Shown here piece after piece: positions 1 to 64,000 of a stretch of DNA of 64,000 nt. Both the position numbers and the translations under genes were made by a program. The first letter of the stretch is position 1. Every line of letters starts with the position of its first letter. The notes beneath the pieces were generated by a model, which was given only the letters and a program-made list of their open reading frames with translations, was not told the DNA's origin and did not search any database. The stretch is from the NCBI GenBank assembly GCA_902363835.1, contig CABJBM010000023.1:44452-108451 (forward strand). The letters run 5' to 3'. This DNA is from Lachnospiraceae bacterium. GTDB taxonomy: Bacteria > Bacillota > Clostridia > Lachnospirales > Lachnospiraceae.

Positions 1-783
1 ATGGCAGGAATGGTGGATTTAAGCAAGCTGACAGCGGGAAAAAACCTGACAGAGGTGGAGGATGGCGTTCTCCGTTATATTATTGAACACATGGATTCCA
101 TGCTTAAGATGGGAGTGCGGGGAGTTGCAAAGGAAAATTTCACCTCCACCTCCACCATTATGCGCCTGACAAAAAAGCTGGGCTACAGCGGGTTTGTGGA
201 TATGTATTACAAGCTGCTGCCTCTTGTAAACCGGGCAAGGGACAATGAGGACGCCGGAATGCAGTTTATCAACAGCTTTTGTTCCAACTCTCTTTTAAAG
301 TATAATTCTTACGAAGACATCCGGGAATTTGCCAGGCGTCTGGGATGTCTGGATGGAGGTTATGTATTTTTGTATGCAACCGGTTTTTCCGCCATTCCCG
401 TGGAATATTTGACAAAAAAGCTTCTGGTTCTTGGGATAAAATGCATTTATTCCAATGGAATGGATTCCATCGGTGTTTTTGAAAACAACCTGGAAAACAT
501 GAAAATGCTCATTGTGGTCTCCAGGTCAGGAGAAACGGACTGGGTGGCAGACCGGGTGAAAACTGCCAGAGAAAACGGCATTTTTACCGTGTCCTTTACC
601 AATGAGGCGGAAAACAGGGTCAGTTCCATAACGGACATGCAGTTTCGCATAGAGGACAGCAATAAGCTGGATGACCGAAATATGATGGCAAACACATTTT
701 TTCCCAATGTATTCATGCTCATGGAGCTTTTGATCTATGAATACCACAAGGTGCTTCAAAATATGGATAAAAAAGAAGAATAA
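1..783 (+). CDS. MurR/RpiR-family transcriptional regulator
   Basis: A 260-aa DNA-binding regulator that senses phosphosugars. The N-terminal ~80 residues form the RpiR helix-turn-helix (the stretch GVAKENFTSTSTIMRLTKKL is typical of the recognition region), and residues ~110-245 form a SIS phosphosugar-isomerase-like domain with the IVVSRSGET signature. The ATG at base 1 gives a full-length protein, but upstream sequence is outside the window, so an earlier start cannot be excluded. It lies directly upstream of an alpha-glucoside PTS gene and a GH4 phospho-glucosidase on the same strand, so it is probably the local regulator of that operon, responding to a phosphorylated disaccharide. Family certain; effector inferred. 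Confidence 0.9.
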   Translation: MAGMVDLSKLTAGKNLTEVEDGVLRYIIEHMDSMLKMGVRGVAKENFTSTSTIMRLTKKLGYSGFVDMYYKLLPLVNRARDNEDAGMQFINSFCSNSLLKYNSYEDIREFARRLGCLDGGYVFLYATGFSAIPVEYLTKKLLVLGIKCIYSNGMDSIGVFENNLENMKMLIVVSRSGETDWVADRVKTARENGIFTVSFTNEAENRVSSITDMQFRIEDSNKLDDRNMMANTFFPNVFMLMELLIYEYHKVLQNMDKKEE

Positions 784-786
784 AGG

Positions 787-828
787 TTCCGGATGACGTT
801 TAAAATAGCGGCATCCGGGATTTTTTTT
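787..828 (+). terminator. Rho-independent terminator after the RpiR gene
   Basis: A 7-bp stem (CCGGATG at 789-795 pairing with CATCCGG at 812-818) is followed by a run of eight T. It separates the regulator from the PTS operon, which therefore needs its own promoter. Confidence 0.8.
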
Positions 829-830
829 GA

Positions 831-858
831 AACCTGTTACCACTTGGAATAACAGGTT
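831..858. promoter_or_regulatory. Inverted repeat upstream of PTS operon, candidate operator
   Basis: AACCTGTT (831-838) and AACAGGTT (851-858) form a perfect 8-bp inverted repeat with centres 20 bp apart, about two helical turns. It sits just upstream of the candidate promoter of the PTS operon. That is a reasonable position for the adjacent RpiR regulator to bind. The sequence is visible; the function is inferred. Confidence 0.4.
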
Positions 859-877
859 CCTATCCTTTCCCAAAGTA

Positions 878-906
878 TATACAAAGAGGAAGACTGCAGC
901 TATAAT
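878..906 (+). promoter_or_regulatory. Candidate sigma-A promoter of the alpha-glucoside PTS operon
   Basis: TATACA (878-883), a 17-bp spacer and a perfect TATAAT (901-906) lie 67 bp before the PTS start. The -35 box is weak (4 of 6), fitting a regulated promoter. Confidence 0.5.
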
Positions 907-972
907 ACGGATATGAATTTCACGTGGAATGAAAAACAGAAAATCAATCATTGACAGTTGGAGGAAAAGAGA

Positions 973-2565
973 ATGAAAGATAAAGTGATGGATCAGTTGC
1001 AGCGCTTTTCAAAAGCAATGTTCATCCCGGTTTTGATCCTGCCAATCGCAGGTATTTTAATCGCTGTGGGAAACTTATTTACCAATGCAAAGTTGCTGGA
1101 GCTTCTGCCCTTTATGGACAATCCGGTGACAAAGGGCTTTGGCACCATTTTGTCAGGCTCCCTGGTATCGATCTTAAATAACCTGGGGCTGATCTTCTGT
1201 GTGGGACTTGCGGCAGGCTTGGCCAATAAGAAGAAATATGAGGCCGGATTTACGGCTCTTTTAGGATTTCTGGTATTTATTAACGCTATGAACAAGTTTA
1301 TGACCCTGACAGGGATCCTGTTTACAGGGGAATCTTTAAGAGGAACGGGGCAGGCCATGGTGCTGGGAGTACAGATCCTGGACATGGGCGTGTTCCTGGG
1401 AATTATTCTTGGAATTGTAACGGCAATGGTCCACAACAGGTTTTGTGAAACAGAATTTCAAAATGCTTTCCAGATTTACGGAGGTTCCAGATTTGTATTC
1501 ATCGTATTGATTCCTGTGACCGTTTTCCTGGCCGTTGTTCTTACTTATGTATGGCCATTTGTCCAGCTGGGAATCACCAGCCTTGGAGGATTCATCAACC
1601 GTTCCGGCAACTTCGGGATCTTTATTTACGGCGCGTTGGAACGCCTTCTCATACCCACAGGCCTTCATCATCTGGTCTATACCCCGTTTTTATACACCTC
1701 CCTTGGAGGCGTTGAGACCATAGGGGGACAGGTGTTTGAGGGTGCCAGGAACATTTATTATGCTGAGATCGCAGACCCTTCCATTGAGGTGCTTTCCCGG
1801 TCAGTCATATGGGATGCAAGAGGAATTTCCAAAATGTTCGGCCTTATGGGTGCCTGTCTTGCCATGTATCATACAGCAAGGCCGGAAAACCGCAATAAGA
1901 TAAAAGCCATTCTGATTCCCGCTGCATTTACTTCTTTTATCGCAGGCGTTACAGAGCCCATTGAATTTTCCTTTATGTTCGTGGCCCCGGTTTTGTTTGC
2001 TGTTCATGCAGGATTAAGCGGACTGAGCATGGTGGTTCTTAATATATTAAACGTCCGTGCCATCGGTCCCAACGGCTTTTTGGATTTTCTGCTTTTTAAT
2101 GTGCCCCTGGGAATCCATAAAACCGGATGGCCCATGTACATTGTGACAGGCCTTATATTTTTTGCGGTTTATTATACCATTTTCCGCTTCCTCATTACAA
2201 AACTGAATTTAAAGACTTTAGGACGTGAAACAGAAGGAATGGAAATGAAGCTTCACACCAAAGCGGAGTACAGGGAAAAGGTGGCCTCAGGAAAAGAGGG
2301 AAAAGGCGGCGATGATGTGGATGCCCCGCTGATCATAAAAGCCCTGGGCGGTGCCGGTAATATTGAAAAAGTGGATAACTGCTTTACCCGCCTGCGCCTG
2401 ATCCTCACAAATCCGGACCTGGTTCAGGAGGAGGTGCTGAAAAATGGCACCGGAGCCAACGGCGTGGTGAAAAAGGGAAATAACGTTCAGGTAATATATG
2501 GTTTAAGGGTAACTGCCGTAAGAAGGGCTGTAGATGAGGAGCTGGGAAACGGCGAAAGCAACTAA
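973..2565 (+). CDS. PTS transporter, alpha-glucoside-type EIICB component
   Basis: A 530-aa membrane permease that phosphorylates an alpha-glucoside during uptake. Residues ~1-400 are the multi-spanning EIIC domain of the glucose superfamily. Residues ~445-525 are the EIIB domain with the phospho-acceptor Cys470 in the motif DNCFTRLRL. The ATG at 973 is preferred over a TTG at 958 because GGAGG (960-964) lies 8 bp before it and overlaps the TTG. A GH4 phospho-alpha-glucosidase follows 35 bp downstream, so the substrate is probably maltose or another alpha-linked disaccharide, hydrolysed as its 6-phosphate. No EIIA is fused, so a general EIIA must be supplied from elsewhere. Confidence 0.88.
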   Translation: MKDKVMDQLQRFSKAMFIPVLILPIAGILIAVGNLFTNAKLLELLPFMDNPVTKGFGTILSGSLVSILNNLGLIFCVGLAAGLANKKKYEAGFTALLGFLVFINAMNKFMTLTGILFTGESLRGTGQAMVLGVQILDMGVFLGIILGIVTAMVHNRFCETEFQNAFQIYGGSRFVFIVLIPVTVFLAVVLTYVWPFVQLGITSLGGFINRSGNFGIFIYGALERLLIPTGLHHLVYTPFLYTSLGGVETIGGQVFEGARNIYYAEIADPSIEVLSRSVIWDARGISKMFGLMGACLAMYHTARPENRNKIKAILIPAAFTSFIAGVTEPIEFSFMFVAPVLFAVHAGLSGLSMVVLNILNVRAIGPNGFLDFLLFNVPLGIHKTGWPMYIVTGLIFFAVYYTIFRFLITKLNLKTLGRETEGMEMKLHTKAEYREKVASGKEGKGGDDVDAPLIIKALGGAGNIEKVDNCFTRLRLILTNPDLVQEEVLKNGTGANGVVKKGNNVQVIYGLRVTAVRRAVDEELGNGESN

Positions 2566-2594
2566 CTGAAAAATAAGGCAAAGCAAGGAGGTAA

Positions 2595-3926
<1,332 letters not shown>

Positions 3927-3937
3927 GATTTTTAGAT

Positions 3938-4007
3938 GTTTATAAACTTAAGGCGGTAACGTAAGACCATAGCCTCGTCCTTTTCCCAGGACGGGGCTTA
4001 TTTTTAT
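3938..4007 (+). terminator. Orphan T-box antiterminator/terminator module acting as terminator
   Basis: This 70-base stretch closely matches the 3' end of the tyrS T-box leader at 10831-10900 (about 60 of 70 bases by eye). It includes the T-box-like AAGGCGGTAAC and the terminator stem AGCCTCGTCC/GGACGGGGCT with a T-rich tail. No stem I or specifier region precedes it, because the coding end of the GH4 gene is there instead. It can therefore work only as a plain terminator for the PTS operon and is probably a duplicated fragment. Confidence 0.75.
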
Positions 4008-4370
4008 GAAAAGCATCAGATGTCCTGCTGTGCTAAAAAAGCATGGGGGAAAAGAGGGGAGAAAAAGCCTTAGCAGTGGATAAAATACTGCTTTGAGTTT
4101 GCTGTCTTTGTTTTTGATTCATTAACGTAAATCGGACGATTTTCTTCGGAAAATAATGAATGTCGAAAAATGTAAGTGCTTAACCAAGTGTGAGATTAAA
4201 AATAATGACAAAAGTAAGTTGAAAAATATATATAAAACGTAGAATTAATGAAAGCCTTCCTCTGATTTGATTGATAGAAAGTGCTAATGAACATTGGAAT
4301 TTATTTACAAAAAGTGCAATGATTTCAAGGATGGGGTTGATTAATAATTTCCTTCGCTGTAAAATCATGT
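4008..4370. other. Intergenic region upstream of the pectinase gene
   Basis: AT-rich non-coding DNA. It contains an imperfect CRE-like stretch at 4161-4174 (TGTAAGTGCTTAAC). It also contains a short segment around 4030-4045 (TGCTAAAAAAGCATGGG) resembling the hairpin of the repeat element found at 25.4 and 34 kb. No promoter with good -35 and -10 boxes could be assigned. Confidence 0.4.
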
Positions 4371-4384
4371 TGTAAGCGCTTACA
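4371..4384. promoter_or_regulatory. Catabolite-responsive element (cre)
   Basis: TGTAAGCGCTTACA is a perfect palindrome that fits the CcpA cre consensus TGWAARCGYTWNCW at every position. It lies 24 bp before the pectinase start codon. In this position it would block transcription when a preferred sugar is present. Another LacI-family regulator with the same half-site is possible. Confidence 0.75.
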
Positions 4385-4407
4385 CTACTATTTGGGAGGG
4401 AACAAAC

Positions 4408-7400
4408 ATGAATGCTATATTAAAACGGTGCAGGAAGGCATTAGCTGTATTCCTTGCCGTGGCAATGCTGCCCCAGTTTGGATTAGCCGGCGGGGGGACT
4501 GCTTATGCTGAGCTGTCTTCAGAGCCGGACGGAATCAGGGTAGCTACGCCATCGGAGGCAGCTGCCACTCCATCCAATGCCAATGATTCCCAAGGGTATG
4601 GGACAGTCTCTCTGCTGGAGACAGTGGCTACGCCGTCAGTGGCGGCTGCCACTCCATCTAATGCAGAGCTTTTGCTGGCAGGCGAAAGCCGCTACAGCAG
4701 GTCGGAAGGAAGCAGCGACGTAACAAATGTAAGAGTACCTGAGTTAGCTTATGATAATACATCCATTACTCTGGTCTGGGACAAGCCGGAGAATTACGGG
4801 GATGTGGCAAATTACGATGTATACTGTGATGATGTAAAAATAGGGGATGCAAGAAGCAATTTTGCGGAGCATGCGGACTGGGCCAATACATATATGAATG
4901 CTTTTTATAATTATTATGATGCCCAGGGCATTGATATGGTACAGGCAGATATCCATACCTTCCGGGCAGATGGGCTCACACCGGATACCAGTTATACCTT
5001 TTCCGTTGTGGCGGTGGATGCACATGGGACAGAGCTGGGGGACAGAGCCTCTGCTACCTGGTCTACCACAGGGACGCCGGAAGAGTTCCATATCATGGAT
5101 TACGGAGCGGAGCCGGTAGAAGCAGGCTTTACCTCCAGTGATGAGGATAGGGATGCCTTTATTGTTAAGAATACAAAAGCCATCCAGAGCGCCATTGATG
5201 CCTGCAGCGAAGGCGGAAAGGTAGTGATCCCGGCAGGAATCTATATGTCCGGTTCCCTGTATTTAAAGAGCAACATGACTCTGGAACTGGAAGAGGGGGC
5301 GGTTCTTTTCGGTTCACCCAATGTGAACCATTATGACCAGAACTATCTGCTGTATCCTTATTCCACGGATACCAGATCCTGGGCCCTGATCAATGCCTAC
5401 AGCGCAGATGAGCACGGGGGCTTTGAAAATATCCGCATTGTGGGAAAAGGAACGATTTATGGAAATGGGTGGAAATATGGCTCCGGAAGCACCATAAGCG
5501 GAGACGGCTACTCCCCTGCTTACCAGAAGAAGCAAAGCGGTGACCCTGACTGGACAAAGGCAGAGCTTCAAAAATATGCCCTGAAAAACTGGGTGGCAGG
5601 AAACAACAGCAAGGTTTCCGGAAACAGCAATTTTGGAATCCTGGCTAAAAGTGCCTTTGATATGGGGAGGGGGAAAGGGCTTACCGACAGTGAAGCTTAT
5701 GCCATGAGACCCAATCTGGTAGTCCTTCGGGGTGTAAATGGAGTTTATATCCAGGGAATCACCGTGGAGAATCCTGCCAATCACACCATTGCGGTCCTTG
5801 ACAGTGAAAACGTAGTTTCTGAAAATGTGAAATACATTACATATGATGCAAACAATGGGGACGGCATTGAGCTGGGTAATACCCAGAATGCAATGGTTTT
5901 TAACAATTTCTTTGACACGGGAGATGATGCGGTCAACTTTGCCACAGGCATGGGCAAGGGCGTGCAGGATACGGAACAGAAGCCGTCAGGCAATATCTGG
6001 ACCTTTAATAATTTCCTCCGTGAATGTCATGGAGGTGCCATTGCGGCAGGCAGCCACACCGGAGCAGGAATTGGCCAGATGCTGGTGGAGGACAATGTCT
6101 TAAACCACAGTGATATGCCATTCCGTTTTAAAAGTGCTCCTGTAAACGGCGGCAGTGTATCTGATATCCTGATCCGTGACTGTGCAGTAGGAGATGCCCA
6201 GCAGGTATTTACCTTTAGCACGTCTTACTCTGATGCAAATCAGGCCGTGACCGTAGAACCGGCAGATAAGCCGGCAGAGTTTTATCAGGTTGATGCGTAC
6301 AATATTACGGCAGATACCATTACAAAGAATACGTTTGAAATAGCGGCATCCGTGGATTATGAAAAGATGTATCAGCCATGGCATACCCACCATGATTTGT
6401 ATTTCCAGGATATTACGTTTACCAACATTGCTGCATCCCTGGCAAAAACCTCGGAAAAGCTGGAAGGTGTTTCCAATACTGTCTTCCACAACGTAGTCAT
6501 GAACTGGAAGGGAATTGAGAAAAAAGACAATGATGCGGCAGCAACTGCTTATAAGGCCTGGGGTTCCATAAAATTCTCCAATGACTTAAGCTTTACTGGA
6601 ACCACCACCCAGTCCACTGCTTCCTATGATGCAATGGCAAAACCGGTATGGCCGGAGGATGTTCTCACAGTGGCAAGTGCGTCGGAAGCCTCAAAGGGCG
6701 GATCCGAACGGAGAGTAAAGCTGAAATGGCCTGCAGCAGAAGACGGAGAACAGGAGACCGGCAGCGGAGGAGTTACAGGATATATCGTTGAAACGTATTT
6801 AAATGATGAATTGATCGACGTAACAAAGCCTGTGACAACTACTTCCTGTGAGCTGGGAGGACTTTCTCCTGATGTGGCCTATGTATTTAAGGTATATGCG
6901 GTTGATGCCCCCGGAAACAAGGTACTGGGGCTTCAATATGACTGGACCACATCCGAAGGAGAAGACCGGGAGGTCAAAGAACCGGTAGATGGCAAAATCA
7001 CATTCAGCGGAATCGGATATACCTGGGGAACTGCCAAATTCAAATCAGCAAAGGCGGCGGATTCCAGAATACGGGGTTACCGCGCTTATGTAAACGGAGA
7101 ACTGGCTGCCACGGTTTATAATTACCAGCTTAAGGAACCGGAGGCAGAAGAGATCACCATGACCATCGGACGCATGCTGGAGGACAGCAACGATGTATAT
7201 CTGGAAGCATTTACGGATTCGGATCAGACCTATGAGTACAAGGAAGCAACCGTAAAAACAACCAAGGCCTATGATTATCTGGCACCGGTATGGAAAAGCG
7301 ATGAGTTAAAGGTATCTTTATCCGGCAATGACTTCATCCTGTCATGGGAGGAACCTGAGGATGAATCAGGCATCTACGGATACCGGGTTTATGCAGATGG

Positions 7401-10400
7401 AAAGCCTGTGTATACAACGGATGGGGACTACTTTAATCATGTCAACGGCGTGTATACTACAAAGGATACGTCCTTTACCGTGACAGGATTGGACCCGGAA
7501 GAGCAGCACACATTCCGTGTAGAAGCAGCAGACCGTTGGTGGAAGGCCATAAATGGGAGCGGACCGTTTCACTGGACCAACAGCGGCCCGGCAGTGACAT
7601 GGAACGGACCGGAAGAGGAGCTTCTCTGGAGATCCTCTGCATTCGGACAATCCACAGATTTAAACTTCAGTTCCAATGTGCTGGACAATAAGGTGGGAAC
7701 GAACTACACCTGGCCGTCTGGCTCGGACAAGCCTCTGGATATGGAAGGAAAGCCGGTCCAGGATGTTGTGATTGAATCAAGAGGCGGAAAGCTGCAGGCA
7801 GGGCATGACGGGGTGACCTTCTATTATACAGAGGTTCCCACCAATAAGAATTTTACCCTGACCGCAGATGTTACCGTAGAGCAGATGGGGCCGGAAAACG
7901 GGACCAACCCCAACCAGCAGGAGGGCGCAGGACTTATGGTCCGTGATGTAAACGGTTCTCCCAGAAAAGATCCTCTGGAAGAAGGATATGAGGAATATCC
8001 GGCTGCCTCCAACATGGTAATGCTGCAGGCTGGCTCGGCAGGAAAGTCCCTGAATGCTGATTTAAACCTGCTGGCAGCAGCCCGTTATGGGGTCAACAGC
8101 CCGGCAGGAAATCTAAAATCCGTAAAGACTACGGCAACCTTTGAAAAGTCCGCAGCAAAAGCAGATAAAAAGTATGCTCCGGAAGATGCTCCCTATCCGT
8201 CCAATTTCTATGGAACCCAGATGAAGCTTCGCCTGGAACGGACGGATGAAGGGTTTACTGCCTCCCATCTTGATGACGGGGGAAATGTGATTAGCACTTA
8301 TACTTTTACGGACAAAAATGTCACTCCCAACATCGTGGCTCACTTAGATAAAGACACCATGTACGTTGGATTCTTTGCCGCAAGAAATGCCCGTATGTCA
8401 GTGAAGAACATTTCACTGGTATTAAGCGATGTAAAACAGGCAGATGAATCACCGGCCTATGTGGCTCCCAACGATGAATCCGCATCAATTTATGTGGCAT
8501 CAGCAGCCTATACCAATGGCCCTGCATATACGGTTCAGGCACTTACCAATCAGTCCGGCCGCATGACCGTAAGCCAGAACGGGGCTGTCATCGCTGCAAA
8601 TAAGGAAGTCACCGGAGGAGTCCAGTTCACTTATCCGGCTGTCATAACAGGGAATGAAGCAGAATTCAAGCTGAGTTTTGTTCCAGACGAAGGAGCTGAC
8701 ACCGGAAAAGAAAAGGTGCAGACCTTTAAAGTAAAAAAAGAAGCTTATGGGGATGACTTATATGCAGCACCTGATGGAAGCGATTCCGGAGCCGGAACCA
8801 TGGAGGCACCCATGTCCGTGGAGGCAGCCGTAAGCAGGCTGGTTCCAGGCGGGACGATTTACATGGCAGAAGGAACCTACGGACCCTTCCAGATTCCTAT
8901 AAGTTCGTCAGGAAATAAAGATGCAGGAAAAGCCTTGAAAGCCATGGGAGCGGTAAAAATAACAGGAAGCGGAAAGATCTTTGTTTTGGATTCCGATTAC
9001 TGGGATGTAACAGGTCTTGATGTGGATGGCAGAAATGTGGAAGGAAGCAGAGGCGTGATGATCCATGGCAGCCACAATGTGATGAAAGATTCCCTGATTC
9101 ACAACACTTCCAGCGATGCGGGCCTTACGATCACAAAGTCAAGGGGCAGCAGGCTCTTGTGGCCCTCCTACAACCTGATCGAAAACTGTGAGTCTTATGA
9201 AAACATTGACGGTTCCAGAATCAATGCCGACGGTTTTGCTTCAAAATCAGGTTCCGGTGATGACAACCGGTTTGTAAACTGCGTGTCTCATGACAATGCA
9301 GATGACGGCTGGGATTTATACAATACTTTGTCCGACGGACCCAACGGCAGGACCATTATTGAAAATTGTGTGGCATACAATAACGGAAACAATGGATTCA
9401 AGCTGGGAGGAGAAGGCCGGGAGGTCCGGAGTATCCTGAGAAACAGTGTGGCATTCCACAACAATCTGGATGGAATTACAGATAATTTTAATCCGGGAGA
9501 ACTGACCATTGAAAACAATACCTCCTTTGACAACCGGCGCTTTAACATCATCATGCGCCCCAGCCCGTATAAAACAGATTCAGACGGAAATCTGACGGCC
9601 GACGGCATTGTGGTGAATAATGTATCCTATCGCACCTCAGCCTACAGTGCATCTCTTGATAAGGTATATGATGATAAAATTGCAGCAAGAGAAATAAGCA
9701 ATAATTATTTTTATCAAAACGGTGCCAATGCCATAACAGGTGATAATTTCCGTTCTCTAGATCCGGCGGAGTGCTTTACCAGAGTTGATGGAAAAATCGT
9801 ATTCGGTGATTTCCTGCGCCCTGCAAAGGACAGTGTCATAAAAATGGCCGGTGCAGGTGCCCAGCTGCCTGGGATCAATGCCCCGGAACCAGAACCAAAT
9901 CCGGAACCAGAGCCAAATCCGGAGCCAGAGCCAAATCCGGAGCCAGAGCCAAATCCGAACCCAACACCAAATCCGGAGCCTGAGCCCGAGCCAGGTCCAA
10001 ATCCAGCGCCAGTGCCGGGACAGAATTCCGACGGCAGCGGATCTGATTCTGACAAGGACTACGGCATAAAAAAGAGCTCTGATGAAACAAAGGGAGACTG
10101 GATAAAAGATACAAAAGGCTGGCGCTTCAAAAAACAGGATGGAACGTATCCAAAAGAAGAGTGGGTGAAGGTCAGCGGAGCATGGTACTATTTTGGACTC
10201 ACCGGTTATATGACAACCGGATGGAATAAAGTCGGCGGGATCTGGTACTTTATGGACCAGAGCGGTGCAATGAAAACAGACTGGGTTTTATCAGAAGGAA
10301 AATGGTATTATATGAACCTGGACGGATCCATGGCAGCAGGCTGGATCAATGTCCGTAATAAATGGTATTATCTGAGTCAGTCGGGAGAATGCCTGATGAA

Positions 10401-10455
10401 TACGGTCACACCCGACGGATACCGGGTTGATGAAAATGGAGCCTGGGTAAAGTGA
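4408..10455 (+). CDS. Giant secreted modular pectinase: GH28 polygalacturonase + PL9 pectate lyase
   Basis: A 2015-aa exported protein. A signal peptide ending near residue 34 is followed by an Ala-Thr-Pro-Ser-rich stretch (~45-90). Next are an FN3 domain (~105-215) and a GH28 right-handed helix (~227-740) with motifs NGDGIE (~483), GDD (~505), GSHTG (~549) and RFK (~573). Three FN3-like modules (~750-1065), a concanavalin-like module (~1072-1345) and an Ig-like segment follow. A PL9-type helix (~1450-1810) then shows NADGF, DNADDGWDLYN and NGFKLGG, matching the Asp calcium cluster and catalytic Lys of Pel9A-type lyases. A Pro-Glu-Pro linker (~1825-1873) leads to Trp/Tyr-rich cell-wall (choline-binding-like) repeats (~1896-2015). 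It should cut homogalacturonan both hydrolytically and by elimination at the cell surface. A cre precedes it. Confidence 0.88.
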   Translation: MNAILKRCRKALAVFLAVAMLPQFGLAGGGTAYAELSSEPDGIRVATPSEAAATPSNANDSQGYGTVSLLETVATPSVAAATPSNAELLLAGESRYSRSEGSSDVTNVRVPELAYDNTSITLVWDKPENYGDVANYDVYCDDVKIGDARSNFAEHADWANTYMNAFYNYYDAQGIDMVQADIHTFRADGLTPDTSYTFSVVAVDAHGTELGDRASATWSTTGTPEEFHIMDYGAEPVEAGFTSSDEDRDAFIVKNTKAIQSAIDACSEGGKVVIPAGIYMSGSLYLKSNMTLELEEGAVLFGSPNVNHYDQNYLLYPYSTDTRSWALINAYSADEHGGFENIRIVGKGTIYGNGWKYGSGSTISGDGYSPAYQKKQSGDPDWTKAELQKYALKNWVAGNNSKVSGNSNFGILAKSAFDMGRGKGLTDSEAYAMRPNLVVLRGVNGVYIQGITVENPANHTIAVLDSENVVSENVKYITYDANNGDGIELGNTQNAMVFNNFFDTGDDAVNFATGMGKGVQDTEQKPSGNIWTFNNFLRECHGGAIAAGSHTGAGIGQMLVEDNVLNHSDMPFRFKSAPVNGGSVSDILIRDCAVGDAQQVFTFSTSYSDANQAVTVEPADKPAEFYQVDAYNITADTITKNTFEIAASVDYEKMYQPWHTHHDLYFQDITFTNIAASLAKTSEKLEGVSNTVFHNVVMNWKGIEKKDNDAAATAYKAWGSIKFSNDLSFTGTTTQSTASYDAMAKPVWPEDVLTVASASEASKGGSERRVKLKWPAAEDGEQETGSGGVTGYIVETYLNDELIDVTKPVTTTSCELGGLSPDVAYVFKVYAVDAPGNKVLGLQYDWTTSEGEDREVKEPVDGKITFSGIGYTWGTAKFKSAKAADSRIRGYRAYVNGELAATVYNYQLKEPEAEEITMTIGRMLEDSNDVYLEAFTDSDQTYEYKEATVKTTKAYDYLAPVWKSDELKVSLSGNDFILSWEEPEDESGIYGYRVYADGKPVYTTDGDYFNHVNGVYTTKDTSFTVTGLDPEEQHTFRVEAADRWWKAINGSGPFHWTNSGPAVTWNGPEEELLWRSSAFGQSTDLNFSSNVLDNKVGTNYTWPSGSDKPLDMEGKPVQDVVIESRGGKLQAGHDGVTFYYTEVPTNKNFTLTADVTVEQMGPENGTNPNQQEGAGLMVRDVNGSPRKDPLEEGYEEYPAASNMVMLQAGSAGKSLNADLNLLAAARYGVNSPAGNLKSVKTTATFEKSAAKADKKYAPEDAPYPSNFYGTQMKLRLERTDEGFTASHLDDGGNVISTYTFTDKNVTPNIVAHLDKDTMYVGFFAARNARMSVKNISLVLSDVKQADESPAYVAPNDESASIYVASAAYTNGPAYTVQALTNQSGRMTVSQNGAVIAANKEVTGGVQFTYPAVITGNEAEFKLSFVPDEGADTGKEKVQTFKVKKEAYGDDLYAAPDGSDSGAGTMEAPMSVEAAVSRLVPGGTIYMAEGTYGPFQIPISSSGNKDAGKALKAMGAVKITGSGKIFVLDSDYWDVTGLDVDGRNVEGSRGVMIHGSHNVMKDSLIHNTSSDAGLTITKSRGSRLLWPSYNLIENCESYENIDGSRINADGFASKSGSGDDNRFVNCVSHDNADDGWDLYNTLSDGPNGRTIIENCVAYNNGNNGFKLGGEGREVRSILRNSVAFHNNLDGITDNFNPGELTIENNTSFDNRRFNIIMRPSPYKTDSDGNLTADGIVVNNVSYRTSAYSASLDKVYDDKIAAREISNNYFYQNGANAITGDNFRSLDPAECFTRVDGKIVFGDFLRPAKDSVIKMAGAGAQLPGINAPEPEPNPEPEPNPEPEPNPEPEPNPNPTPNPEPEPEPGPNPAPVPGQNSDGSGSDSDKDYGIKKSSDETKGDWIKDTKGWRFKKQDGTYPKEEWVKVSGAWYYFGLTGYMTTGWNKVGGIWYFMDQSGAMKTDWVLSEGKWYYMNLDGSMAAGWINVRNKWYYLSQSGECLMNTVTPDGYRVDENGAWVK
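9883..10020 (+). repeat. In-frame tandem repeat encoding a Pro-Glu-Pro-Asn linker
   Basis: Repeated 18-base units coding for Pro-Asn-Pro-Glu-Pro-Glu link the PL9 domain to the wall-binding repeats. Such linkers are extended and their copy number can drift by slippage. The long Gly/Ser-rich open frame on the opposite strand is a shadow of this repeat. Confidence 0.7.
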
Positions 10456-10498
10456 CAAAATTTTGAAAATCTTAAAAAATAACCAATTGTAAAAATGT

Positions 10499-10537
10499 GC
10501 AAAAGGCGCTGGTATAAATAATATCATCGCCTTTTGC
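10499..10537 (+). terminator. Hairpin after the pectinase gene, possible weak terminator
   Basis: GCAAAAGGCG (10499-10508) pairs perfectly with CGCCTTTTGC (10528-10537). No clear T-run follows, so termination is uncertain, but it is the only hairpin between the pectinase gene and the tyrS promoter. Confidence 0.4.
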
Positions 10538-10572
10538 CAGCACTGCTGAAAAATAAATGAGAAAAACCCCTC

Positions 10573-10601
10573 TTGACAAATAAAACAAAACCACATATAC
10601 T
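10573..10601 (+). promoter_or_regulatory. Sigma-A promoter of tyrS
   Basis: TTGACA (10573-10578), a 17-bp spacer and TATACT (10596-10601) form a near-consensus promoter. Transcription would begin near 10608, giving a leader of about 315 bases. Confidence 0.85.
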
Positions 10602-10607
10602 AGTCAG

Positions 10608-10905
10608 TAACTTCATAAACAAGTAAAAGCGTTGATAAGAACAAGTAGCAATGCCATGGACCACACAGAAAGCAGCCGGCAGATGAGAGGCGCGTGGAAA
10701 ACGGATTGTGAATACATCTTTGAGCTTCGCACCCAACGGCTGAGATGCCCAGTAGGCTGCGACGGATTCCCGCACCCGTTATTGTGCTAGAGTATCGCAT
10801 CAGGTACTCAAAGAGGTAGGCAGCGCGAGCTGTTTATAAACTTAAGGTGGTAACACGAGACTTCAGCCTCGTCCTTTTGATAGGACGGGGCTTATTTTTA
10901 TTTTA
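10608..10905 (+). ncRNA. T-box leader of tyrS
   Basis: A tRNA-sensing leader. A long structured 5' part contains a candidate specifier UAC at 10713-10715 in the context GTGAATACATC, which fits Tyr. The T-box-like sequence AAGGTGGTAACACG lies at 10844-10857. A terminator follows with stem 10865-10874 (AGCCTCGTCC) pairing with 10883-10892, then T-rich sequence. Uncharged tRNA-Tyr would favour the antiterminator and expression of tyrS. The specifier is read by eye and was not folded. Confidence 0.85.
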
Positions 10906-10923
10906 CAAAAAAGGAGAATGATG

Positions 10924-12147
10924 ATGACGATTTATGAAGAATTGAAAGCCCGGGGCTTAATCGCCCAGGTGACAAACGAAGAAGAGATCAGTAAAATGGT
11001 AAATGAAGGAAAAGCCGTATTCTATATCGGATTTGATCCTACGGCTGACAGCCTTCATGTAGGGCATTTTATGGCACTGTGCTTAATGAAGCGCCTTCAG
11101 GAGGCAGGCAATAAGCCTATCGCCCTGATCGGAGGGGGAACCGGTATGGTTGGAGATCCTTCCGGAAGAAGTGATATGCGTCAGATGATGACTGTGGATA
11201 TAATCCAGCATAACTGCGATTGCTTTAAAAAACAGATGAGCCGCTTTATTGACTTTTCCGATGGAAAGGCTCTTATGGTCAACAATGCTGACTGGCTGCT
11301 GGAATTAAATTACATTGATTTCCTCAGGGAGGTTGGCCCTCATTTTTCAGTCAACCGCATGCTGACCGCAGAATGCTATAAGCAGCGTATGGAAAGGGGA
11401 TTAAGTTTCCTGGAGTTCAACTACATGATCATGCAGAGCTATGACTTTTATGAGCTGTTTAACCGCTATGGCTGCAACATGCAGTTCGGTGGAGATGACC
11501 AGTGGAGCAACATGCTTGGAGGCACAGAGCTGATCCGCCGGAAGCTGGGAAAAGATGCCCATGCAATGACCATTACCCTGCTTTTAAATTCCGAAGGAAA
11601 CAAGATGGGAAAAACCCAGTCCGGTGCAGTGTGGCTTGATCCGGAAAAGACCTCTCCCTTTGATTTCTTCCAGTACTGGAGAAATGTTGGCGATGCAGAC
11701 GTGTTAAAATGCCTGCGCATGCTGACCTTCCTTCCTATTGAGCAGATCGACCAGATGGACAGCTGGGAAGGCAGCCAGCTGAACGAGGCAAAGGAAATCC
11801 TGGCCTATGAGCTGACTAAGCTGGTACACGGGGAAGAAGAAGCGGAAAGAGCCAAAGAGAGCGCCAGGGCGCTGTTCACCGGCGGCAATGCAGCAGATAT
11901 GCCAACCTGCGAACTGGAAGAGGCGGATTTTATTGATGAAAAGATTGATATTCTGGCCATTCTCCAGAAAGCCGGCCTGGCGCCCACCCGTTCCGAAGCA
12001 AGGCGCAATGTGGAGCAGGGAGGAGTGACCGTGGAAGGAGAGGCTGTTTCCGATGCAAAGGCCGTATTTACGAAAGAGCAGCTGTCCGGAGATGGGCTGG
12101 TGGTAAAACGCGGTAAGAAAAAGTTTGTAAGAGTAGTTGCAAAATAA
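10924..12147 (+). CDS. tyrS: Tyrosyl-tRNA synthetase
   Basis: Charges tRNA-Tyr with tyrosine in the cytoplasm. The 407-aa protein has the class I HIGH-type motif HVGH (~45-48), the KMSKS variant KMGKT (~227-231) and a C-terminal S4 RNA-binding domain ([14 protein letters not shown]). Three ATG codons lie in tandem (10918, 10921, 10924). The third is chosen because AAGGAG at 10911-10916 leaves a 7-base gap to it and almost none to the first. It is a single-gene unit between its T-box and a strong terminator. Confidence 0.97.
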
Positions 12148-12211
12148 TAGAAAGAAAGCAGCTGTTGAAAGATCAATGCCATTCAGCTAAAACTTCATAC
12201 CGCTTTAAGAT

Positions 12212-12249
12212 AGAACAGGGCACGGAAAAATACAGGCCCTGTTCTTTTT
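12212..12249 (+). terminator. Rho-independent terminator of tyrS
   Basis: AGAACAGGGC (12212-12221) pairs perfectly with GCCCTGTTCT (12236-12245), followed by a T-run. Confidence 0.88.
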
Positions 12250-12336
12250 GTGCATGTTAATAAGCACGGCATGATTTTATGATTTTCTTGGCTGTTTTTG
12301 ATTCGTAAAAACAGTTCTAAAGCTTTTATGCTGAAG

Positions 12337-12355
12337 TTTTGCAATAACTGCAAAA
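12337..12355. promoter_or_regulatory. Inverted repeat upstream of the alpha-mannosidase gene
   Basis: TTTTGCA (12337-12343) and TGCAAAA (12349-12355) form a 7-bp inverted repeat about 100 bp before the gene. TTGACA at 12369 and TATAAT at 12408 are both present but 33 bp apart, so no standard promoter can be drawn. The repeat is a candidate operator only. Confidence 0.35.
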
Positions 12356-12455
12356 ATCCTGCGGCAACTTGACAAACAATGCGTAGTCACCAGCCAATGG
12401 GATATCGTATAATGAGGAAATATGATGATCGCAACATAAAGGGAGGGATATGCAG

Positions 12456-15400
12456 ATGATGCTTGCAGCAGAACGAGACAAACGGATAAACATATGGATT
12501 GGGGAATTGAAAAACCATTTGTTTGAAATGCTTGATGAGGTGGTTTTTACCGGCTTTATCACAAAACAGCATTTTACTTATAAAGAAGCAATAAAGCAGG
12601 AGTTTTATCCCATGCCTAAGGGGACTGCCTGGGGAGGCAAATGGGAATACGGCTGGTTTCAGACAGAGATCGTCATGCCCAAAGAGGCGGAGGGAAAGCG
12701 GATTTTCCTTCACCCTGAGGTGGGTGGGGAAATGCTGGTCTGGGTAAATGGGATAACGGCAGGCTCAAAAGATTTAAAGCACGACGGAATTACACTGACC
12801 TGCTGCGCAAAGGCAGGTGAGCGTTTTTTTGTGGTAGCGGAAAGCTATGCAGGGCATGGTCCAAGGCTGGAAAAGGGCGGGCCATGCCCTCCCTGGAGCA
12901 CGGCTGTTCCCGAACCGCCGCTGTTTCAGGTGAAGACAGGCGCTTCGGATTTCGGTATCTGGAATGAAGATGCATTTCAGCTTCTCATGGATGCAGTTAC
13001 CCTTTACAAGCTTTCCCAGGGACTTGATCCCAAGTCTTTAAGAGCTATGAAAGTAAATCAGGGACTTTTGGAATTTACTTTTCTGGCAGACTTTGAACTG
13101 GACCGGGAGGCACGGGATGAATCCTTTCGCAGGGCAAGAAAAAGACTGGCACCGCTGCTTTCCTGTGTCAATGGGTCAACCGCACCGGAGTTTACCATAT
13201 TTGGACAGTCTCATCTGGATCTGGCCTGGCTCTGGCCCTGGGAGGAAACAAAGCGGAAATGTGCCAGAACCCTGTCTACACAGATTGCCTTGTCCGATGA
13301 ATATGAAGATTACAAATTCCTGTTATGTGAACCTCCCATTATGGAAAATGTGAAAGAAAACTATCCGGAGCTGTACGGACGTCTGCTTCAGAAGGTTGAA
13401 GAGGGATCTTTCATACCGGAAGGCGGAATGTACGTGGAATCGGATACCAATCTGGTATCAGGAGAGAGTCTGATCCGTCAGTGCCTTTACGGAAGAAAGT
13501 GGTTTTTGGAAGAACTGGGAAAAGAGAGCGTCTTGGTTTGGCTTCCTGATTGCTTTGGGTTTAACGGACAGCTGCCTCAGATCATGAAAGGCTGCGGAAT
13601 CCGTTACTTTGCCACTCAGAAGGTTTCCAGGGCATTAAAAGGCTGTGATGTATTTCCTTATAATAATTTCTGGTGGGAAGGTATTGACGGTACCAGGATT
13701 CTCACTCATTTTTATAAAGAGAATAACGCCCGGCTGGATCCCCTTGATTTGATCACAAGATGGCAGGAGGACCGGGTCCAGCAGGAAAATATTGATTCCT
13801 TTCTCTATCCTTTTGGATTCGGTGACGGCGGAGGCGGTGCCACCAGAGAGATGGCGGAAACAGCCCGGCGTGTAAAGGATCTGGAAGGGGCACCCCGTAC
13901 AAGTATGGAAGGTCCTGTGAGATTTTTTCAACTGCTGGAAGAGGAAGGCTCTGTAACAGAGGTTTACAGAGGGGAACTTTATCTGCCCTGGCATAGGGGA
14001 ACCTACACCTCCCAGGCGTGGATCAAGAAAGAAAACCGGCTGACGGAACGGAGGCTCCGGGAAGCAGAACTTTTAAATTCCATTGCATGCTTCACAGAAA
14101 ACGGAGAAAACCGGAGGGAAGAGCTGGAATCCTTATGGAAAGTGCTGCTTTTTCACCAGTTTCACGACATCATTCCCGGAACCTCCATTGCCAGGGTATA
14201 TGAGGATGCCAGGGAAGCGTTAAAATCCACCGGAGAAAAAGCGTTTGGCTTTTATGAAGAAGCAAGAAAGCAGATTACAGGATCAGAGGCTGACGGTATC
14301 CTATTATTCAATTCTTTATCCTGGGAGCGGGAGGAACTGGCGGAGATTCCGGCCAAAGAGGAAGAACGTCTGGTCCGGAGCGGAAGATTCCCTGTGACCC
14401 AGAAAATCGGAGACAGGCTGCTGATTCCTGTGAAGGTTCCCTCCTGCGGCTATACCGATCTTGTTGGGCGGGATCAAGCTGCCTATACCGGAATTTCAGA
14501 AGAAAAGGTATGCCGGATCTATGAGCAAGACGGTTGGTTTGTGCTGGAAAACGGATTGGTCAAGATAATAGTTGACGATCTTGGTCAGGTAAGGAGTGCC
14601 TTGGATCAGGAAACAAAAATCGAATATGTGGATGGGATAGCAAACCGGTTTTTCTTATACCAGGATATTAATGTGGATTATGATGCCTGGGAAATGAGTT
14701 CCTTCTATAAAAATGTGCCGGCAGAGCCGGGAAACAGGGCGGAGCTCGCCATAGAGGAGACAGGACCGCTTAAAGTGGTGCTTCTGGTAAAGAGGATGAT
14801 TCACCAGTCCTCTCTGATTCAGAGAATCACATTATCCTATAACAGCAGGCGGATTGATTTTGTTACGGCCATTGACTGGCAGGAAACGCATAAACTGCTG
14901 AAGACTGCTTTCCCGGTTACGATCCGGACGGAAGAAGCCTTTGAAGAAATCCAGTTTGGGTATATCAAACGCCCGACCCATCAGAACCGACGTTACGATG
15001 CAGACCGCTATGAGGTCTGTAATCACCGGTATACTGCAATGACGGAACCGGGAAGGACAGCGGCAGTGCTTAATGATTCCAAATATGGAATCAGCACCAA
15101 TGGAAATTCCATGGAACTGACACTGTTAAAAGCTCCTGTATGGCCGGATATGAATGCGGATAAAGGAATACAGGAATTTACGTATTCTTTCTATATAGAA
15201 AGCAGGAACTTTACAGAAAGCGGAGTTGTGCGGGAAGGAATGCAGTTAAACTGCCCCCTGGCATTTTGGGGAAAGGGTATCGGAGAAAAAGAATTTTTCC
15301 GGATATCAGAAGAAAATGTGATTCTGGAGACTGTGAAGATGGCAGAAGACGGCGAAAATCATATGATTTTAAGATTCTATGAAGCCATTGGAAAACATAC

Positions 15401-15569
15401 CTCCTGCCGGGCGGCAGCCGGTTTTAAAATCAGCAGCGTGTGGGAAACTGCCATGGAGGAGGAGTTGAAGGGAAGTGAGTCTGTTCCGGTGAACTTGCTT
15501 GAAAATAGCAGTGAAATGCTCTTACATTTTGCGCCTTTTGAGATTAAGACCCTTCGGCTGGTTCCATAA
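12456..15569 (+). CDS. GH38 alpha-mannosidase
   Basis: A 1037-aa cytoplasmic exo-alpha-mannosidase (no signal peptide). The N-terminal ~230 residues form the ancillary beta domain of bacterial GH38 enzymes. The catalytic domain follows with GQSHLDLAWLWPW (zinc site), WLPDCFGF (nucleophile Asp, ~365) and HQFHDIIPGTSI, then the C-terminal beta-sandwich region. Of the ATGs at 12450, 12456 and 12459, the second or third best fits the GGGAGGG at 12441-12447. It heads a cluster with an ABC sugar importer and GH105, so imported oligosaccharides probably carry terminal alpha-mannosyl (or similar) residues. Family is certain; substrate is inferred. Confidence 0.9.
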   Translation: MMLAAERDKRINIWIGELKNHLFEMLDEVVFTGFITKQHFTYKEAIKQEFYPMPKGTAWGGKWEYGWFQTEIVMPKEAEGKRIFLHPEVGGEMLVWVNGITAGSKDLKHDGITLTCCAKAGERFFVVAESYAGHGPRLEKGGPCPPWSTAVPEPPLFQVKTGASDFGIWNEDAFQLLMDAVTLYKLSQGLDPKSLRAMKVNQGLLEFTFLADFELDREARDESFRRARKRLAPLLSCVNGSTAPEFTIFGQSHLDLAWLWPWEETKRKCARTLSTQIALSDEYEDYKFLLCEPPIMENVKENYPELYGRLLQKVEEGSFIPEGGMYVESDTNLVSGESLIRQCLYGRKWFLEELGKESVLVWLPDCFGFNGQLPQIMKGCGIRYFATQKVSRALKGCDVFPYNNFWWEGIDGTRILTHFYKENNARLDPLDLITRWQEDRVQQENIDSFLYPFGFGDGGGGATREMAETARRVKDLEGAPRTSMEGPVRFFQLLEEEGSVTEVYRGELYLPWHRGTYTSQAWIKKENRLTERRLREAELLNSIACFTENGENRREELESLWKVLLFHQFHDIIPGTSIARVYEDAREALKSTGEKAFGFYEEARKQITGSEADGILLFNSLSWEREELAEIPAKEEERLVRSGRFPVTQKIGDRLLIPVKVPSCGYTDLVGRDQAAYTGISEEKVCRIYEQDGWFVLENGLVKIIVDDLGQVRSALDQETKIEYVDGIANRFFLYQDINVDYDAWEMSSFYKNVPAEPGNRAELAIEETGPLKVVLLVKRMIHQSSLIQRITLSYNSRRIDFVTAIDWQETHKLLKTAFPVTIRTEEAFEEIQFGYIKRPTHQNRRYDADRYEVCNHRYTAMTEPGRTAAVLNDSKYGISTNGNSMELTLLKAPVWPDMNADKGIQEFTYSFYIESRNFTESGVVREGMQLNCPLAFWGKGIGEKEFFRISEENVILETVKMAEDGENHMILRFYEAIGKHTSCRAAAGFKISSVWETAMEEELKGSESVPVNLLENSSEMLLHFAPFEIKTLRLVP

Positions 15570-15698
15570 ACGCAAAAAATGCGAATAAGATGATTTCAAT
15601 AATAACAAATTACGCATAGCAACAATGTAACCAAAATATTATAATGATTTCATCAGCTTTAAGATGAAAACGCCAAAACTTGATATGGAGTTAACAAA

Positions 15699-16241
15699 AT
15701 GACAAAAAAGTTAATCATTTTTATAGACAGCGGAGATACAATCATTGACGAAGGAACCGAAATACGCGATGAAAACGGTATTGTAATCCACGCGGAGTTG
15801 ATACCCGGTGCAGAGGAGACCTTAAAAGCTCTTTACGATTCCGGTTATATCATTGCCATGGTGGCGGATGGAGAAGAACAGTCCTTCACCAATGTTTATG
15901 AAGAAAACGGACTTGGTTATTGTTTCCACACCAGAACAATTTCCCAGATAGTAGGGGTCCAGAAACCTTCCGGGCAGATGTTTCAGGAGGCCATGGAGAA
16001 GAACCATCTTACAGAAGAAGACAAAAAGAGGGTGGTTATGATCGGAAACAATGTGAGAAAGGATATTGCAGGAGCCAACCGTTTTGGAATTACTTCTATT
16101 CTCATTGACTGGTCTCCACGCTATGATATGACTCCGGCTGATGAATGGGAAAGGCCGGACTATACCGTCCATGAACCGAAAGAGCTTCTGGCTCTGGCAG
16201 AAAGACTGGAGGCAGAGCTTAGAAAAGACGGAAACGTATAG
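15699..16241 (+). CDS. HAD-superfamily hydrolase
   Basis: A 180-aa HAD-like phosphatase. Motif I is DSGDT (~10-14; the common DxGDT variant in which the second Asp is replaced by Gly). A Lys in the KPSGQMF segment fits motif III, and MIGNNVRKDIAGANRFG fits motif IV. It lies 15 bp ahead of the ABC permease gene lplB on the same strand and probably shares its transcript. It may dephosphorylate a sugar phosphate from the same pathway, but nothing in the sequence gives its substrate. Confidence 0.75.
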   Translation: MTKKLIIFIDSGDTIIDEGTEIRDENGIVIHAELIPGAEETLKALYDSGYIIAMVADGEEQSFTNVYEENGLGYCFHTRTISQIVGVQKPSGQMFQEAMEKNHLTEEDKKRVVMIGNNVRKDIAGANRFGITSILIDWSPRYDMTPADEWERPDYTVHEPKELLALAERLEAELRKDGNV

Positions 16242-16256
16242 AAGGAGGGTATGGAT

Positions 16257-17195
16257 ATGATGAAAGGAAAAACAACAAAAGAAAGGATGCGAAAGATCCC
16301 GTTTAAGGTGTATTTTCGCAATACCTGGCAGCTTTATTTCATGCTTCTGATTCCGGTAATTTATATGCTCCTGTTCCGTTATAAGCCAATGATCGGAGGA
16401 GTAATTGCTTTTAAGAAATTTAATGTATTTGCCGGCATCTGGAACAGCCCGTGGGTTGGACTTGCAAACTTTAAGGAAGCCTTTGGATCAAAGGATTTCT
16501 GGAATGCATTGAAAAATACGCTGATTTTAAATGCAGGTGATTTGATCATTGGATTTCCCATTCCAGTATTTATTGCGGTATTCCTGTTTGAAATCAGAAA
16601 CATACATATCAGAAAGGCGACCCAGACAATTTTATATCTGCCTCACTTTCTTTCCTGGGTCATTATTGCCGGTATTATTACGCAGCTGTTTTCAGCCAGT
16701 GGTCTTGTCAATGATCTGATCCGGAGAGCAGGATTTACAGATGTGAACTTCTTAAGTTCTCCCTTTATCTGGCGTTTTGTGTACTGGTTTTCAGGTGTCT
16801 GGCAGTCAGCAGGCTACTCCCTGATCATTTATCTGGCAGCTCTTACAGCTACGGATCCGTCTTTGGGAGAAGCAGCGTATATAGACGGTGCAACAAGGCT
16901 TCAGAGAATCGCTCATGTTACCATCCCCCAGATCAGGCCAACGATTTCCATTATGCTCATCATGCAGCTTGGGAAAATCGTATCAATTGATTTCGACCGT
17001 CCATATATGATGGGAAATACTCTGGTAAAAAGTGCTTCAGATGTTATCAGTACATATGTTTATAACGTTGGTCTTCAGGCAGGGCGGTTTGATTTTGCCA
17101 CGGCAGTTGGATTGTTCCAGTCAGTGGTGGGAATTATCCTGATTCTTTCGGTTAATAAAGTTTCCAAAAAAATGGGAGAGGAGGGAATTATGTAA
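16257..17195 (+). CDS. ABC sugar transporter permease, LplB type
   Basis: A 312-aa inner-membrane permease of the CUT1 family with about six membrane segments. The EAA loop is visible (EAAYIDGATRLQRIAHVTIP), where the ATPase docks. The ATG at 16257 fits AGGAGG (16243-16248) better than the ATG at 16251. The gene ends in TAATG, overlapping the next permease by one base, so the two are translationally coupled. The LplB/YtcP group generally carries large or acidic oligosaccharides such as rhamnogalacturonan fragments. No ATPase gene is nearby, so a shared MsmX-type ATPase is expected. Confidence 0.9.
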   Translation: MMKGKTTKERMRKIPFKVYFRNTWQLYFMLLIPVIYMLLFRYKPMIGGVIAFKKFNVFAGIWNSPWVGLANFKEAFGSKDFWNALKNTLILNAGDLIIGFPIPVFIAVFLFEIRNIHIRKATQTILYLPHFLSWVIIAGIITQLFSASGLVNDLIRRAGFTDVNFLSSPFIWRFVYWFSGVWQSAGYSLIIYLAALTATDPSLGEAAYIDGATRLQRIAHVTIPQIRPTISIMLIMQLGKIVSIDFDRPYMMGNTLVKSASDVISTYVYNVGLQAGRFDFATAVGLFQSVVGIILILSVNKVSKKMGEEGIM

Positions 17196-18061
17196 TGGGA
17201 GAATTAAAGAGCAAGACAGAACGCAGGTTTCAGCTTTTCTGGAATACCTTTTTTGTGGCTGTCAGCATGATTGCGCTGATCCCCATCATCCGTGTTATAT
17301 CCATGTCCTTCAGCTCCAAGGATGCGATTCTGAGCGGAAAGGTTTTTCTGTATCCGGTACAGTTTACAACGGAAGCTTATGTCAGGGCATTTCGAAGCGG
17401 AAGCTTTGCATCTTCTTTTATCTATTCCGTTTTTCTCATGCTGGGATCTACGGCTATATGCATTGTCATGACAATTATGGCGGCATACCCGCTTTCAAAA
17501 AAGAATTTAAAGGGCGGAACAATCATCATGACCCTGTTTGTTGTGACCATGTATCTGGATCCGGGAATTATCCCCAAATATTTAAATGTCAAGGATTTTA
17601 AGATGATTGATACCGTATGGGCTCTGCTTATTCCGGAGGCTCTCAGCGCGTATAATATGATCATTATGTGCACTGCTTTTAAAGGGGTGGACTCTTCCCT
17701 CTATGAAGCGGCAAAGATTGATGGCTGCAATGAGATTCAGACCTTGTTCAGAGTGGCCATTCCTTTGGTTTATCCCACATTGGCCACACTCGCCCTGTTT
17801 TATGCAGTAGGCAGATGGAACCGGTTAAGTGATGTTCTGTATTATGTAAACACTTCTAAGCTGTATACGGTTCAAATGGTATTAAAACAGCTGATTGAAT
17901 CGGTTAAAATATCCCAGGAAGAGGGAATTACTTCACAGCTGGTTGCTGATAACATTAAATCGGCCAGCATTGCGATTTCCATGACACCAATGATTATTGC
18001 CTATCCGTTTATACAGAAGTATTTTACAAAGGGAATTATGCTTGGTGCGGTAAAAGGATGA
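17195..18061 (+). CDS. ABC sugar transporter permease, LplC/YtcP type
   Basis: A 288-aa second permease of the importer, with about six transmembrane segments and an EAA loop (YEAAKIDGCNEIQTLFRVAI). Its start overlaps the stop of the preceding permease gene (TAATG). It forms the heterodimeric channel with the LplB partner and receives substrate from the lipoprotein encoded 50 bp downstream. Confidence 0.9.
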   Translation: MGELKSKTERRFQLFWNTFFVAVSMIALIPIIRVISMSFSSKDAILSGKVFLYPVQFTTEAYVRAFRSGSFASSFIYSVFLMLGSTAICIVMTIMAAYPLSKKNLKGGTIIMTLFVVTMYLDPGIIPKYLNVKDFKMIDTVWALLIPEALSAYNMIIMCTAFKGVDSSLYEAAKIDGCNEIQTLFRVAIPLVYPTLATLALFYAVGRWNRLSDVLYYVNTSKLYTVQMVLKQLIESVKISQEEGITSQLVADNIKSASIAISMTPMIIAYPFIQKYFTKGIMLGAVKG

Positions 18062-18111
18062 TTGTTTATTTTTAAAATAAATATAGGAAGAAAAGAAAGG
18101 GAGGTTTTTTC

Positions 18112-19719
18112 ATGAAAAAAGTAAGATTATTGAAAAGCTGTATGGCAGTTTTTGCAGCAGCAGCCCTGGTAACCGGATGCAGTTCCGGTGCAGGCAAGGA
18201 AGCAGCGAAAGCGGCAGGCGCTGCAGAAACAAAAACTGAGGCAGCGGCTGCTGCGGATAAAGGAGAGGAAGTAACCATAAAGGTCATGGTTTGGGACAGA
18301 GGTGATGCAGCTCCTGGAACGACTGTAGAAAACAACACCCAGACGGAATGGATCAAACAGCAGATGAAGGAAATGTATAATATCAATGTGGAATACGTTT
18401 CCGTTCCAAGATCCTCTTCTGATGATAAGCTGAACATCATGATGTCTGGCGGAAGCGCTCCTGATATTGTGTTTACATACAGTCAGAGTATTTTTTATAA
18501 CTTTGCACAAAATGGTGGCCTGGCTGATCTGACCCAGGCGTATGAAACCTACGGATCTGATATTGAAAAATATGTAGCCGATGCGCAGAACATGGGCCAG
18601 CTTGATGGAAAACAGTTTGCAATCATGAAACAAAGAGGCGTGGAATCTCCTCGTCATACTGCCTATATCCGCCAGGACTGGCTGGATAAACTGGGAATGG
18701 AAATACCGAAGACAAAAGAGGAATTGACTGAGTATTTACAGGCAGTAAAGGATAAGAATCCAGGCGGAGTTAATCAGGTGATTCCGTGGGCAATGAGCGG
18801 ACGCAATGATACAGAAAAAGGTTATTTGAATTTTGTGGGATCTTATGTAAATCTTGAAAGCGACAGGGATGCTTATATTTACAGTGAGGGTTATATGGCT
18901 GTTGCTCCAGGCGCTGCCACGGGGCTTAAGAAATTAAACGAACTTTACAACAAGGGACTTATTGCAAAAGATTTTGCTACTGATACAACGGAGGATATTT
19001 ATAAGGCTTCCGTAACAGCAGGCAATGTAGGATTCTTTTTAGATGACACAGAGCGTCCATGGGATTACATTACTATCTTAAACCAGAGTACAGGCGGAAG
19101 AACCTTTGTTCCGGTACAGTGCTTTGAACTGGCTGACGGTTCCTACCGCACACCCTTTGAATATAGATATGGTATGTTCGTAATGGTTCCAAAGTCAAGC
19201 GAAAAAAAGGTCGATGCTTGTATGAAGTATCTAAACTGGCAGGCAGATCCGGAGGTTGCTGAGAATATTGTTTACACAGCAGAGCATAAGAGGGACGAAA
19301 ACGGAATCCCCATCAAATTATCCAGCGAAGAACTTTCCGGCAAAGGATATCCGGGAACCTGTGATGACTTAAATATTGTAAACCTTTCGATGGAATGGAC
19401 CAAGAGCAAAGAGGCTATCGTATCCAAATGGATAAACGATCAGTCCGTAGACTGGGAAACACCGGAGTGGTTCTCCAACTTCTATGATGTGCGTTCTGAA
19501 GGCAAATTCCGCTTCCCTGTATATTCTAATATTTCACAGGCAGAGGCTGATTATGGACAGAATGTGGTAAACATGATGATTGAATATGTTTACAAGCTGG
19601 TAAGCTGCTCACCGGATCAGTTTGACAGCATGCAGCAGACAGAATACAACAACCTTGTAAATGCAGGGCTGCAGAAGATTCTTGACGCAAGAGCAGAATA
19701 TTATGACAGCATAAAGTAA
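18112..19719 (+). CDS. Extracellular solute-binding lipoprotein of the ABC importer
   Basis: A 535-aa lipid-anchored sugar-binding protein. The signal peptide ends in the lipobox LVTGC (Cys ~23), followed by an Ala/Glu/Lys-rich linker and a family 1 (LplA-like) solute-binding fold. GGGAGG lies 7 bases before the ATG. The gene is followed by a strong terminator, so it ends the HAD-lplB-lplC-binding-protein operon. Large size (~58 kDa) is typical of LplA-type oligosaccharide binders. The ligand is probably an oligosaccharide processed by the GH38 and GH105 enzymes around it. Confidence 0.9.
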   Translation: MKKVRLLKSCMAVFAAAALVTGCSSGAGKEAAKAAGAAETKTEAAAAADKGEEVTIKVMVWDRGDAAPGTTVENNTQTEWIKQQMKEMYNINVEYVSVPRSSSDDKLNIMMSGGSAPDIVFTYSQSIFYNFAQNGGLADLTQAYETYGSDIEKYVADAQNMGQLDGKQFAIMKQRGVESPRHTAYIRQDWLDKLGMEIPKTKEELTEYLQAVKDKNPGGVNQVIPWAMSGRNDTEKGYLNFVGSYVNLESDRDAYIYSEGYMAVAPGAATGLKKLNELYNKGLIAKDFATDTTEDIYKASVTAGNVGFFLDDTERPWDYITILNQSTGGRTFVPVQCFELADGSYRTPFEYRYGMFVMVPKSSEKKVDACMKYLNWQADPEVAENIVYTAEHKRDENGIPIKLSSEELSGKGYPGTCDDLNIVNLSMEWTKSKEAIVSKWINDQSVDWETPEWFSNFYDVRSEGKFRFPVYSNISQAEADYGQNVVNMMIEYVYKLVSCSPDQFDSMQQTEYNNLVNAGLQKILDARAEYYDSIK

Positions 19720-19748
19720 TTCCTTTTACAGGGCAGCAGGCTATAAGA

Positions 19749-19812
19749 AGCTCGTTACAGCTCTTTTTCATCGAAATAATGATGATGCCGGGAAGCTGTA
19801 ACGGGCTTTTTC
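19749..19812 (+). terminator. Rho-independent terminator of the ABC operon
   Basis: A 14-bp stem (AGCTCGTTACAGCT at 19749-19762 with AGCTGTAACGGGCT at 19794-19807, one wobble pair) is followed by a T-run. It lies between the binding-protein gene and the convergent AraC gene. Confidence 0.82.
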
Positions 19813-19826
19813 TGTCCATTTGGTCT

Positions 19827-20741
19827 TTAAAAAATGGTTGGAAGGCTGTTTCCCCCTCCGTCTTTCCGGAATTCAGAAGGAGACTGACTGCAATATTTCT
19901 GAAATATGCGGTTAAATTGAGAAAAGCTGGTAAAGCCGCATTCTTCCGCCAGTTCAGAAATCTTCTTTTTGGTGTTTAAAAGCAGGTATTGTACGTTTCG
20001 GATCCGCGTCATCTGAATGTACTGGGTGAGAGTGTAGCCTGTCACATCTTTAAACTGATGGGACAGATAATAAGGACTGATATAAAATTCCCTGGAAAGG
20101 GAGTCCAGAGTCAATTCTTTCGAGTAATGATTATGAATGTAATTGGCAATGGTGTATATTTTTTTGGATGCTTCATCCTTTAATGGTTCATTGGTGTAGA
20201 TGTTAGAAGGTGCCAGCTGTCTTATTGTATAGAGAAACTCCACAAACATCCCGTGGACAATCAGGGATTTTAATTCCGGTTCCTCATCCTGGAAGGAGTA
20301 GCGGTAAATCCGGTTCAGTTTTTCGTTGATCAGCTGCTGCTGTTTGGAGGGAAAGCGGTATATGGGAAGAGGGGAGTAAAATGGTTCGAAGATCTTTTCA
20401 TAAGTTTCCGGCATTCCCCAGAGTTCAGGCGGGTATAAAAAGCCGATGACAAGCCGTTTGCTGGGAGCCCCTTTCTGATATTCCGTCCGGTGCAGAACCG
20501 ATGGCCGCAGAAGAACCAGGTCCCCGGTACGGATGGAGTAAGGGATGCCCTCTACCAGATGGCAGGCCTGGGGACTGATTAATATCATAATTTCATAAAA
20601 TGAATGAAAATGCTGGAATGGCATGTTGATATCAAAGGAACGTTCGTCGTAGTCAAAATAATAATAAAGTGATTGCTGGATATCGTTTATGGTAATATTA
20701 TGTTTTTTCTTATATAGCAGTGTATCATCAGGATTTGTCAT
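19827..20741 (-). CDS. AraC-family transcriptional regulator
   Basis: A 304-aa activator-type regulator. Residues ~35-170 form a cupin-like sugar-sensing domain (PFQHFHSFYEIMILI is the typical His-rich strand). Residues ~205-300 form the double helix-turn-helix AraC domain, ending with the CGFTSFSQFNRIFQKY signature. It is divergent from the GH105 gene and convergent with the ABC operon, so it probably controls one or both in response to an oligosaccharide. The ribosome site before its ATG is weak. Confidence 0.9.
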   Translation of the reverse strand: MTNPDDTLLYKKKHNITINDIQQSLYYYFDYDERSFDINMPFQHFHSFYEIMILISPQACHLVEGIPYSIRTGDLVLLRPSVLHRTEYQKGAPSKRLVIGFLYPPELWGMPETYEKIFEPFYSPLPIYRFPSKQQQLINEKLNRIYRYSFQDEEPELKSLIVHGMFVEFLYTIRQLAPSNIYTNEPLKDEASKKIYTIANYIHNHYSKELTLDSLSREFYISPYYLSHQFKDVTGYTLTQYIQMTRIRNVQYLLLNTKKKISELAEECGFTSFSQFNRIFQKYCSQSPSEFRKDGGGNSLPTIF

Positions 20742-20911
20742 GGGTACCGCCTTTATTCTTTCTATGGAATAAACATGTTTCGGATATGTATTATAACAGA
20801 GCGGTCACAAAATGTGCAATACATTATCTGAAAAAAAGGAAAGATATTGCAGAGATTGCAAAGTATACCAACCGATAAAGTGACTGGAAGCAGAAAGGAA
20901 GTGGCAAAGGA

Positions 20912-21988
20912 ATGGGAGAGATAAAAGAAAAAATTGATTTGCTGGTTTCAAGCTTTGAAAAGATTCTGTATGATGAAGATGATATCTTTTTAAAAAATAT
21001 GGAGAAAAATAACCTTTCCGGAGATAATACAGAGCGGTACCGGTACTGGGAATGGACCCAGGGAGTAGGATTGTACGGTTTATGGAAGATATATGAGGAA
21101 ACCGGAGAGAAAGAGTTTTTAAAGAAACTGGAAAAGTATTATGAAAGACAGCTGACCATTGGTTTGCCTGCACGCAATATTAATACAACAGCTCCACTTC
21201 TGGCTTTGTCCTATCTGGCAGAAAAAAAAGGAAATGAAACCCACATGGAAATCTGCAGGGACTGGGCGCAATGGCTGGTAGAAGAGCTTCCAAGGACAGA
21301 AGAGGGCGGATTCCAACATCTTACCTCTGATACGTTAAACCAGCAGGAATTGTGGGATGATACCTTGTTTATGGCTGTTTTATTCCTGGCCCGTATGGGA
21401 GTTCTGATGGATAATAAGAAATGGATCGATGAAGCGGAATACCAGTTTCTTCTTCATGCGAAATATCTGGCTGACAGAAAAACCGGTCTCTGGTATCATG
21501 GCTGGACGTTTCATGGCCGTCATAATTTCTCAGGTGCATTCTGGGGAAGAGGAAACAGCTGGATCACCATGGGGATTCCGGAATTATTCGGCATCATCCC
21601 ATGCAGCAATGCTGTAAAACATTATCTGACAGAAGCACTGAAAAAACAAATTGAGGTGCTGGTTTCCCATCAGAATGAAAGCGGTATGTGGCATACGGTA
21701 ATTGATGACAGCACCTCTTACGTGGAGGCAAGTGCAACCTGCGGGTTTGGTTATGGGATATTGAAAGCAGTTCATTTGGGACTTGTTGATCCATCCTATG
21801 AAGCAAGTGCCAGAAAGGCTCTTTTACCGGTTCTCCAGTGTATTGATGAAGAAGGTGTGGTGCATCAGGTATCTTACGGAACGCCTATGGGAAGGGAAAG
21901 CGTACAGTTTTATAAAGACATTGAACTTCGCCCAATGCCATATGGACAGGCAATGGCAATGCTGTTCCTGTTAGAAGCATCAAAATAA
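20912..21988 (+). CDS. GH105 unsaturated glucuronyl/galacturonyl hydrolase (YteR-like)
   Basis: A 358-aa cytoplasmic (alpha/alpha)6-barrel enzyme. It removes the 4,5-unsaturated uronic acid left at the non-reducing end by polysaccharide lyases. Family marks are RYWEWTQGVGLYGLWKIYE, QELWDDTLFMAVLFLARMG (with the catalytic Asp) and HNFSGAFWGRGNSWITMGIPE. It lacks a signal peptide, so it acts on imported oligosaccharides. It is divergent from the AraC regulator and 89 bp upstream of an unassigned toroid protein. The nearby PL9 lyase domain would create this kind of unsaturated end, but rhamnogalacturonan or glucuronomannan products are equally possible. Confidence 0.88.
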   Translation: MGEIKEKIDLLVSSFEKILYDEDDIFLKNMEKNNLSGDNTERYRYWEWTQGVGLYGLWKIYEETGEKEFLKKLEKYYERQLTIGLPARNINTTAPLLALSYLAEKKGNETHMEICRDWAQWLVEELPRTEEGGFQHLTSDTLNQQELWDDTLFMAVLFLARMGVLMDNKKWIDEAEYQFLLHAKYLADRKTGLWYHGWTFHGRHNFSGAFWGRGNSWITMGIPELFGIIPCSNAVKHYLTEALKKQIEVLVSHQNESGMWHTVIDDSTSYVEASATCGFGYGILKAVHLGLVDPSYEASARKALLPVLQCIDEEGVVHQVSYGTPMGRESVQFYKDIELRPMPYGQAMAMLFLLEASK

Positions 21989-22077
21989 TTTAAATGAAAC
22001 GGCGGTCAAGAGGCGGAAGAGTTTTTGCAGGGAACTTGCTTACACCGGTGCAAAGGGCCAAAAAACGGAGGAAGAAT

Positions 22078-23739
22078 ATGAAGCGTTATATCATACATCT
22101 GCTGAAGGGGGCAGAATATAGGACGAGACAGTTTATGGACGGACAGGTAAAAGACCCGGGAGATTTACAGTACGGAGGAATCCGGGGGGATATCTGGGAG
22201 GCAAAGCCGACGATTTATGCGCTGACTACGGCAGTGGCCGTATATTTAAACAGGGAAAGCAGTTTTTACCGCCAGGAGGCTCTTTATGATGCCATCAGCC
22301 TTGCACTGGATTTTGCGGCCAGGACTCAGAGAGAGGACGGAAGCTTTGATTATCCGTCCTGTAACTTCAAATCCGCTGCGGATACTGCTTTCTGCTTTAA
22401 GCGGCTGATCGCTGCTTACCGGCTGCTGGTAAAATATGATGTGGAGAAGGAGGGGAAGCTTTTAATCCTTCGGAAAAAATATTTAACCATCATGGGCCGT
22501 GCTCTGGAGGCGATCCTGACAGGAGGCTTCCATACGCCGAATCACCGCTGGGCCATTGCGGCGGCCTTGCTTCAGGGGGCCAATTTGTTTGCAAAAGAGA
22601 AGGAGTTTTCCGGGCAGCTTAAGGCCCGGGCCGGGCAGTATCTGTCTGAGGGCATTGACGGGGATGAGGACGGTGAATATGCGGAACGCTCCACCGGCAA
22701 TTACAATGCGGTGGTGAACAGCGCAATGATCACCATGTATGAGGAGAGCAAAGATGAGAACTTCTTAGGCTATGCGCAGCGGAATCTTGCCATGATGCTG
22801 ACTTATATAGATCCGGATGATACCATATTTACCCAGAACTCCACCAGACAGGATAAGGGAAGGTTTGAATATGGGGACAAATATTTTTACCAGTACCTGT
22901 TTTTGTGCAGTTATGCAGAGAATCCTGTGTTTGACGGAGCTGCCCATAAGATCATCCGCGACAATATGGAACGGGGAGACTCAGCACCGGATTGTCTGCA
23001 TGTAGTCATGAACCATGATGAGATGCTTGACCATTGCTTTCAGGAATACGGTTTTTTGGAGGAGTACCGGAAGTTTTTCCGTCATTCAGGGGTGCTTCGG
23101 GTAAAGAAAAAAGCCTATACTTATACGGTGCTGAATGGAAGGAGTGCTTTTTTGTATTTTAAAAGTGGACGAACCATGGTTTACATAAAGATTGGGGAGA
23201 GCTATTGCGACATCCGTAATTTTATTCCTCAGAAAATAGAGGAGCAGGAAAGGGGATGCAAGGTGGAGGCCGTGGCAAATGGCTGGTATTATCTTCCCTT
23301 TAAAGAAAAGCAGAACACCTCCGACTGGTGGAAAATGGACCATACAAAAAGAGAAAAGCTGATAAGCAGCCAATTAAAAACTACGGTGGAGATTCATGAG
23401 CTGGAACAGGGGCTGGAACTTTCCATTAAGGCAGAGGGACTGGAACGCCTTCCCCTGCGGCTGGAGGCTTGTATTCCAGCAGGGACTGCCCTGAATCATC
23501 CGGCTTTTAGTCTGAAGGCAGGAGTAGGGGAAGGGCTGATTCTGAGAGAGGGCTTTTTGACGGTTCGGGATGAAGGAAAGGAGCTGGTATTGGGACCGGG
23601 TTTTGGTGAGCATGAATTCCAGGGCCATTATTCAGGGGAGGAAGTAAACTGTGATGGGTATACGGTCTATGCCAATGGGTATACGCCCATGAAGAAAACT
23701 TTTCGGATTACAGTAAATGATAAAAAGGGAAAAGAATAA
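22078..23739 (+). CDS. Unassigned cytoplasmic protein, (alpha/alpha)-toroid carbohydrate-active enzyme candidate
   Basis: A 553-aa protein. The ATG at 22078 is chosen over 21994 because GGAGG (22067-22071) lies 6 bases before it. No signal peptide is seen. The first ~370 residues look helical and toroid-like, with conserved-looking motifs NHRWAIAAALLQGA, DGDEDGEYAERSTGNYNAV and FTQNSTRQD. The last ~170 residues look like a beta-sandwich. This layout recalls heparinase II/III-like lyases and some uronidases, but I could not match a named family. It follows the GH105 gene in the same direction, so a role in cleaving the same uronic-acid-containing oligosaccharide is a reasonable guess. Confidence 0.6.
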   Translation: MKRYIIHLLKGAEYRTRQFMDGQVKDPGDLQYGGIRGDIWEAKPTIYALTTAVAVYLNRESSFYRQEALYDAISLALDFAARTQREDGSFDYPSCNFKSAADTAFCFKRLIAAYRLLVKYDVEKEGKLLILRKKYLTIMGRALEAILTGGFHTPNHRWAIAAALLQGANLFAKEKEFSGQLKARAGQYLSEGIDGDEDGEYAERSTGNYNAVVNSAMITMYEESKDENFLGYAQRNLAMMLTYIDPDDTIFTQNSTRQDKGRFEYGDKYFYQYLFLCSYAENPVFDGAAHKIIRDNMERGDSAPDCLHVVMNHDEMLDHCFQEYGFLEEYRKFFRHSGVLRVKKKAYTYTVLNGRSAFLYFKSGRTMVYIKIGESYCDIRNFIPQKIEEQERGCKVEAVANGWYYLPFKEKQNTSDWWKMDHTKREKLISSQLKTTVEIHELEQGLELSIKAEGLERLPLRLEACIPAGTALNHPAFSLKAGVGEGLILREGFLTVRDEGKELVLGPGFGEHEFQGHYSGEEVNCDGYTVYANGYTPMKKTFRITVNDKKGKE

Positions 23740-23760
23740 ATACCAAAGGATTCTATTAAA

Positions 23761-23803
23761 AAATAGCTTCAAGCTTAAAAATTATGCTTGAAGCTATTTT
23801 TTA
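23761..23803. terminator. Bidirectional terminator between convergent genes
   Basis: A perfect 14-bp stem (AAATAGCTTCAAGC at 23761-23774 with GCTTGAAGCTATTT at 23786-23799) has A-rich sequence before it and T-rich sequence after it. It can serve both the unassigned enzyme gene and the convergent HD gene. Confidence 0.85.
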
Positions 23804-23864
23804 TTCTGCCTCCTGGATTTGCATATGACCTGAATCCATCTGAAACCAGGCGGATCTTTTTCCT

Positions 23865-25196
23865 TTATGGCCATGAAGGCTTAAGCTCCGGATCCTTTAA
23901 AGAAAGAGCGAAATGAAGCTTTTCATTATAAGTTTTTAATTGAGGAAGGGATTCATATTCTGATTTCAGCTTCTCGTAAACGTTTAGTATGGGCCGGCAG
24001 CGGATGGAAGTGGTATTGAGGATCTCATCAAGATGCTCCATGGCCAGGTCAACCATGTTTTCATCTAGAAGACCATCATGCTTCATTTTGGCCAGTATGG
24101 ACAGAATGCGGTCTGTGGGAAAGGAAGTTTTATAGCTTCTTGTACCGGTCAGGGCGCTGATGATATCAGCAATAGCCACCAGGCGCTCTTCCGTGGATAA
24201 ATCCCTGGCTTTCAGCTTTTTGGGATATCCGGATCCATTTAGCTTTTCATGGTGGCGCAGGGCGATGCGTTCAATGGTTTTGTCAATGCTTCCGCCGAAT
24301 ATTTTTTCCGTGAAATTCACATGGGTCCGCATGATTGTCATAGCCTGGTGGCTTAGCTTTCCCGGATATTCAAGGATTTCCACAGGAATGGCGATTTTGC
24401 CTAAATCATGGAGCAGTGAGCCGCAGAGAACCAGGTTCAGCCGATGTTCGCTCAGAGAAAGGAGCTTTCCCAGTTCATAGCTGATGCTGGTGGTGGTTAT
24501 GGTGTGGGTCACGGTATGATGGCTTCTAAAATCAATGATAAAGACCAGCATTTTCAAGTATTCCGTAGTCTCTTCTTCGGAAAGGGGAATGCTGGTTAAG
24601 AAGTCGAAGTATTCTGAATCTTTTCTCCATTCATTGTCAATGGATTCCTGAAAGTCAAGTTTGGCTGCAAGATCTACGATATGGGGTGCAAAGATGTTGT
24701 TCGTTCCCTGGATCAACAGGCAGAGGGTTTCTTCCCATGAGCGCTTTTCCAGTGACATGGAGACATCAATACGGTCTGCAATATGAAGAATCTGTGATAA
24801 ATCTTTCAATTTTGTGCCGGGCTCTTCTGTCTGATCCAGATAGTTCCAGGTGATGTGATGGAGGAGAACTGCAGGAGCCAGTTCCTTAAGAGGAGAGAAG
24901 TACCGTATGAAAAGGTATCCGTAAAAGGAATGGTCCCAGATGTCACTGGTTTCAAATTGAAGCATCCTGGAGATTTCTTCTGTTTTGTACGCTCCGATAT
25001 CGTGAAGCTGGGCCAGAAAGCAGATATCCCGAAGTTCCTGCTGGGAATACTGCCCCGTATTTCTCAGCATGCGGGAAATAATATAAGCTACGTGAGAACC
25101 ATGTTCCGTAAGCCGTGGATCAATGTAATTGCAGAAGCGCCGGATAATGCCCAGGACACTTTTGTTGTTTATGTTTTTTGTATACTGCATTTGCAT
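23865..25196 (-). CDS. Tandem HD-domain protein with C-terminal HD-GYP-like domain
   Basis: A 443-aa cytoplasmic protein. An N-terminal HD domain (~20-165; AQLHDIG and LLHHITW) is followed by a second HD domain (~235-400) with SLLHDLGKIAIP, RHHEKLNGSGYP and ERLVAIADI. The latter is the HD-GYP layout associated with cyclic di-GMP hydrolysis (here GSGYP). AGGAGGGG lies about 7 bases before the ATG. No sensor or receiver domain is attached, so the signal is unknown. It is a lone gene between the sugar cluster and the trehalose operon. Phosphodiesterase activity is a family inference. Confidence 0.8.
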   Translation of the reverse strand: MQMQYTKNINNKSVLGIIRRFCNYIDPRLTEHGSHVAYIISRMLRNTGQYSQQELRDICFLAQLHDIGAYKTEEISRMLQFETSDIWDHSFYGYLFIRYFSPLKELAPAVLLHHITWNYLDQTEEPGTKLKDLSQILHIADRIDVSMSLEKRSWEETLCLLIQGTNNIFAPHIVDLAAKLDFQESIDNEWRKDSEYFDFLTSIPLSEEETTEYLKMLVFIIDFRSHHTVTHTITTTSISYELGKLLSLSEHRLNLVLCGSLLHDLGKIAIPVEILEYPGKLSHQAMTIMRTHVNFTEKIFGGSIDKTIERIALRHHEKLNGSGYPKKLKARDLSTEERLVAIADIISALTGTRSYKTSFPTDRILSILAKMKHDGLLDENMVDLAMEHLDEILNTTSIRCRPILNVYEKLKSEYESLPQLKTYNEKLHFALSLKDPELKPSWP

Positions 25197-25366
25197 GCAT
25201 AACCCCTCCTTTGTATTCTTTGCTCTGGAAATAGTTTACCATATGGAACCATATATGAAAAGAAAAGAAAAAAGTTTGTATATATTTATAATTTTCTTTT
25301 AAAAGAAAATGAAATTCCATAAAAAAATAAATGAAAGTCCGTCTTTTTTGCATAAAGCCGATTTGT

Positions 25367-25395
25367 TTGACTAAGGTATACGTATATGTTAAAAT
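25367..25395 (+). promoter_or_regulatory. treR promoter with embedded operator
   Basis: TTGACT (25367-25372), a 17-bp spacer and TAAAAT (25390-25395). The spacer carries TATACGTATATG (25377-25388), the same sequence at the same place as in the promoter of the PTS gene at 26.24 kb. The shared placement points to one repressor, most likely TreR itself. Confidence 0.7.
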
Positions 25396-25417
25396 AAAAG
25401 CTGATATCTAAATCAAT

Positions 25418-25472
25418 GGAAACACCCTGCAGGTATACCTATATGCTCAAAAAGCATGGGCAAGAAAATGGA
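25418..25472 (+). repeat. Short interspersed hairpin repeat, copy 1
   Basis: Matches the copies at 33983-34083: GGAAACACCCTGC, GGTATACC, a small hairpin ATGCT-CAAAA-AGCAT, then GGGCAAGA. It lies in the treR leader just before the ribosome binding site. Conserved sequence and stem suggest a repeat family; any function is unknown. Confidence 0.65.
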
Positions 25473-25501
25473 AAAGTCAGATAAAGTGAGGATATGGATC
25501 T

Positions 25502-26215
25502 ATGGAAAGCAAATACAGACGTCTTTATAAAGAACTTCTTGAAAAAATAGAAAAGCGGGAATACCGCCCAGGAGATAAGCTTCCTGCGGAAGGAGAGCTG
25601 ATGGAACTATACGGCGCTTCCCGTGATACGGTCCGCAAGGCCCTGGAGCTTTTGGTTGAAGATGGCTGCATCCGCAAAGCCAGGGGAAAGGCAGCCGAGG
25701 TGGTGGATAAGAGTAAGTTTAATTTTCCGGTATCAGAGATTGCAAGCTTTAAGGAAATCTACCGGTATTCGGATTCAAAGCCAAGAACCTTTGTGGAGAA
25801 TTTAGAAATCGTGAAAAATGATAAAAAGCTGATGGAAGCGCTGCAGATCGGCCCTGAAGATGAGGCCTTTGTGCTGGAACGGGTCCGTGAGATTGATGGG
25901 GAAAAAATCATTATTGATAAGGACTATTTTTCAAGAAAAGTTGTGGAAAACCTTCCATTGCGTGCGGCACAGGATTCTGTTTATGAATATCTGGAAAAAG
26001 AACAGGGGCTTAAAATCGGTTTTGCCATGAAGGAGATCACCATGCATATGGCTACTGATGAAGATTACCGTCTCCTGGATATGGGGCGTTATGATATGGT
26101 AGTGGTGGTGAAAAGCTATACGTATCTGGAAGATTCCACCCTGTTCCAGTACACGGAATCACGGCACAGGCCGGACAAGTTTAAGTTTGTGGATTTCGCC
26201 CGCCGGAAATTATAA
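25502..26215 (+). CDS. treR: GntR-family trehalose operon repressor
   Basis: A 237-aa regulator. An N-terminal GntR winged helix-turn-helix (~1-72; RPGDKLPAEGELMELYGASR and VRKALELLVEDGCI) is followed by a UTRA ligand-binding domain (~90-235) that senses a phosphosugar, in TreR trehalose-6-phosphate. It is 108 bp upstream of a PTS EIIBC gene and treC. Both its own promoter and the PTS promoter carry the same palindromic TATACGTATA element in the spacer. Autorepression and trehalose-6-phosphate induction are therefore likely. Family is certain; the effector rests on context. Confidence 0.88.
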   Translation: MESKYRRLYKELLEKIEKREYRPGDKLPAEGELMELYGASRDTVRKALELLVEDGCIRKARGKAAEVVDKSKFNFPVSEIASFKEIYRYSDSKPRTFVENLEIVKNDKKLMEALQIGPEDEAFVLERVREIDGEKIIIDKDYFSRKVVENLPLRAAQDSVYEYLEKEQGLKIGFAMKEITMHMATDEDYRLLDMGRYDMVVVVKSYTYLEDSTLFQYTESRHRPDKFKFVDFARRKL

Positions 26216-26231
26216 ATATCTTTTCTGCGTA

Positions 26232-26260
26232 TTGACAAAGTTATACGTATATGTTATATT
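26232..26260 (+). promoter_or_regulatory. Trehalose PTS promoter with embedded TreR operator
   Basis: TTGACA (26232-26237), a 17-bp spacer and TATATT (26255-26260). TATACGTATATGTT (26242-26255) fills the spacer, so a bound repressor would exclude RNA polymerase. Confidence 0.8.
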
Positions 26261-26323
26261 GAAATTACAAATTAAACATATAAGTTTGCGAATGTCAAAG
26301 ACATGTATGAAGGGAGTATGAAT

Positions 26324-27733
26324 ATGGGTAAGTATGAAAGCGATGGAAGAAAACTATTGGAGTATGTGGGGGGAAAGGAAAATATCGGGGCAGTGACACA
26401 CTGTATGACGAGGATGCGCTTTGCGCTGGTTGACCCGGGGAAAGCGGATACAAAGCAGATCGAAACCCTTTCAAGCGTTAAGGGCACCTTTACACAGGCA
26501 GGACAGTTTCAGGTGATTATTGGAAATGACGTACAGTCCTTTTACAATGACTTTGTTGCCATATCCGGTGTGGAAGGAGTATCCAAGGAAGAGGTAAAGA
26601 AAGAGGCAAAGGGGAATTTAAATCTTTTGCAGCGGGGAGTGGCAGATATTGCAGAAATCTTTGCTCCTCTTATTCCGGCCATTATCGTAGGCGGTCTGAT
26701 CCTTGGCTTCCGCAACATCATAGGAGAGATCAAGCTTATGAACGGGGGAACACAAACCCTTGTTGAAGTATCCCAGTTCTGGGCCGGCGTCCATAGCTTC
26801 CTCTGGCTCCTTGGCGAGGCCATCTTCCATTTCCTGCCCGTAGGAATCACCTGGTCTGTTACAAGAAAGATGGGAACAACCCAGATTCTTGGAATTGTTC
26901 TTGGACTGACACTTGTATCCCCTCAGCTTTTAAATGCCTATGCCATGGCAGCAGGCGCAGAAGTGCCGGTATGGGACTTTGGGTTTGTAAAAATGGAGAT
27001 GATCGGCTATCAGGCTCAGGTCATTCCGGCCATTCTGGCAGGCTTTGTACTGGTTTATTTAGAGAGGTTCTTTAAGAAAATCACGCCTCAGGCAGTTTCC
27101 ATGATCGTAGTTCCATTCATGTCCCTGCTATTGGCTGTGATTGCGGCTCATGCAGTGGTAGGACCCATTGGCTGGGCCATTGGCTCCTGGATTTCAAAGA
27201 TCGTTTATGCAGGGCTTACCTCCAGCTTCCGCTGGTTGTTTGCAACCTTATTTGGTTTTGTATATGCTCCCCTTGTTATTACTGGCCTTCACCATATGAC
27301 AAATGCCATTGACTTACAGCTGATGGCGGAATTCGGCGGAACCATGCTGTGGCCAATGATCGCCTTGTCCAACATTGCACAGGGGTCTGCGGTTCTGGGA
27401 ATGATGTATCTTCAGAAAAAGAACGAGGAAGCAAAGCAGATCTCCATTCCTGCCTGTATTTCCTGCTACTTAGGAGTTACGGAGCCGGCCATGTTCGGTG
27501 TAAACTTAAAGAGGGGCTTTCCCTTCCTTTCTGCCATGATCGGTTCCGCCATAGCTGCTACGGTTTCCGTTGGAATGAATGTTATGGCAAATTCCATTGG
27601 AGTAGGCGGCCTTCCCGGAATCCTGTCCATTCAGCCTCAGTATATGGGAATATTTGGATTGTGTATGCTGATTGCCATTGCAGTGCCTTTTGTGCTGACG
27701 GTTATATTTGGAAAGAAGAAAGGGATTGAGTAA
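26324..27733 (+). CDS. treB: PTS trehalose-specific EIIBC component
   Basis: A 469-aa membrane permease that imports trehalose as trehalose-6-phosphate. The N-terminal EIIB domain carries the phospho-acceptor Cys27 in THCMTRMRF. The EIIC domain (~105-465) has about ten membrane segments and the LVITGLHHM loop. The ATG at 26324 is preferred over 26303 because AGGGAG (26311-26316) lies 7 bases before it. The stop is immediately followed by the treC start, so the two are coupled. Substrate is assigned from the neighbouring phosphotrehalase. Confidence 0.9.
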   Translation: MGKYESDGRKLLEYVGGKENIGAVTHCMTRMRFALVDPGKADTKQIETLSSVKGTFTQAGQFQVIIGNDVQSFYNDFVAISGVEGVSKEEVKKEAKGNLNLLQRGVADIAEIFAPLIPAIIVGGLILGFRNIIGEIKLMNGGTQTLVEVSQFWAGVHSFLWLLGEAIFHFLPVGITWSVTRKMGTTQILGIVLGLTLVSPQLLNAYAMAAGAEVPVWDFGFVKMEMIGYQAQVIPAILAGFVLVYLERFFKKITPQAVSMIVVPFMSLLLAVIAAHAVVGPIGWAIGSWISKIVYAGLTSSFRWLFATLFGFVYAPLVITGLHHMTNAIDLQLMAEFGGTMLWPMIALSNIAQGSAVLGMMYLQKKNEEAKQISIPACISCYLGVTEPAMFGVNLKRGFPFLSAMIGSAIAATVSVGMNVMANSIGVGGLPGILSIQPQYMGIFGLCMLIAIAVPFVLTVIFGKKKGIE

Positions 27734-29392
27734 ATGGAGAGTTTTAAGAAGTCATGTGTATATCAGATCTATCCCAAATCCTTTCGGGACAGCAATGGAG
27801 ATGGTATCGGAGATTTAAGGGGAGTGATGGAAAAACTGGATTACTTAAAGATGCTGGGCGTGGATTACCTCTGGCTGACCCCGTTTTTCTTATCACCTCA
27901 AAATGACAACGGTTATGATATTCAGGATTACTGCCGGATTGATCCCCTGTTTGGCACCATGGAGGAGCTGGAAAAGCTGATTGCAAAGGCTGGAAAACTG
28001 GGCATGGGACTGATGTTTGATATGGTTTTCAACCATACTTCCACAAGCCATGAGTGGTTTCAAAAGGCTCTTCAAGGGGATAAAAGGTTCCAGGATTACT
28101 ATTTCTTTAAAGAAGGCACACCGGGAAATCCACCTACCAACTGGCAGTCAAAATTCGGAGGCAATGTGTGGGAGTATTCGGAGGAAGCTGGGAAATACTA
28201 CCTTCATTTGTTTGATAAGACCCAGGCAGATTTAAACTGGGAGAATCCCCTGGTGCGGGAGGAGATAAAAAAAGTAATTCGTTTCTGGAAGGAAAAGGGA
28301 ATCAAGGGATTCCGGTTTGATGTGATCAATCTGGTATCCAAGCCATCCGCCTGGGAAGACGATGAGGAGGGGGACGGCCGCCGGTTTTACACCGATGGCC
28401 CCCGGATCCATGAGTACTTAAAGGAAATCGTGGTAGATACGGGGTTGGATGCTGATGATATCATCACGGTGGGAGAGATGTCCTCCACAACCATTGACCA
28501 CTGCATCCGCTATACCAATCCTGAGGAAAAGCAGCTTAAGATGTGCTTTAATTTTCATCATTTAAAGGTGGATTATCAAGGGGGAGACAAATGGTCCCTG
28601 ATGCCCTTTGACTTTGAAAAACTGAAAAAGATTTTCCATACATGGCAGACTTCTATGGCTGAAGAAAACGGCTGGAATGCGGTATTCTGGTGCAATCACG
28701 ACCAGCCAAGGGCAGTATCCAGGTTCGGCGATGATGGAAAGTATAGAAAGCAAACAGCAAAGATGCTGGCTACGGTCATACACGGAATGAGAGGAACGCC
28801 CTATATTTACCAGGGTGAGGAAATAGGCATGACCAATGCTTATTTCACCCATATTTCTCAGTACCGTGATGTGGAAAGCCTTCACTACTTTGAAATTTTA
28901 AAAGAACAGGGAATAGAAGAAGAGGAAATTTACCGGATTTTAAGAGAACGGTCCAGGGATAACGCCAGGACCCCCATGCAGTGGGATGCAGGAGAACAGG
29001 CCGGATTTACCACAGGCACTCCTTGGATTGACGTGAATAAAAACTATGAAGAGATCAATGTAAGGGAAAGTCTTGCTGATCCTGATTCCGTATTTTTCTA
29101 TTATCAGAAATTGATCCGGCTGAGAAAACGCTGCGGTGTGATCAGCACAGGAAATTATGAACCTGTTCAGGTGAAGCAGAAAGGCATATTTGCCTATAAA
29201 AGAAGCTGGCAGAAAGAAAAACTCCTGGTCTTTGCAAATTTTACAGGAAAGAGCCAGGAAATTGAAGGAAATGAAACAATAGAGGGCTGGGAAGTTCTGT
29301 TATCCAACTACCCCAGTCCAAAGATCAATGGGAAAAAGCTTGTTCTGGATCCCTTTGGCGCTGTCATGCTGTATTCTTGTGAACAAGCTTAA
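27734..29392 (+). CDS. treC: Alpha,alpha-phosphotrehalase
   Basis: A 552-aa GH13 enzyme that splits cytoplasmic trehalose-6-phosphate into glucose and glucose-6-phosphate. GH13 motifs are present: nucleophile Asp196 in GFRFDVINL, acid/base Glu248 in VGEMSS, and NHDQPR around 322. The N-terminal [20 protein letters not shown] is typical of the oligo-1,6-glucosidase/TreC group. The gene starts directly after the treB stop. Its 3' end overlaps the convergent mntP gene by 4 bp, and no terminator is seen between them. Confidence 0.92.
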
Positions 29393-29955
29393 ACCTCCAG
29401 TAAGTGCTGTGTCAGTATTTTGATTCCCATGAGGATCAGGATCAGTCCGCCGGCAAATTCGGCCTTTGACTTATAGCGTGTTCCAAATACATTTCCCACC
29501 TTAACACCAAGGGTAGATAAGGTAAAGGTGGTTGCCCCGATAAAGGAAACAGCCGGAACAATCTGTACCTGGAGGAATGCGAAGGTGACGCCCACTGCCA
29601 GGGCATCAATGCTGGTGGCGATTGCCAATGGGATCATGTTTTTGGGGGCCATGGGAGAAGACTCACATTCCTCTTCCTCCTCTTTGCTGAAGGATTCCTT
29701 TATCATGTTAAGGCCGATGGCTCCAAGCAGGATAAAAGCGATCCAGTGGTCAAAGGCGGTTATGGCCTCCTTAAACTGGGATCCAAGCAGGTATCCTATA
29801 AGGGGCATTCCGGACTGGAATCCTCCGAAATACAGGCCTGCAATGACCCCGTTGTTCCAGTTCATCTTTGGCATGCATAATCCTTTGCAGATGGAAACGG
29901 CAAAGGCGTCCATGGATAAGGCTACCGCGATGATGAACAATTCCAGTAATGACAT
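29389..29955 (-). CDS. mntP: Manganese efflux pump
   Basis: A 188-aa six-helix membrane protein of the MntP family (UPF0059) that exports Mn(II). It has two homologous halves, each with an Asp-containing helix: [10 protein letters not shown] near residue 17 and [13 protein letters not shown] near 118. An acidic loop (KEEEEE) separates them. AGGAGG precedes the ATG. It lies downstream of the yacP-like gene on the same strand with a 63-bp gap; no Mn riboswitch is visible in that gap. Confidence 0.92.
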
Positions 29956-30018
29956 GTGATATTCCTCCTGTGTATTGGCTTAATAAATATATGCCCCGGA
30001 AAAAAGGGATAGACTGAA

Positions 30019-30540
30019 TCAATCTTTTTTATTCAGCCGTATTTTTTCCAGATATTCCAGCAGTTCCGGGTCTACGTTGTCAAAGAGACGGTTTTTCTTT
30101 GAGGGAATCCGCTCTAAGTGTTCCTTCTTAATCTCGAAATTTGTCTCTTCGATTTCTTTCTTTAAATCTCTGGCCGAAAGGCGTGTGCAGCCTTTTCCTA
30201 AAATGATGACCTGCTCCAGCTTGTCCGATGTGGCTACCCGTACCTGATGCTGCCTGCCGATTTGTTGGGAGATCTTTTCTATGTACTGGTCTGCGGTCTC
30301 AGCTTCCTTGGTGAAAATTACGTGAATGTTGTGGTATTCCATAACAGTGCCCGGGTTTCCCTTGACCTTGTAGCCGTCAAAAACAAGAATGACATTGCAT
30401 TTTTTATAACCCTGGTAATTGCAGAGCACATCCTGAAGTTTGGTTCTGGCGGAGTCCATATTGGTCTCCGCCAGTTCTTTTAGCTCAGGCCAGGCAAATA
30501 TGATGTTGTAGCCGTCTACTAATAGATAATCGGAACCCAT
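30019..30540 (-). CDS. YacP/Rae1-family NYN-domain ribonuclease
   Basis: A 173-aa PIN-like nuclease. The NYN fold is shown by LLVDGYNIIFAWPEL at the N-terminus, VILVFDGYKVKG and TADQYIEKI in the middle, and VATSDKLEQ, which together supply the acidic metal-binding residues. In Bacillus the homologue Rae1 (YacP) cuts mRNA in the ribosomal A site. AGGAGG is 6 bases before the ATG. It sits between a MATE transporter gene and mntP on the same strand; no functional link is apparent. Confidence 0.85.
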   Translation of the reverse strand: MGSDYLLVDGYNIIFAWPELKELAETNMDSARTKLQDVLCNYQGYKKCNVILVFDGYKVKGNPGTVMEYHNIHVIFTKEAETADQYIEKISQQIGRQHQVRVATSDKLEQVIILGKGCTRLSARDLKKEIEETNFEIKKEHLERIPSKKNRLFDNVDPELLEYLEKIRLNKKD

Positions 30541-30594
30541 TTTTTGCCTCCTAATGAAGCAAGCGGATATGCTTGCATATTCAGTTTATAAAAT

Positions 30595-31965
30595 TTAAAG
30601 TTTTTTGATGCGGTTTTCATAAATTCGTTTAAACAGGATGGTGCTTAATATCAGGGACATGATCTCAGCCAGGGGGAATGCATACCAAATTGCATGAAGA
30701 CCAAAGGCTTTCGCGAAAATATATGCGATAGGTAAAATACATACAAGCTGCCTGGCAACGGATACTATGAGGCTGTAGACCCCGTTTCCAAGAGCCTGGA
30801 AAACGGAACCAATGATAATGCAGTAGCCTGCAAAGAGGAACCCTAAGCTGATGATGCGCAGGGCAGGAACCCCGATGGAAATCATGTGCTCGGAAGCATC
30901 GAATAAACGCAGAAGCTGTACCGGGAATACCTGGAAAATAATGACGCCCAGGAACATGATGGAGACAGATCCAATGATACTGGAGCGTATGGTCTTCATG
31001 ATGCGGTCCCTGTTTTTGGCGCCCCAGTTATAGGCAACAATGGGAACCATACCGTTATTGAGTCCGAATACAGGCATGAAGATGAAGCTTTGCAGCTTAA
31101 AGAAAATGCCGAATACGGAAACCGCGGTTTCGGAGAACAGAAGAAGGATCTTATTCATACCAAAGGTCATAACAGAGCCAATGGACTGCATGATGATGGA
31201 AGGAAGTCCTACTTTATAAATATCAATGATGGTTTCCTTATGGGGACGGAAGCCGCGCATATTTAAATTCACGTCAGGATTTTTGGTTAAGTTGAAATAC
31301 AGCAGGAGCAGCATGGCAATGACCTGTCCGATCACAGTTGCAATGGCGGCTCCGGCAATGCCAAGGCGTGGAAAGCCGAAGAGTCCGAATATGAGGATGG
31401 GATCCAGAATGATGTTGATAATGGCTCCAAGCCCCTGGGTGATCATGTTGTAGATGGTGCGGCCGGTGGACTGCATGATCCGTTCCAAAGCGATTTGCAT
31501 ATAAACCCCGAAGGAGAAGATGGTACAGATGGAAAGATAAGTGGTTCCCTGGCTGATGATCTCCTCATTGCCTGTCTGCACCGTAAAATAAAACCTGGAA
31601 AGGAAAATTGCCAGCAGGGCGGAGGCCAGATAGCTGAGAATAAAAACAAATAATCCATTGACTGCGGCCAGATTGGCTGCTTTCTGGTTCTTTTCCCCTA
31701 AAGAGCGGGAAAGGAGGGCATTGACCCCTACACCGGTTCCTACAGCGATTGCAATGATCAGGTTTTGAATGGGAAAGGCAAGAGAGACTGCAGTAAGAGC
31801 TGCTTCTCCTATTTGTGCCACGAAAATACTGTCGACCACGTTGTAAAGTGCCTGTATCAGCATGGAAATAACCATGGGAAGAGACATGGTCAGTAAAAGC
31901 TTGTTTACCGGCATTGTTCCCATTTTATTTTCTTCAGGTATTGAAGCAGTCAATGTTTCAGACAT
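30595..31965 (-). CDS. MATE-family efflux transporter
   Basis: A 456-aa integral membrane exporter with about 12 helices, in the MatE group driven by Na+ or H+. The ATG at 31965 (protein beginning MSETLTASIPEENKMG) is chosen because GGGAGGG lies 8 bases upstream; the reading frame stays open for 33 more codons but without a ribosome site. The family is shown by NKLLLTMSLPMVISMLIQAL at the start and the repeated fold in the second half. Substrates may be drugs or metabolites and cannot be told from the sequence. Its promoter region faces the aspS T-box. Confidence 0.9.
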   Translation of the reverse strand: MSETLTASIPEENKMGTMPVNKLLLTMSLPMVISMLIQALYNVVDSIFVAQIGEAALTAVSLAFPIQNLIIAIAVGTGVGVNALLSRSLGEKNQKAANLAAVNGLFVFILSYLASALLAIFLSRFYFTVQTGNEEIISQGTTYLSICTIFSFGVYMQIALERIMQSTGRTIYNMITQGLGAIINIILDPILIFGLFGFPRLGIAGAAIATVIGQVIAMLLLLYFNLTKNPDVNLNMRGFRPHKETIIDIYKVGLPSIIMQSIGSVMTFGMNKILLLFSETAVSVFGIFFKLQSFIFMPVFGLNNGMVPIVAYNWGAKNRDRIMKTIRSSIIGSVSIMFLGVIIFQVFPVQLLRLFDASEHMISIGVPALRIISLGFLFAGYCIIIGSVFQALGNGVYSLIVSVARQLVCILPIAYIFAKAFGLHAIWYAFPLAEIMSLILSTILFKRIYENRIKKL

Positions 31966-32093
31966 AAAAAAAGCCCTCCCTATTTTATCGTAAGCGTGAT
32001 CATAATTGTAACCTTTCCCACAGGAAAAGTCAATATTGTATGGTTTTTTAGGTTCTTTTTCCATTGCTGGAGAGAATTTGTGAAAAATAAATA

Positions 32094-32122
32094 TTGCACA
32101 CCAAAATAGATTATGATATTAT
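32094..32122 (+). promoter_or_regulatory. Sigma-A promoter of the aspS-gatCAB operon
   Basis: TTGCAC (32094-32099), a 17-bp spacer and TATTAT (32117-32122). The start of transcription would be near 32129. Confidence 0.65.
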
Positions 32123-32129
32123 AAGTGCA

Positions 32130-32550
32130 ATTCATTGTAGTGAAGTGATGAACTGTTATAAAACAGGCCTGAACAGGGAATCATGAACCTGCAGGAGTTC
32201 AGAAGATATACTGAGAAAGGCAGAGAAGGAGACTCTGGCCTATGGACCTCAACAGGAAGAGGGCGTCACCGACTGAGAGCGCCGTCACGTGGGACTTGGC
32301 TAAGGGAACACTCCGGAGCCGATATGCCGAAGCGGCGTCAATCTTTTTTGACAGGGTTGACAGTGACATGAGTAGGCTTATCCGTACACATGCGTTAAAT
32401 GTTTGAGTGGAGGCATTTGCTTATCCGGCTGTCATATCTGCGGCTGGAGGAAGAGGCAGCTGTCTCAATGCGGGTGGTACCGCGGGAACTTATAGCCATA
32501 TAAATCCCGTCCCGGAATATGTAACTGTATTCCGGGGCGGGATATTTTAT
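32130..32550 (+). ncRNA. T-box leader of the aspS-gatCAB operon
   Basis: A ~420-base leader with the consensus T-box GGTGGTACCGCG (32473-32484). A long terminator has stem 32504-32519 pairing with 32528-32543, followed by a T-rich tail. The upstream half is long and rich in inverted repeats, as expected for stem I and later stems. I could not place the specifier codon with confidence. Downstream genes predict Asp (GAC) or Asn (AAC). Confidence 0.87.
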
Positions 32551-32643
32551 TGCAGTTTAACCAGGAAGAATGCCATGGCTAAACAATAACACACCCTTCA
32601 CCGGAATCAAAAACAATTACATTCAGGTAAGGAGAATACAGAT

Positions 32644-33975
32644 ATGGAATTTATCAGTGGTGTAAGAGAAAAAGAAACGGTCTCCATGGACTGCATAAGA
32701 TCCGGCAGTTATGAGGGACGGACGGTAAAAATGGAAGGCAGCGTCCATACTATAAGGGATATGGGAGAGGTTGCTTTTGTGATCCTTCGGAAAGCTGAGG
32801 GTCTGGTACAGTGTGTATACGAAGAAGGAAAGACGGCTTTTGACTTAAGCCTTTTAAAGGAAGAGTCAGCGGTCCGTGTCACTGGAATCGTATCAAAGGA
32901 AGAGAGAGCCCCTCACGGGTTTGAGATCCGCCTTTTGGGGATTGACCTGCTGTCCCAGCCGGCAGAAGCGCTGCCGGTGGCAATCAGCAAGTGGAAATTA
33001 AACACTTCCCTTGAGACAAAGCTGGCCCTGCGCCCGATTACCCTGCGAAACCCGATGGAAAGAGCAAAGTTCCGCCTTCAGGAAGGCATTGTAAGAGGTT
33101 TTCGGGACTTTCTCCGCTCCCAGAATTTTACTGAGATCCGTACACCAAAGATCGTAGCCCGCGGAGCAGAAGGCGGCTCCAACGTATTTAAACTGGATTA
33201 TTTTAATAAAAAAGCAGAACTGGGCCAAAGTCCCCAGTTTTATAAGCAGACCATGGTAGGCGTGTATGACCGGGTATTTGAAGTCGCTCCCGTCTTCCGT
33301 GCGGAAAAGCATAATACAACGAGACATTTAAACGAATATACCAGCATGGACTTTGAAATGGGATATATTGACAGCTTTGAGGAAATCATGGAAATGGAAA
33401 CAGCCATGCTCCAGTATACCTTTGGACTTCTTTGTGAGGAATATGAAACAGAGCTTAAGATGCTCAAGGTCACTCTTCCCAATGTGTCCAATATCCCAAC
33501 AGTCCGCTTTGCAGAAGCAAAGGAGCTGGTTGCCGGAAAATATAACAGAAAAATCAGAAACCCTTATGATCTGGAGCCGGAGGAGGAAGTGCTTATCGGC
33601 CGTTACTTTAAAGAAGAGTATGGCAGTGATTTTGTGTTTGTCACTCATTATCCGTCAAAGAAGCGCCCCTTCTATGCCATGGACGATCCGGCTGACCCTA
33701 AATTTACCCTGAGTTTTGATTTATTGTTCAAGGGGCTGGAGGTCACTACCGGAGGCCAGAGAATTCATGATTATGATACCATCCTTAAAAAGATGGAAGC
33801 CAGAGGAATGAATCCGGAAGACATTTCTTCCTATTTAATGATATTCCAATACGGCATGCCTCCTCACGGAGGTCTTGGAATCGGCCTGGAGCGCTTAACC
33901 ATGCGCCTTCTTGACGAGGGGAATATAAGAGAGACTACGTTGTTCCCAAGAGATGTGACAAGGCTGGAACCATAA
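32644..33975 (+). CDS. aspS: Aspartyl-tRNA synthetase, archaeal-type (probably non-discriminating)
   Basis: A 443-aa class IIb synthetase. An N-terminal OB-fold anticodon-binding domain (~20-110) is followed by the catalytic core with [11 protein letters not shown] (motif 2) and [12 protein letters not shown] (motif 3). At 443 residues it lacks the large bacterial insertion domain of normal ~590-aa bacterial AspRS, so it is the archaeal type. Many of these load Asp onto both tRNA-Asp and tRNA-Asn. The gatC, gatA and gatB genes immediately downstream would convert Asp-tRNA-Asn to Asn-tRNA-Asn. AAGGAG is 9 bases before the ATG. Non-discriminating activity is an inference. Confidence 0.9.
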
Positions 33976-33982
33976 ACGGCTT

Positions 33983-34083
33983 GGGGGTATAGCTTTATGT
34001 CCAAAAAACATGGGCAGGAGCAAGGAAACACCCTGCGGGTATACCTTTATGCCCCAAATGCATGGGCAGGAGCAAGGAAAGGA
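33983..34083 (+). repeat. Short interspersed hairpin repeat, two tandem copies
   Basis: Two 52-base units between aspS and gatC. The first (from 33983) has hairpin ATGT/ACAT. The second (from 34024) has ATGC/GCAT and the upstream GGAAACACCCTGC box also seen at 25418. Both are followed by CATGGGCAGGAGCAAGGA. Stem bases differ between copies but keep pairing. Confidence 0.7.
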
Positions 34084-34093
34084 GAACAGAAAA

Positions 34094-34387
34094 ATGGCGC
34101 ATATGATTGATGATGATATGATTCAATACGTAGGAATCCTGGCAAAGCTGGAACTTGACGATGAGGAAAAGGAAGCGGCAAAAAAGGATATGGGCCGCAT
34201 GCTGGATTATATTGATAAATTAAACGAACTGGATACCAATGGCGTGGAACCCATGTCCCATGTATTTCCGGTGCACAATGTTTTCCGTGAGGATGTGGTG
34301 GAAAACGGTGATGACAGAGAGAACATCTTAAAAAATGCTCCGGAAAGCAAGGATGGAGCATTTAAGGTGCCAAAAACAGTGGAATAG
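34094..34387 (+). CDS. gatC: Asp-tRNA(Asn)/Glu-tRNA(Gln) amidotransferase subunit C
   Basis: A 97-aa small subunit that wraps around GatA and stabilises the GatCAB complex. ATG at 34094 has AAAGGAG at 34078-34084. The frame remains open upstream only because it reads through the repeat element. Family features are the N-terminal [14 protein letters not shown] helix and the C-terminal NVFREDVV with [15 protein letters not shown]. It is encoded 118 bp after aspS and 12 bp before gatA. Confidence 0.93.
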
Positions 34388-34399
34388 GGGGATTCTCAT

Positions 34400-35971
34400 A
34401 TGACAGCGAAAGAAATATTATCCCTCACAGCGGTGCAGTTAGGGAAAAAGATAAAAAGCGGGGAAGTAACTTCAATGGAAGCGGTAAAAGCAGCCCTGGG
34501 CCAGATAAAGGCCCTGGAGCCGGTGCTTAACAGCTTTGTAACCATAGAGGAAGAACGAGCATTAAAAGAGGCAGAAGAGGTACAGAAACGAATCGAAAAC
34601 GGAGAGCTTACAGGCCCTTTGGCGGGCGTACCCGTAGCAGTAAAAGATAACATCTGCATTGAAGGCATGAAAACCACCTGCAGCTCTAAAATCCTTTCCG
34701 GCTTTGTTCCTTCTTATACGGCCTCTGCAGTGGAGAACTTAAAAAAGGCAGGAGCAGTGATCCTTGGAAAAACCAATATGGATGAGTTTGCCATGGGAAG
34801 CACAACGGAAACCTCGGCCTATGGAGCGACGAGAAACCCATGGAACCCGGAACACGTTCCCGGCGGCTCCTCCGGCGGTTCCTGTGCGGCAGTTGCAGCA
34901 GCAGAATGCTTTTATGCTTTAGGCTCTGATACAGGAGGTTCCATAAGGCAGCCTGCCTCCTTCTGCGGTGTTACGGGATTAAAGCCCACATACGGAACCA
35001 TTTCCAGGTACGGGCTGATTGCCTATGGATCTTCCTTAGACCAGATCGGCCCTGTTGCAAAGGATGTGATAGATTGTGCCGCAATTTTAGAGATTCTAGC
35101 CTCCCATGACAGGAAGGACAGTACATCTGTGGAACGAAAGGACAGTGACTTTACCCAGGCTTTAAAGGATGATGTAAAAGGAATGCGGATCGGCATTCCC
35201 GGGGATTACCTGGGCCAGGGCATTGATCGGTCGGTAAAGGAAGCTGTTTTAAAGGCGGCCAGGGTCTTGGAGGAAAAGGGAGCCATTGTAGAGACCTTTG
35301 ACTTGGGGATGGTGGAATATGCCATTCCAGCCTACTATGTAATCGCCTCGGCAGAGGCAAGTTCCAACTTATCCAGGTTTGACGGCGTTAAATACGGGTA
35401 TCGGGCCAGGGAATACGAGGGGCTTCACGGCATGTACAAAAAGAGCCGTTCCCAGGGCTTTGGGCCGGAGGTGAAACGGCGTATTATGCTTGGCTCCTTT
35501 GTATTAAGCTCCGGTTATTATGATGCTTATTATCTGAAAGCTTTAAGAACAAAGGCTTTGATCAAAAAAGCATTTGACCAGGCATTTTCAAAATACGATG
35601 TAATTCTTGGACCGGCATCCCCTTCCACGGCACCAAGGCTTGGGGAGAGCTTAAGCGATCCTTTAAAAATGTATCTGGGAGATATCTATACCATTTCCGT
35701 AAACCTTGCCGGGCTTCCGGGCCTTACGGTTCCCTGCACCAGGGATTCCAAAGGGCTGCCAATTGGGGTCCAGTTTATCGGAGACTGTTTTAAGGAAAAA
35801 AACATCATCAGGGCAGGCTTTGCTTTTGAGCAGAGCAGAAGTTATGAGATGCCTCCCATGGCCTTTGAAGCCATTTCCGGCAATACCCTTCCATCAGACC
35901 TTTACACCCCCAAAAGCGGGGATGGCTCTGCACAAAGATCATGGCAGGAAAAGGGAAAGGAGGAGAAATAA
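34400..35971 (+). CDS. gatA: Asp-tRNA(Asn)/Glu-tRNA(Gln) amidotransferase subunit A
   Basis: The 523-aa glutaminase/amidase subunit that releases ammonia from glutamine and channels it to GatB. The amidase signature triad is visible: Lys82 in VAVKDNI, and the Ser pair in GGSSGGS and DTGGSIRQPASF. The C-terminus is ~35 residues longer than many GatA proteins and Ser/Lys-rich. Its stop codon is directly followed by the gatB ATG, and the gatB ribosome site lies inside gatA. Confidence 0.95.
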   Translation: MTAKEILSLTAVQLGKKIKSGEVTSMEAVKAALGQIKALEPVLNSFVTIEEERALKEAEEVQKRIENGELTGPLAGVPVAVKDNICIEGMKTTCSSKILSGFVPSYTASAVENLKKAGAVILGKTNMDEFAMGSTTETSAYGATRNPWNPEHVPGGSSGGSCAAVAAAECFYALGSDTGGSIRQPASFCGVTGLKPTYGTISRYGLIAYGSSLDQIGPVAKDVIDCAAILEILASHDRKDSTSVERKDSDFTQALKDDVKGMRIGIPGDYLGQGIDRSVKEAVLKAARVLEEKGAIVETFDLGMVEYAIPAYYVIASAEASSNLSRFDGVKYGYRAREYEGLHGMYKKSRSQGFGPEVKRRIMLGSFVLSSGYYDAYYLKALRTKALIKKAFDQAFSKYDVILGPASPSTAPRLGESLSDPLKMYLGDIYTISVNLAGLPGLTVPCTRDSKGLPIGVQFIGDCFKEKNIIRAGFAFEQSRSYEMPPMAFEAISGNTLPSDLYTPKSGDGSAQRSWQEKGKEEK

Positions 35972-37405
35972 ATGAGTAAACAGTATGAGACGGTCATCGG
36001 CCTGGAAGTCCATGTAGAACTGGCCACAAAAACGAAGATCTTCTGCAGCTGCTCCACGGAATTCGGCGGGGCGCCCAACACTCACACCTGTCCGGTATGC
36101 ACCGGTATGCCTGGTTCCCTTCCGGTTCTTAATAAACAGGTGGTAGAATATGCCCTTGCCGTAGGCCTTGCAGCAAACTGCCGGATCAACCAGTACTGCA
36201 AGTTTGACCGGAAGAATTATTTTTATCCCGATAATCCGCAAAACTACCAGATATCCCAGCTCTATCTTCCTATCTGCCATGACGGCTATGTGGAGATTGA
36301 TACGCCTTCCGGAAAGAAAAAGATCGGGATCCATGAGATCCACATGGAAGAGGACGCCGGAAAGCTCATCCATGATGAATGGGAGGATTGCTCCCTGGTA
36401 GACTTTAACCGGAGCGGGGTCCCTCTCATTGAGATCGTATCAGAGCCTGATATGAGAAGCGGGGATGAGGTAATCGCCTATTTAGAAAAGCTGAGGCTGA
36501 TCATTCAGTACCTGGGCGCTTCAGACTGTAAGCTTCAGGAAGGCTCCATGAGGGCTGATGTGAACTTATCCGTCCGTGAAGCTGGTGCCGCCGAATTCGG
36601 GACCAGGACGGAAATGAAGAATTTAAACTCCTTTAAAGCCATTGCCCGGGCCATTGAAGGGGAGAGGAAACGCCAGATTGAATTGATTGAGGAGGGAAAA
36701 CCGGTGGTTCAGGAGACCAGGCGGTGGGATGACAACAAGGAATCCTCTTATGCCATGCGGTCAAAGGAAGATGCCAAGGACTACCGCTATTTCCCTGATC
36801 CCGACTTACCTCCCGTGGTCATAAGCGATGAATGGATCAGCAGCATAAAAGCCAGACAGCCGGAGCTGCGTACGGAAAAGATGGCCCGTTATCAGGAAGA
36901 GTATAATCTTTCCCGGTATGATGCGGATATTATCACCGGATCCAAGCATATGGCGGACATTTTTGAGGCGGTCACCGGGATCTGCCGCAAGCCAAAGGAA
37001 GCGGCAAACTGGCTGATGGTAGAGGCCATGAGGCTGTTAAAAGAGACAGAAACAGAACCTGAAAATATGACATTTTCTCCTGAAAACCTTGCAAAATTGA
37101 TCGATTTAGTGGATAATGGTACCATTAACCGTACCGTGGGCAAGGAAGTTTTTGAAAAAGTTTTCGCAGAAAACATTGATCCGGAACTCTATGTGGAGGA
37201 AAAAGGATTAAAGGTTGTAAATGATGAAGGAGAACTGCTCAGGGTAATTGAGGGAATTGTTTCTGCAAATCCGCAGTCCGTGGAGGATTACCGCAATGGA
37301 AAAGAGAGGGCTTTTGGATTTTTAGTAGGCCAGACCATGCGTTCCATGAAGGGAAAAGCCGACCCGGGAGCGGTCAACAGGATATTAAAGGACCTATTAG
37401 GTTAA
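35972..37405 (+). CDS. gatB: Asp-tRNA(Asn)/Glu-tRNA(Gln) amidotransferase subunit B
   Basis: The 477-aa tRNA-binding kinase/amidase subunit that activates the side-chain carboxyl of Asp or Glu on tRNA. The N-terminal cradle has VIGLEVHVELATKTKIFC and CTGMPGSLPVLN. The zinc-site cysteines (FCSCS and HTCPVC) are intact. A helical domain and a YqeY-like tail domain (~325-477) follow. AAGGAGG lies just before the ATG inside the end of gatA. With an archaeal-type AspRS upstream, the complex probably makes Asn-tRNA as well as Gln-tRNA. Confidence 0.96.
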   Translation: MSKQYETVIGLEVHVELATKTKIFCSCSTEFGGAPNTHTCPVCTGMPGSLPVLNKQVVEYALAVGLAANCRINQYCKFDRKNYFYPDNPQNYQISQLYLPICHDGYVEIDTPSGKKKIGIHEIHMEEDAGKLIHDEWEDCSLVDFNRSGVPLIEIVSEPDMRSGDEVIAYLEKLRLIIQYLGASDCKLQEGSMRADVNLSVREAGAAEFGTRTEMKNLNSFKAIARAIEGERKRQIELIEEGKPVVQETRRWDDNKESSYAMRSKEDAKDYRYFPDPDLPPVVISDEWISSIKARQPELRTEKMARYQEEYNLSRYDADIITGSKHMADIFEAVTGICRKPKEAANWLMVEAMRLLKETETEPENMTFSPENLAKLIDLVDNGTINRTVGKEVFEKVFAENIDPELYVEEKGLKVVNDEGELLRVIEGIVSANPQSVEDYRNGKERAFGFLVGQTMRSMKGKADPGAVNRILKDLLG

Positions 37406-37415
37406 AGGAGTCTAT

Positions 37416-38729
37416 ATGAGGAGGAAAATGAAATCTATGAAGCCATATGTTGAGATGACAAAGGAAGAGTTACAGGAACTGAGGAAACAGCTTTCCGCAC
37501 AGTATAAGGAATTTCAGGGCAAGGATTTAAAGCTTGACATGTCCAGAGGAAAGCCCAGCACAGAACAGCTGGATATATCCATGGGAATGATGGATGTGCT
37601 TAGCAGCGATGATGATCTGACCTGCGATGACGGCACAGACTGCCGCAACTATGGGGTCCTTGACGGGATCAAGGAGGCAAAAGAGCTTCTTGCTGACATG
37701 ATGGAGGTTGCGCCGGACCATATTATCATTTATGGCAATTCCAGCTTAAACGTCATGTATGATACGGTTTCCCGTTCCATGACTCACGGTGTTATGGGAA
37801 GCACTCCCTGGTGCAAGCTGGATAAGGTGAAATTCCTCTGCCCAGTGCCCGGATATGACAGACATTTTTCCATAACCGAATACTTTGGAATCGAAATGGT
37901 GAACGTTCCCATGACTCCTACCGGTCCTGACATGGATATGGTGGAAGAGCTGGTTGCAAAGGATGATTCCATTAAAGGGATCTGGTGTGTTCCAAAATAC
38001 TCCAACCCTCAGGGAATTTCCTATTCCGATGATACGGTACGCCGTTTTGCCCGTTTAAAGCCGGCTGCCAAAGACTTCCGCATTTATTGGGATAATGCTT
38101 ACACCATCCATCATTTATACGACCGGGACCAGGATCATCTCATTGAGATTCTTGCAGAGTGTAAGAGAGCCGGGAACCCGGATATGGTTTATAAATTTGC
38201 TTCCACCTCAAAGGTCAGCTTCCCAGGCTCCGGCGTTGCAACCATTGCAGCCAGCCAGAACAACCTGGTAGACATTATGAAACAGCTGAAAATACAGACC
38301 ATTGGCCATGACAAGGTAAACCAGCTGCGCCATGTACGTTTCTTTGGAGATATTCACGGCATGGTAGAGCATATGAGAAAGCATGCGGATATCATGAGAC
38401 CCAAATTTGAGGCAGTGATCCAGATTCTGGAAAGAGAGCTGGGCGGTCTTGGAATCGGGGAATGGACCAGTCCAAAAGGCGGCTATTTCATTTCCTTTGA
38501 CTCTCTTGACGGATGTGCAAAAGCCATTGTTGCAAGATGCAAAAAGTCCGGCCTTATAATGACCGGAGCAGGTGCTACTTATCCTTATGGAAAAGATCCA
38601 CGGGATAACAATATCCGCATTGCCCCTTCTTATCCTCCTTTATCTGATCTGATTCTTGCTATGGAATTATTTGCTCTTTGTGTGAAGATCGTAAGCATTG
38701 ACAGGATTCTGGCTAAAAAGGAATCATAA
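37416..38729 (+). CDS. Aspartate aminotransferase, class Ic (MocR-like AspAT)
   Basis: A 437-aa PLP enzyme interconverting aspartate/2-oxoglutarate and oxaloacetate/glutamate. It strongly recalls the Corynebacterium glutamicum AspT type: KLDMSRGKPSTEQLD near the start, NYGVLDGI, FLCPVPGYDRHFSITE, YWDNAYTIH and the PLP Lys266 in FASTSKVSFPGSG. AAAGGAG precedes the ATG at 37416; ATG 37428 and 37437 are also possible. The gene follows gatB by 10 bp and no terminator intervenes. It probably shares the T-box transcript, linking aspartate supply to Asp/Asn-tRNA formation. Confidence 0.87.
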   Translation: MRRKMKSMKPYVEMTKEELQELRKQLSAQYKEFQGKDLKLDMSRGKPSTEQLDISMGMMDVLSSDDDLTCDDGTDCRNYGVLDGIKEAKELLADMMEVAPDHIIIYGNSSLNVMYDTVSRSMTHGVMGSTPWCKLDKVKFLCPVPGYDRHFSITEYFGIEMVNVPMTPTGPDMDMVEELVAKDDSIKGIWCVPKYSNPQGISYSDDTVRRFARLKPAAKDFRIYWDNAYTIHHLYDRDQDHLIEILAECKRAGNPDMVYKFASTSKVSFPGSGVATIAASQNNLVDIMKQLKIQTIGHDKVNQLRHVRFFGDIHGMVEHMRKHADIMRPKFEAVIQILERELGGLGIGEWTSPKGGYFISFDSLDGCAKAIVARCKKSGLIMTGAGATYPYGKDPRDNNIRIAPSYPPLSDLILAMELFALCVKIVSIDRILAKKES

Positions 38730-38738
38730 ATAAAATAA

Positions 38739-38792
38739 AAGCGCTGAAAGATGACCCGGATTTCGTCATTTTTCGGCGCTTCCTTTTTATTT
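38739..38792 (+). terminator. Rho-independent terminator of the aspS-gatCAB-AspAT operon
   Basis: A ~17-bp stem with two imperfect pairs (from 38739, AAGCGCTGAAAGATGAC, pairing with 38765-38781) is followed by CCTTTTTATTTTT. Confidence 0.8.
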
Positions 38793-38799
38793 TTCCGGA

Positions 38800-40053
38800 T
38801 TAAGCCCCTCTCTTTTTGGAAAAGCCCATCAGGTCCATCTGCAGGGCAAAAATATCCCTTGCCCTTAAGTTTTGCAGGGAACCTTCCATAAAATAGGTTT
38901 CTCCTGCCTTTTCCACCTTATCCTGCCTCACATCTCCGCCCCAGATGATTGTTGGGACGCCGTCTCCTGTGTGGTCCTTGGCCTCACAGGGGGTGGAATG
39001 ATCTGATGTGAAAGAGATGTAACACCCATCCCTGTCAACATGATCCATTAAATAGCCTGCCATGGAGTCAATCTCTTCAATGATCCGGACTTTCTCCATG
39101 GGCTGATTGTCATGGCCTGCCAGATCAGTGCCTTTGACATGGACAATGACCCAATCGTAGCCATCCTTTATGGATTCCACGGCTTTCCTGGCTTTTCCCA
39201 TGATATCCGTAGTAAAGCCGCCGGTAAAGGAATCCTGAAGGTAATAATCAAAGCCAACCAGACGGGCAATTCCTCCCACAGTCACATCCCCGGCAATGCA
39301 CATCCCCCGGATGCCCACCTGCCTGGCTGTACTGGGGATGGCCCTTAGCTGCCCCGGCCCTCTGGTTATGACCACGTTGGCTGGAAGAAGCCCTTTCCTG
39401 ATCCGTTCCTGGTTCACAGGATGGTTTTTTAATATGTCAATGGCTTTCCCGGTGAATTCCCATAAGTTTTCCGCGGTTTGTGCCGCCTCTTTGCAGTCCG
39501 GATTTTCCGGGTAAGGAACTACCAGCTTTGCACCCTCGTTAGCAGTGCCTACGTCTGTGGGCACAATGTCCGCTGACAGCCCTTTTCCCCGAAATACCAC
39601 TGCGACCCGGTGCTGGGTCAGTTCCTTTACAAGAACAATGGTGCCGTCCTTAAGCTCCATGCCGGATAAAGCCCTGGCCAGTTCCCCGGTTCCCTCATGG
39701 ATCCGTCCGGCTCTCCGATCAATTACTGTGTCCTCCTCGTCAATGGTTCCAAAATTCCCGCGAAAGGCCACATCCCCTTCCATCAGCTCCATCCCTCCGC
39801 TTAAAGCTTCCAGGGGACCTCTGCCGGGATAGTACTTATGGGAGTCACAGCCAAAGATTTCCATGTGGCCGACATCAGTGCCGACGGGAATCCCCGGAGC
39901 AATGGGATATACGTTCCCAGAGCTGCCTTCCTTTGCCAAACGGTCCAGATTCGGTGTGTTTGCGTATTCTAAGGGGGTCAAACCGCCCAGCGTCTTGATT
40001 GGCCGGTCTCCCAGCCCATCAGATATTATCAATATTCCCTGTTTTTTTCTCAT
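38800..40053 (-). CDS. 2,3-bisphosphoglycerate-independent phosphoglycerate mutase, archaeal type
   Basis: A 417-aa alkaline-phosphatase-superfamily enzyme interconverting 3- and 2-phosphoglycerate. It has the shorter archaeal-type (ApgM) layout, with ILIISDGLGDRP at the start, GTDVGHMEIFG carrying the phospho-accepting Thr/Ser region, GDVAFRGNFGT, and the metal-binding HVKGTDLAGHD and FTSDHSTP near the end. The ATG at 40053 is preferred to 40065 because AAAAGGA falls at proper distance from it and abuts the earlier one. It is convergent with the AspAT gene. A relative acting on another phosphate substrate (phosphonopyruvate decarboxylase-like) cannot be ruled out. Confidence 0.82.
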   Translation of the reverse strand: MRKKQGILIISDGLGDRPIKTLGGLTPLEYANTPNLDRLAKEGSSGNVYPIAPGIPVGTDVGHMEIFGCDSHKYYPGRGPLEALSGGMELMEGDVAFRGNFGTIDEEDTVIDRRAGRIHEGTGELARALSGMELKDGTIVLVKELTQHRVAVVFRGKGLSADIVPTDVGTANEGAKLVVPYPENPDCKEAAQTAENLWEFTGKAIDILKNHPVNQERIRKGLLPANVVITRGPGQLRAIPSTARQVGIRGMCIAGDVTVGGIARLVGFDYYLQDSFTGGFTTDIMGKARKAVESIKDGYDWVIVHVKGTDLAGHDNQPMEKVRIIEEIDSMAGYLMDHVDRDGCYISFTSDHSTPCEAKDHTGDGVPTIIWGGDVRQDKVEKAGETYFMEGSLQNLRARDIFALQMDLMGFSKKRGA

Positions 40054-40077
40054 ATGATCACTCATCCTTTTTCTAAT

Positions 40078-40815
40078 TTATTCTTTAACCGGTTTTTTTA
40101 GCAGGTCCAGATTGCGGTACATGAACCCGGCTGACAGGATGGCAATGGCGATCCACAGGAACACAGAGGAGCCGCTTTTTCTGCTGAACACGTTAATGGC
40201 AAGTTTTGATTCTTTTCCCGGACTGATTTTTCCGAAATCAAATCCTCCGAAGGTATATCCATCCTCGCTGGTAATGGTGAAAGGCTTTTTATCGGAATAA
40301 TCCACGATATTAAGAAGCTCTTTTCCCTTTGGGACGGCGATTTTCATCTGGTATGAGCCAATGGACAGGGGAGTGGTGTTTTTGGACTTAAAGGACAGCT
40401 CTTTGGCATTGCCGGGATAAGTATCCCCTAAATCTGCAGCTTCTCCGGTATAAAGTCCTTCTCCCTTTAAAACTACCTGGAAGGAGACCTCTTTTTCCTT
40501 TTCATCAAATGCGGCCACATAATAATTCTGGTCACCGTCTGATTCTTCTTTGATATCCTCTGTTGCCAGCGTTCCGGAAATGGCTTTTACGGATTCTATG
40601 GAAGCATCCTTCCAAATGGGAAAGATGACTTCTCCGGAAGCATTGGTCTTGGCGTTTATGGTCTGGGTGATGATTCCATTTTCACCGTCAGGAGTTATTC
40701 TGTCTTCCATGGAAATTACGTTACCGGCATCGCCTGCATGGGCAGTCTGGGCCGCAGCCAGCACAGCAAACAGGCATAAGCATAAGAGATATGAGAATTT
40801 TTTCATTGCTTTCAT
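40078..40815 (-). CDS. Secreted membrane-anchored protein of unknown function
   Basis: A 245-aa protein with a clear signal peptide (residues 1-27, ending AAAQTAHA), an extracellular beta-rich region, and one C-terminal membrane helix (SVFLWIAIAILSAGFMY) followed by a short positive tail. It would display its beta domain outside the cell. The ATG at 40815 is chosen for its AAAGGAA site. The gene lies 41 bp downstream of a DASS transporter gene on the same strand, so both may share a transcript. I do not recognise the family; the NIVDYSDKKPFTITSEDGYTFG region could be an Ig-like fold. Confidence 0.7.
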   Translation of the reverse strand: MKAMKKFSYLLCLCLFAVLAAAQTAHAGDAGNVISMEDRITPDGENGIITQTINAKTNASGEVIFPIWKDASIESVKAISGTLATEDIKEESDGDQNYYVAAFDEKEKEVSFQVVLKGEGLYTGEAADLGDTYPGNAKELSFKSKNTTPLSIGSYQMKIAVPKGKELLNIVDYSDKKPFTITSEDGYTFGGFDFGKISPGKESKLAINVFSRKSGSSVFLWIAIAILSAGFMYRNLDLLKKPVKE

Positions 40816-40856
40816 ATGGTTTTGTTCCTTTCTGTTAAGGTCTGGAAGTGGATCGC

Positions 40857-42344
40857 TTATACAAGCCCGATGAACCGGAACCAGGTTAGGGAGGCGCCGA
40901 TCATCAGGATCCATTTGGCCAGGAGCACCAGGGTGCCGTAAAGCATCTGTTCAAGTACATTGAAAAAACCGGTATTGTAATAGATTAAGTTGACTTTGCT
41001 GTGAGGCGGCAAAGTGATGGTATCGGAAATGCAGAATGCGGCGGGAAGGGCCAGGGCTACGGGATTGATTCCGGTTGCATTGGCAATTCCGATGATGGTG
41101 GGAATGAGTATAATGGTCCGTACTGTTTTGGAGGTAAAGATAAAATGGCTGAAGCTGGCAATGAGCATGATGACGGCAAATATGACAGTAAAGCTCATGT
41201 TCTCTATGCCTAAATGGGCAAACAGGGCGTTAAGTCCCCAGGCCGCCACACCGGTTTCATCTAAGGCCACGCCGGCAGCGTATGCTCCGCAGGCAAAAAT
41301 CAGCAGATTCCAGGAGATCTTGGCTTCTTTCCATTTCAATATGCCAAGGTAGGGCATGAAGAATAATGCTGCTGATAAAATGGCTACCATAACAAGGCTG
41401 AGCTGGAACCCGAATAAATGGATCTGCCTGGTGTCAATGGCCCATAAGGCAATGGTGATTCCAAAGATGACCAAAGCTTTCTTTTCCACCAGACTCATTT
41501 TGCCAAGGCTTTTACGCTCTTCTTCCAGGAGGCTTAAATTAACCTTTGCATTGGAAGAGGGGATTTTAAACAGCATCTTTCCTATAAAAAAGGAGGCCAG
41601 CAGTGTCAGGATAGTGACCGGAGCGGAGGCGATGAACCAGTAGGTCCATGAAATGTTCTGCCCGGTCAGATCCTTAATAAATCCAATGGCCATGATCTGG
41701 GCGCTGGTTGCTGTTACAATGGCTCCTGTGGATAAGTTGTTGGACTGGATTCCCTGTAAGGCCAGAAGCTTTCCCAGATTATTTTTGGGGTCATTCATGG
41801 TGGTTCCAAAAGCCTGGATCACCAGAAGAACAATGGGGAACATCATTGCTGCCCGGGCTGTTGTGGACGGCACCACGAAAGCGATGAGGAAGTTGGTGGC
41901 CATTAAAAGCAGCAGAATGCTGTTGGCGCTTTTTCCGAACCTGGTTATGAGGTTTAGGGCAAGGCGTTTTGCAAGGCCGCTTTTTTCCATGCCGGATGCA
42001 ATGATAAAGGCTGCAAAGGTGAGCCAGATCACCTCATAGCCCAATACACCCATGGCCTTTTCCTCTTCCCAGACTCCAAGGAGGGGGAGGGCTACGATGA
42101 CCAGGAGGGAGACCGTATAATTTGGTATGCTTTCCGTGACCCACAGAATAAGGGCAGTTAAGAATACTCCCAGGGCCATTTTTCCTGCATAGGACAGGCC
42201 TACAGGGATTGGGGTGGAATAGAAGAGGCCGAATACGATCAATGCGGCCGGAAGCCCGAAAAATTGCATTTTCAGTTCAAAAGGGCTTTTAACTTTTTTA
42301 ACTTTGATTTCCTGCGTTGACAATGTTGCTTTTGCTTCATTCAT
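40857..42344 (-). CDS. DASS-family (SLC13) anion:sodium symporter
   Basis: A 495-aa membrane transporter for di- or tricarboxylates or sulfate. It has 11-12 hydrophobic segments. DASS signatures are present: ILWVTESIPNYTVSLLVI near 70, the paired-loop region FVVPSTTARAAMMFPI near 165 (first SNT-like loop), and SDTITLPPHSKVNLIYYN near the C-terminus. AAAGGAG precedes the ATG. Three LysR genes lie nearby, the closest divergent, so induction by an organic acid is plausible. The substrate cannot be decided. Confidence 0.88.
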   Translation of the reverse strand: MNEAKATLSTQEIKVKKVKSPFELKMQFFGLPAALIVFGLFYSTPIPVGLSYAGKMALGVFLTALILWVTESIPNYTVSLLVIVALPLLGVWEEEKAMGVLGYEVIWLTFAAFIIASGMEKSGLAKRLALNLITRFGKSANSILLLLMATNFLIAFVVPSTTARAAMMFPIVLLVIQAFGTTMNDPKNNLGKLLALQGIQSNNLSTGAIVTATSAQIMAIGFIKDLTGQNISWTYWFIASAPVTILTLLASFFIGKMLFKIPSSNAKVNLSLLEEERKSLGKMSLVEKKALVIFGITIALWAIDTRQIHLFGFQLSLVMVAILSAALFFMPYLGILKWKEAKISWNLLIFACGAYAAGVALDETGVAAWGLNALFAHLGIENMSFTVIFAVIMLIASFSHFIFTSKTVRTIILIPTIIGIANATGINPVALALPAAFCISDTITLPPHSKVNLIYYNTGFFNVLEQMLYGTLVLLAKWILMIGASLTWFRFIGLV

Positions 42345-42513
42345 GGCAACATCTCCTTTCTTACAATATCTTTTTGTATCCTAAGTGTAAAATTTTTATA
42401 AAGAAAAGTACAACGATAGATTTTTATAATTATTTTATTTTAAGGAGAGAAATCCTTGAATTTATAAATTAATCTTATGAGGTTGGGAATAATGTTGATT
42501 AAGAAGAGAAAAA

Positions 42514-42542
42514 TTGACATGAATTTGTGAATTTGCTATAAT
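42514..42542 (+). promoter_or_regulatory. Sigma-A promoter of the LysR gene at 42.6 kb
   Basis: TTGACA (42514-42519), a 17-bp spacer and TATAAT (42537-42542), with an extended TGC before the -10. This is a full-consensus promoter and should be strong unless repressed. Confidence 0.85.
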
Positions 42543-42586
42543 CTCCATAAATATATTTTATGCAAAGACCTGAAAGGAGAAGGAAC

Positions 42587-43537
42587 ATGAATCTGGAAAC
42601 CTTGGAAACATTTCTAAAAGTCGCCGGAAACCATAGCTTTACCCAGACTGCCGCAGAGATGTTTTGCTCCCAGGCGGCTGTTTCCATACGTATGAAAAGC
42701 CTGGAAAAGCATTTTGGGACCGAATTATTTGAAAGGGATAACAACCGGATAGGATTGACAAAAGAAGGGAAGCTGCTGCTGCCTTATGTGAAAACCATCA
42801 TGGAAACCATAAGGGGAGCGGAAAAGGAGATCTATGCCTCCCAGAACTTAAAAAACAGGGAAATACGCTTTGCCTGCTCCGGCACTCCCGGAACCTATAT
42901 CTTTCCCCCAATTATTCATGCATTTTCAGCCAAATATCCTTCTGTGACCGTGGTAAACCATGTGGAATACACTCAGAATGTTTTTGAGGATATTGAATCC
43001 AAGACTTTTCCATTGGGGTTTGTCAGCCAGCCTTTTCCGCCTCAAAGAGAGTGTCTTGTGTATGAGGAGCTGATGGATGACCCCCTGGTCTTTTTTGCCT
43101 CAACGGAAAATCCCTTAAGCCGGAAAAGTGAGGTCACTCCGGAAGATCTGGTGGGAGAGAATTTAATGACTACCAATCACCGTTCGTCCATTGTGAAGTA
43201 CTTAGAATCTGCCGGGAGCCTGAACTTTCCAAAGAAGAATATCCAGGCAATCGGCAACATTGAGGCGGTGAAGAAATGTGTGGTGGATAATAAGGGAATC
43301 GGCGTATTGTCGGTCCTTGCAATTGAAACAGAACGTAAATACGGGGTGATTAAGGTGTTAAAGCTCAAAGAACCATTAAGTCTCACCAGGAAGATTTATG
43401 CGGTATTTCATAAGGATCAGCCCTTGTCCCTTCCTGATGAAGTGTTTCTGGATTTTGTAAAAGACTACATAGGTTCCCAGGGATCAGGAAAAGCTCCTCT
43501 TGCCGGTAATCGCCCTAGTCGAATAACACCAGGTTAA
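42587..43537 (+). CDS. LysR-family transcriptional regulator (divergent to DASS transporter)
   Basis: A 316-aa regulator. The N-terminal winged helix-turn-helix (~1-60: NHSFTQTAAEMFCSQAAVSIRMKSLEKHFGTELFER) is followed by a periplasmic-binding-like effector domain (~90-300). The ATG at 42587 has AAAGGAG upstream and removes a nine-residue extension. It is divergent from the DASS transporter gene, the classic position for a LysR activator of its neighbour. Its 3' end overlaps the convergent LysR gene by 23 bp. Confidence 0.9.
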   Translation: MNLETLETFLKVAGNHSFTQTAAEMFCSQAAVSIRMKSLEKHFGTELFERDNNRIGLTKEGKLLLPYVKTIMETIRGAEKEIYASQNLKNREIRFACSGTPGTYIFPPIIHAFSAKYPSVTVVNHVEYTQNVFEDIESKTFPLGFVSQPFPPQRECLVYEELMDDPLVFFASTENPLSRKSEVTPEDLVGENLMTTNHRSSIVKYLESAGSLNFPKKNIQAIGNIEAVKKCVVDNKGIGVLSVLAIETERKYGVIKVLKLKEPLSLTRKIYAVFHKDQPLSLPDEVFLDFVKDYIGSQGSGKAPLAGNRPSRITPG

Positions 43538-44393
43538 TAAAGGCCTGAAATGATTCCGTCTGGAATTTATCCTTATGGAACACAACGTGATTCATGCAGC
43601 TGATATCCAGATTCTTGACTTCTATTTCAATAATTTCACCTTTTTTAATGGACTCATCGGCAAGGATCCTGGGCACAATGCCGATCCCGATATTTTCCTT
43701 TACCGCCTGGAGGATCACATCCGAGTTGGTACTGGACCAGAGAGGTTCGGCTGATAAATTGTTCAGGGCCAGGGAACAGTCAAAGGTATCGCGCAGAGTA
43801 CAGCCCTGTTCTCTCAGGAGCAGAGGTTCCTCAATGAGCCGGTCCAGTGCCAACGGCTGGGCAAGACGGTCTGCAAAGGGATGGCCGGGGGCACAGATCA
43901 CTGCAATGGGATAGGAGGAAAAGGGTATCTTTTCCAGCTGCTCATCAGGGATGACACCTTCAATCAGGGCGATATCCAGTTCATTTTTAAGAAGCTTATT
44001 CGTGATCTCCTGGGAATTGTTTACAGTAACCTTTAACTGGGTATCAGGGTTTGTAAGGGCAAAGCGGGATACTACCTTTGGAAGCAGGTAGGAGGCCAGG
44101 GTTACGCAGGAGCCGATCCGAAGAGGAGCCTGAAGATGCAGGGCACCGGAGTAATTCTCCAGATCCTGATACAGTTCCAGGAGAGGGATGACCTTAGACA
44201 AATAAAATTTTCCGTTCTCATTGATGACCACTCTGCGGGATACACGGTCAAACAGAGGGGAACCAACGGATTCTTCCAGTTCATTGATGGCGTGGGAGAT
44301 GGCGGGCTGGGTCATGGACAGGGCTTTCGCCGCTCCTGTGATGCTGCCTTCTTCGCACACTGTTTTAAAGATAGTAAGATGTCTTAAGTTCAT
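43515..44393 (-). CDS. LysR-family transcriptional regulator
   Basis: A 292-aa regulator with LysR helix-turn-helix (SITGAAKALSMTQPAISHAINELEESVGSPLFDR) and an effector domain of the CysL/CbbR type. The 3' end overlaps the convergent LysR gene at 42587-43537 by 23 bp. Upstream is a 284-bp gap holding a methionine-synthase-like gene remnant. The target is unknown. Confidence 0.9.
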   Translation of the reverse strand: MNLRHLTIFKTVCEEGSITGAAKALSMTQPAISHAINELEESVGSPLFDRVSRRVVINENGKFYLSKVIPLLELYQDLENYSGALHLQAPLRIGSCVTLASYLLPKVVSRFALTNPDTQLKVTVNNSQEITNKLLKNELDIALIEGVIPDEQLEKIPFSSYPIAVICAPGHPFADRLAQPLALDRLIEEPLLLREQGCTLRDTFDCSLALNNLSAEPLWSSTNSDVILQAVKENIGIGIVPRILADESIKKGEIIEIEVKNLDISCMNHVVFHKDKFQTESFQAFINLVLFD

Positions 44394-44420
44394 GTCAAAG
44401 ATCCTTCCATTACCAAGATG

Positions 44421-44564
44421 TTATATAATAATCTTCATTATATCATTTTGATAATGACATGAACAGGGATTTTGAAAAAAATGTAAAAAATTATTCGCCC
44501 CAATATTCCAGGGCAATTTTTCCGGACGCAGAAAACTGCCGATTGTATGAAATCTTTTGCTCAT
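44421..44564 (-). pseudogene. 5' remnant of a MetE-like methionine synthase II family gene
   Basis: A good ribosome site (AGGAGGGC at 44571-44578 on this strand) precedes an ATG. The first residues read MSKRFHTIGSFLRPEKL, which strongly resemble the start of the YxjG/YxjH B12-independent methionine synthase family. After about 17 codons the similarity stops and the frame ends at a TAA after 47 codons. This is best explained as the surviving 5' end of a deleted gene. The upstream LysR gene on the same strand may have been its regulator. Confidence 0.5.
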
Positions 44565-44677
44565 GGAAATGCCCTCCTAATGTTTAATTCAATGTTTGAT
44601 GAAACCATTGTAATACAAAAGAGGGCATATAGGGTAATTTCATTATTCTATGTTGTGCTATAGTTATAGGCTATATC

Positions 44678-45601
44678 TTATGAATCCATAAGAACATCAT
44701 ACATGGCGACCACCTGTTTTAGTTCCTCAAGGTACATGGCTGCCTGTTTGGTCAGCTGTATGGAATTATGCCCGATCCAGCCCACTTCTATGGAATCGTC
44801 AACCTGCAGCGGCACTGCCGTAATGTTGTCTCCATTTAAATCCGCGCTTACGATCCCTGTTGAGATGGTGTAGCCATTAAGACCGATCATAAGGTTGAAA
44901 ATGGTTGCTCTGTCGCTGACCCGGATCATTTTCCTGCTGAAAGCAGTGCTGAGAATTTCCTCTGAAAAATAGAAGGAGTTGTTTTCTCCTTGTTCAAAGG
45001 AAAGGCAGGGATAGGGTTCTAGGTCCTCAGGGCTGACATACTCCTTTTTTGCCAGGGGATTTGACGTGCTGACAAAAATATGGGGCTTTGCGGTAAACAG
45101 CGGATGAAAGGTCAAACCATTCTCCCGCAGCAGCTTTTCCAGGACCCGTTTATTGAATGGATTCATGTACAAAATGCCCAGTTCGCTCCGCAGGGTCTTC
45201 ACATCCTCGATGATCTCATGAGTCCGCGTTTCCCGCAGGGTGAATTCATATTCGTCTGCATTGGTTTTTTGAACCATGTTCACAAACGCATTTACGGCAA
45301 ATGCATAGTGCTGGGTGGAGATGGAGCATAGGCGGCGGGAGGGCTTCCCGCTTAAATAGCGCTGCTCAAGAAGGCTTGCCTGTTCGGCAACCTGGCGGGC
45401 ATAACCCAGAAACTCCACGCCATCCATTGTCAGTGAAATACCTTTGGGCGTTCTGGTGAAAAGCTCCACCCCGATTTCAGTTTCCAAGTCTTTTACCGCG
45501 TTTGACAGGCTGGGCTGGGAGATAAAAAGGCTTTCCGCCGCCTTGTTAATGGAACCGCAGTTCACGATTTCAATAAAATACTTCAGTTGCTGCAATGTCA
45601 T
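44678..45601 (-). CDS. LysR-family transcriptional regulator
   Basis: A 307-aa regulator. The helix-turn-helix (GSINKAAESLFISQPSLSNAVKDLETEIGVELFTR) is intact, followed by an effector domain to residue ~295. It starts 43 bp downstream of the icd stop on the same strand. The next sequence downstream is the methionine-synthase remnant, so this may be an orphan regulator. The ribosome site (GAGAAGAGG) is weak and rather far from the ATG. Confidence 0.88.
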   Translation of the reverse strand: MTLQQLKYFIEIVNCGSINKAAESLFISQPSLSNAVKDLETEIGVELFTRTPKGISLTMDGVEFLGYARQVAEQASLLEQRYLSGKPSRRLCSISTQHYAFAVNAFVNMVQKTNADEYEFTLRETRTHEIIEDVKTLRSELGILYMNPFNKRVLEKLLRENGLTFHPLFTAKPHIFVSTSNPLAKKEYVSPEDLEPYPCLSFEQGENNSFYFSEEILSTAFSRKMIRVSDRATIFNLMIGLNGYTISTGIVSADLNGDNITAVPLQVDDSIEVGWIGHNSIQLTKQAAMYLEELKQVVAMYDVLMDS

Positions 45602-45644
45602 GGGGGCCTCTTCTCCATGTGGATTTAGGGCATGGCAGCAGTTT

Positions 45645-46841
45645 TTACAGCCTTTTTGCTATGGCTTTTATAAATTCCTCACTGCTTAATGCCGTTGGAT
45701 TGGGAATGGTGGTGATAAGAGCCAGATCCTTTGTCATTTCACCGGCCTCAATGGTGTCAATGGTCGCCTGTTCCAGTTTGTCTGCAAAAGCGGCAAGTTC
45801 TCTGTTTCCATCCAGTTCTCCCCGTTTTCTTAAAGCGCCTGTCCATGCGAAAATGGTTGCAACGGAGTTTGTGGAGGTTTCTTCCCCTTTTAAGTGCTTG
45901 TAATAATGGCGCTGTACGGTTCCGTGGGCTGCTTCATATTCAAAGTCCCCATCAGGAGATACCAGGACAGAGGTCATCATGGCCAGGGAGCCGAAGGCAG
46001 AGGATATCATATCGCTCATTACATCGCCGTCGTAGTTTTTGCAGGCCCAGATATAGCCGCCTTCTGATTTCATAACACGGGCTACCGCATCGTCGATCAG
46101 GGTGTAGAAATAGGTGATGCCTGCTTCCTTAAATTTATCCTCATAATCGGTTTCAAAGATTTCCTGGAAAATGTCCTTAAAGGTGTGGTCATATTTCTTG
46201 GAAATGGTGTCTTTTGTGGCAAACCACAGATCCTGGTGAGTATCAAGAGCGTAGTTAAAGCAGCTTCTGGCAAAGCTTTCAATGGAGCCGTTTAAGTTGT
46301 GCATTCCCTGTACAATTCCGGGGCCATTAAAAGAATGAACAAGCTCCCTGGCTTCACTTCCGTCCTCAGCAGTATAAACAAGCTCCACCTTGCCTGCTCC
46401 CGGAACCTTCATTTCAGATCCTTTATAAACATCACCGTAAGCATGTCTTGCTATGGTAATGGGTTTTTTCCAGTTCATCACACATGGATCGATTCCCCTG
46501 ACAACAATGGGAGCGCGGAACACGGTTCCGTCTAAGATCGCCCGGATGGTGCCGTTAGGGCTTTTCCACATCTCTTTTAAGCTGTACTCCTTTACGCGGT
46601 CTGCGTTGGGGGTGATGGTGGCGCACTTGACGGCAACCTTATATTTTTTTGTGGCATTGGCGGAGTCAATGGTTACCTGGTCGTTTGTCTGGTCACGGTA
46701 TTCCAGGCCCAGATCATAGTATTCTGTCTTTAGATCAATATATGGCAGCAGAAGGTGGTCTTTGATCATCTGCCAGAGAATCCTGGTCATCTCGTCGCCA
46801 TCCATTTCGACGATAGGGGTTGTCATCTTAATCTTATCCAT
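45645..46841 (-). CDS. icd: NADP-dependent isocitrate dehydrogenase, homodimeric subfamily II
   Basis: A 398-aa enzyme that oxidatively decarboxylates isocitrate to 2-oxoglutarate, supplying glutamate synthesis. Family marks are [15 protein letters not shown] at the N-terminus, [28 protein letters not shown] (substrate-binding Ser/Arg region), [15 protein letters not shown] (metal-binding Asp) and [10 protein letters not shown]. The sequence is the eukaryote-like subfamily II rather than the E. coli type. AAGGAGG is 8 bases before the ATG. Confidence 0.95.
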
Positions 46842-46913
46842 GTGTTTGTCCTCCTTAGAAATGTACGTGTTATGCTATAGTATACGATGAATTATAAAAT
46901 CACACAAGCCTGT

Positions 46914-47333
46914 CTATGTAAATTTATCCAGCCATTTTTGAATATTATACACGGTTTCCGGTTCAATGAAATGCTCTACCTTTTCCACTTGTTCCAGTTC
47001 ATCGGAATTTTGATTGATATAGCAGAAAAACCGAAGGAGAACATCGTGTCGGAATAGTAAATATTCACCCAGCTCCAGGCCGTCCTCTGTCAGGGAGACC
47101 GTGCCGTATTTCTCAAAGCGCACCAACCCCTGCTGCCTTAAGTTTCCGGTCATTTTAGAAGCGGAAGAAGGCTTTACATGCAAACATTCCGCCAGCTCCT
47201 TAATGCGGACAGGCTGTCCGTTACGATGGAGCCTGCATATCATTTCCAGATAATCTTCCATGGAGGAAGTGATTTCTGTATGCTCTAAAAGGGAGTATCC
47301 TTTCAGAGTATAGAAATTATCGGTTTGCGTCAT
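46914..47333 (-). CDS. DtxR/MntR-family metal-dependent repressor
   Basis: A 139-aa regulator with an N-terminal winged helix (~25-80: YLEMICRLHRNGQPVRIKELAECLHVKPSSASKM) and a dimerisation/metal-binding domain (EYLLFRHDVLLRFF; EVEKVEHFIEPETV). It lacks the SH3-like third domain, as MntR does, so manganese is the likelier metal. The ATG at 47333 has GAGAGGA seven bases upstream. It lies 72 bp upstream of icd on the same strand. A mntP efflux gene is present at 29.4 kb but not adjacent. Confidence 0.87.
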   Translation of the reverse strand: MTQTDNFYTLKGYSLLEHTEITSSMEDYLEMICRLHRNGQPVRIKELAECLHVKPSSASKMTGNLRQQGLVRFEKYGTVSLTEDGLELGEYLLFRHDVLLRFFCYINQNSDELEQVEKVEHFIEPETVYNIQKWLDKFT

Positions 47334-47508
47334 GGATAAGTCCTCTCTTTTACCTTTTGTTATCACTTATATCTATTCTTACCCAATGGGTTCTATGAGT
47401 GGGGAGGGGAAAAGCATTGAAAATAAAATGGCACCGGATTTTTATTTTCTGCAAATTTTATTTTACAACTCCATGATCACACGCCGGGAGAACAAAAAAA
47501 CATAGGGG

Positions 47509-47537
47509 TTTACATCAGAATAAAATCCGTGTATAAT
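47509..47537 (+). promoter_or_regulatory. Sigma-A promoter of the two-PBP operon
   Basis: TTTACA (47509-47514), a 17-bp spacer and perfect TATAAT (47532-47537). Transcription should start near 47544, inside the operator that follows. Confidence 0.87.
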
Positions 47538-47540
47538 TTA

Positions 47541-47558
47541 ATCTTACAAATGTAAGAT
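47541..47558. promoter_or_regulatory. BlaI/MecI-like operator
   Basis: ATCTTACAAATGTAAGAT has two perfect 8-bp arms around AA. It contains the TTACA...TGTAA core recognised by BlaI/MecI repressors. It covers the predicted transcription start. No blaI or blaR1 gene is in the window, so the regulator would be encoded elsewhere. Confidence 0.7.
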
Positions 47559-47573
47559 TAAAGGAGAACTATT

Positions 47574-50438
47574 TTGCGCAAACATAAATTATGGAAAGAC
47601 GAGACTTTTTCAGGGGTTCAATTGCTGGACCGTATTCCCAGGCTGGTGATTCTGGGCATTTTTTTCGGGTTCATGTTCCTGGTACTGATTTTCCGCCTGT
47701 ACCGTCTTCAGATCCTGGAAGGGGAAACCAGCCAGGAAGAGTTTATGAGTTCCATTATGAAGGCCCAGAGACTCGCCGGAAGCCGCGGAAACATTTATGA
47801 CAGGAATGGAAATTTACTGGCCTCAAACCGGCTTTCCTATGACATTACCCTGGAGGATTCCCAGAATTACAAGTCAAAGAAAGAACGCCAGCGGTCCTTG
47901 AACGGAATTGCATATCAGCTGATCCGCCTGGTCCGGGATGAGGACAAGTTAAATGCAGCCCTGCCCATAACTGTGGATGAACAGGGAAACTATGGGTTTA
48001 CTGAAGAAGGGTGGAAGCTCAGCCGTTTTAAAGCTGATTTTTACGGAAAAAGCACGGTGGATGAACTGAAGGATGAAGAAAAGTCCGTGACAGCGGATGA
48101 ACTCATGAAAAAAATATGCAGTAAGGATAAGTTTCTGATCGAGGATTCCTACATAGAAGAGGAACAGGAGCAATATGGACTGCCCCCTGCTCTTACTCCT
48201 AAGGAGACTTTGCAGATAGCCAACATCCGTTACGGCCTTTCCCTGAATTCATACCGCAAATATCTGCCATATCTGGTGGCTTCCGATGTATCTGAGGAAG
48301 CTATGGTGGAGGTGCTGGAAAAGAAACGAAGCCTGCCGGGAGCGGATATTCAGGAAGGCAGTGTCAGGGTTTACTACGGAGGAGAAAGCCTTTCCTCCAT
48401 ATTAGGATATACCGGGCCGGTTTCTGCCGATGAACTGGAAGCAGGAAACAAGGAAAGTGCCGTTTACACGAACCAGTCCAACATAGGAAAAGGCGGAATT
48501 GAGAAATCCATGGAAGGCTGGCTTCGGGGTCAGGATGGTATGGAACAGTTTTATACGGATGTGGTGGGAAACCGGAAATCGGAATCGGAAATCACCAGAC
48601 AGCCCCAGACAGGAAAGGATGTTTACCTGACCATTGACAGGGATTTGCAGAATGCTGTTTATCAGATGCTGGAACAGCAGATTGCCGGAATCCTCCTTGC
48701 CAATATGGTAGAGAGCAAAAGGGCGGATATGCCAAAAGCAGCCGATGCAGCCCAGATCCGAATTTCATCGGATGAAGTTTATTTTGCTTTATTAAAGAAC
48801 CATATTATTGATACCGGCCGGTTTCAGGAAGGAAATGCAACGGACCTGGAAAAGGCTGTTCATGAAAAGTTTGCTTACAAGAAAGAACAGGTTTTCCAAA
48901 GGTTTTCCGATTCCTTTGATGTTTCAGGCTCAGGATATGATTCCTTAAGCAATGAGCTGAAAGACTATTATGATTATCTCCTTGATGCAGTCATGAAGAA
49001 AAAGATTCTTTCAGAAGAAAGCGGGACCTGGGACCGGAATGAAAAAAGCTTCCGTCAGTATCTTTCTGACTGCATTGCAAATGGATGGATTGATTTAAGC
49101 CAGGCGGAATCCTCTGAAAAATATATAACACTTGAAAACGGCAGACGCCTGATTGAAGAAATGATCCTGGATGATTTAAAGAAAGATTCCGGTTTTGATC
49201 TGCGGATATTTCAGGCAATGATAATGGAAGGCACTCTGACCGGAGAGGAGGTGGAAGGGCTTCTTTATGACCAGGGAATATTGTCAAAAGAGGATCCGGA
49301 TTATGCCCTTCTAATAAACGGGCAGCTGAATGCCTGGCAGTTTATACGCAAAAAAATAAAAAATCTGGAAATCACTCCTGCCCAGCTGGCCTTAAATCCC
49401 TGTTCCGGATCAGCCGTGGTGGTCAGTCCCCAGGACGGACAGGTACTGGCCTGCGTAAGCTATCCGGGTTATGACAACAACCGGCTGGCAAATCAGATGG
49501 ACACATCCTACTATCAGAAGCTTGCAGCGGATTTATCCCTGCCCCTGTTTAACCGGGCCACCAGCCAGCTGACGGCTCCAGGATCCACCTTTAAGCCGGT
49601 AACGGTAATTGCAGGGCTGAACGAAGGGGTCATCAGTACAGATACCGGCGTGGTATGCACTGGAATATTTGATAAGATACAGCCTCCTCTGCGCTGTTGG
49701 AAGCGGTCAGGACACGGTCCGATTCTTTCCAGTGCCGATGCCCTTAAAAATTCCTGTAATGTTTATCTGTCCGAAATCACGTACCGGATGGGGACTGAAG
49801 CGGATGGAACGTTTTCGGAAGGGAAGGGATTAAATAAGCTTCAGGAATATGCCGGTTTACTGGATCTGGATAAAAAGACCGGCATTGAAATCGGAGAAGC
49901 AGAACCCCATATAACGGATCAGTTCGCCATACCTTCTTCCATTGGACAGGGAACTCATAACTATACAACCACACAGATCGCACGGTATACGGCCACTCTG
50001 GCCAACCATGGAGACAGCTATGATCTTTCTCTTATTTATAAAATGACAGATGCAGACGGCAATACGGTTGAAGCCTATAATCCAACGCTTCAAAGCAGCG
50101 TTTCACTTCCGGACTACATATGGAATGACGTGGCGAAGGGCATGAATGAGCTGGTAAAAACCAATGCAACCTTAAAAGACTTGAAAATAAATGCAGCCGG
50201 AAAGACCGGAACTGCAGAGGAATCCAAAAACCGTCCCAATCACGGGCTCTTCATAGGATATGCCCCGTTTGAGAACCCGCAGATAGCCGTAACAGTACGT
50301 ATTGCCAACGGTTACAGTTCCGGCAATGTGGTGGGGGTAGGAAAAGGAATTTTCAATTATTACTTTCATCTGGAAGATCCCGCTGACATCCTTACGGGAA
50401 CTGCTTCCGGCGTGTCCAATAATTTGCGGACGGATTAA
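47574..50438 (+). CDS. Class B penicillin-binding protein 2-like transpeptidase
   Basis: A 954-aa peptidoglycan transpeptidase. One N-terminal membrane helix (~18-42) is followed by the PBP dimerisation domain (SRGNIYDRNGNLLASNRLSYD) and the transpeptidase with Ser671-x-x-Lys674 (STFK), Ser727-Cys-Asn729 and Lys877-Thr-Gly-Thr. A ~240-residue, probably helical insertion (~360-600) separates the last two domains, as in long clostridial MrdA-like PBPs. The start is TTG, supported by AAGGAG at 47561-47566. It is the first gene of a two-PBP operon behind a BlaI/MecI-like operator, so it may be beta-lactam inducible. Confidence 0.9.
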   Translation: MRKHKLWKDETFSGVQLLDRIPRLVILGIFFGFMFLVLIFRLYRLQILEGETSQEEFMSSIMKAQRLAGSRGNIYDRNGNLLASNRLSYDITLEDSQNYKSKKERQRSLNGIAYQLIRLVRDEDKLNAALPITVDEQGNYGFTEEGWKLSRFKADFYGKSTVDELKDEEKSVTADELMKKICSKDKFLIEDSYIEEEQEQYGLPPALTPKETLQIANIRYGLSLNSYRKYLPYLVASDVSEEAMVEVLEKKRSLPGADIQEGSVRVYYGGESLSSILGYTGPVSADELEAGNKESAVYTNQSNIGKGGIEKSMEGWLRGQDGMEQFYTDVVGNRKSESEITRQPQTGKDVYLTIDRDLQNAVYQMLEQQIAGILLANMVESKRADMPKAADAAQIRISSDEVYFALLKNHIIDTGRFQEGNATDLEKAVHEKFAYKKEQVFQRFSDSFDVSGSGYDSLSNELKDYYDYLLDAVMKKKILSEESGTWDRNEKSFRQYLSDCIANGWIDLSQAESSEKYITLENGRRLIEEMILDDLKKDSGFDLRIFQAMIMEGTLTGEEVEGLLYDQGILSKEDPDYALLINGQLNAWQFIRKKIKNLEITPAQLALNPCSGSAVVVSPQDGQVLACVSYPGYDNNRLANQMDTSYYQKLAADLSLPLFNRATSQLTAPGSTFKPVTVIAGLNEGVISTDTGVVCTGIFDKIQPPLRCWKRSGHGPILSSADALKNSCNVYLSEITYRMGTEADGTFSEGKGLNKLQEYAGLLDLDKKTGIEIGEAEPHITDQFAIPSSIGQGTHNYTTTQIARYTATLANHGDSYDLSLIYKMTDADGNTVEAYNPTLQSSVSLPDYIWNDVAKGMNELVKTNATLKDLKINAAGKTGTAEESKNRPNHGLFIGYAPFENPQIAVTVRIANGYSSGNVVGVGKGIFNYYFHLEDPADILTGTASGVSNNLRTD

Positions 50439-50451
50439 CAGGAGGTGTGAT

Positions 50452-52569
50452 ATGAGGCGTAGAAAAAGGAGATTTTTATTCAGTACTGTTTGCACACTTT
50501 TGATTTTGCTGGCAGGCCTGGCGGGAGCGGCCCTGTTCTTTCATATTCAGGGGAAAATCAGAGGGGCGGAGAAAAAGCCGGATGCGTTGTTTCTGGAATA
50601 CGTGGAAAACCTTTCCACGGCGGACTATAAGGCCATGTATGGGATGCTGGATGAGCAGAGCCATTTAAATATCAGTGAAGAGGATTTTATCACCAGGCAT
50701 AAAAATATCTACGAAGGAATCGAGGCCTCCGGAATAACCGCCCAGATCAGGCAGGTAGAAGAAAAAGACGGGGAGGCAGCGGTCAGCTACAGCATGAGCC
50801 TTGGCAGCATTGCAGGGGAGATCAGTTTCAGCAATCAGGTAAAATTCCGGAAGGAAAAGAAAAAAGGCTATGAGATGGTATGGAATGACAGTTTGATCTT
50901 TCCGGAACTGGGGAGCTCGGATAAGGTGAGGGTATCAACGGACAAAGCCCAGAGAGGAAGCGTTTTTGACCGGAATGGGCTGCTTCTTGCAGGAAAAGGC
51001 ACTGCTTCCTCCGTAGGCCTGGTTCCCGGAAAAATGAACGTGGATTCTGATGAAGATATAGAGACCCTTGGGAACCTCCTTGGGATATCAGGGGATGCGA
51101 TCAGGAATAAACTGTCTGCCAAATGGGTGAAAGAAGATTCTTTTGTACCCTTAAAGACCATTAAAAAAGTAGATGAGCTTAATTTAAATTCTATGGAGCC
51201 ACGGGAGGACAACGTTAAAAATAAGGCATTCCAGGATGAGCTTCTGACTGTTGCCGGAGTCCTGATAACGGATACACAAGTGCGCTATTACCCGTTGGGG
51301 GAGAGCGGAGCACATCTGGTGGGATATGTCCAGAATGTGACGGCAGAGGATCTTGAAAAACATCCGGGAGAGGATTATCTTTCAGACAGCGTGATTGGAA
51401 GGAGCGGAATGGAGGCCTTATTTGAGAAAGAGCTGAAAGGGACCAATGGACGGACGGTTGCCATTACTGATTCCGGCGGTAATCTTAAGAAAACCCTGGC
51501 GGCAAAGCCACGGGCAGACGGAACAGATATTACCCTGACCATTGACAGTGCCCTTCAGGATGAGATTTACCAAGAATTTAAGGAGGATAAAAGCTGTACG
51601 GTTGCCATGAACCCTTATACCGGCGAAGTGCTGGCCCTTGTCAGCACGCCATCCTACGATGACAATGATTTTATCCTTGGAATGTCCGAAGAAAAATGGG
51701 CTTCTTTAAATGATGATGAAAGAAAGCCCATGTTCAACCGGTTCCGCCAGAGATTTGCCCCGGGATCTTCTTTTAAGCCCATAACCGGAGCCATCGGGCT
51801 TTCTACCGGAGCCATTGATCCCAACCAGGATTTTGGAAAGGAAGGGTTAAGCTGGAGAAAGGATGAAAGCTGGGGAAGCTATTATGTTACCACCCTTCAT
51901 GATTACAGCCCGGCCATACTGGAGAACGCATTTATTTATTCGGATAACATTTATTTTGCAAAGGCTGCCTTAAAAATCGGCTATGATGATTTTATGTCCG
52001 GTCTGGATAAACTGGGGTTTAATCAGGAAATTCCTTTTGACATATCTGTGACAAAGTCTCAATATTCCAATACGGAACGGATTGAAACCGAGGTGCAGCT
52101 GGCTGACAGCGGATATGGGCAGGGGCAGATGTTAGTTAATCCTATACACTTAGCGTCCCTTTATACTATGTTTGCTAATAATGGAAACGTTATTAAGCCG
52201 TATTTGCAGTACAAAGCAGAGGCAGAGCCGGAAGTCTGGCTGCAGAGTGCATGCTCCCCGGAGATTGCGGAAAGGATTCGGATTGCGCTCAGTAAAGTGA
52301 TCAGTTCTGAACACGGGACCGGACACGCAGCATATCGGAATGATCTGGAACTTGCAGGAAAGACAGGAACGGCTGAGATCAAGGCATCAAAAGATGACAA
52401 AACGGGTACGGAGCTTGGCTGGTTTGCCATATTTACAACGGATCCTAAACTGGAGAAACCCATTCTTCTGGTGAGTATGGCAGAGGATGTAAAGGATAGG
52501 GGAGGAAGCGGATATGTGGTGAGAAAGGACAAAGCTATATTAAATTATTATATTCCAGGGGGGCGGTAA
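50452..52569 (+). CDS. Class B3-type penicillin-binding protein with MecA-like N domain
   Basis: A 705-aa membrane-anchored transpeptidase. A TM helix (~8-32) is followed by an NTF2-like MecA_N domain (~38-155, ending VWNDSLIFPEL), a dimerisation domain (QRGSVFDRNGLLLAG onward) and a transpeptidase domain with Ser439-Ser-Phe-Lys442, Ser497-Asp-Asn499 and Lys637-Thr-Gly-Thr. This domain order is that of low-affinity PBPs (PBP2a, PBP5fm, B. subtilis PBP3). It lies 13 bp after the first PBP gene and ends the operon. Low beta-lactam affinity is possible but cannot be judged from motifs alone. Confidence 0.9.
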   Translation: MRRRKRRFLFSTVCTLLILLAGLAGAALFFHIQGKIRGAEKKPDALFLEYVENLSTADYKAMYGMLDEQSHLNISEEDFITRHKNIYEGIEASGITAQIRQVEEKDGEAAVSYSMSLGSIAGEISFSNQVKFRKEKKKGYEMVWNDSLIFPELGSSDKVRVSTDKAQRGSVFDRNGLLLAGKGTASSVGLVPGKMNVDSDEDIETLGNLLGISGDAIRNKLSAKWVKEDSFVPLKTIKKVDELNLNSMEPREDNVKNKAFQDELLTVAGVLITDTQVRYYPLGESGAHLVGYVQNVTAEDLEKHPGEDYLSDSVIGRSGMEALFEKELKGTNGRTVAITDSGGNLKKTLAAKPRADGTDITLTIDSALQDEIYQEFKEDKSCTVAMNPYTGEVLALVSTPSYDDNDFILGMSEEKWASLNDDERKPMFNRFRQRFAPGSSFKPITGAIGLSTGAIDPNQDFGKEGLSWRKDESWGSYYVTTLHDYSPAILENAFIYSDNIYFAKAALKIGYDDFMSGLDKLGFNQEIPFDISVTKSQYSNTERIETEVQLADSGYGQGQMLVNPIHLASLYTMFANNGNVIKPYLQYKAEAEPEVWLQSACSPEIAERIRIALSKVISSEHGTGHAAYRNDLELAGKTGTAEIKASKDDKTGTELGWFAIFTTDPKLEKPILLVSMAEDVKDRGGSGYVVRKDKAILNYYIPGGR

Positions 52570-52677
52570 AGAGAGGGGTGTCGTATTGGTTTGGATTTGG
52601 TATGGTTATTTATTTCTTTAGTTATGGTTTGTTTTATTATTAATGTAGTATTAAGGAATTGTGCATAAATATATGGT

Positions 52678-52715
52678 AAAGGTCCCTAATGGAAAAGATT
52701 AGGGACCTTTTAGTG
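52678..52715 (+). terminator. Rho-independent terminator of the PBP operon
   Basis: A perfect 13-bp stem (AAAGGTCCCTAAT at 52678-52690 with ATTAGGGACCTTT at 52698-52710). It ends the chromosomal-type region; the accessory DNA starts after it. Confidence 0.88.
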
Positions 52716-52777
52716 TATGTTTATGCATTTTTTTGTCTGGATGAGGAGGGACTGGAGCCTTAGATTTATCAGGAACA

Positions 52778-52789
52778 GAACATATGTTC
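52778..52789. promoter_or_regulatory. LexA (SOS) box 1
   Basis: GAACATATGTTC, in the context AGAACATATGTTCG, matches the Gram-positive LexA/DinR consensus CGAACRNRYGTTYG in its core. It lies 9 bp upstream of the -35 box of the promoter at 52799. Confidence 0.8.
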
Positions 52790-52798
52790 GAAAAAGTA

Positions 52799-52827
52799 TT
52801 GACAAAAGGATATGAGAGTATTATAAT
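52799..52827 (+). promoter_or_regulatory. Sigma-A promoter framed by two LexA boxes
   Basis: TTGACA (52799-52804), a 17-bp spacer and TATAAT (52822-52827), both full consensus. With one LexA box on each side it should be silent until DNA damage. The first good open reading frame downstream is the tail-fibre-like gene at 53162, about 330 bases away. Confidence 0.85.
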
Positions 52828-52845
52828 TCGGATGTCGACAAAACA

Positions 52846-52857
52846 GAACATATGTTC
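52846..52857. promoter_or_regulatory. LexA (SOS) box 2
   Basis: A second identical GAACATATGTTC with the same flanks (ACA before, GAAAAA after), 68 bp from box 1 and just after the predicted transcription start. Confidence 0.8.
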
Positions 52858-52861
52858 GAAA

Positions 52862-53161
52862 AATAAGAAGGATCACGTATAGGATTAGAGATTGTTTCGT
52901 GGTAATGCATGTAACAGCTAAATGATCAGAATAAACGTGATAAGCGGTAAACATTTTATGTCATAATGAGCCTGTAACGTGGTATTGGTTATGTATTAAT
53001 AAAAGATTGGTCATTAATAGATATTGCTGAATTTCGTCTTTTATTTAAACAAATGTTTAAAATAAGATTTATGCCAGAATTGCTTAAAGGAAAAGGAATA
53101 AAGTAGTTTTACAGCTAAAGAAATCAAAGAAAAAAATTCAAATTAAAAGAGGAGAAATAAT
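52862..53161 (+). other. Leader region with a start-less open stretch
   Basis: AT-rich sequence between the SOS promoter and the tail-fibre gene. The frame 52978-53106 is open for about 42 codons and ends in ...RFMPELLKGKGIK before a TAG. It has no start codon at its beginning, so it may be the 3' end of a deleted upstream gene. It contains the inverted repeat TTTAAACAAATGTTTAAA (53044-53061). No other feature is seen. Confidence 0.4.
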
Positions 53162-53551
53162 ATGTCAAGTACAAATAAAACATCATTAGGATTAAATATG
53201 TGGGAAGCATCGGATAAGCCGGTAAGACAGGATTTTGTTAATGATAATGTTATTATTGATGAGAAGATGACTAAGTTAAATAGTGATTTAAGCAACAATA
53301 TTGGTAATGGTCGATACAGTAGTGATCTAATGGATGATGCTCCAGGGACTTTGTTGTATTGGAATGGCAATACTCATAACACTCCCTTTAAAGCTGGTCT
53401 TACCCTTTCGTCTGAAGGTATGGCTTTAGTTAAAGGCAGCTTTAGCGGATGGCAAACGGTTTTTGCTATTCCAATAGGTGATACAAGGATTTTTCTTCAT
53501 TCAACAAATGCTGGCGAACCTACTGGTTGGAAATCTATTCAATTAAGTTAA
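53162..53551 (+). CDS. Phage tail-fibre-like protein, expressed shufflon gene (constant N-terminus + cassette 0)
   Basis: A 129-aa protein. The N-terminal ~43 residues (SSTNKTSLGLNMWEASDKPV and the following DFVNDN) resemble the conserved start of tail-appendage proteins in Firmicutes phages. The C-terminal part (from SDL, residue ~42) is a small beta-rich domain ending PTGWKSIQLS, as in receptor-binding tips. The ATG has GAGGAG 7 bases upstream. A recombination repeat (53280-53290) lies at the junction of the constant and variable parts. Three other cassettes nearby start with the same repeat in the same frame, so the C-terminus should be exchangeable by inversion. No other tail genes are present. 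Confidence 0.75.
   Translation: MSSTNKTSLGLNMWEASDKPVRQDFVNDNVIIDEKMTKLNSDLSNNIGNGRYSSDLMDDAPGTLLYWNGNTHNTPFKAGLTLSSEGMALVKGSFSGWQTVFAIPIGDTRIFLHSTNAGEPTGWKSIQLS
53280..53290 (+). repeat. Shufflon recombination repeat 1
   Basis: ATAGTGATTTA within ACTAAGTTAAATAGTGATTT, at the constant/variable junction of the expressed gene; encodes part of Asn-Ser-Asp-Leu. Confidence 0.75.
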
Positions 53552-53561
53552 ATGATCATTT
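53550..53561. repeat. Palindrome at tail-to-tail junction of cassettes 0 and A
   Basis: AAATGATCATTT, a perfect palindrome, contains or touches the stop codons of both convergent cassettes. The same palindrome is at 55369-55380 between cassettes B and C. Confidence 0.7.
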
Positions 53562-53867
53562 AATTTAAATCGTTAAGAGTATAATCAATACTATAGCTAG
53601 TCTCATGGCCGTTGCTGATACTTAAAAAATATATGCCATATACTCCAAAAAAGCTTAACCACCCATATTTTCCATCAGCATATTTAAAGCCCTCAACCAG
53701 ACCCAGTCCATTTATATTAACTAATTCACGAAAATGTCCTGGAGTAGTACCATAGAATATGTTTACAAGCTTTTCCCTTATCGTTGATCCCACTACGGTT
53801 ATTTCAAGTGGAAAAGTCTTTGAATCTAAAGCTGTCAGATTGTTATTTGTGTTTGCTAAATCACTAT
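53560..53867 (-). CDS. Silent tail-fibre cassette A (no start codon)
   Basis: From repeat 2 (53857-53867 on this strand) the frame Ser-Asp-Leu-Ala-Asn-Thr is open for about 100 codons. It reads SDLANTNNNLTALDSKTFPL and continues into VGSTIREKLVNIFYGTTPG, ending TLNDLN. A TAA lies two codons before the repeat and there is no start or ribosome site at the head, so it cannot be translated as placed. A GTG at 53793 would give a 77-aa product but has no convincing ribosome site. Inversion between repeats 1 and 2 would fuse it in frame to the constant N-terminus. It ends tail-to-tail with cassette 0. Confidence 0.7.
53857..53867 (-). repeat. Shufflon recombination repeat 2
   Basis: ATAGTGATTTA on the minus strand within ACTCAATAATATAGTGATTT, at the head of cassette A and inverted relative to repeat 1. 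Confidence 0.75.
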
Positions 53868-53932
53868 ATTATTGAGTAGTGGACCAAAACTGCTCTATCT
53901 TTTACAATAATGTGGAAGGAGGGTTTTAACAA

Positions 53933-54952
53933 ATGATAGAGCAGATTTTGGAAAAAGTGATCAATTCTATGCTGCCGCACCTGGATGGTGGGCAGATGGA
54001 GCAGCTGCATAATGCACTGTATATTAATTTTCATGGCGTGGAAGTAAGGGAAGAATGTTACGAGGTAGCAGAAACGGGCATTGACGGCGACGCCTTAAAG
54101 GTCAAGATGTTCGTGGCAAGCAAAAAGGCAGTTAATCGGCAGGAAAATACCTTAAAGCAATATACAACGGAGATCTGCAAGATGCTGGATTTTCTGGGGA
54201 AACGGATTGGGGACATTACCGCCATGGATCTCCGATATTATTATGGGGTAATGAGGGAGCAGCACGGCATCAAAATGACCACCATGCAGACAAGGCTGCA
54301 TTATTTATCCAGCTTCTGGGATTTCCTCACTACAGAGGAGCTTGTGACCAGTAACCCGGTTAAACGGGTAGGGATCCTGAAGCTGGCCAAGACCATCAAA
54401 AAGCCGTTTTCCCAGGAAGAAATGGAAGCACTTAGGGTTAATTGTACGGTACTGAGGGACCGTGCCTTAATGGAGTTTTTGTACAGTACAGGCGTCAGGG
54501 TGTCTGAGCTGGCGTTACTGAATGTCTGTGATATAGAAATGGGACGGCAGGAGTTGATTGTATTTGGTAAGGGAAGTAAGGAAAGAAAGGTGTATTTGAC
54601 GGATAATGCTAGGTTTTACTTAAAGAGATACCTTAAAGAGCGCATGAAGGAGGAGGGGATAACCGAGGAAGAATTGGTAAATAAGCCCTTATTTGCAACA
54701 TTAGATCAGCCTCATGCTCGCTTAACTGTTGCTGGAATCCAATACATGTTTAGGCAGCTTGGGCGGCGTGCAGGTGTGAAGAAGGTCCATCCGCATCGTT
54801 TTAGGAGGACCATAGCTACTGATCTACTAAATAGAGGGATGCCGGTGGAGCAGGTGTCAAGACTTCTAGGACATGAAAAATTGGATACGACAATGATCTA
54901 CTGCACAGTTCAGGAGGAAAATGTGAAAGAGTCTCACCGGAAGTTTGCATAA
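53933..54952 (+). CDS. Tyrosine recombinase (XerC/D-like), probable shufflon invertase
   Basis: A 339-aa site-specific recombinase. A ~70-residue N-terminal extension and a SAM-like core-binding domain (~75-155) precede the catalytic domain. All catalytic residues are visible: Arg189 (TGVRVSEL), Lys in GKGSKERK (~212), His286-x-x-Arg289 (HPHRFRRT), His314 (LLGHEKLDTT) and Tyr323 (MIYC). GGAGGG precedes the ATG. It lies inside the invertible region, between repeats 2 and 3, so it would itself be turned over by the larger inversion. This position points to DNA inversion of the tail-fibre cassettes, not to integration of a large element. Confidence 0.88.
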   Translation: MIEQILEKVINSMLPHLDGGQMEQLHNALYINFHGVEVREECYEVAETGIDGDALKVKMFVASKKAVNRQENTLKQYTTEICKMLDFLGKRIGDITAMDLRYYYGVMREQHGIKMTTMQTRLHYLSSFWDFLTTEELVTSNPVKRVGILKLAKTIKKPFSQEEMEALRVNCTVLRDRALMEFLYSTGVRVSELALLNVCDIEMGRQELIVFGKGSKERKVYLTDNARFYLKRYLKERMKEEGITEEELVNKPLFATLDQPHARLTVAGIQYMFRQLGRRAGVKKVHPHRFRRTIATDLLNRGMPVEQVSRLLGHEKLDTTMIYCTVQEENVKESHRKFA

Positions 54953-55070
54953 ATAGCTAAAATAGATTGATTTTAAGTAGCTGGAAACGGATGCTTTATT
55001 AAGTTTACCCTTTTTCTAAACAAAAGCTAGGAATGGAGCAAGATAGAGATATGAGAGATGGCTTAATAAT

Positions 55071-55081
55071 ATAGTGATTTA
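55071..55081 (+). repeat. Shufflon recombination repeat 3
   Basis: ATAGTGATTTA within GCTTAATAATATAGTGATTT, at the head of cassette B and in the same orientation as repeat 1. Its left flank is nearly identical to that of repeat 2. Confidence 0.75.
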
Positions 55082-55363
55082 ACAAAAACAAATAGCAATT
55101 TAAGTAACTTTGTTCAGATAAATCCAAAACTAGATAGTGGCTCTTTTTGGGGTGGAAATACTAGATCACTTATAAAGTGTGAGGCTATGAACAGTGGAGA
55201 TGTGTTCAATCCTTTCATAAACATTCCGACTGATAATGGCGTTTGGTGTATCGGTACTTACGCGAAAAATGAAGAACTTATGTTTAGATACTACCCCAAA
55301 GGAGGGAATCCAACTGGCGTAGCAGCAATAATACCTCCACCGACCAGTGATAGATGGATTTAA
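55071..55363 (+). CDS. Silent tail-fibre cassette B (no start codon)
   Basis: From repeat 3 the frame Ser-Asp-Leu-Thr-Lys-Thr is open for about 96 codons to a TAA at 55361. It encodes SNLSNFVQINPKLDSGSFWG, later GVWCIGTYAKNEEL, and ends TSDRWI. No start codon or ribosome site lies at its head, so it is a storage cassette. Because repeat 3 is in direct orientation to repeat 1, this cassette can join the expressed gene by inversion only after another inversion has reversed it; direct recombination would delete the recombinase. It ends tail-to-tail with cassette C. Confidence 0.65.
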
Positions 55364-55368
55364 AGTTT

Positions 55369-55380
55369 AAATGATCATTT
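55369..55380. repeat. Palindrome at tail-to-tail junction of cassettes B and C
   Basis: AAATGATCATTT, identical to the palindrome at 53550-53561. The stop codon of cassette C lies inside it. Confidence 0.7.
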
Positions 55381-55662
55381 CACCCAATACCAATAATTTA
55401 TTCGTAAATTAGCCGAATGAGTTGATGACAAGTGTACACGTAAGATGTTTTTCTGGCATGTACATCCTATGACATGGCCGTTAAAAGCGTCATAATCACC
55501 ATTAAAAGCTATTGGAGCATATACAATAGATATGCCATTAATCGGTATATCAACATAATTTTTACCATTCGGATTTATAACCGTTGTACCAGATGCTAAT
55601 TTAGATAAATTGCTATTTATTGTAGCAATCTGATCCTTTAAATCACTATTTACTTGAGTCAA
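55375..55662 (-). CDS. Silent tail-fibre cassette C
   Basis: From repeat 4 the frame reads NSDLKDQIATINSNLSKLAS, then TTVINPNGKNYVDIPINGIS, ending RINYWYWVK. A TTG at 55660-55662 lies just before the repeat, but no good ribosome site is seen, so expression in place is unlikely. The Asn-Ser-Asp-Leu and heptad-like NSNLSKL spacing match the junction region of the expressed gene (TKLNSDLSNNI). Inversion between repeats 1 and 4 would fuse it in frame and flip the recombinase as well. Confidence 0.7.
   Translation of the reverse strand: MTQVNSDLKDQIATINSNLSKLASGTTVINPNGKNYVDIPINGISIVYAPIAFNGDYDAFNGHVIGCTCQKNILRVHLSSTHSANLRINYWYWVK
55639..55649 (-). repeat. Shufflon recombination repeat 4
   Basis: ATAGTGATTTA on the minus strand within ACTCAAGTAAATAGTGATTT, at the head of cassette C. 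Its left flank is close to that of repeat 1 (TAAATAG in both). Confidence 0.75.
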
Positions 55663-55916
55663 ACGGAACTGATACCCCTTCTTCTCTTCAATATGTAAGG
55701 ATGAGTATCAGCATAATAAATAATTTTTTCTATTATAAAGTTTACCATTGGAAAAAAAAGAAATATGGCAAGAAACCACATGGTACTGAAACAGGAAACA
55801 TCATAATCGCGACAGAAGACAGGTGAGATGTACCAAACGAAAAACTTCAAATACAATCAATTATGAAACAAAAACTAAAATAACCAATAGAAAATGAAAG
55901 GAGGAACCTATTATTT
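55663..55916. other. AT-rich gap between the shufflon and the W-repeat gene
   Basis: No gene or clear promoter is seen. The right end carries AAAGGAGGAACC, the ribosome site of the gene at 55917. The open minus-strand frame here has no ribosome site and is not accepted as a gene. Confidence 0.45.
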
Positions 55917-56972
55917 ATGAACCGACCGGAATGTTTACATATCCCTATCCTCCACGAGGGAGAACAAGCACAAATTAGTTGGGGAGCGGTGGAAGCAGAT
56001 AAAAATTATATTGTAGAACGGGTATTTAATGAATCTTTTTTACAGGCTCTGTCCGGATACACCTGGAATAATATCGCCAGTACCAATGAACCATGGAGCA
56101 GATATGATCAAGAAGCCCTTACCTGGCATCAAATTGAAACCAGGACTGGCAAAGGACAGCACTGGGAACGCCTGGATTATGAGCAGTTAAGCTGGTCACA
56201 GTTTGAGAATCATTCGCATACATGGCAGCAGTTAGAAAGCCGGGAAATAAGCTTTGAAATATTTAAAGGCTCCGGCGATGAACGGCTTGGCATTGAGCAG
56301 GGTTGTACCTGGCTGGAACTGAACGAACTTAATAAAACCTGGAACAGCCTGGAAAATTACGGACATTCATGGGATGAAGGGGAAAAGATGACACTTCCTG
56401 GCATCTCGTGGGAGAGTTTTGACTCCAGATGGCTGACATTTAACGAATGGGAAGGCAAAGGAATGACCTTCCATGAATTAGATACACAGAAACATGTAGA
56501 GGAACACCAGGGAATGACAGATTCCATTCCAATTGGGGCGTCCAACGCTATGTACCGGATCAAGACATATGATTCTAAAAGTGATGAATCTGATTATTTG
56601 ACAACAGCACAATTGCCGGTTATTCCTATATTTTACCGCAACAGCACCATGGAATACCCGGTAAAGACCGGCAAACGTTACGTAGTACTGCTGAAAGCCC
56701 AGGAGGTCAGCGGTCTGGACAAGATCCGTATGAATCTCCGGTATAATCCATACTTACTGGAATTAACCAGCTTCGCAGCCGGCAGCCTAAAAAGCATAAC
56801 TGAACCAGGGAATTATCCGGAAGAAAATTTAAGAATATATTCCAGTATTCCGGGAAAGCTGTGGTTTCAATCAACCAGACAATCAAGTCAGACTGAGTGC
56901 TTTAGCGGTTCCATTGCATTGGTGGAATTTATCGCCAAGGGAACCGGAAGCGCAGCAGTATCATTATTTTAA
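55917..56972 (+). CDS. Aromatic-repeat protein with cohesin-like C-terminal domain, RHS partner candidate
   Basis: A 351-aa protein without signal peptide or membrane helix. Residues ~45-205 hold about twelve short repeats of the type Thr/Ser-Trp/Phe-x-x-Leu/Phe-Glu, for example YTWNNI, LTWHQIE, LSWSQFE, HTWQQLE, KTWNSLE, ISWESFD, LTFNEWE and MTFHELD, spaced about 11-17 residues. Residues ~245-351 (TGKRYVVLLKAQEVSGLDKI through VEFIAKGTGSAAVSLF) resemble a cohesin fold. It ends 16 bp before the RHS toxin gene on the same strand, with no terminator between, so both should be co-expressed. Roles as chaperone, adaptor or delivery partner are guesses. Confidence 0.65.
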   Translation: MNRPECLHIPILHEGEQAQISWGAVEADKNYIVERVFNESFLQALSGYTWNNIASTNEPWSRYDQEALTWHQIETRTGKGQHWERLDYEQLSWSQFENHSHTWQQLESREISFEIFKGSGDERLGIEQGCTWLELNELNKTWNSLENYGHSWDEGEKMTLPGISWESFDSRWLTFNEWEGKGMTFHELDTQKHVEEHQGMTDSIPIGASNAMYRIKTYDSKSDESDYLTTAQLPVIPIFYRNSTMEYPVKTGKRYVVLLKAQEVSGLDKIRMNLRYNPYLLELTSFAAGSLKSITEPGNYPEENLRIYSSIPGKLWFQSTRQSSQTECFSGSIALVEFIAKGTGSAAVSLF

Positions 56973-56988
56973 GATAAGAAGGGAATAG

Positions 56989-59900
56989 ATGGACGATAAT
57001 AAGATTATAGAGGATTACATTGATGAAAATGAATGGGAAGCACCTGATACAGAGACAGCGGAGGACGTATCAGGCGGAGAAGAGAATGAAGTAAATAGTC
57101 GGGAAGTACAGTTAAACCGAGCGGTGCTGTCATCAGAGGAGGATGATTTTTCCGATGTGAAACAGTATCCGGAATCCCCTTTTACCTACTTCGAAACAAA
57201 TCAGGTAAATGTTCAATTAAGCACCGGCAATGTCCAATATGAGACAACCGATTTTGTACTGCCTGGAAGAGACGGATTTGACGTAACCATTGCTAGGCGC
57301 TATGACTCTGGTTGTGCAAATTTGGTGGATATGGATCCATATATTGACATCAAAAAAAAGGATCCATATATTGATATTGGAAAACTAAAAACAGGTTCTA
57401 AAGATAACAGCTTTTATGCCACGACTTATGGCTTGGGATATGGTTGGTCCTTTGTCTTACCCTCTATTGAGACTGTGCCATATCTTCACATGACAATAAT
57501 GGATATTCCTAATGACCCAATGGTAGCGGGGTTTCACAGTTTTGATTATATTCTGCATCTTGAAGATGGCAGAAGTTTGGAAATAAGCCGGTCTTCAGAC
57601 AGTTTCGCGAATCATAGTCTAAAAGATGTGGGTATTGTTACCAGATCAGGTACCATTCAACATCCCTACGTAGCTAATCTTTCCAAAAGCTATGATATCA
57701 TCATTGAATACAAGAATGGAGCCAGGGATTATTTTAAAAATTTAAGTGGGAATGATGGCGAACGAGGTAAGCTGACGCCGATGAAGTTTACATTAGTCGC
57801 TCGGCAGGATAAGTTTGGAAATGTGATTTGTTATGATTTAAAGGATTATGGCGGTATGGTGATTGTGGACACCTGGGGGCGTAAAATTAGCCTGGAGAAA
57901 ACTGATTACGGACTGACCTGGAGATTGCCGGAAAGTCCGGAAGGAAAAGTATGTGAACTTTCCTACCATATTGATCAGGCGCAGCCGCTTAAGCTCACCG
58001 CAGTAACAGACCCCGCAGGCCGTAGGACTGAATATAACTACTATAATCCGGGAGATTACAAGGGGATTATGAGTTATGCCTCCAAGAAAGCAGTAGGAAA
58101 TACTACTGGAAATAAGGATCGCAATTATCTGCTGCTAAAGGGTATCACATATCCCAATCAGGCATCCACACAGTTTACATATGGCAGAGAAATCAGCATT
58201 GTAAATGATGCCGGTGGAAAGCTTACCCATTTTGCATTGACGATGAAAACGGATATTGCTGACGGGGTCGAATACAACCGGGCAGAATACAGATACAGGC
58301 TTGATTCCGGAACTTCCTACGAGTACGGCAATGGTAGGTATATCGAATATGCAGAAGTAAAACATCATCAGGACGTTTTGGAAACCCATCAGTTTGATCG
58401 GGAAGGGCAGTTAATAAAAAAGGAGGTCCGGCATCAGGAGGCCCTTATTTCAAAAAGCGTTTATAAATATAGCAATAAACTAATCGTATCAGCCGTTGAC
58501 CAGGTATTTGACAGGAATAATGAATCAATATTTCTGGAAAAGAAAAACTCCTGGAAATATTCCGCAGATCAAAAAGCAAATATCATCCAACTCATTGAAG
58601 AATACCCGGATGACCCTTCCTGCAACCAGGAAATAAATACAAGCTATGGAGACTACAGCATTATTCTTGAAACGGAAAGAAAAAAAGGCTCTGACCAGAT
58701 CAGAGAAACAAATGAGCTTCATACGGAATTGGGAAATCGGGTAATAAAATGTCATCGGATCTATCAAAATGGAGTCTTAAAAGAAAAGACAGGATATGAT
58801 TATAAGGATGGGGCAAATCCCTATTGTGTGACCAATGAAAGAAGGTATTTCCTGACTGACAGCGGGGACCTGGAGCAGTCAGGTGATTATTCTGAAACAA
58901 TTTATAAATATAGCTCTTCTTCCAGCACTAACAGCAGATACACACATAACTTTATATTAAAAGAACAAACCGGTATCATAGATGCGGATGGCAGACCTTG
59001 CGATCCAATAAAGGAAGAATTTCAATATGATAGTTGGGGAAGGCTCATCTCCAAAAAGGATTCCAGGAATCAGGTAACTACCTACCGATATGACGAGTTG
59101 GGACGGATTGTAACAGAGACGCTGCCTCCGGCAGACGGCCAGCAGGCAGTAAATGAAACCTATTATAATGACCGTTTAAACTTTATCACAACAACAGATG
59201 CAAACCACCAGAAGAAACGAATTCAATATACACACTTTGGACAGATTAGGCAGGCCTGCCTGGCCGTAGCCAATGAACCAGCCACTGGTGATGTTGTGCT
59301 CCAGGATTTCCAGTATAATTCATGGGGAGAGCTGACAGAAGCAGTTACATATGATGGGAACGGCACAGCAGCAGACCATGTAAGAAAGACCGAACGTTAT
59401 ACTTACGATTCTTTTGGCCGGGTATTGTCTCGTGGAATTCCCCAAGTAAGCTATGAGGAGAAGTATGAATACAATGAGGTATTTACAGATCCGGAGGATG
59501 GCAGGAAGTACAATCGGGAACTAAAAAGAATCATAGGGGATGCCTACGCTCCGGATATTGTGACAGAATGTTATAAAGACCAAAAGGGCCAGGTCCGGAA
59601 GGGATTTTTAGCCGGGGAGAGGGTGTTTACCTACGAATATGACAATGTAGGTAACAAGATCCGAAAAATAGACGCAGGCAACAAAGTGGAACGCTGGGAG
59701 TACGATTATGCAGGACGGGTCGTAAAGATCACACGGATGGAATCCTACCAGGATAGAATTACCAGCATTCAATACGATGCGTTAGGCAATAAACGGTTTC
59801 ATTGGGATGAAGCTGGGAAGAAGACTGAATTCCAATACGATAAGGCAGGACGCCTGGTTCAAGCCACCGCGCCATTTGATCACCGCAACCGAATTGTAAA

Positions 59901-62445
59901 ATATTACTATGATGGAGTCGGTAATATCATATGGGAAAAGAAGGCACAAAAAGATGGCTGGCAGGAGACTCAGTATGTGTATGATGTAAGGAACCGTTTG
60001 ACTGATACATACCAGTACTTAAGCCCAGTCAATTGGATTAAGACCATCTGCCGGTATGATGCGATGAATCAGGTTATTCTAAGGAGAACCGGAGATACCC
60101 CGTCCGACGAAGGGCGGGAGGTGACAAAATATGCCTATGACCGCTTTGGAAATGTCACGGCAATGACGGATGCCCGTGGCTGTACGGAATACTATGAGTA
60201 TGATAAAGCCGGTAGATTGCAGAAGAAAACTGACAGGAACAAGGACCAGATCATTTATCAGCATGATGCTCTGGAACGCCTGATAAAAGAAACCGTGCAA
60301 AAGAGAACTCCTGATGGCCTGGTCATTAGCGAGCTGGAGTATGGCTATGGTAAGAACGGTAAGCGAATTAGAGAAGTCGGCCGAGAAACGGTGGAAGGAA
60401 AACAAAACATCCTTCTAGAGACGAAGTACCGCTACAATAATAAAGGCCAGCTAACCCGTCAGGAAGATCCAGGAAATGTAGTGAAGGATTATACTTATGA
60501 TATATATGGAAATCGCCAGTCCTTTCAACTATTTTGTGAAGGAAAAGCAAGCCCGGATGTCAGTCTGTATTATGCATATGATGACTTATACCGTTTAAAG
60601 CAGGTAAGAAAAAACAGTGCTGCCGGGCTGATACTGGCGGAATATGAATATGATGAAAAAGGCAATCGTAAAACCCACCGCTATCCTCAGTCCGCTATGG
60701 AAACCAGTTATAAGTATAATGATGGCAACAGGGTAATATCTTTAGAGAATAAACGGCAGGGAATCGTGATTTCTGCATGGGAATACAGCTATGATGTAGA
60801 TGGAAACATTTTAACCAAGATTAACAAAGCTGGTTCTGCCCCAGCCACCATATCATATCAATATGACCGGCTGGGCCGTCTGACAGAAGAAGATTATTCC
60901 GGCTGGAAGCGAACGCTTTATACCTATGACGCCTATTCCAACCGTAAGAAAATGATGGTGGAAGGAAGAACAAAGGATGAACTGGTCAGTGTCACCAGCT
61001 ATGAGTATGGTTTAAACAACCGTTTGGAAAAGGAGACAAAAAAGCAGGGAAAAACAACGGAAACGTATCAGTACCGTTATGATGATAATGGGAATCAAAC
61101 CTTCCGGATCTGGGAGAAAACAGCACCAACGCCGGACTATCCGGGAAATGTCAAGTTATCAGGGACCTATCAGAAGGAGGTTCCAACGGTTTATGAGTGG
61201 AGACATTATGATGGATTCAACCAACTGAGCCGGATCAACCAGGATGACAAAGAGATTACATATCAGTACCGGGGTGATGGCTTGCGCCACAGCGCCCAGG
61301 TGAGGAGACTGACCGAAAGCCAGGGGAAAACGAATTTGTATTGCTGGGATGGAAGCGATATCGTAGCGGAACAGACTGACGGGGGTAAGATTAAAACCTA
61401 TTTAAGGGGAATCAATTTGATTGCCAGAGAAATAGATGGTATGGTATACTACTATATATTTAATGAACACGGGGATGTAACCCAGCTATGGAGTCAGAGC
61501 GGAGTATGTAAAGCCTCGTATGAGTATGATGCTTTTGGAGTTGAGAGAAGTCCAGATAAGGAGGATGAGAATCCATTCCGGTATTGTGGGGAGTATCTGG
61601 ATTTAGAGTCGAATACTTACTACTTACGGGCAAGAAACTATAGATCGACAACAGGACGTTTTTCGACGGAAGATAGTGTACGCGGAATCATGAGAAAACT
61701 TCCTAACGACATGAGAGTTCCGGACCCATTGAGTTTAAACCTCTACACATATACCCATAATAATCCTCTTTATTATCAGGATCCGGGTGGACACTTTGTA
61801 ATAAGTACTACTGTTCTTGTAGCTATTGGATTGGCGGCAGTGGGTGCAGTAGTTGGTGGTTTCATTGGAAACTACATTGCTAATAAAGTTAATGCAGCGA
61901 GCCAAGACCGGTGGAAATATATTGCTGGCGGAGCAGTTGGTGGAGCAGTGATTGGTGCTGCGGCAGGATATTTAGTGGGGCCATCAATAGCAACCGCCAC
62001 AGGAATCGGTGGTATATCTGTTACAAGTGCTGGTATTTCTACAGTGACATCTGGAGCTGTTGGAGCAACTGGATTCGAGCAGGCTCATCAGTTGGTGCAG
62101 GCACAACAAACTGTTCAAGATGCTACACCAGTAATAGGAAATAAATTAAATTATGTATTTGGTCAAGCGACAGGTTCGGCTCATAATATCAAACGTTCAA
62201 CAGACATGTTGAATCAATTAAACCGCATTGGCATTTACGATACTGAGTATTGGAGGAACTCTATGTTTCAAAAGTTATGGCAAGATTATTATAATCTTAT
62301 ACCAACTCTACAGGAAAATGGGCGGCATGTAAGGGATTCATTGCTTAACGGGCCGAATGGAATGCTTAAAATGGAGACTATATGGCAAGGTGGGAAGCTT
62401 ATTACAATTGAATTGTTCGGCAAGGCAGACTCTTGGTTCCGGTAG
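56989..62445 (+). CDS. RHS/YD-repeat polymorphic toxin
   Basis: An 1818-aa protein. An acidic N-terminus (~1-65, no signal peptide) is followed by an RHS N-terminal beta region (FVLPGRDGFDVTIARRY onward). Many YD repeats (YRYDELGRIV, YDKAGRLVQA, YEYDEKGNRKT and others, ~680-1500) follow, then the RHS core (NPFRYCGEYLDLESNTYYLR through NNPLYYQDPGGHF, ending near residue 1603). After DPGG come a glycine-zipper-like hydrophobic segment (~1605-1680) and a ~100-residue variable C-terminus (NKLNYVFGQATGSAHNIKRS onward). That tail is the probable toxin, freed inside the YD shell. Its biochemical activity is not recognised. A candidate immunity gene follows. Delivery is unexplained because no secretion signal is seen. 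Confidence 0.88.
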   Translation: MDDNKIIEDYIDENEWEAPDTETAEDVSGGEENEVNSREVQLNRAVLSSEEDDFSDVKQYPESPFTYFETNQVNVQLSTGNVQYETTDFVLPGRDGFDVTIARRYDSGCANLVDMDPYIDIKKKDPYIDIGKLKTGSKDNSFYATTYGLGYGWSFVLPSIETVPYLHMTIMDIPNDPMVAGFHSFDYILHLEDGRSLEISRSSDSFANHSLKDVGIVTRSGTIQHPYVANLSKSYDIIIEYKNGARDYFKNLSGNDGERGKLTPMKFTLVARQDKFGNVICYDLKDYGGMVIVDTWGRKISLEKTDYGLTWRLPESPEGKVCELSYHIDQAQPLKLTAVTDPAGRRTEYNYYNPGDYKGIMSYASKKAVGNTTGNKDRNYLLLKGITYPNQASTQFTYGREISIVNDAGGKLTHFALTMKTDIADGVEYNRAEYRYRLDSGTSYEYGNGRYIEYAEVKHHQDVLETHQFDREGQLIKKEVRHQEALISKSVYKYSNKLIVSAVDQVFDRNNESIFLEKKNSWKYSADQKANIIQLIEEYPDDPSCNQEINTSYGDYSIILETERKKGSDQIRETNELHTELGNRVIKCHRIYQNGVLKEKTGYDYKDGANPYCVTNERRYFLTDSGDLEQSGDYSETIYKYSSSSSTNSRYTHNFILKEQTGIIDADGRPCDPIKEEFQYDSWGRLISKKDSRNQVTTYRYDELGRIVTETLPPADGQQAVNETYYNDRLNFITTTDANHQKKRIQYTHFGQIRQACLAVANEPATGDVVLQDFQYNSWGELTEAVTYDGNGTAADHVRKTERYTYDSFGRVLSRGIPQVSYEEKYEYNEVFTDPEDGRKYNRELKRIIGDAYAPDIVTECYKDQKGQVRKGFLAGERVFTYEYDNVGNKIRKIDAGNKVERWEYDYAGRVVKITRMESYQDRITSIQYDALGNKRFHWDEAGKKTEFQYDKAGRLVQATAPFDHRNRIVKYYYDGVGNIIWEKKAQKDGWQETQYVYDVRNRLTDTYQYLSPVNWIKTICRYDAMNQVILRRTGDTPSDEGREVTKYAYDRFGNVTAMTDARGCTEYYEYDKAGRLQKKTDRNKDQIIYQHDALERLIKETVQKRTPDGLVISELEYGYGKNGKRIREVGRETVEGKQNILLETKYRYNNKGQLTRQEDPGNVVKDYTYDIYGNRQSFQLFCEGKASPDVSLYYAYDDLYRLKQVRKNSAAGLILAEYEYDEKGNRKTHRYPQSAMETSYKYNDGNRVISLENKRQGIVISAWEYSYDVDGNILTKINKAGSAPATISYQYDRLGRLTEEDYSGWKRTLYTYDAYSNRKKMMVEGRTKDELVSVTSYEYGLNNRLEKETKKQGKTTETYQYRYDDNGNQTFRIWEKTAPTPDYPGNVKLSGTYQKEVPTVYEWRHYDGFNQLSRINQDDKEITYQYRGDGLRHSAQVRRLTESQGKTNLYCWDGSDIVAEQTDGGKIKTYLRGINLIAREIDGMVYYYIFNEHGDVTQLWSQSGVCKASYEYDAFGVERSPDKEDENPFRYCGEYLDLESNTYYLRARNYRSTTGRFSTEDSVRGIMRKLPNDMRVPDPLSLNLYTYTHNNPLYYQDPGGHFVISTTVLVAIGLAAVGAVVGGFIGNYIANKVNAASQDRWKYIAGGAVGGAVIGAAAGYLVGPSIATATGIGGISVTSAGISTVTSGAVGATGFEQAHQLVQAQQTVQDATPVIGNKLNYVFGQATGSAHNIKRSTDMLNQLNRIGIYDTEYWRNSMFQKLWQDYYNLIPTLQENGRHVRDSLLNGPNGMLKMETIWQGGKLITIELFGKADSWFR

Positions 62446-62520
62446 AGAGTTATTAACATCTAAGAATGTTATTGAGGAGATATTATATCCATTTAGAATA
62501 ATTAGTGAGGAGTTAATGTT

Positions 62521-63036
62521 ATGAATTTATTGTTTGGTAACTGGATACTTAAAATGGTCGGAAATATTTCAAAAAGTGACTTAGATAGAATATTAATCCA
62601 TAATAATATAGTTATTAGTTTAGGAGAAGATTCTTATTGGGAAAATATTTTTTTACTTGATATTGACTCGGTGAATGATAATTCTCGGTTGCTGGTTCCT
62701 GTATTTTCTGGGAGTAGCATTGAACCCTCAATTATGATTAATAATAACAATCAATTATTTGTAGGATTTAATAAAAAAATTGCTCTTATTGACTTGGATA
62801 TTCAACAGGTTATTTTTGAGAAAGAACTACTACATAATTTTATATATGCTAAATATATAGGTGATAAGTTAGTGGTTATTTTCGAGATTGGGATAATTAT
62901 TTTGAATTCTAAATATCAGGAAATATTTAATCGACCAACAGATGTAATAGAAAAGTTTGAATTCTTAGAAAATCAAATACTATACAAAACATGTTTGGGA
63001 ACAGAGGAAGTTAATATAGCGACTATTGCAGTTTAA
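62521..63036 (+). CDS. Candidate immunity protein for the RHS toxin
   Basis: A 171-aa cytoplasmic protein of no recognised family, rich in Ile, Asn and Asp, with an alternating beta-strand look (LFVGFNKKIALIDLDIQQVIF, KLVVIFEIGIIILNS). It lies 75 bp downstream of the RHS gene, in the same direction, with GAGGAG 8 bases before its ATG. Its AT content is clearly higher than that of the RHS shell. Small, AT-rich genes in this position are normally immunity genes of polymorphic toxins. Function is inferred only from position. Confidence 0.6.
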   Translation: MNLLFGNWILKMVGNISKSDLDRILIHNNIVISLGEDSYWENIFLLDIDSVNDNSRLLVPVFSGSSIEPSIMINNNNQLFVGFNKKIALIDLDIQQVIFEKELLHNFIYAKYIGDKLVVIFEIGIIILNSKYQEIFNRPTDVIEKFEFLENQILYKTCLGTEEVNIATIAV

Positions 63037-63267
63037 ATAATTTTAAATGTAGGGCTTATCTTTTGAGTGGCAGTGATGAGTCCTGCATTTTACTCCAGAC
63101 AACTAATTCACTAGTTATCGCCCTGCCCGCTGATATCCAAGTGGCAGACAAGCATTGCGAACATTTTCTTACATTAATAAAAAGTCAGAAGTTTTAAGCA
63201 ATGGGTTTTTGTTCAAACTGTTAATAACTATGGTCGGCAGGCTATTATAATGGTATAAAACGAAAAC
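63037..63267. other. Non-coding gap after the immunity gene
   Basis: No convincing gene, promoter or RNA is seen. Composition is less AT-rich in the middle (63120-63170), which may be a decayed fragment of older sequence. Confidence 0.4.
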
Positions 63268-63300
63268 GTCCATCCCGTCATGTAAGGGATGGACATTTTT
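63268..63300 (+). terminator. Rho-independent terminator after the RHS locus
   Basis: GTCCATCCC (63268-63276) pairs with GGGATGGAC (63286-63294), followed by ATTTTT. Confidence 0.75.
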
Positions 63301-63354
63301 GTGTTGAGTGATTATGGCGGTGGACTAGCCATAATAGCCAGAAGTTTACTATAT

Positions 63355-64000
63355 TTATTTTTCGGATTCATAACTAGTACTATGCTTATAAGGATTTTTA
63401 AGCTGTTCTTCAATCATGGCTTTTTTACTAAGATTTCGGTAATATTGATCTGCTACATTGGTAGATGCTCTTTTATTTTGATTTGATATTGTATCAAAAA
63501 GATTGTTAAATAATTTATATGAAACATTCATTACGTATTGTAGCCGATATGTTTCGTAAGAATCTAATATCTGTTGGGCAAATTCATTTCCATTAATAAT
63601 TGTTTGGAGAAGATATTGCTTGCCGAGGTCTGAATCGTTTTTTACTCCTTTACCCCATAAGTACATTATTCCAAGTTGCAACTGTGCATAGGAATTATTA
63701 TGGTTAGAAGCTTCAAGAAAGAAAGACATGGCTTTATCAATATTGTAAAAAGGAAGTTTTTTATCAGAATATATTTTTCCTAACTGATACATCGCAAAGT
63801 CATTCCCCTGAGCAGCGGAAGCCTCCAGATAAGAAATTGCCAGAGTGTAGTCAGGCTCCCGAAGTCAGGAAAGCTATAGATCTTACCCCGCTGGTACTGT
63901 GTAAATTGGTTTCCGATAGCAGCTGCTTTCTCTAAAGTAAGCGTCAAATATGTCAGTGTATATTTTTTAACTTTTAATTGTGAGATAATGTCTCTAATTC
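63355..64000 (-). pseudogene. Frameshifted Sel1-repeat gene, 5' part beyond the window
   Basis: Sel1-like (SLR) repeats are visible: MYQLGKIYSDKKLPFYNIDKA, AQLQLGIMYLWGKGV and GNEFAQQIL, with a basic C-terminal tail (MIEEQLKNPYKHSTSYESEK). Upstream, the repeat sequence continues in two frames: IGNQFTQYQRGKIYSFPDF in one, then EPDYTLAISYLEASAAQGND in another, with the switch near 63865-63880. The gene is therefore broken by a frameshift and runs off the window end. SLR tails of this form are common at the C-terminus of mobilisation relaxases in Clostridia, so it may be a remnant of an integrative element. Confidence 0.6.

What the first reader, a model, noticed from the sequence alone, without database searches (positions are those of the whole stretch)
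53162..55662. Orphan tail-fibre shufflon with an internal tyrosine recombinase
Four copies of ATAGTGATTTA (53280, 53857, 55071, 55639) alternate in orientation. Each sits exactly at the head of a different C-terminal cassette of a tail-fibre-like protein. All four cassettes are in the same frame at the repeat (Ser-Asp-Leu), three lack a start, and a complete tyrosine recombinase lies in the middle. Flanks of the repeats are also conserved (ACTYAA...ATAGTGATTTA). This is the design of an R64-type shufflon applied to a receptor-binding protein, yet no phage capsid, sheath or lysis genes are nearby. It may be a domesticated phase-variable adhesin or tail-tip reservoir.
Basis: partly seen in the sequence, partly recalled or inferred. 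Interest (0 to 1): 0.92.

Follow-up and report, generated by a model that had tools for sequence, protein, structure and literature searches.

The report
Shuffling tail-fibre gene beside Rhs gene
A chromosomal locus of a Lacrimispora-like bacterium carries a tail-fibre-type protein whose tip can apparently be swapped by flipping DNA segments, and it lies under DNA-damage-type control signals next to a toxin-type Rhs gene, which suggests a bacterial weapon or adhesin with a switchable aim.

Summary
Four exact ATAGTGATTTA copies alternate + - + -, each heading a different 89-101-codon cassette in the Ser-Asp-Leu frame, around a tyrosine recombinase. Five other genomes have the same four-site layout. 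Among the five closest loci (window included) N-terminus and recombinase block are 91-98% identical, cassettes near shuffled level. The window's silent cassette 2 occurs elsewhere fused to the constant N-terminus exactly at the repeat (P0035, 97%), and in a third genome in slot 4. In one relative a sister shufflon (recombinase 94% identical) sits on a contractile-tail, tailocin-like fibre; the overlapping ends of that contig hold its first segment in opposite orientations, flipped exactly at the 8-bp core. Viral contigs carry the same recombinase clade, layout and core beside baseplate genes. So this is a tail-fibre shufflon outside any phage.

It is not quite an orphan: fibre, a conserved 351-aa protein and an Rhs protein with a polymorphic C-terminus travel together, and LexA-type boxes lie upstream of the fibre in 18 of 18 loci examined. 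Best reading: a tail-fibre-tip shufflon recruited to an SOS-controlled Rhs locus, switching receptor specificity. Switching is strongly supported, though not seen in the window's own strain; the functional link to Rhs is inferred.

The parts
52778..52789 (.). LexA-type box 1, GAACATATGTTC
   Evidence: 18 of 18 loci have at least one GAACN4GTTC within 600 bp upstream of the fibre; same box type at recA 13 of 13 and lexA 12 of 14 loci examined
52799..52827 (+). promoter-like TTGACA-N17-TATAAT between the two LexA boxes
   Evidence: such a match in 12 of 18 loci
52846..52857 (.). LexA-type box 2
53162..53279 (+). constant N-terminal part of the fibre gene, up to the core
53280..53290 (+). recombination site r1, ATAGTGATTTA
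53280..53551 (+). cassette c1 (expressed position), 89 codons + stop
53550..53561 (.). palindrome AAATGATCATTT at the c1/c2 tail-to-tail junction
53560..53867 (-). silent cassette c2, 101 codons; found fused to the N-terminus in P0035 (97%)
53857..53867 (-). recombination site r2
53933..54952 (+). tyrosine recombinase, 339 aa
55071..55081 (+). recombination site r3
55071..55363 (+). silent cassette c3, 96 codons
55369..55380 (.). palindrome AAATGATCATTT at the c3/c4 junction
55375..55649 (-). silent cassette c4, 90 codons; 60% identical over 90% of its length to P0122, which has a different N-terminus
55639..55649 (-). recombination site r4
55917..56972 (+). orf351: conserved 351-aa protein, no family above cut-off
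56989..62445 (+). Rhs/YD-repeat protein, 1818 aa; core conserved to about residue 1600, C-terminus polymorphic
62521..63036 (+). small ORF after Rhs, possible immunity gene (by position only)
   Evidence: no family

Best explanation
A four-cassette shufflon. The 339-aa tyrosine recombinase exchanges strands within the 8-bp core ATAGTGAT of inverted sites. Inverting r1-r2 replaces the tip of the fibre (c1 by c2); inverting r1-r4, combined with further flips, brings in c4 or c3. Sixteen arrangements are reachable by inversion alone and each cassette is expressed in four of them. Only the cassette at r1 is joined to the ribosome-binding site and constant N-terminus, downstream of a promoter-like site with LexA boxes. 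The module came from tail-fibre shufflons of contractile tails (prophages and tailocins) and now serves a chromosomal locus: fibre, orf351, Rhs. Inferred, not shown: the locus is SOS-induced, the fibre is the receptor-binding part of a particle or complex released on DNA damage, and shuffling changes which cells it binds.
For: Site statistics and frames. Same four-site layout in 5 other genomes. Among the five close loci N-terminus and recombinase block are 90.7-97.9% identical against 43.0-59.8% inside the sites; shuffled baseline of one pair 45.6-51.3%. c2 in slot 2 (window), slot 4 (L065) and fused to the N-terminus (P0035). 5 of 25 silent cassettes examined have a full-length counterpart of at least 92% identity fused at residue 41. 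Flip of a 677-bp segment between the two overlapping ends of one contig in the sister shufflon. Silent cassette c3 under purifying selection, dN/dS 0.34 and 0.19 in two comparisons. Tail origin: clade of 11 recombinases (100/99) holding viral-contig, tailocin and Rhs-locus copies; Baseplate_J and Mu Gp48 neighbours; P0006 joins a tailocin-type fibre constant part to a c1-type cassette. SOS-type boxes. Conserved unit.
Against: No reads and no second genome of the window's own strain were available, so inversion in this strain is not shown. 20 of 25 silent cassettes have no fused near-identical counterpart among the 120 proteins compared. The recombinase points the same way as the fibre in all six Rhs-locus copies and both tailocin copies, so r2-r3 and r1-r4 exchanges may be rare; the viral contig L120 has the opposite orientation. 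In G319 and G320 the frames behind the four sites close after 4-34 codons; the one G319 cassette compared looks like sequencing deletions, but decay is not excluded. 12 of the 16 fibre-bearing genus genomes have no recombinase closer than 40% to this one. Nothing shows that the fibre binds Rhs or any cell; contractile-tail genes are in 24 of 25 genus genomes, so co-occurrence cannot test coupling.
Confidence: 0.83

Rival explanations
1. Frozen relic: a piece of a tailocin or prophage fibre shufflon left behind by phage decay, no longer switching or used.
For: The module clearly derives from tail-fibre shufflons; two relatives have short frames behind all four sites; 12 of 16 fibre-bearing genus genomes lack a close recombinase.
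Against: Recombinase 98-99% identical in four relatives (73% in L005) and dN/dS 0.05 against L001; silent cassette c3 under purifying selection; the same cassette in different slots and fused; LexA-type boxes and orf351/Rhs neighbours conserved.
Confidence: 0.08
2. Phase-variable adhesin unrelated to Rhs: the fibre decorates the cell surface on its own and the Rhs genes are just neighbours.
For: No physical link between fibre and Rhs was shown; the orf351 model was uninformative; no evidence that orf351 and Rhs share the fibre's promoter.
Against: The N-terminus is a tail-fibre type and, by inspection, shows no signal peptide; orf351 follows the fibre in 13 of 13 loci L001-L013, and in the genus fibre is in 16 of 25 and orf351 in 17 of 25 genomes, the odd one having its fibre cut by the contig end; SOS control is usual for phage and bacteriocin genes (general knowledge).
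Confidence: 0.2
3. Spare fibre-tip store for the strain's own tailocin: the locus supplies alternative fibres or cassettes to a contractile tail encoded elsewhere.
For: c1-type tip found on a tailocin-type fibre constant region (P0006); related recombinase and layout in a G319 tailocin-like module; sheath-initiator genes in 24 of 25 genus genomes.
Against: Cores differ in G319 (ATAGTGAT against ATGCTGAT); the conserved neighbours are orf351 and Rhs, not tail genes.
Confidence: 0.2
4. Cassette differences arose by ordinary horizontal exchange or homologous recombination, not by site-specific inversion.
For: Most cassettes of different genomes are unrelated in sequence, so cassette turnover certainly happens.
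Against: In the sister system the flip is at the 8-bp core with the outer flanks kept in place; fused forms join exactly at residue 41.
Confidence: 0.05

Closest known systems
Rin shufflon of Bifidobacterium prophages (PMC6109161; passages and section 8 read)
   Same: Constant receptor-binding N-terminus, several silent C-termini, XerD-like tyrosine recombinase, short (11-bp) sites, inversions seen by those authors
   Different: There the variable genes lie between the constant gene and the recombinase, the site is TTCCCTAACCC, and it is inside a full prophage; here two tail-to-tail pairs with the recombinase between them, a different site, no phage, LexA-type boxes and an Rhs neighbour
R64-type plasmid shufflon (Rci, PilV; recalled)
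   Same: Two-headed invertible segments that exchange the C-terminus of a binding protein; tyrosine recombinase
   Different: 19-bp sfx sites, Rci and a pilus tip in R64; here an 8-bp core with weak arms and a tail-fibre protein
Type I restriction hsdS shufflons (S. pneumoniae, PMC4948785, search listing only; and L075, L076, L077 here, HsdS named by inspection)
   Same: Closest recombinase relatives seen outside the fibre clade (38-40%)
   Different: They lie among restriction-specificity genes, not fibres
Fibre shufflons in contractile-tail modules (L067/L070 tailocin-like, viral contigs L119 and L120; found here)
   Same: Same recombinase clade, + - + - layout, core ATAGTGAT (L119, L120) or ATGCTGAT (L067)
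   Different: They lie beside baseplate genes; the window copy lies upstream of orf351 and Rhs
Rhs polymorphic toxin systems (PMC3482391, passages read)
   Same: Rhs repeats, conserved core, variable C-terminus
   Different: A fibre with a shufflon beside Rhs does not appear in the 12 passages I saw (of 88 places)

Membership tests
Tyrosine-recombinase receptor-binding-protein shufflon (Rin-like) | Constant N-terminal part plus several promoterless C-terminal cassettes headed by the same short inverted site | tested here: met
Tyrosine-recombinase receptor-binding-protein shufflon (Rin-like) | XerD-like tyrosine recombinase encoded at the locus | tested here: met
   R189, H288, R291, H314, Y323 invariant in 7 sequences (residue roles recalled)
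Tyrosine-recombinase receptor-binding-protein shufflon (Rin-like) | Inversions at the sites observed | tested here: inconclusive
   shown in the sister system and between genomes; not in the window's own strain
Tyrosine-recombinase receptor-binding-protein shufflon (Rin-like) | Carried by a phage | tested here: not met
   no tail, capsid or lysis gene recognised by inspection among the listed ORFs of the window; fibre not found in viral contigs or the phage collection
R64 shufflon | PilV-type pilus adhesin target | tested here: not met
   fibre has no Pfam match; N-terminal relatives are in tail modules
R64 shufflon | Rci recombinase and 19-bp sfx sites | tested here: inconclusive
   8-bp core with weak arms; nearest NCBIfam models are XerA/XerC/XerD, all below cut-off; Rci and sfx themselves were not compared
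Rhs polymorphic toxin locus | Conserved Rhs core with variable C-terminus | tested here: met
   (8 relatives compared)
Rhs polymorphic toxin locus | Toxin activity and immunity partner | not testable with these tools
   no toxin domain hit; ORF 62521-63036 has no family
SOS regulon member | LexA-type box at the promoter, as at recA/lexA of the same genus | tested here: met
SOS regulon member | Induction by DNA damage | not testable with these tools
   needs expression data

The most novel reading that the evidence does not exclude
An SOS-released Rhs weapon with a programmable aim: the fibre, orf351 and Rhs proteins form one non-phage killing or delivery complex, and a shufflon borrowed from tailocins switches the receptor-binding tip, so that members of a clone attack different neighbours. 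Cassettes circulate between tailocin, prophage and Rhs loci as one shared pool of tips.
Probability: 0.35. Interest if true: 0.88.

Novelty: new variant of a known kind. Interest (0 to 1): 0.74.

Why it matters
Shufflons are known for pili, phage receptor-binding proteins and restriction specificity. A tail-fibre shufflon kept on Lacrimispora-type chromosomes beside an Rhs gene and behind LexA-type boxes would be programmed diversification of the targeting part of a bacterial competition system. It gives a directly testable case of exchange of fibre tips between prophages, tailocins and a host-owned locus, and a set of natural sites (the same 8-bp core in 24 of 24 sites of six loci) for studying how a XerD-like recombinase favours inversion over deletion.

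Tried and rejected
Own genome of the window: none held. Homologues of c3: none in the protein search, though two relatives turned up by tblastn in L002 and L068. Cassette tips or fibres against solved structures (one chance-level match in 112, none in 113 and 114) and phage records (none), and the module against plasmids (none). Structure of orf351: unusable, mean pLDDT 35. Pfam/PHROGs on 37 fibre proteins: no informative domain for the tips; two chance-like Pfam names with one member each; 35 of 37 match phrog_33092 (function unknown, best 3.2e-5), in the rows shown through the N-terminus. Coupling to tailocins by co-occurrence: untestable, sheath initiator in 24 of 25 genomes. PADLOC: no hit. 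That all cassettes of G319/G320 are decayed was weakened, not excluded: the one G319 copy compared differs from the window's c2 mostly by single-base deletions. A single chromosomal site for the locus was rejected: the window's upstream gene is next to it in 5 of 17 relatives. Literature: none of the papers listed by searches is on this locus as far as titles and abstract starts show; a 2023 survey of programmed inversions that I recall is not held, so earlier mention there cannot be excluded. PMC5903667 was seen only in two passages.
Full report
OBSERVATION. The four repeats are exact, alternate in orientation and are the only matches in the window; about 0.035 exact copies would be expected. 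Each heads a different open frame in the same register: 89, 101, 96 and 90 codons. Cassettes c1/c2 and c3/c4 lie tail-to-tail, so the region reads N-terminus > r1 c1 | c2 r2 < recombinase > r3 c3 | c4 r4 <. Only c1 follows a ribosome-binding site and ATG. The recombinase is a 339-aa XerD-like protein with its catalytic-motif residues invariant in seven copies (roles recalled).

SAME DESIGN ELSEWHERE. A scan of genome contigs with the fibre alignment gave 17 loci. In L001-L013 orf351 follows the fibre in 13 of 13, and Rhs after it in 11 of 13; in the other two the contig ends inside orf351. In L014-L017, with 57-74% similar N-termini, neither is found (0 of 4). The four-site layout with recombinase occurs in L001, L005, L064, L065 and L066 besides the window. 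Of the others, several have one forward and one reverse cassette (L002-L004, L007, L008, L013, L068, L069); in L006 and L009-L012 a clear reverse cassette was not seen. In 25 genomes of the genus: fibre 16, orf351 17, recombinase at 94% or more 4; the 17th orf351 genome has its fibre cut by the contig end. In a wider family sample, 4 of 299 genomes gave a match, two of them only to the c1-type tip inside 453- and 490-residue frames. The unit is not at one site: the window's upstream penicillin-binding-protein gene is beside it in 5 of 17 relatives.

BOUNDARIES. In the five close loci (window, L001, L064, L065, L066) the N-terminal part (90.7-97.5%) and the r2-recombinase-r3 block (95.3-97.9%) are conserved, while the segments inside the sites fall to 43.0-59.8%, against a shuffled baseline of 45.6-51.3% (five shuffles of one pair). 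The stretch r4-orf351 comes in two types (50-90%). L005 is more distant (recombinase block about 66%). All 24 sites of the six loci share ATAGTGAT; sites were found with up to two mismatches to ATAGTGATTTA, so this count is somewhat selected.

REARRANGED COPIES. The window's silent c2 is 97% identical (101 of 101 residues) to residues 41-141 of P0035, a protein with the same constant N-terminus. The same cassette is in slot 4 of L065 (91.5% of nucleotides, gaps counted). Of 25 silent cassettes examined (18 in four-site loci, 7 in two-site loci) 5 have a full-length fused counterpart of at least 92% identity at residue 41: win_c2, L001_c2 (92.7%), L001_c4 (98.8%), and L064_c2 and L064_c4, which are two copies of one cassette (100%, P0064); 20 have none. 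Only the 120 listed of 179 homologous proteins were compared. P0064 and P0050 show the same longest contig, so that strain may hold two fibre genes; I do not lean on it. In L064 the two cassette pairs are near-identical (99.7%), either a true duplication or an assembly effect.

AN INVERSION CAUGHT IN ONE ASSEMBLY. Genome G319 carries a second copy of the recombinase (94%) after a fibre gene in a contractile-tail module: tail terminator, sheath (split over two frames), YqbQ, DUF2577, sheath initiator, baseplate J, Mu Gp48, fibre, recombinase, holin, amidase, with a repressor-type and an IrrE-like gene in front, and no capsid gene recognised among the listed frames, so it looks like a tailocin (16 frames were scanned against Pfam). 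The contig's first 19 kb or so recur at its end: from base 1 on at 99.7% over 8 kb, then 100% over 5.3 kb and 99.9% over 2.9 kb, as for an untrimmed circle. Yet the 677-bp r1-r2 segment is reversed between the two ends with no mismatch (two gaps), and the inner flanks swap exactly at ATGCTGAT while the outer flanks stay. The r3-r4 segments also differ, one end holding a near copy of the first pair (95.6%, 23 gaps). A true terminal duplication is an alternative to overlapping ends; either way the segment is inverted at the core.

TAIL ORIGIN. Relatives of the fibre N-terminus close a baseplate gene set: after Baseplate_J and Mu Gp48 genes in L014, after Baseplate_J and an unnamed gene in L016, and by inspection in L015. 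Of 9 viral contigs found with the recombinase alignment, 5 have it at 63-76% (one partial) and 4 at 28-29%. In L119 and L120 the four-site + - + - layout with ATAGTGAT was found beside Baseplate_J, Mu Gp48 and fibre genes; L121 shows three such sites and L118 the variant ATGGTGAT. A tree of 20 joins 11 fibre-associated recombinases (100/99) apart from three hsdS-associated ones (96/97); the Lacrimispora Rhs-locus copies form a group of five (96/92), nearest by path to the G319 tailocin copy, while L005 lies elsewhere in the clade unresolved, hinting at more than one recruitment. The tool warned of long branches and roots at the midpoint only. P0006 has the constant part of that tailocin fibre (85% over 34 residues) followed by a c1-type tip: tips are shared between the two settings. 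c4's tip is on another N-terminus in P0122, and that N-terminus, not the tip, recurs in 5 viral contigs.

REGULATION. Each of 18 loci checked has GAACN4GTTC within 600 bp upstream of the fibre; 14 of 18 have two boxes 66-69 bp apart, and 12 of 18 have a TTGACA-N16-18-TATAAT-type match there. Background in 13 loci outside these regions: 2 in 220,524 bases. The same box type precedes recA in 13 of 13 genomes and lexA in 12 of 14 loci examined (of 22 matches; both misses are in G007). So SOS control of the fibre is strongly predicted. The G319 tailocin-like module has no such box in the 20 kb read. Whether orf351 and Rhs share the fibre's transcript is unknown.

SELECTION. dN/dS is 0.27 for c1 (window against L001), 0.34 and 0.19 for silent c3 against L002 and L068 (themselves in the reverse position), and 0.05 for the recombinase against L001. 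c3 is the only silent cassette tested; it is kept as expected of a cassette that is expressed at times.

MECHANISM. Inversion between opposite sites gives 16 arrangements, each cassette expressed in four. The recombinase points along the fibre in all six Rhs loci and both tailocin ends, so r1-r2 and r3-r4 flips may dominate; in the viral contig L120 it points against the fibre. c2 in slots 2 and 4 shows that exchange between pairs happens, by the recombinase or by other recombination. Direct-repeat recombination (r1-r3, r2-r4) would delete the recombinase and must be disfavoured; how is unknown.

FUNCTION. Rhs is conserved to about residue 1600 and then diverges in 8 of 8 relatives compared, the mark of polymorphic toxins. 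By inspection neither fibre, orf351 nor Rhs begins with a signal peptide. I infer that the fibre aims something released after DNA damage; this step is not shown.

COMPARISON. It works like R64 and Rin, is closest to Rin in parts, and is filed as a member of neither: its target is not PilV, and it is not carried by a phage. I file it as a new variant of the tyrosine-recombinase fibre shufflon. Searches listed no paper on this locus; subscription papers are mostly not held.

The claim of one chromosomal setting was withdrawn, the Rci test was set to inconclusive, and confidence was lowered from 0.85 to 0.83 because purifying selection was tested for one silent cassette only.

Noticed in passing
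53550-53561 and 55369-55380; also L001, L005, L064-L067, L070: Palindrome AAATGATCATTT marks the tail-to-tail cassette junction: exact in 13 of 16 segments of four-site and tailocin loci and 16 of 28 with two-site loci; only two copies in the window. It may be a second exchange point or a two-way stop; unexplained.
   Followed up: partly
53886-53948: Inverted repeat (18 nt, 89%) spanning the recombinase's ribosome-binding site and start; could limit its translation.
   Followed up: no
55917-56972: orf351 is 67-92% identical to 15 relatives, with tryptophans spaced about every 10 residues over its first half; no family above cut-off, no usable model.
   Followed up: partly
L075, L076 (G309) and L077 (phage record MT835621): Recombinase relatives at 38-40% lie inside type I restriction loci with hsdS-like pieces on both strands (HsdS by inspection).
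   Followed up: partly
L067/L070/L071/L073 (G319 contig ends): Contig ends overlap by about 19 kb and hold different fibre arrangements; the G319 cassette compared carries many single-base deletions, probably read errors.
   Followed up: yes
L128, L130, L131, L133, L134: Viral contigs with tailocin-type fibre genes show forward and reverse cassettes with the same ATAGTGAT core; no recombinase was sought near them.
   Followed up: no
61786-62445: The Rhs C-terminal region of the window differs from those of 8 relatives; no toxin family matched.
   Followed up: partly
L006:5745-6359: A fibre of the Rhs locus whose cassette contains the tail-fibre motif GYALDARYG, a hybrid with tailocin-fibre-type sequence.
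   Followed up: no
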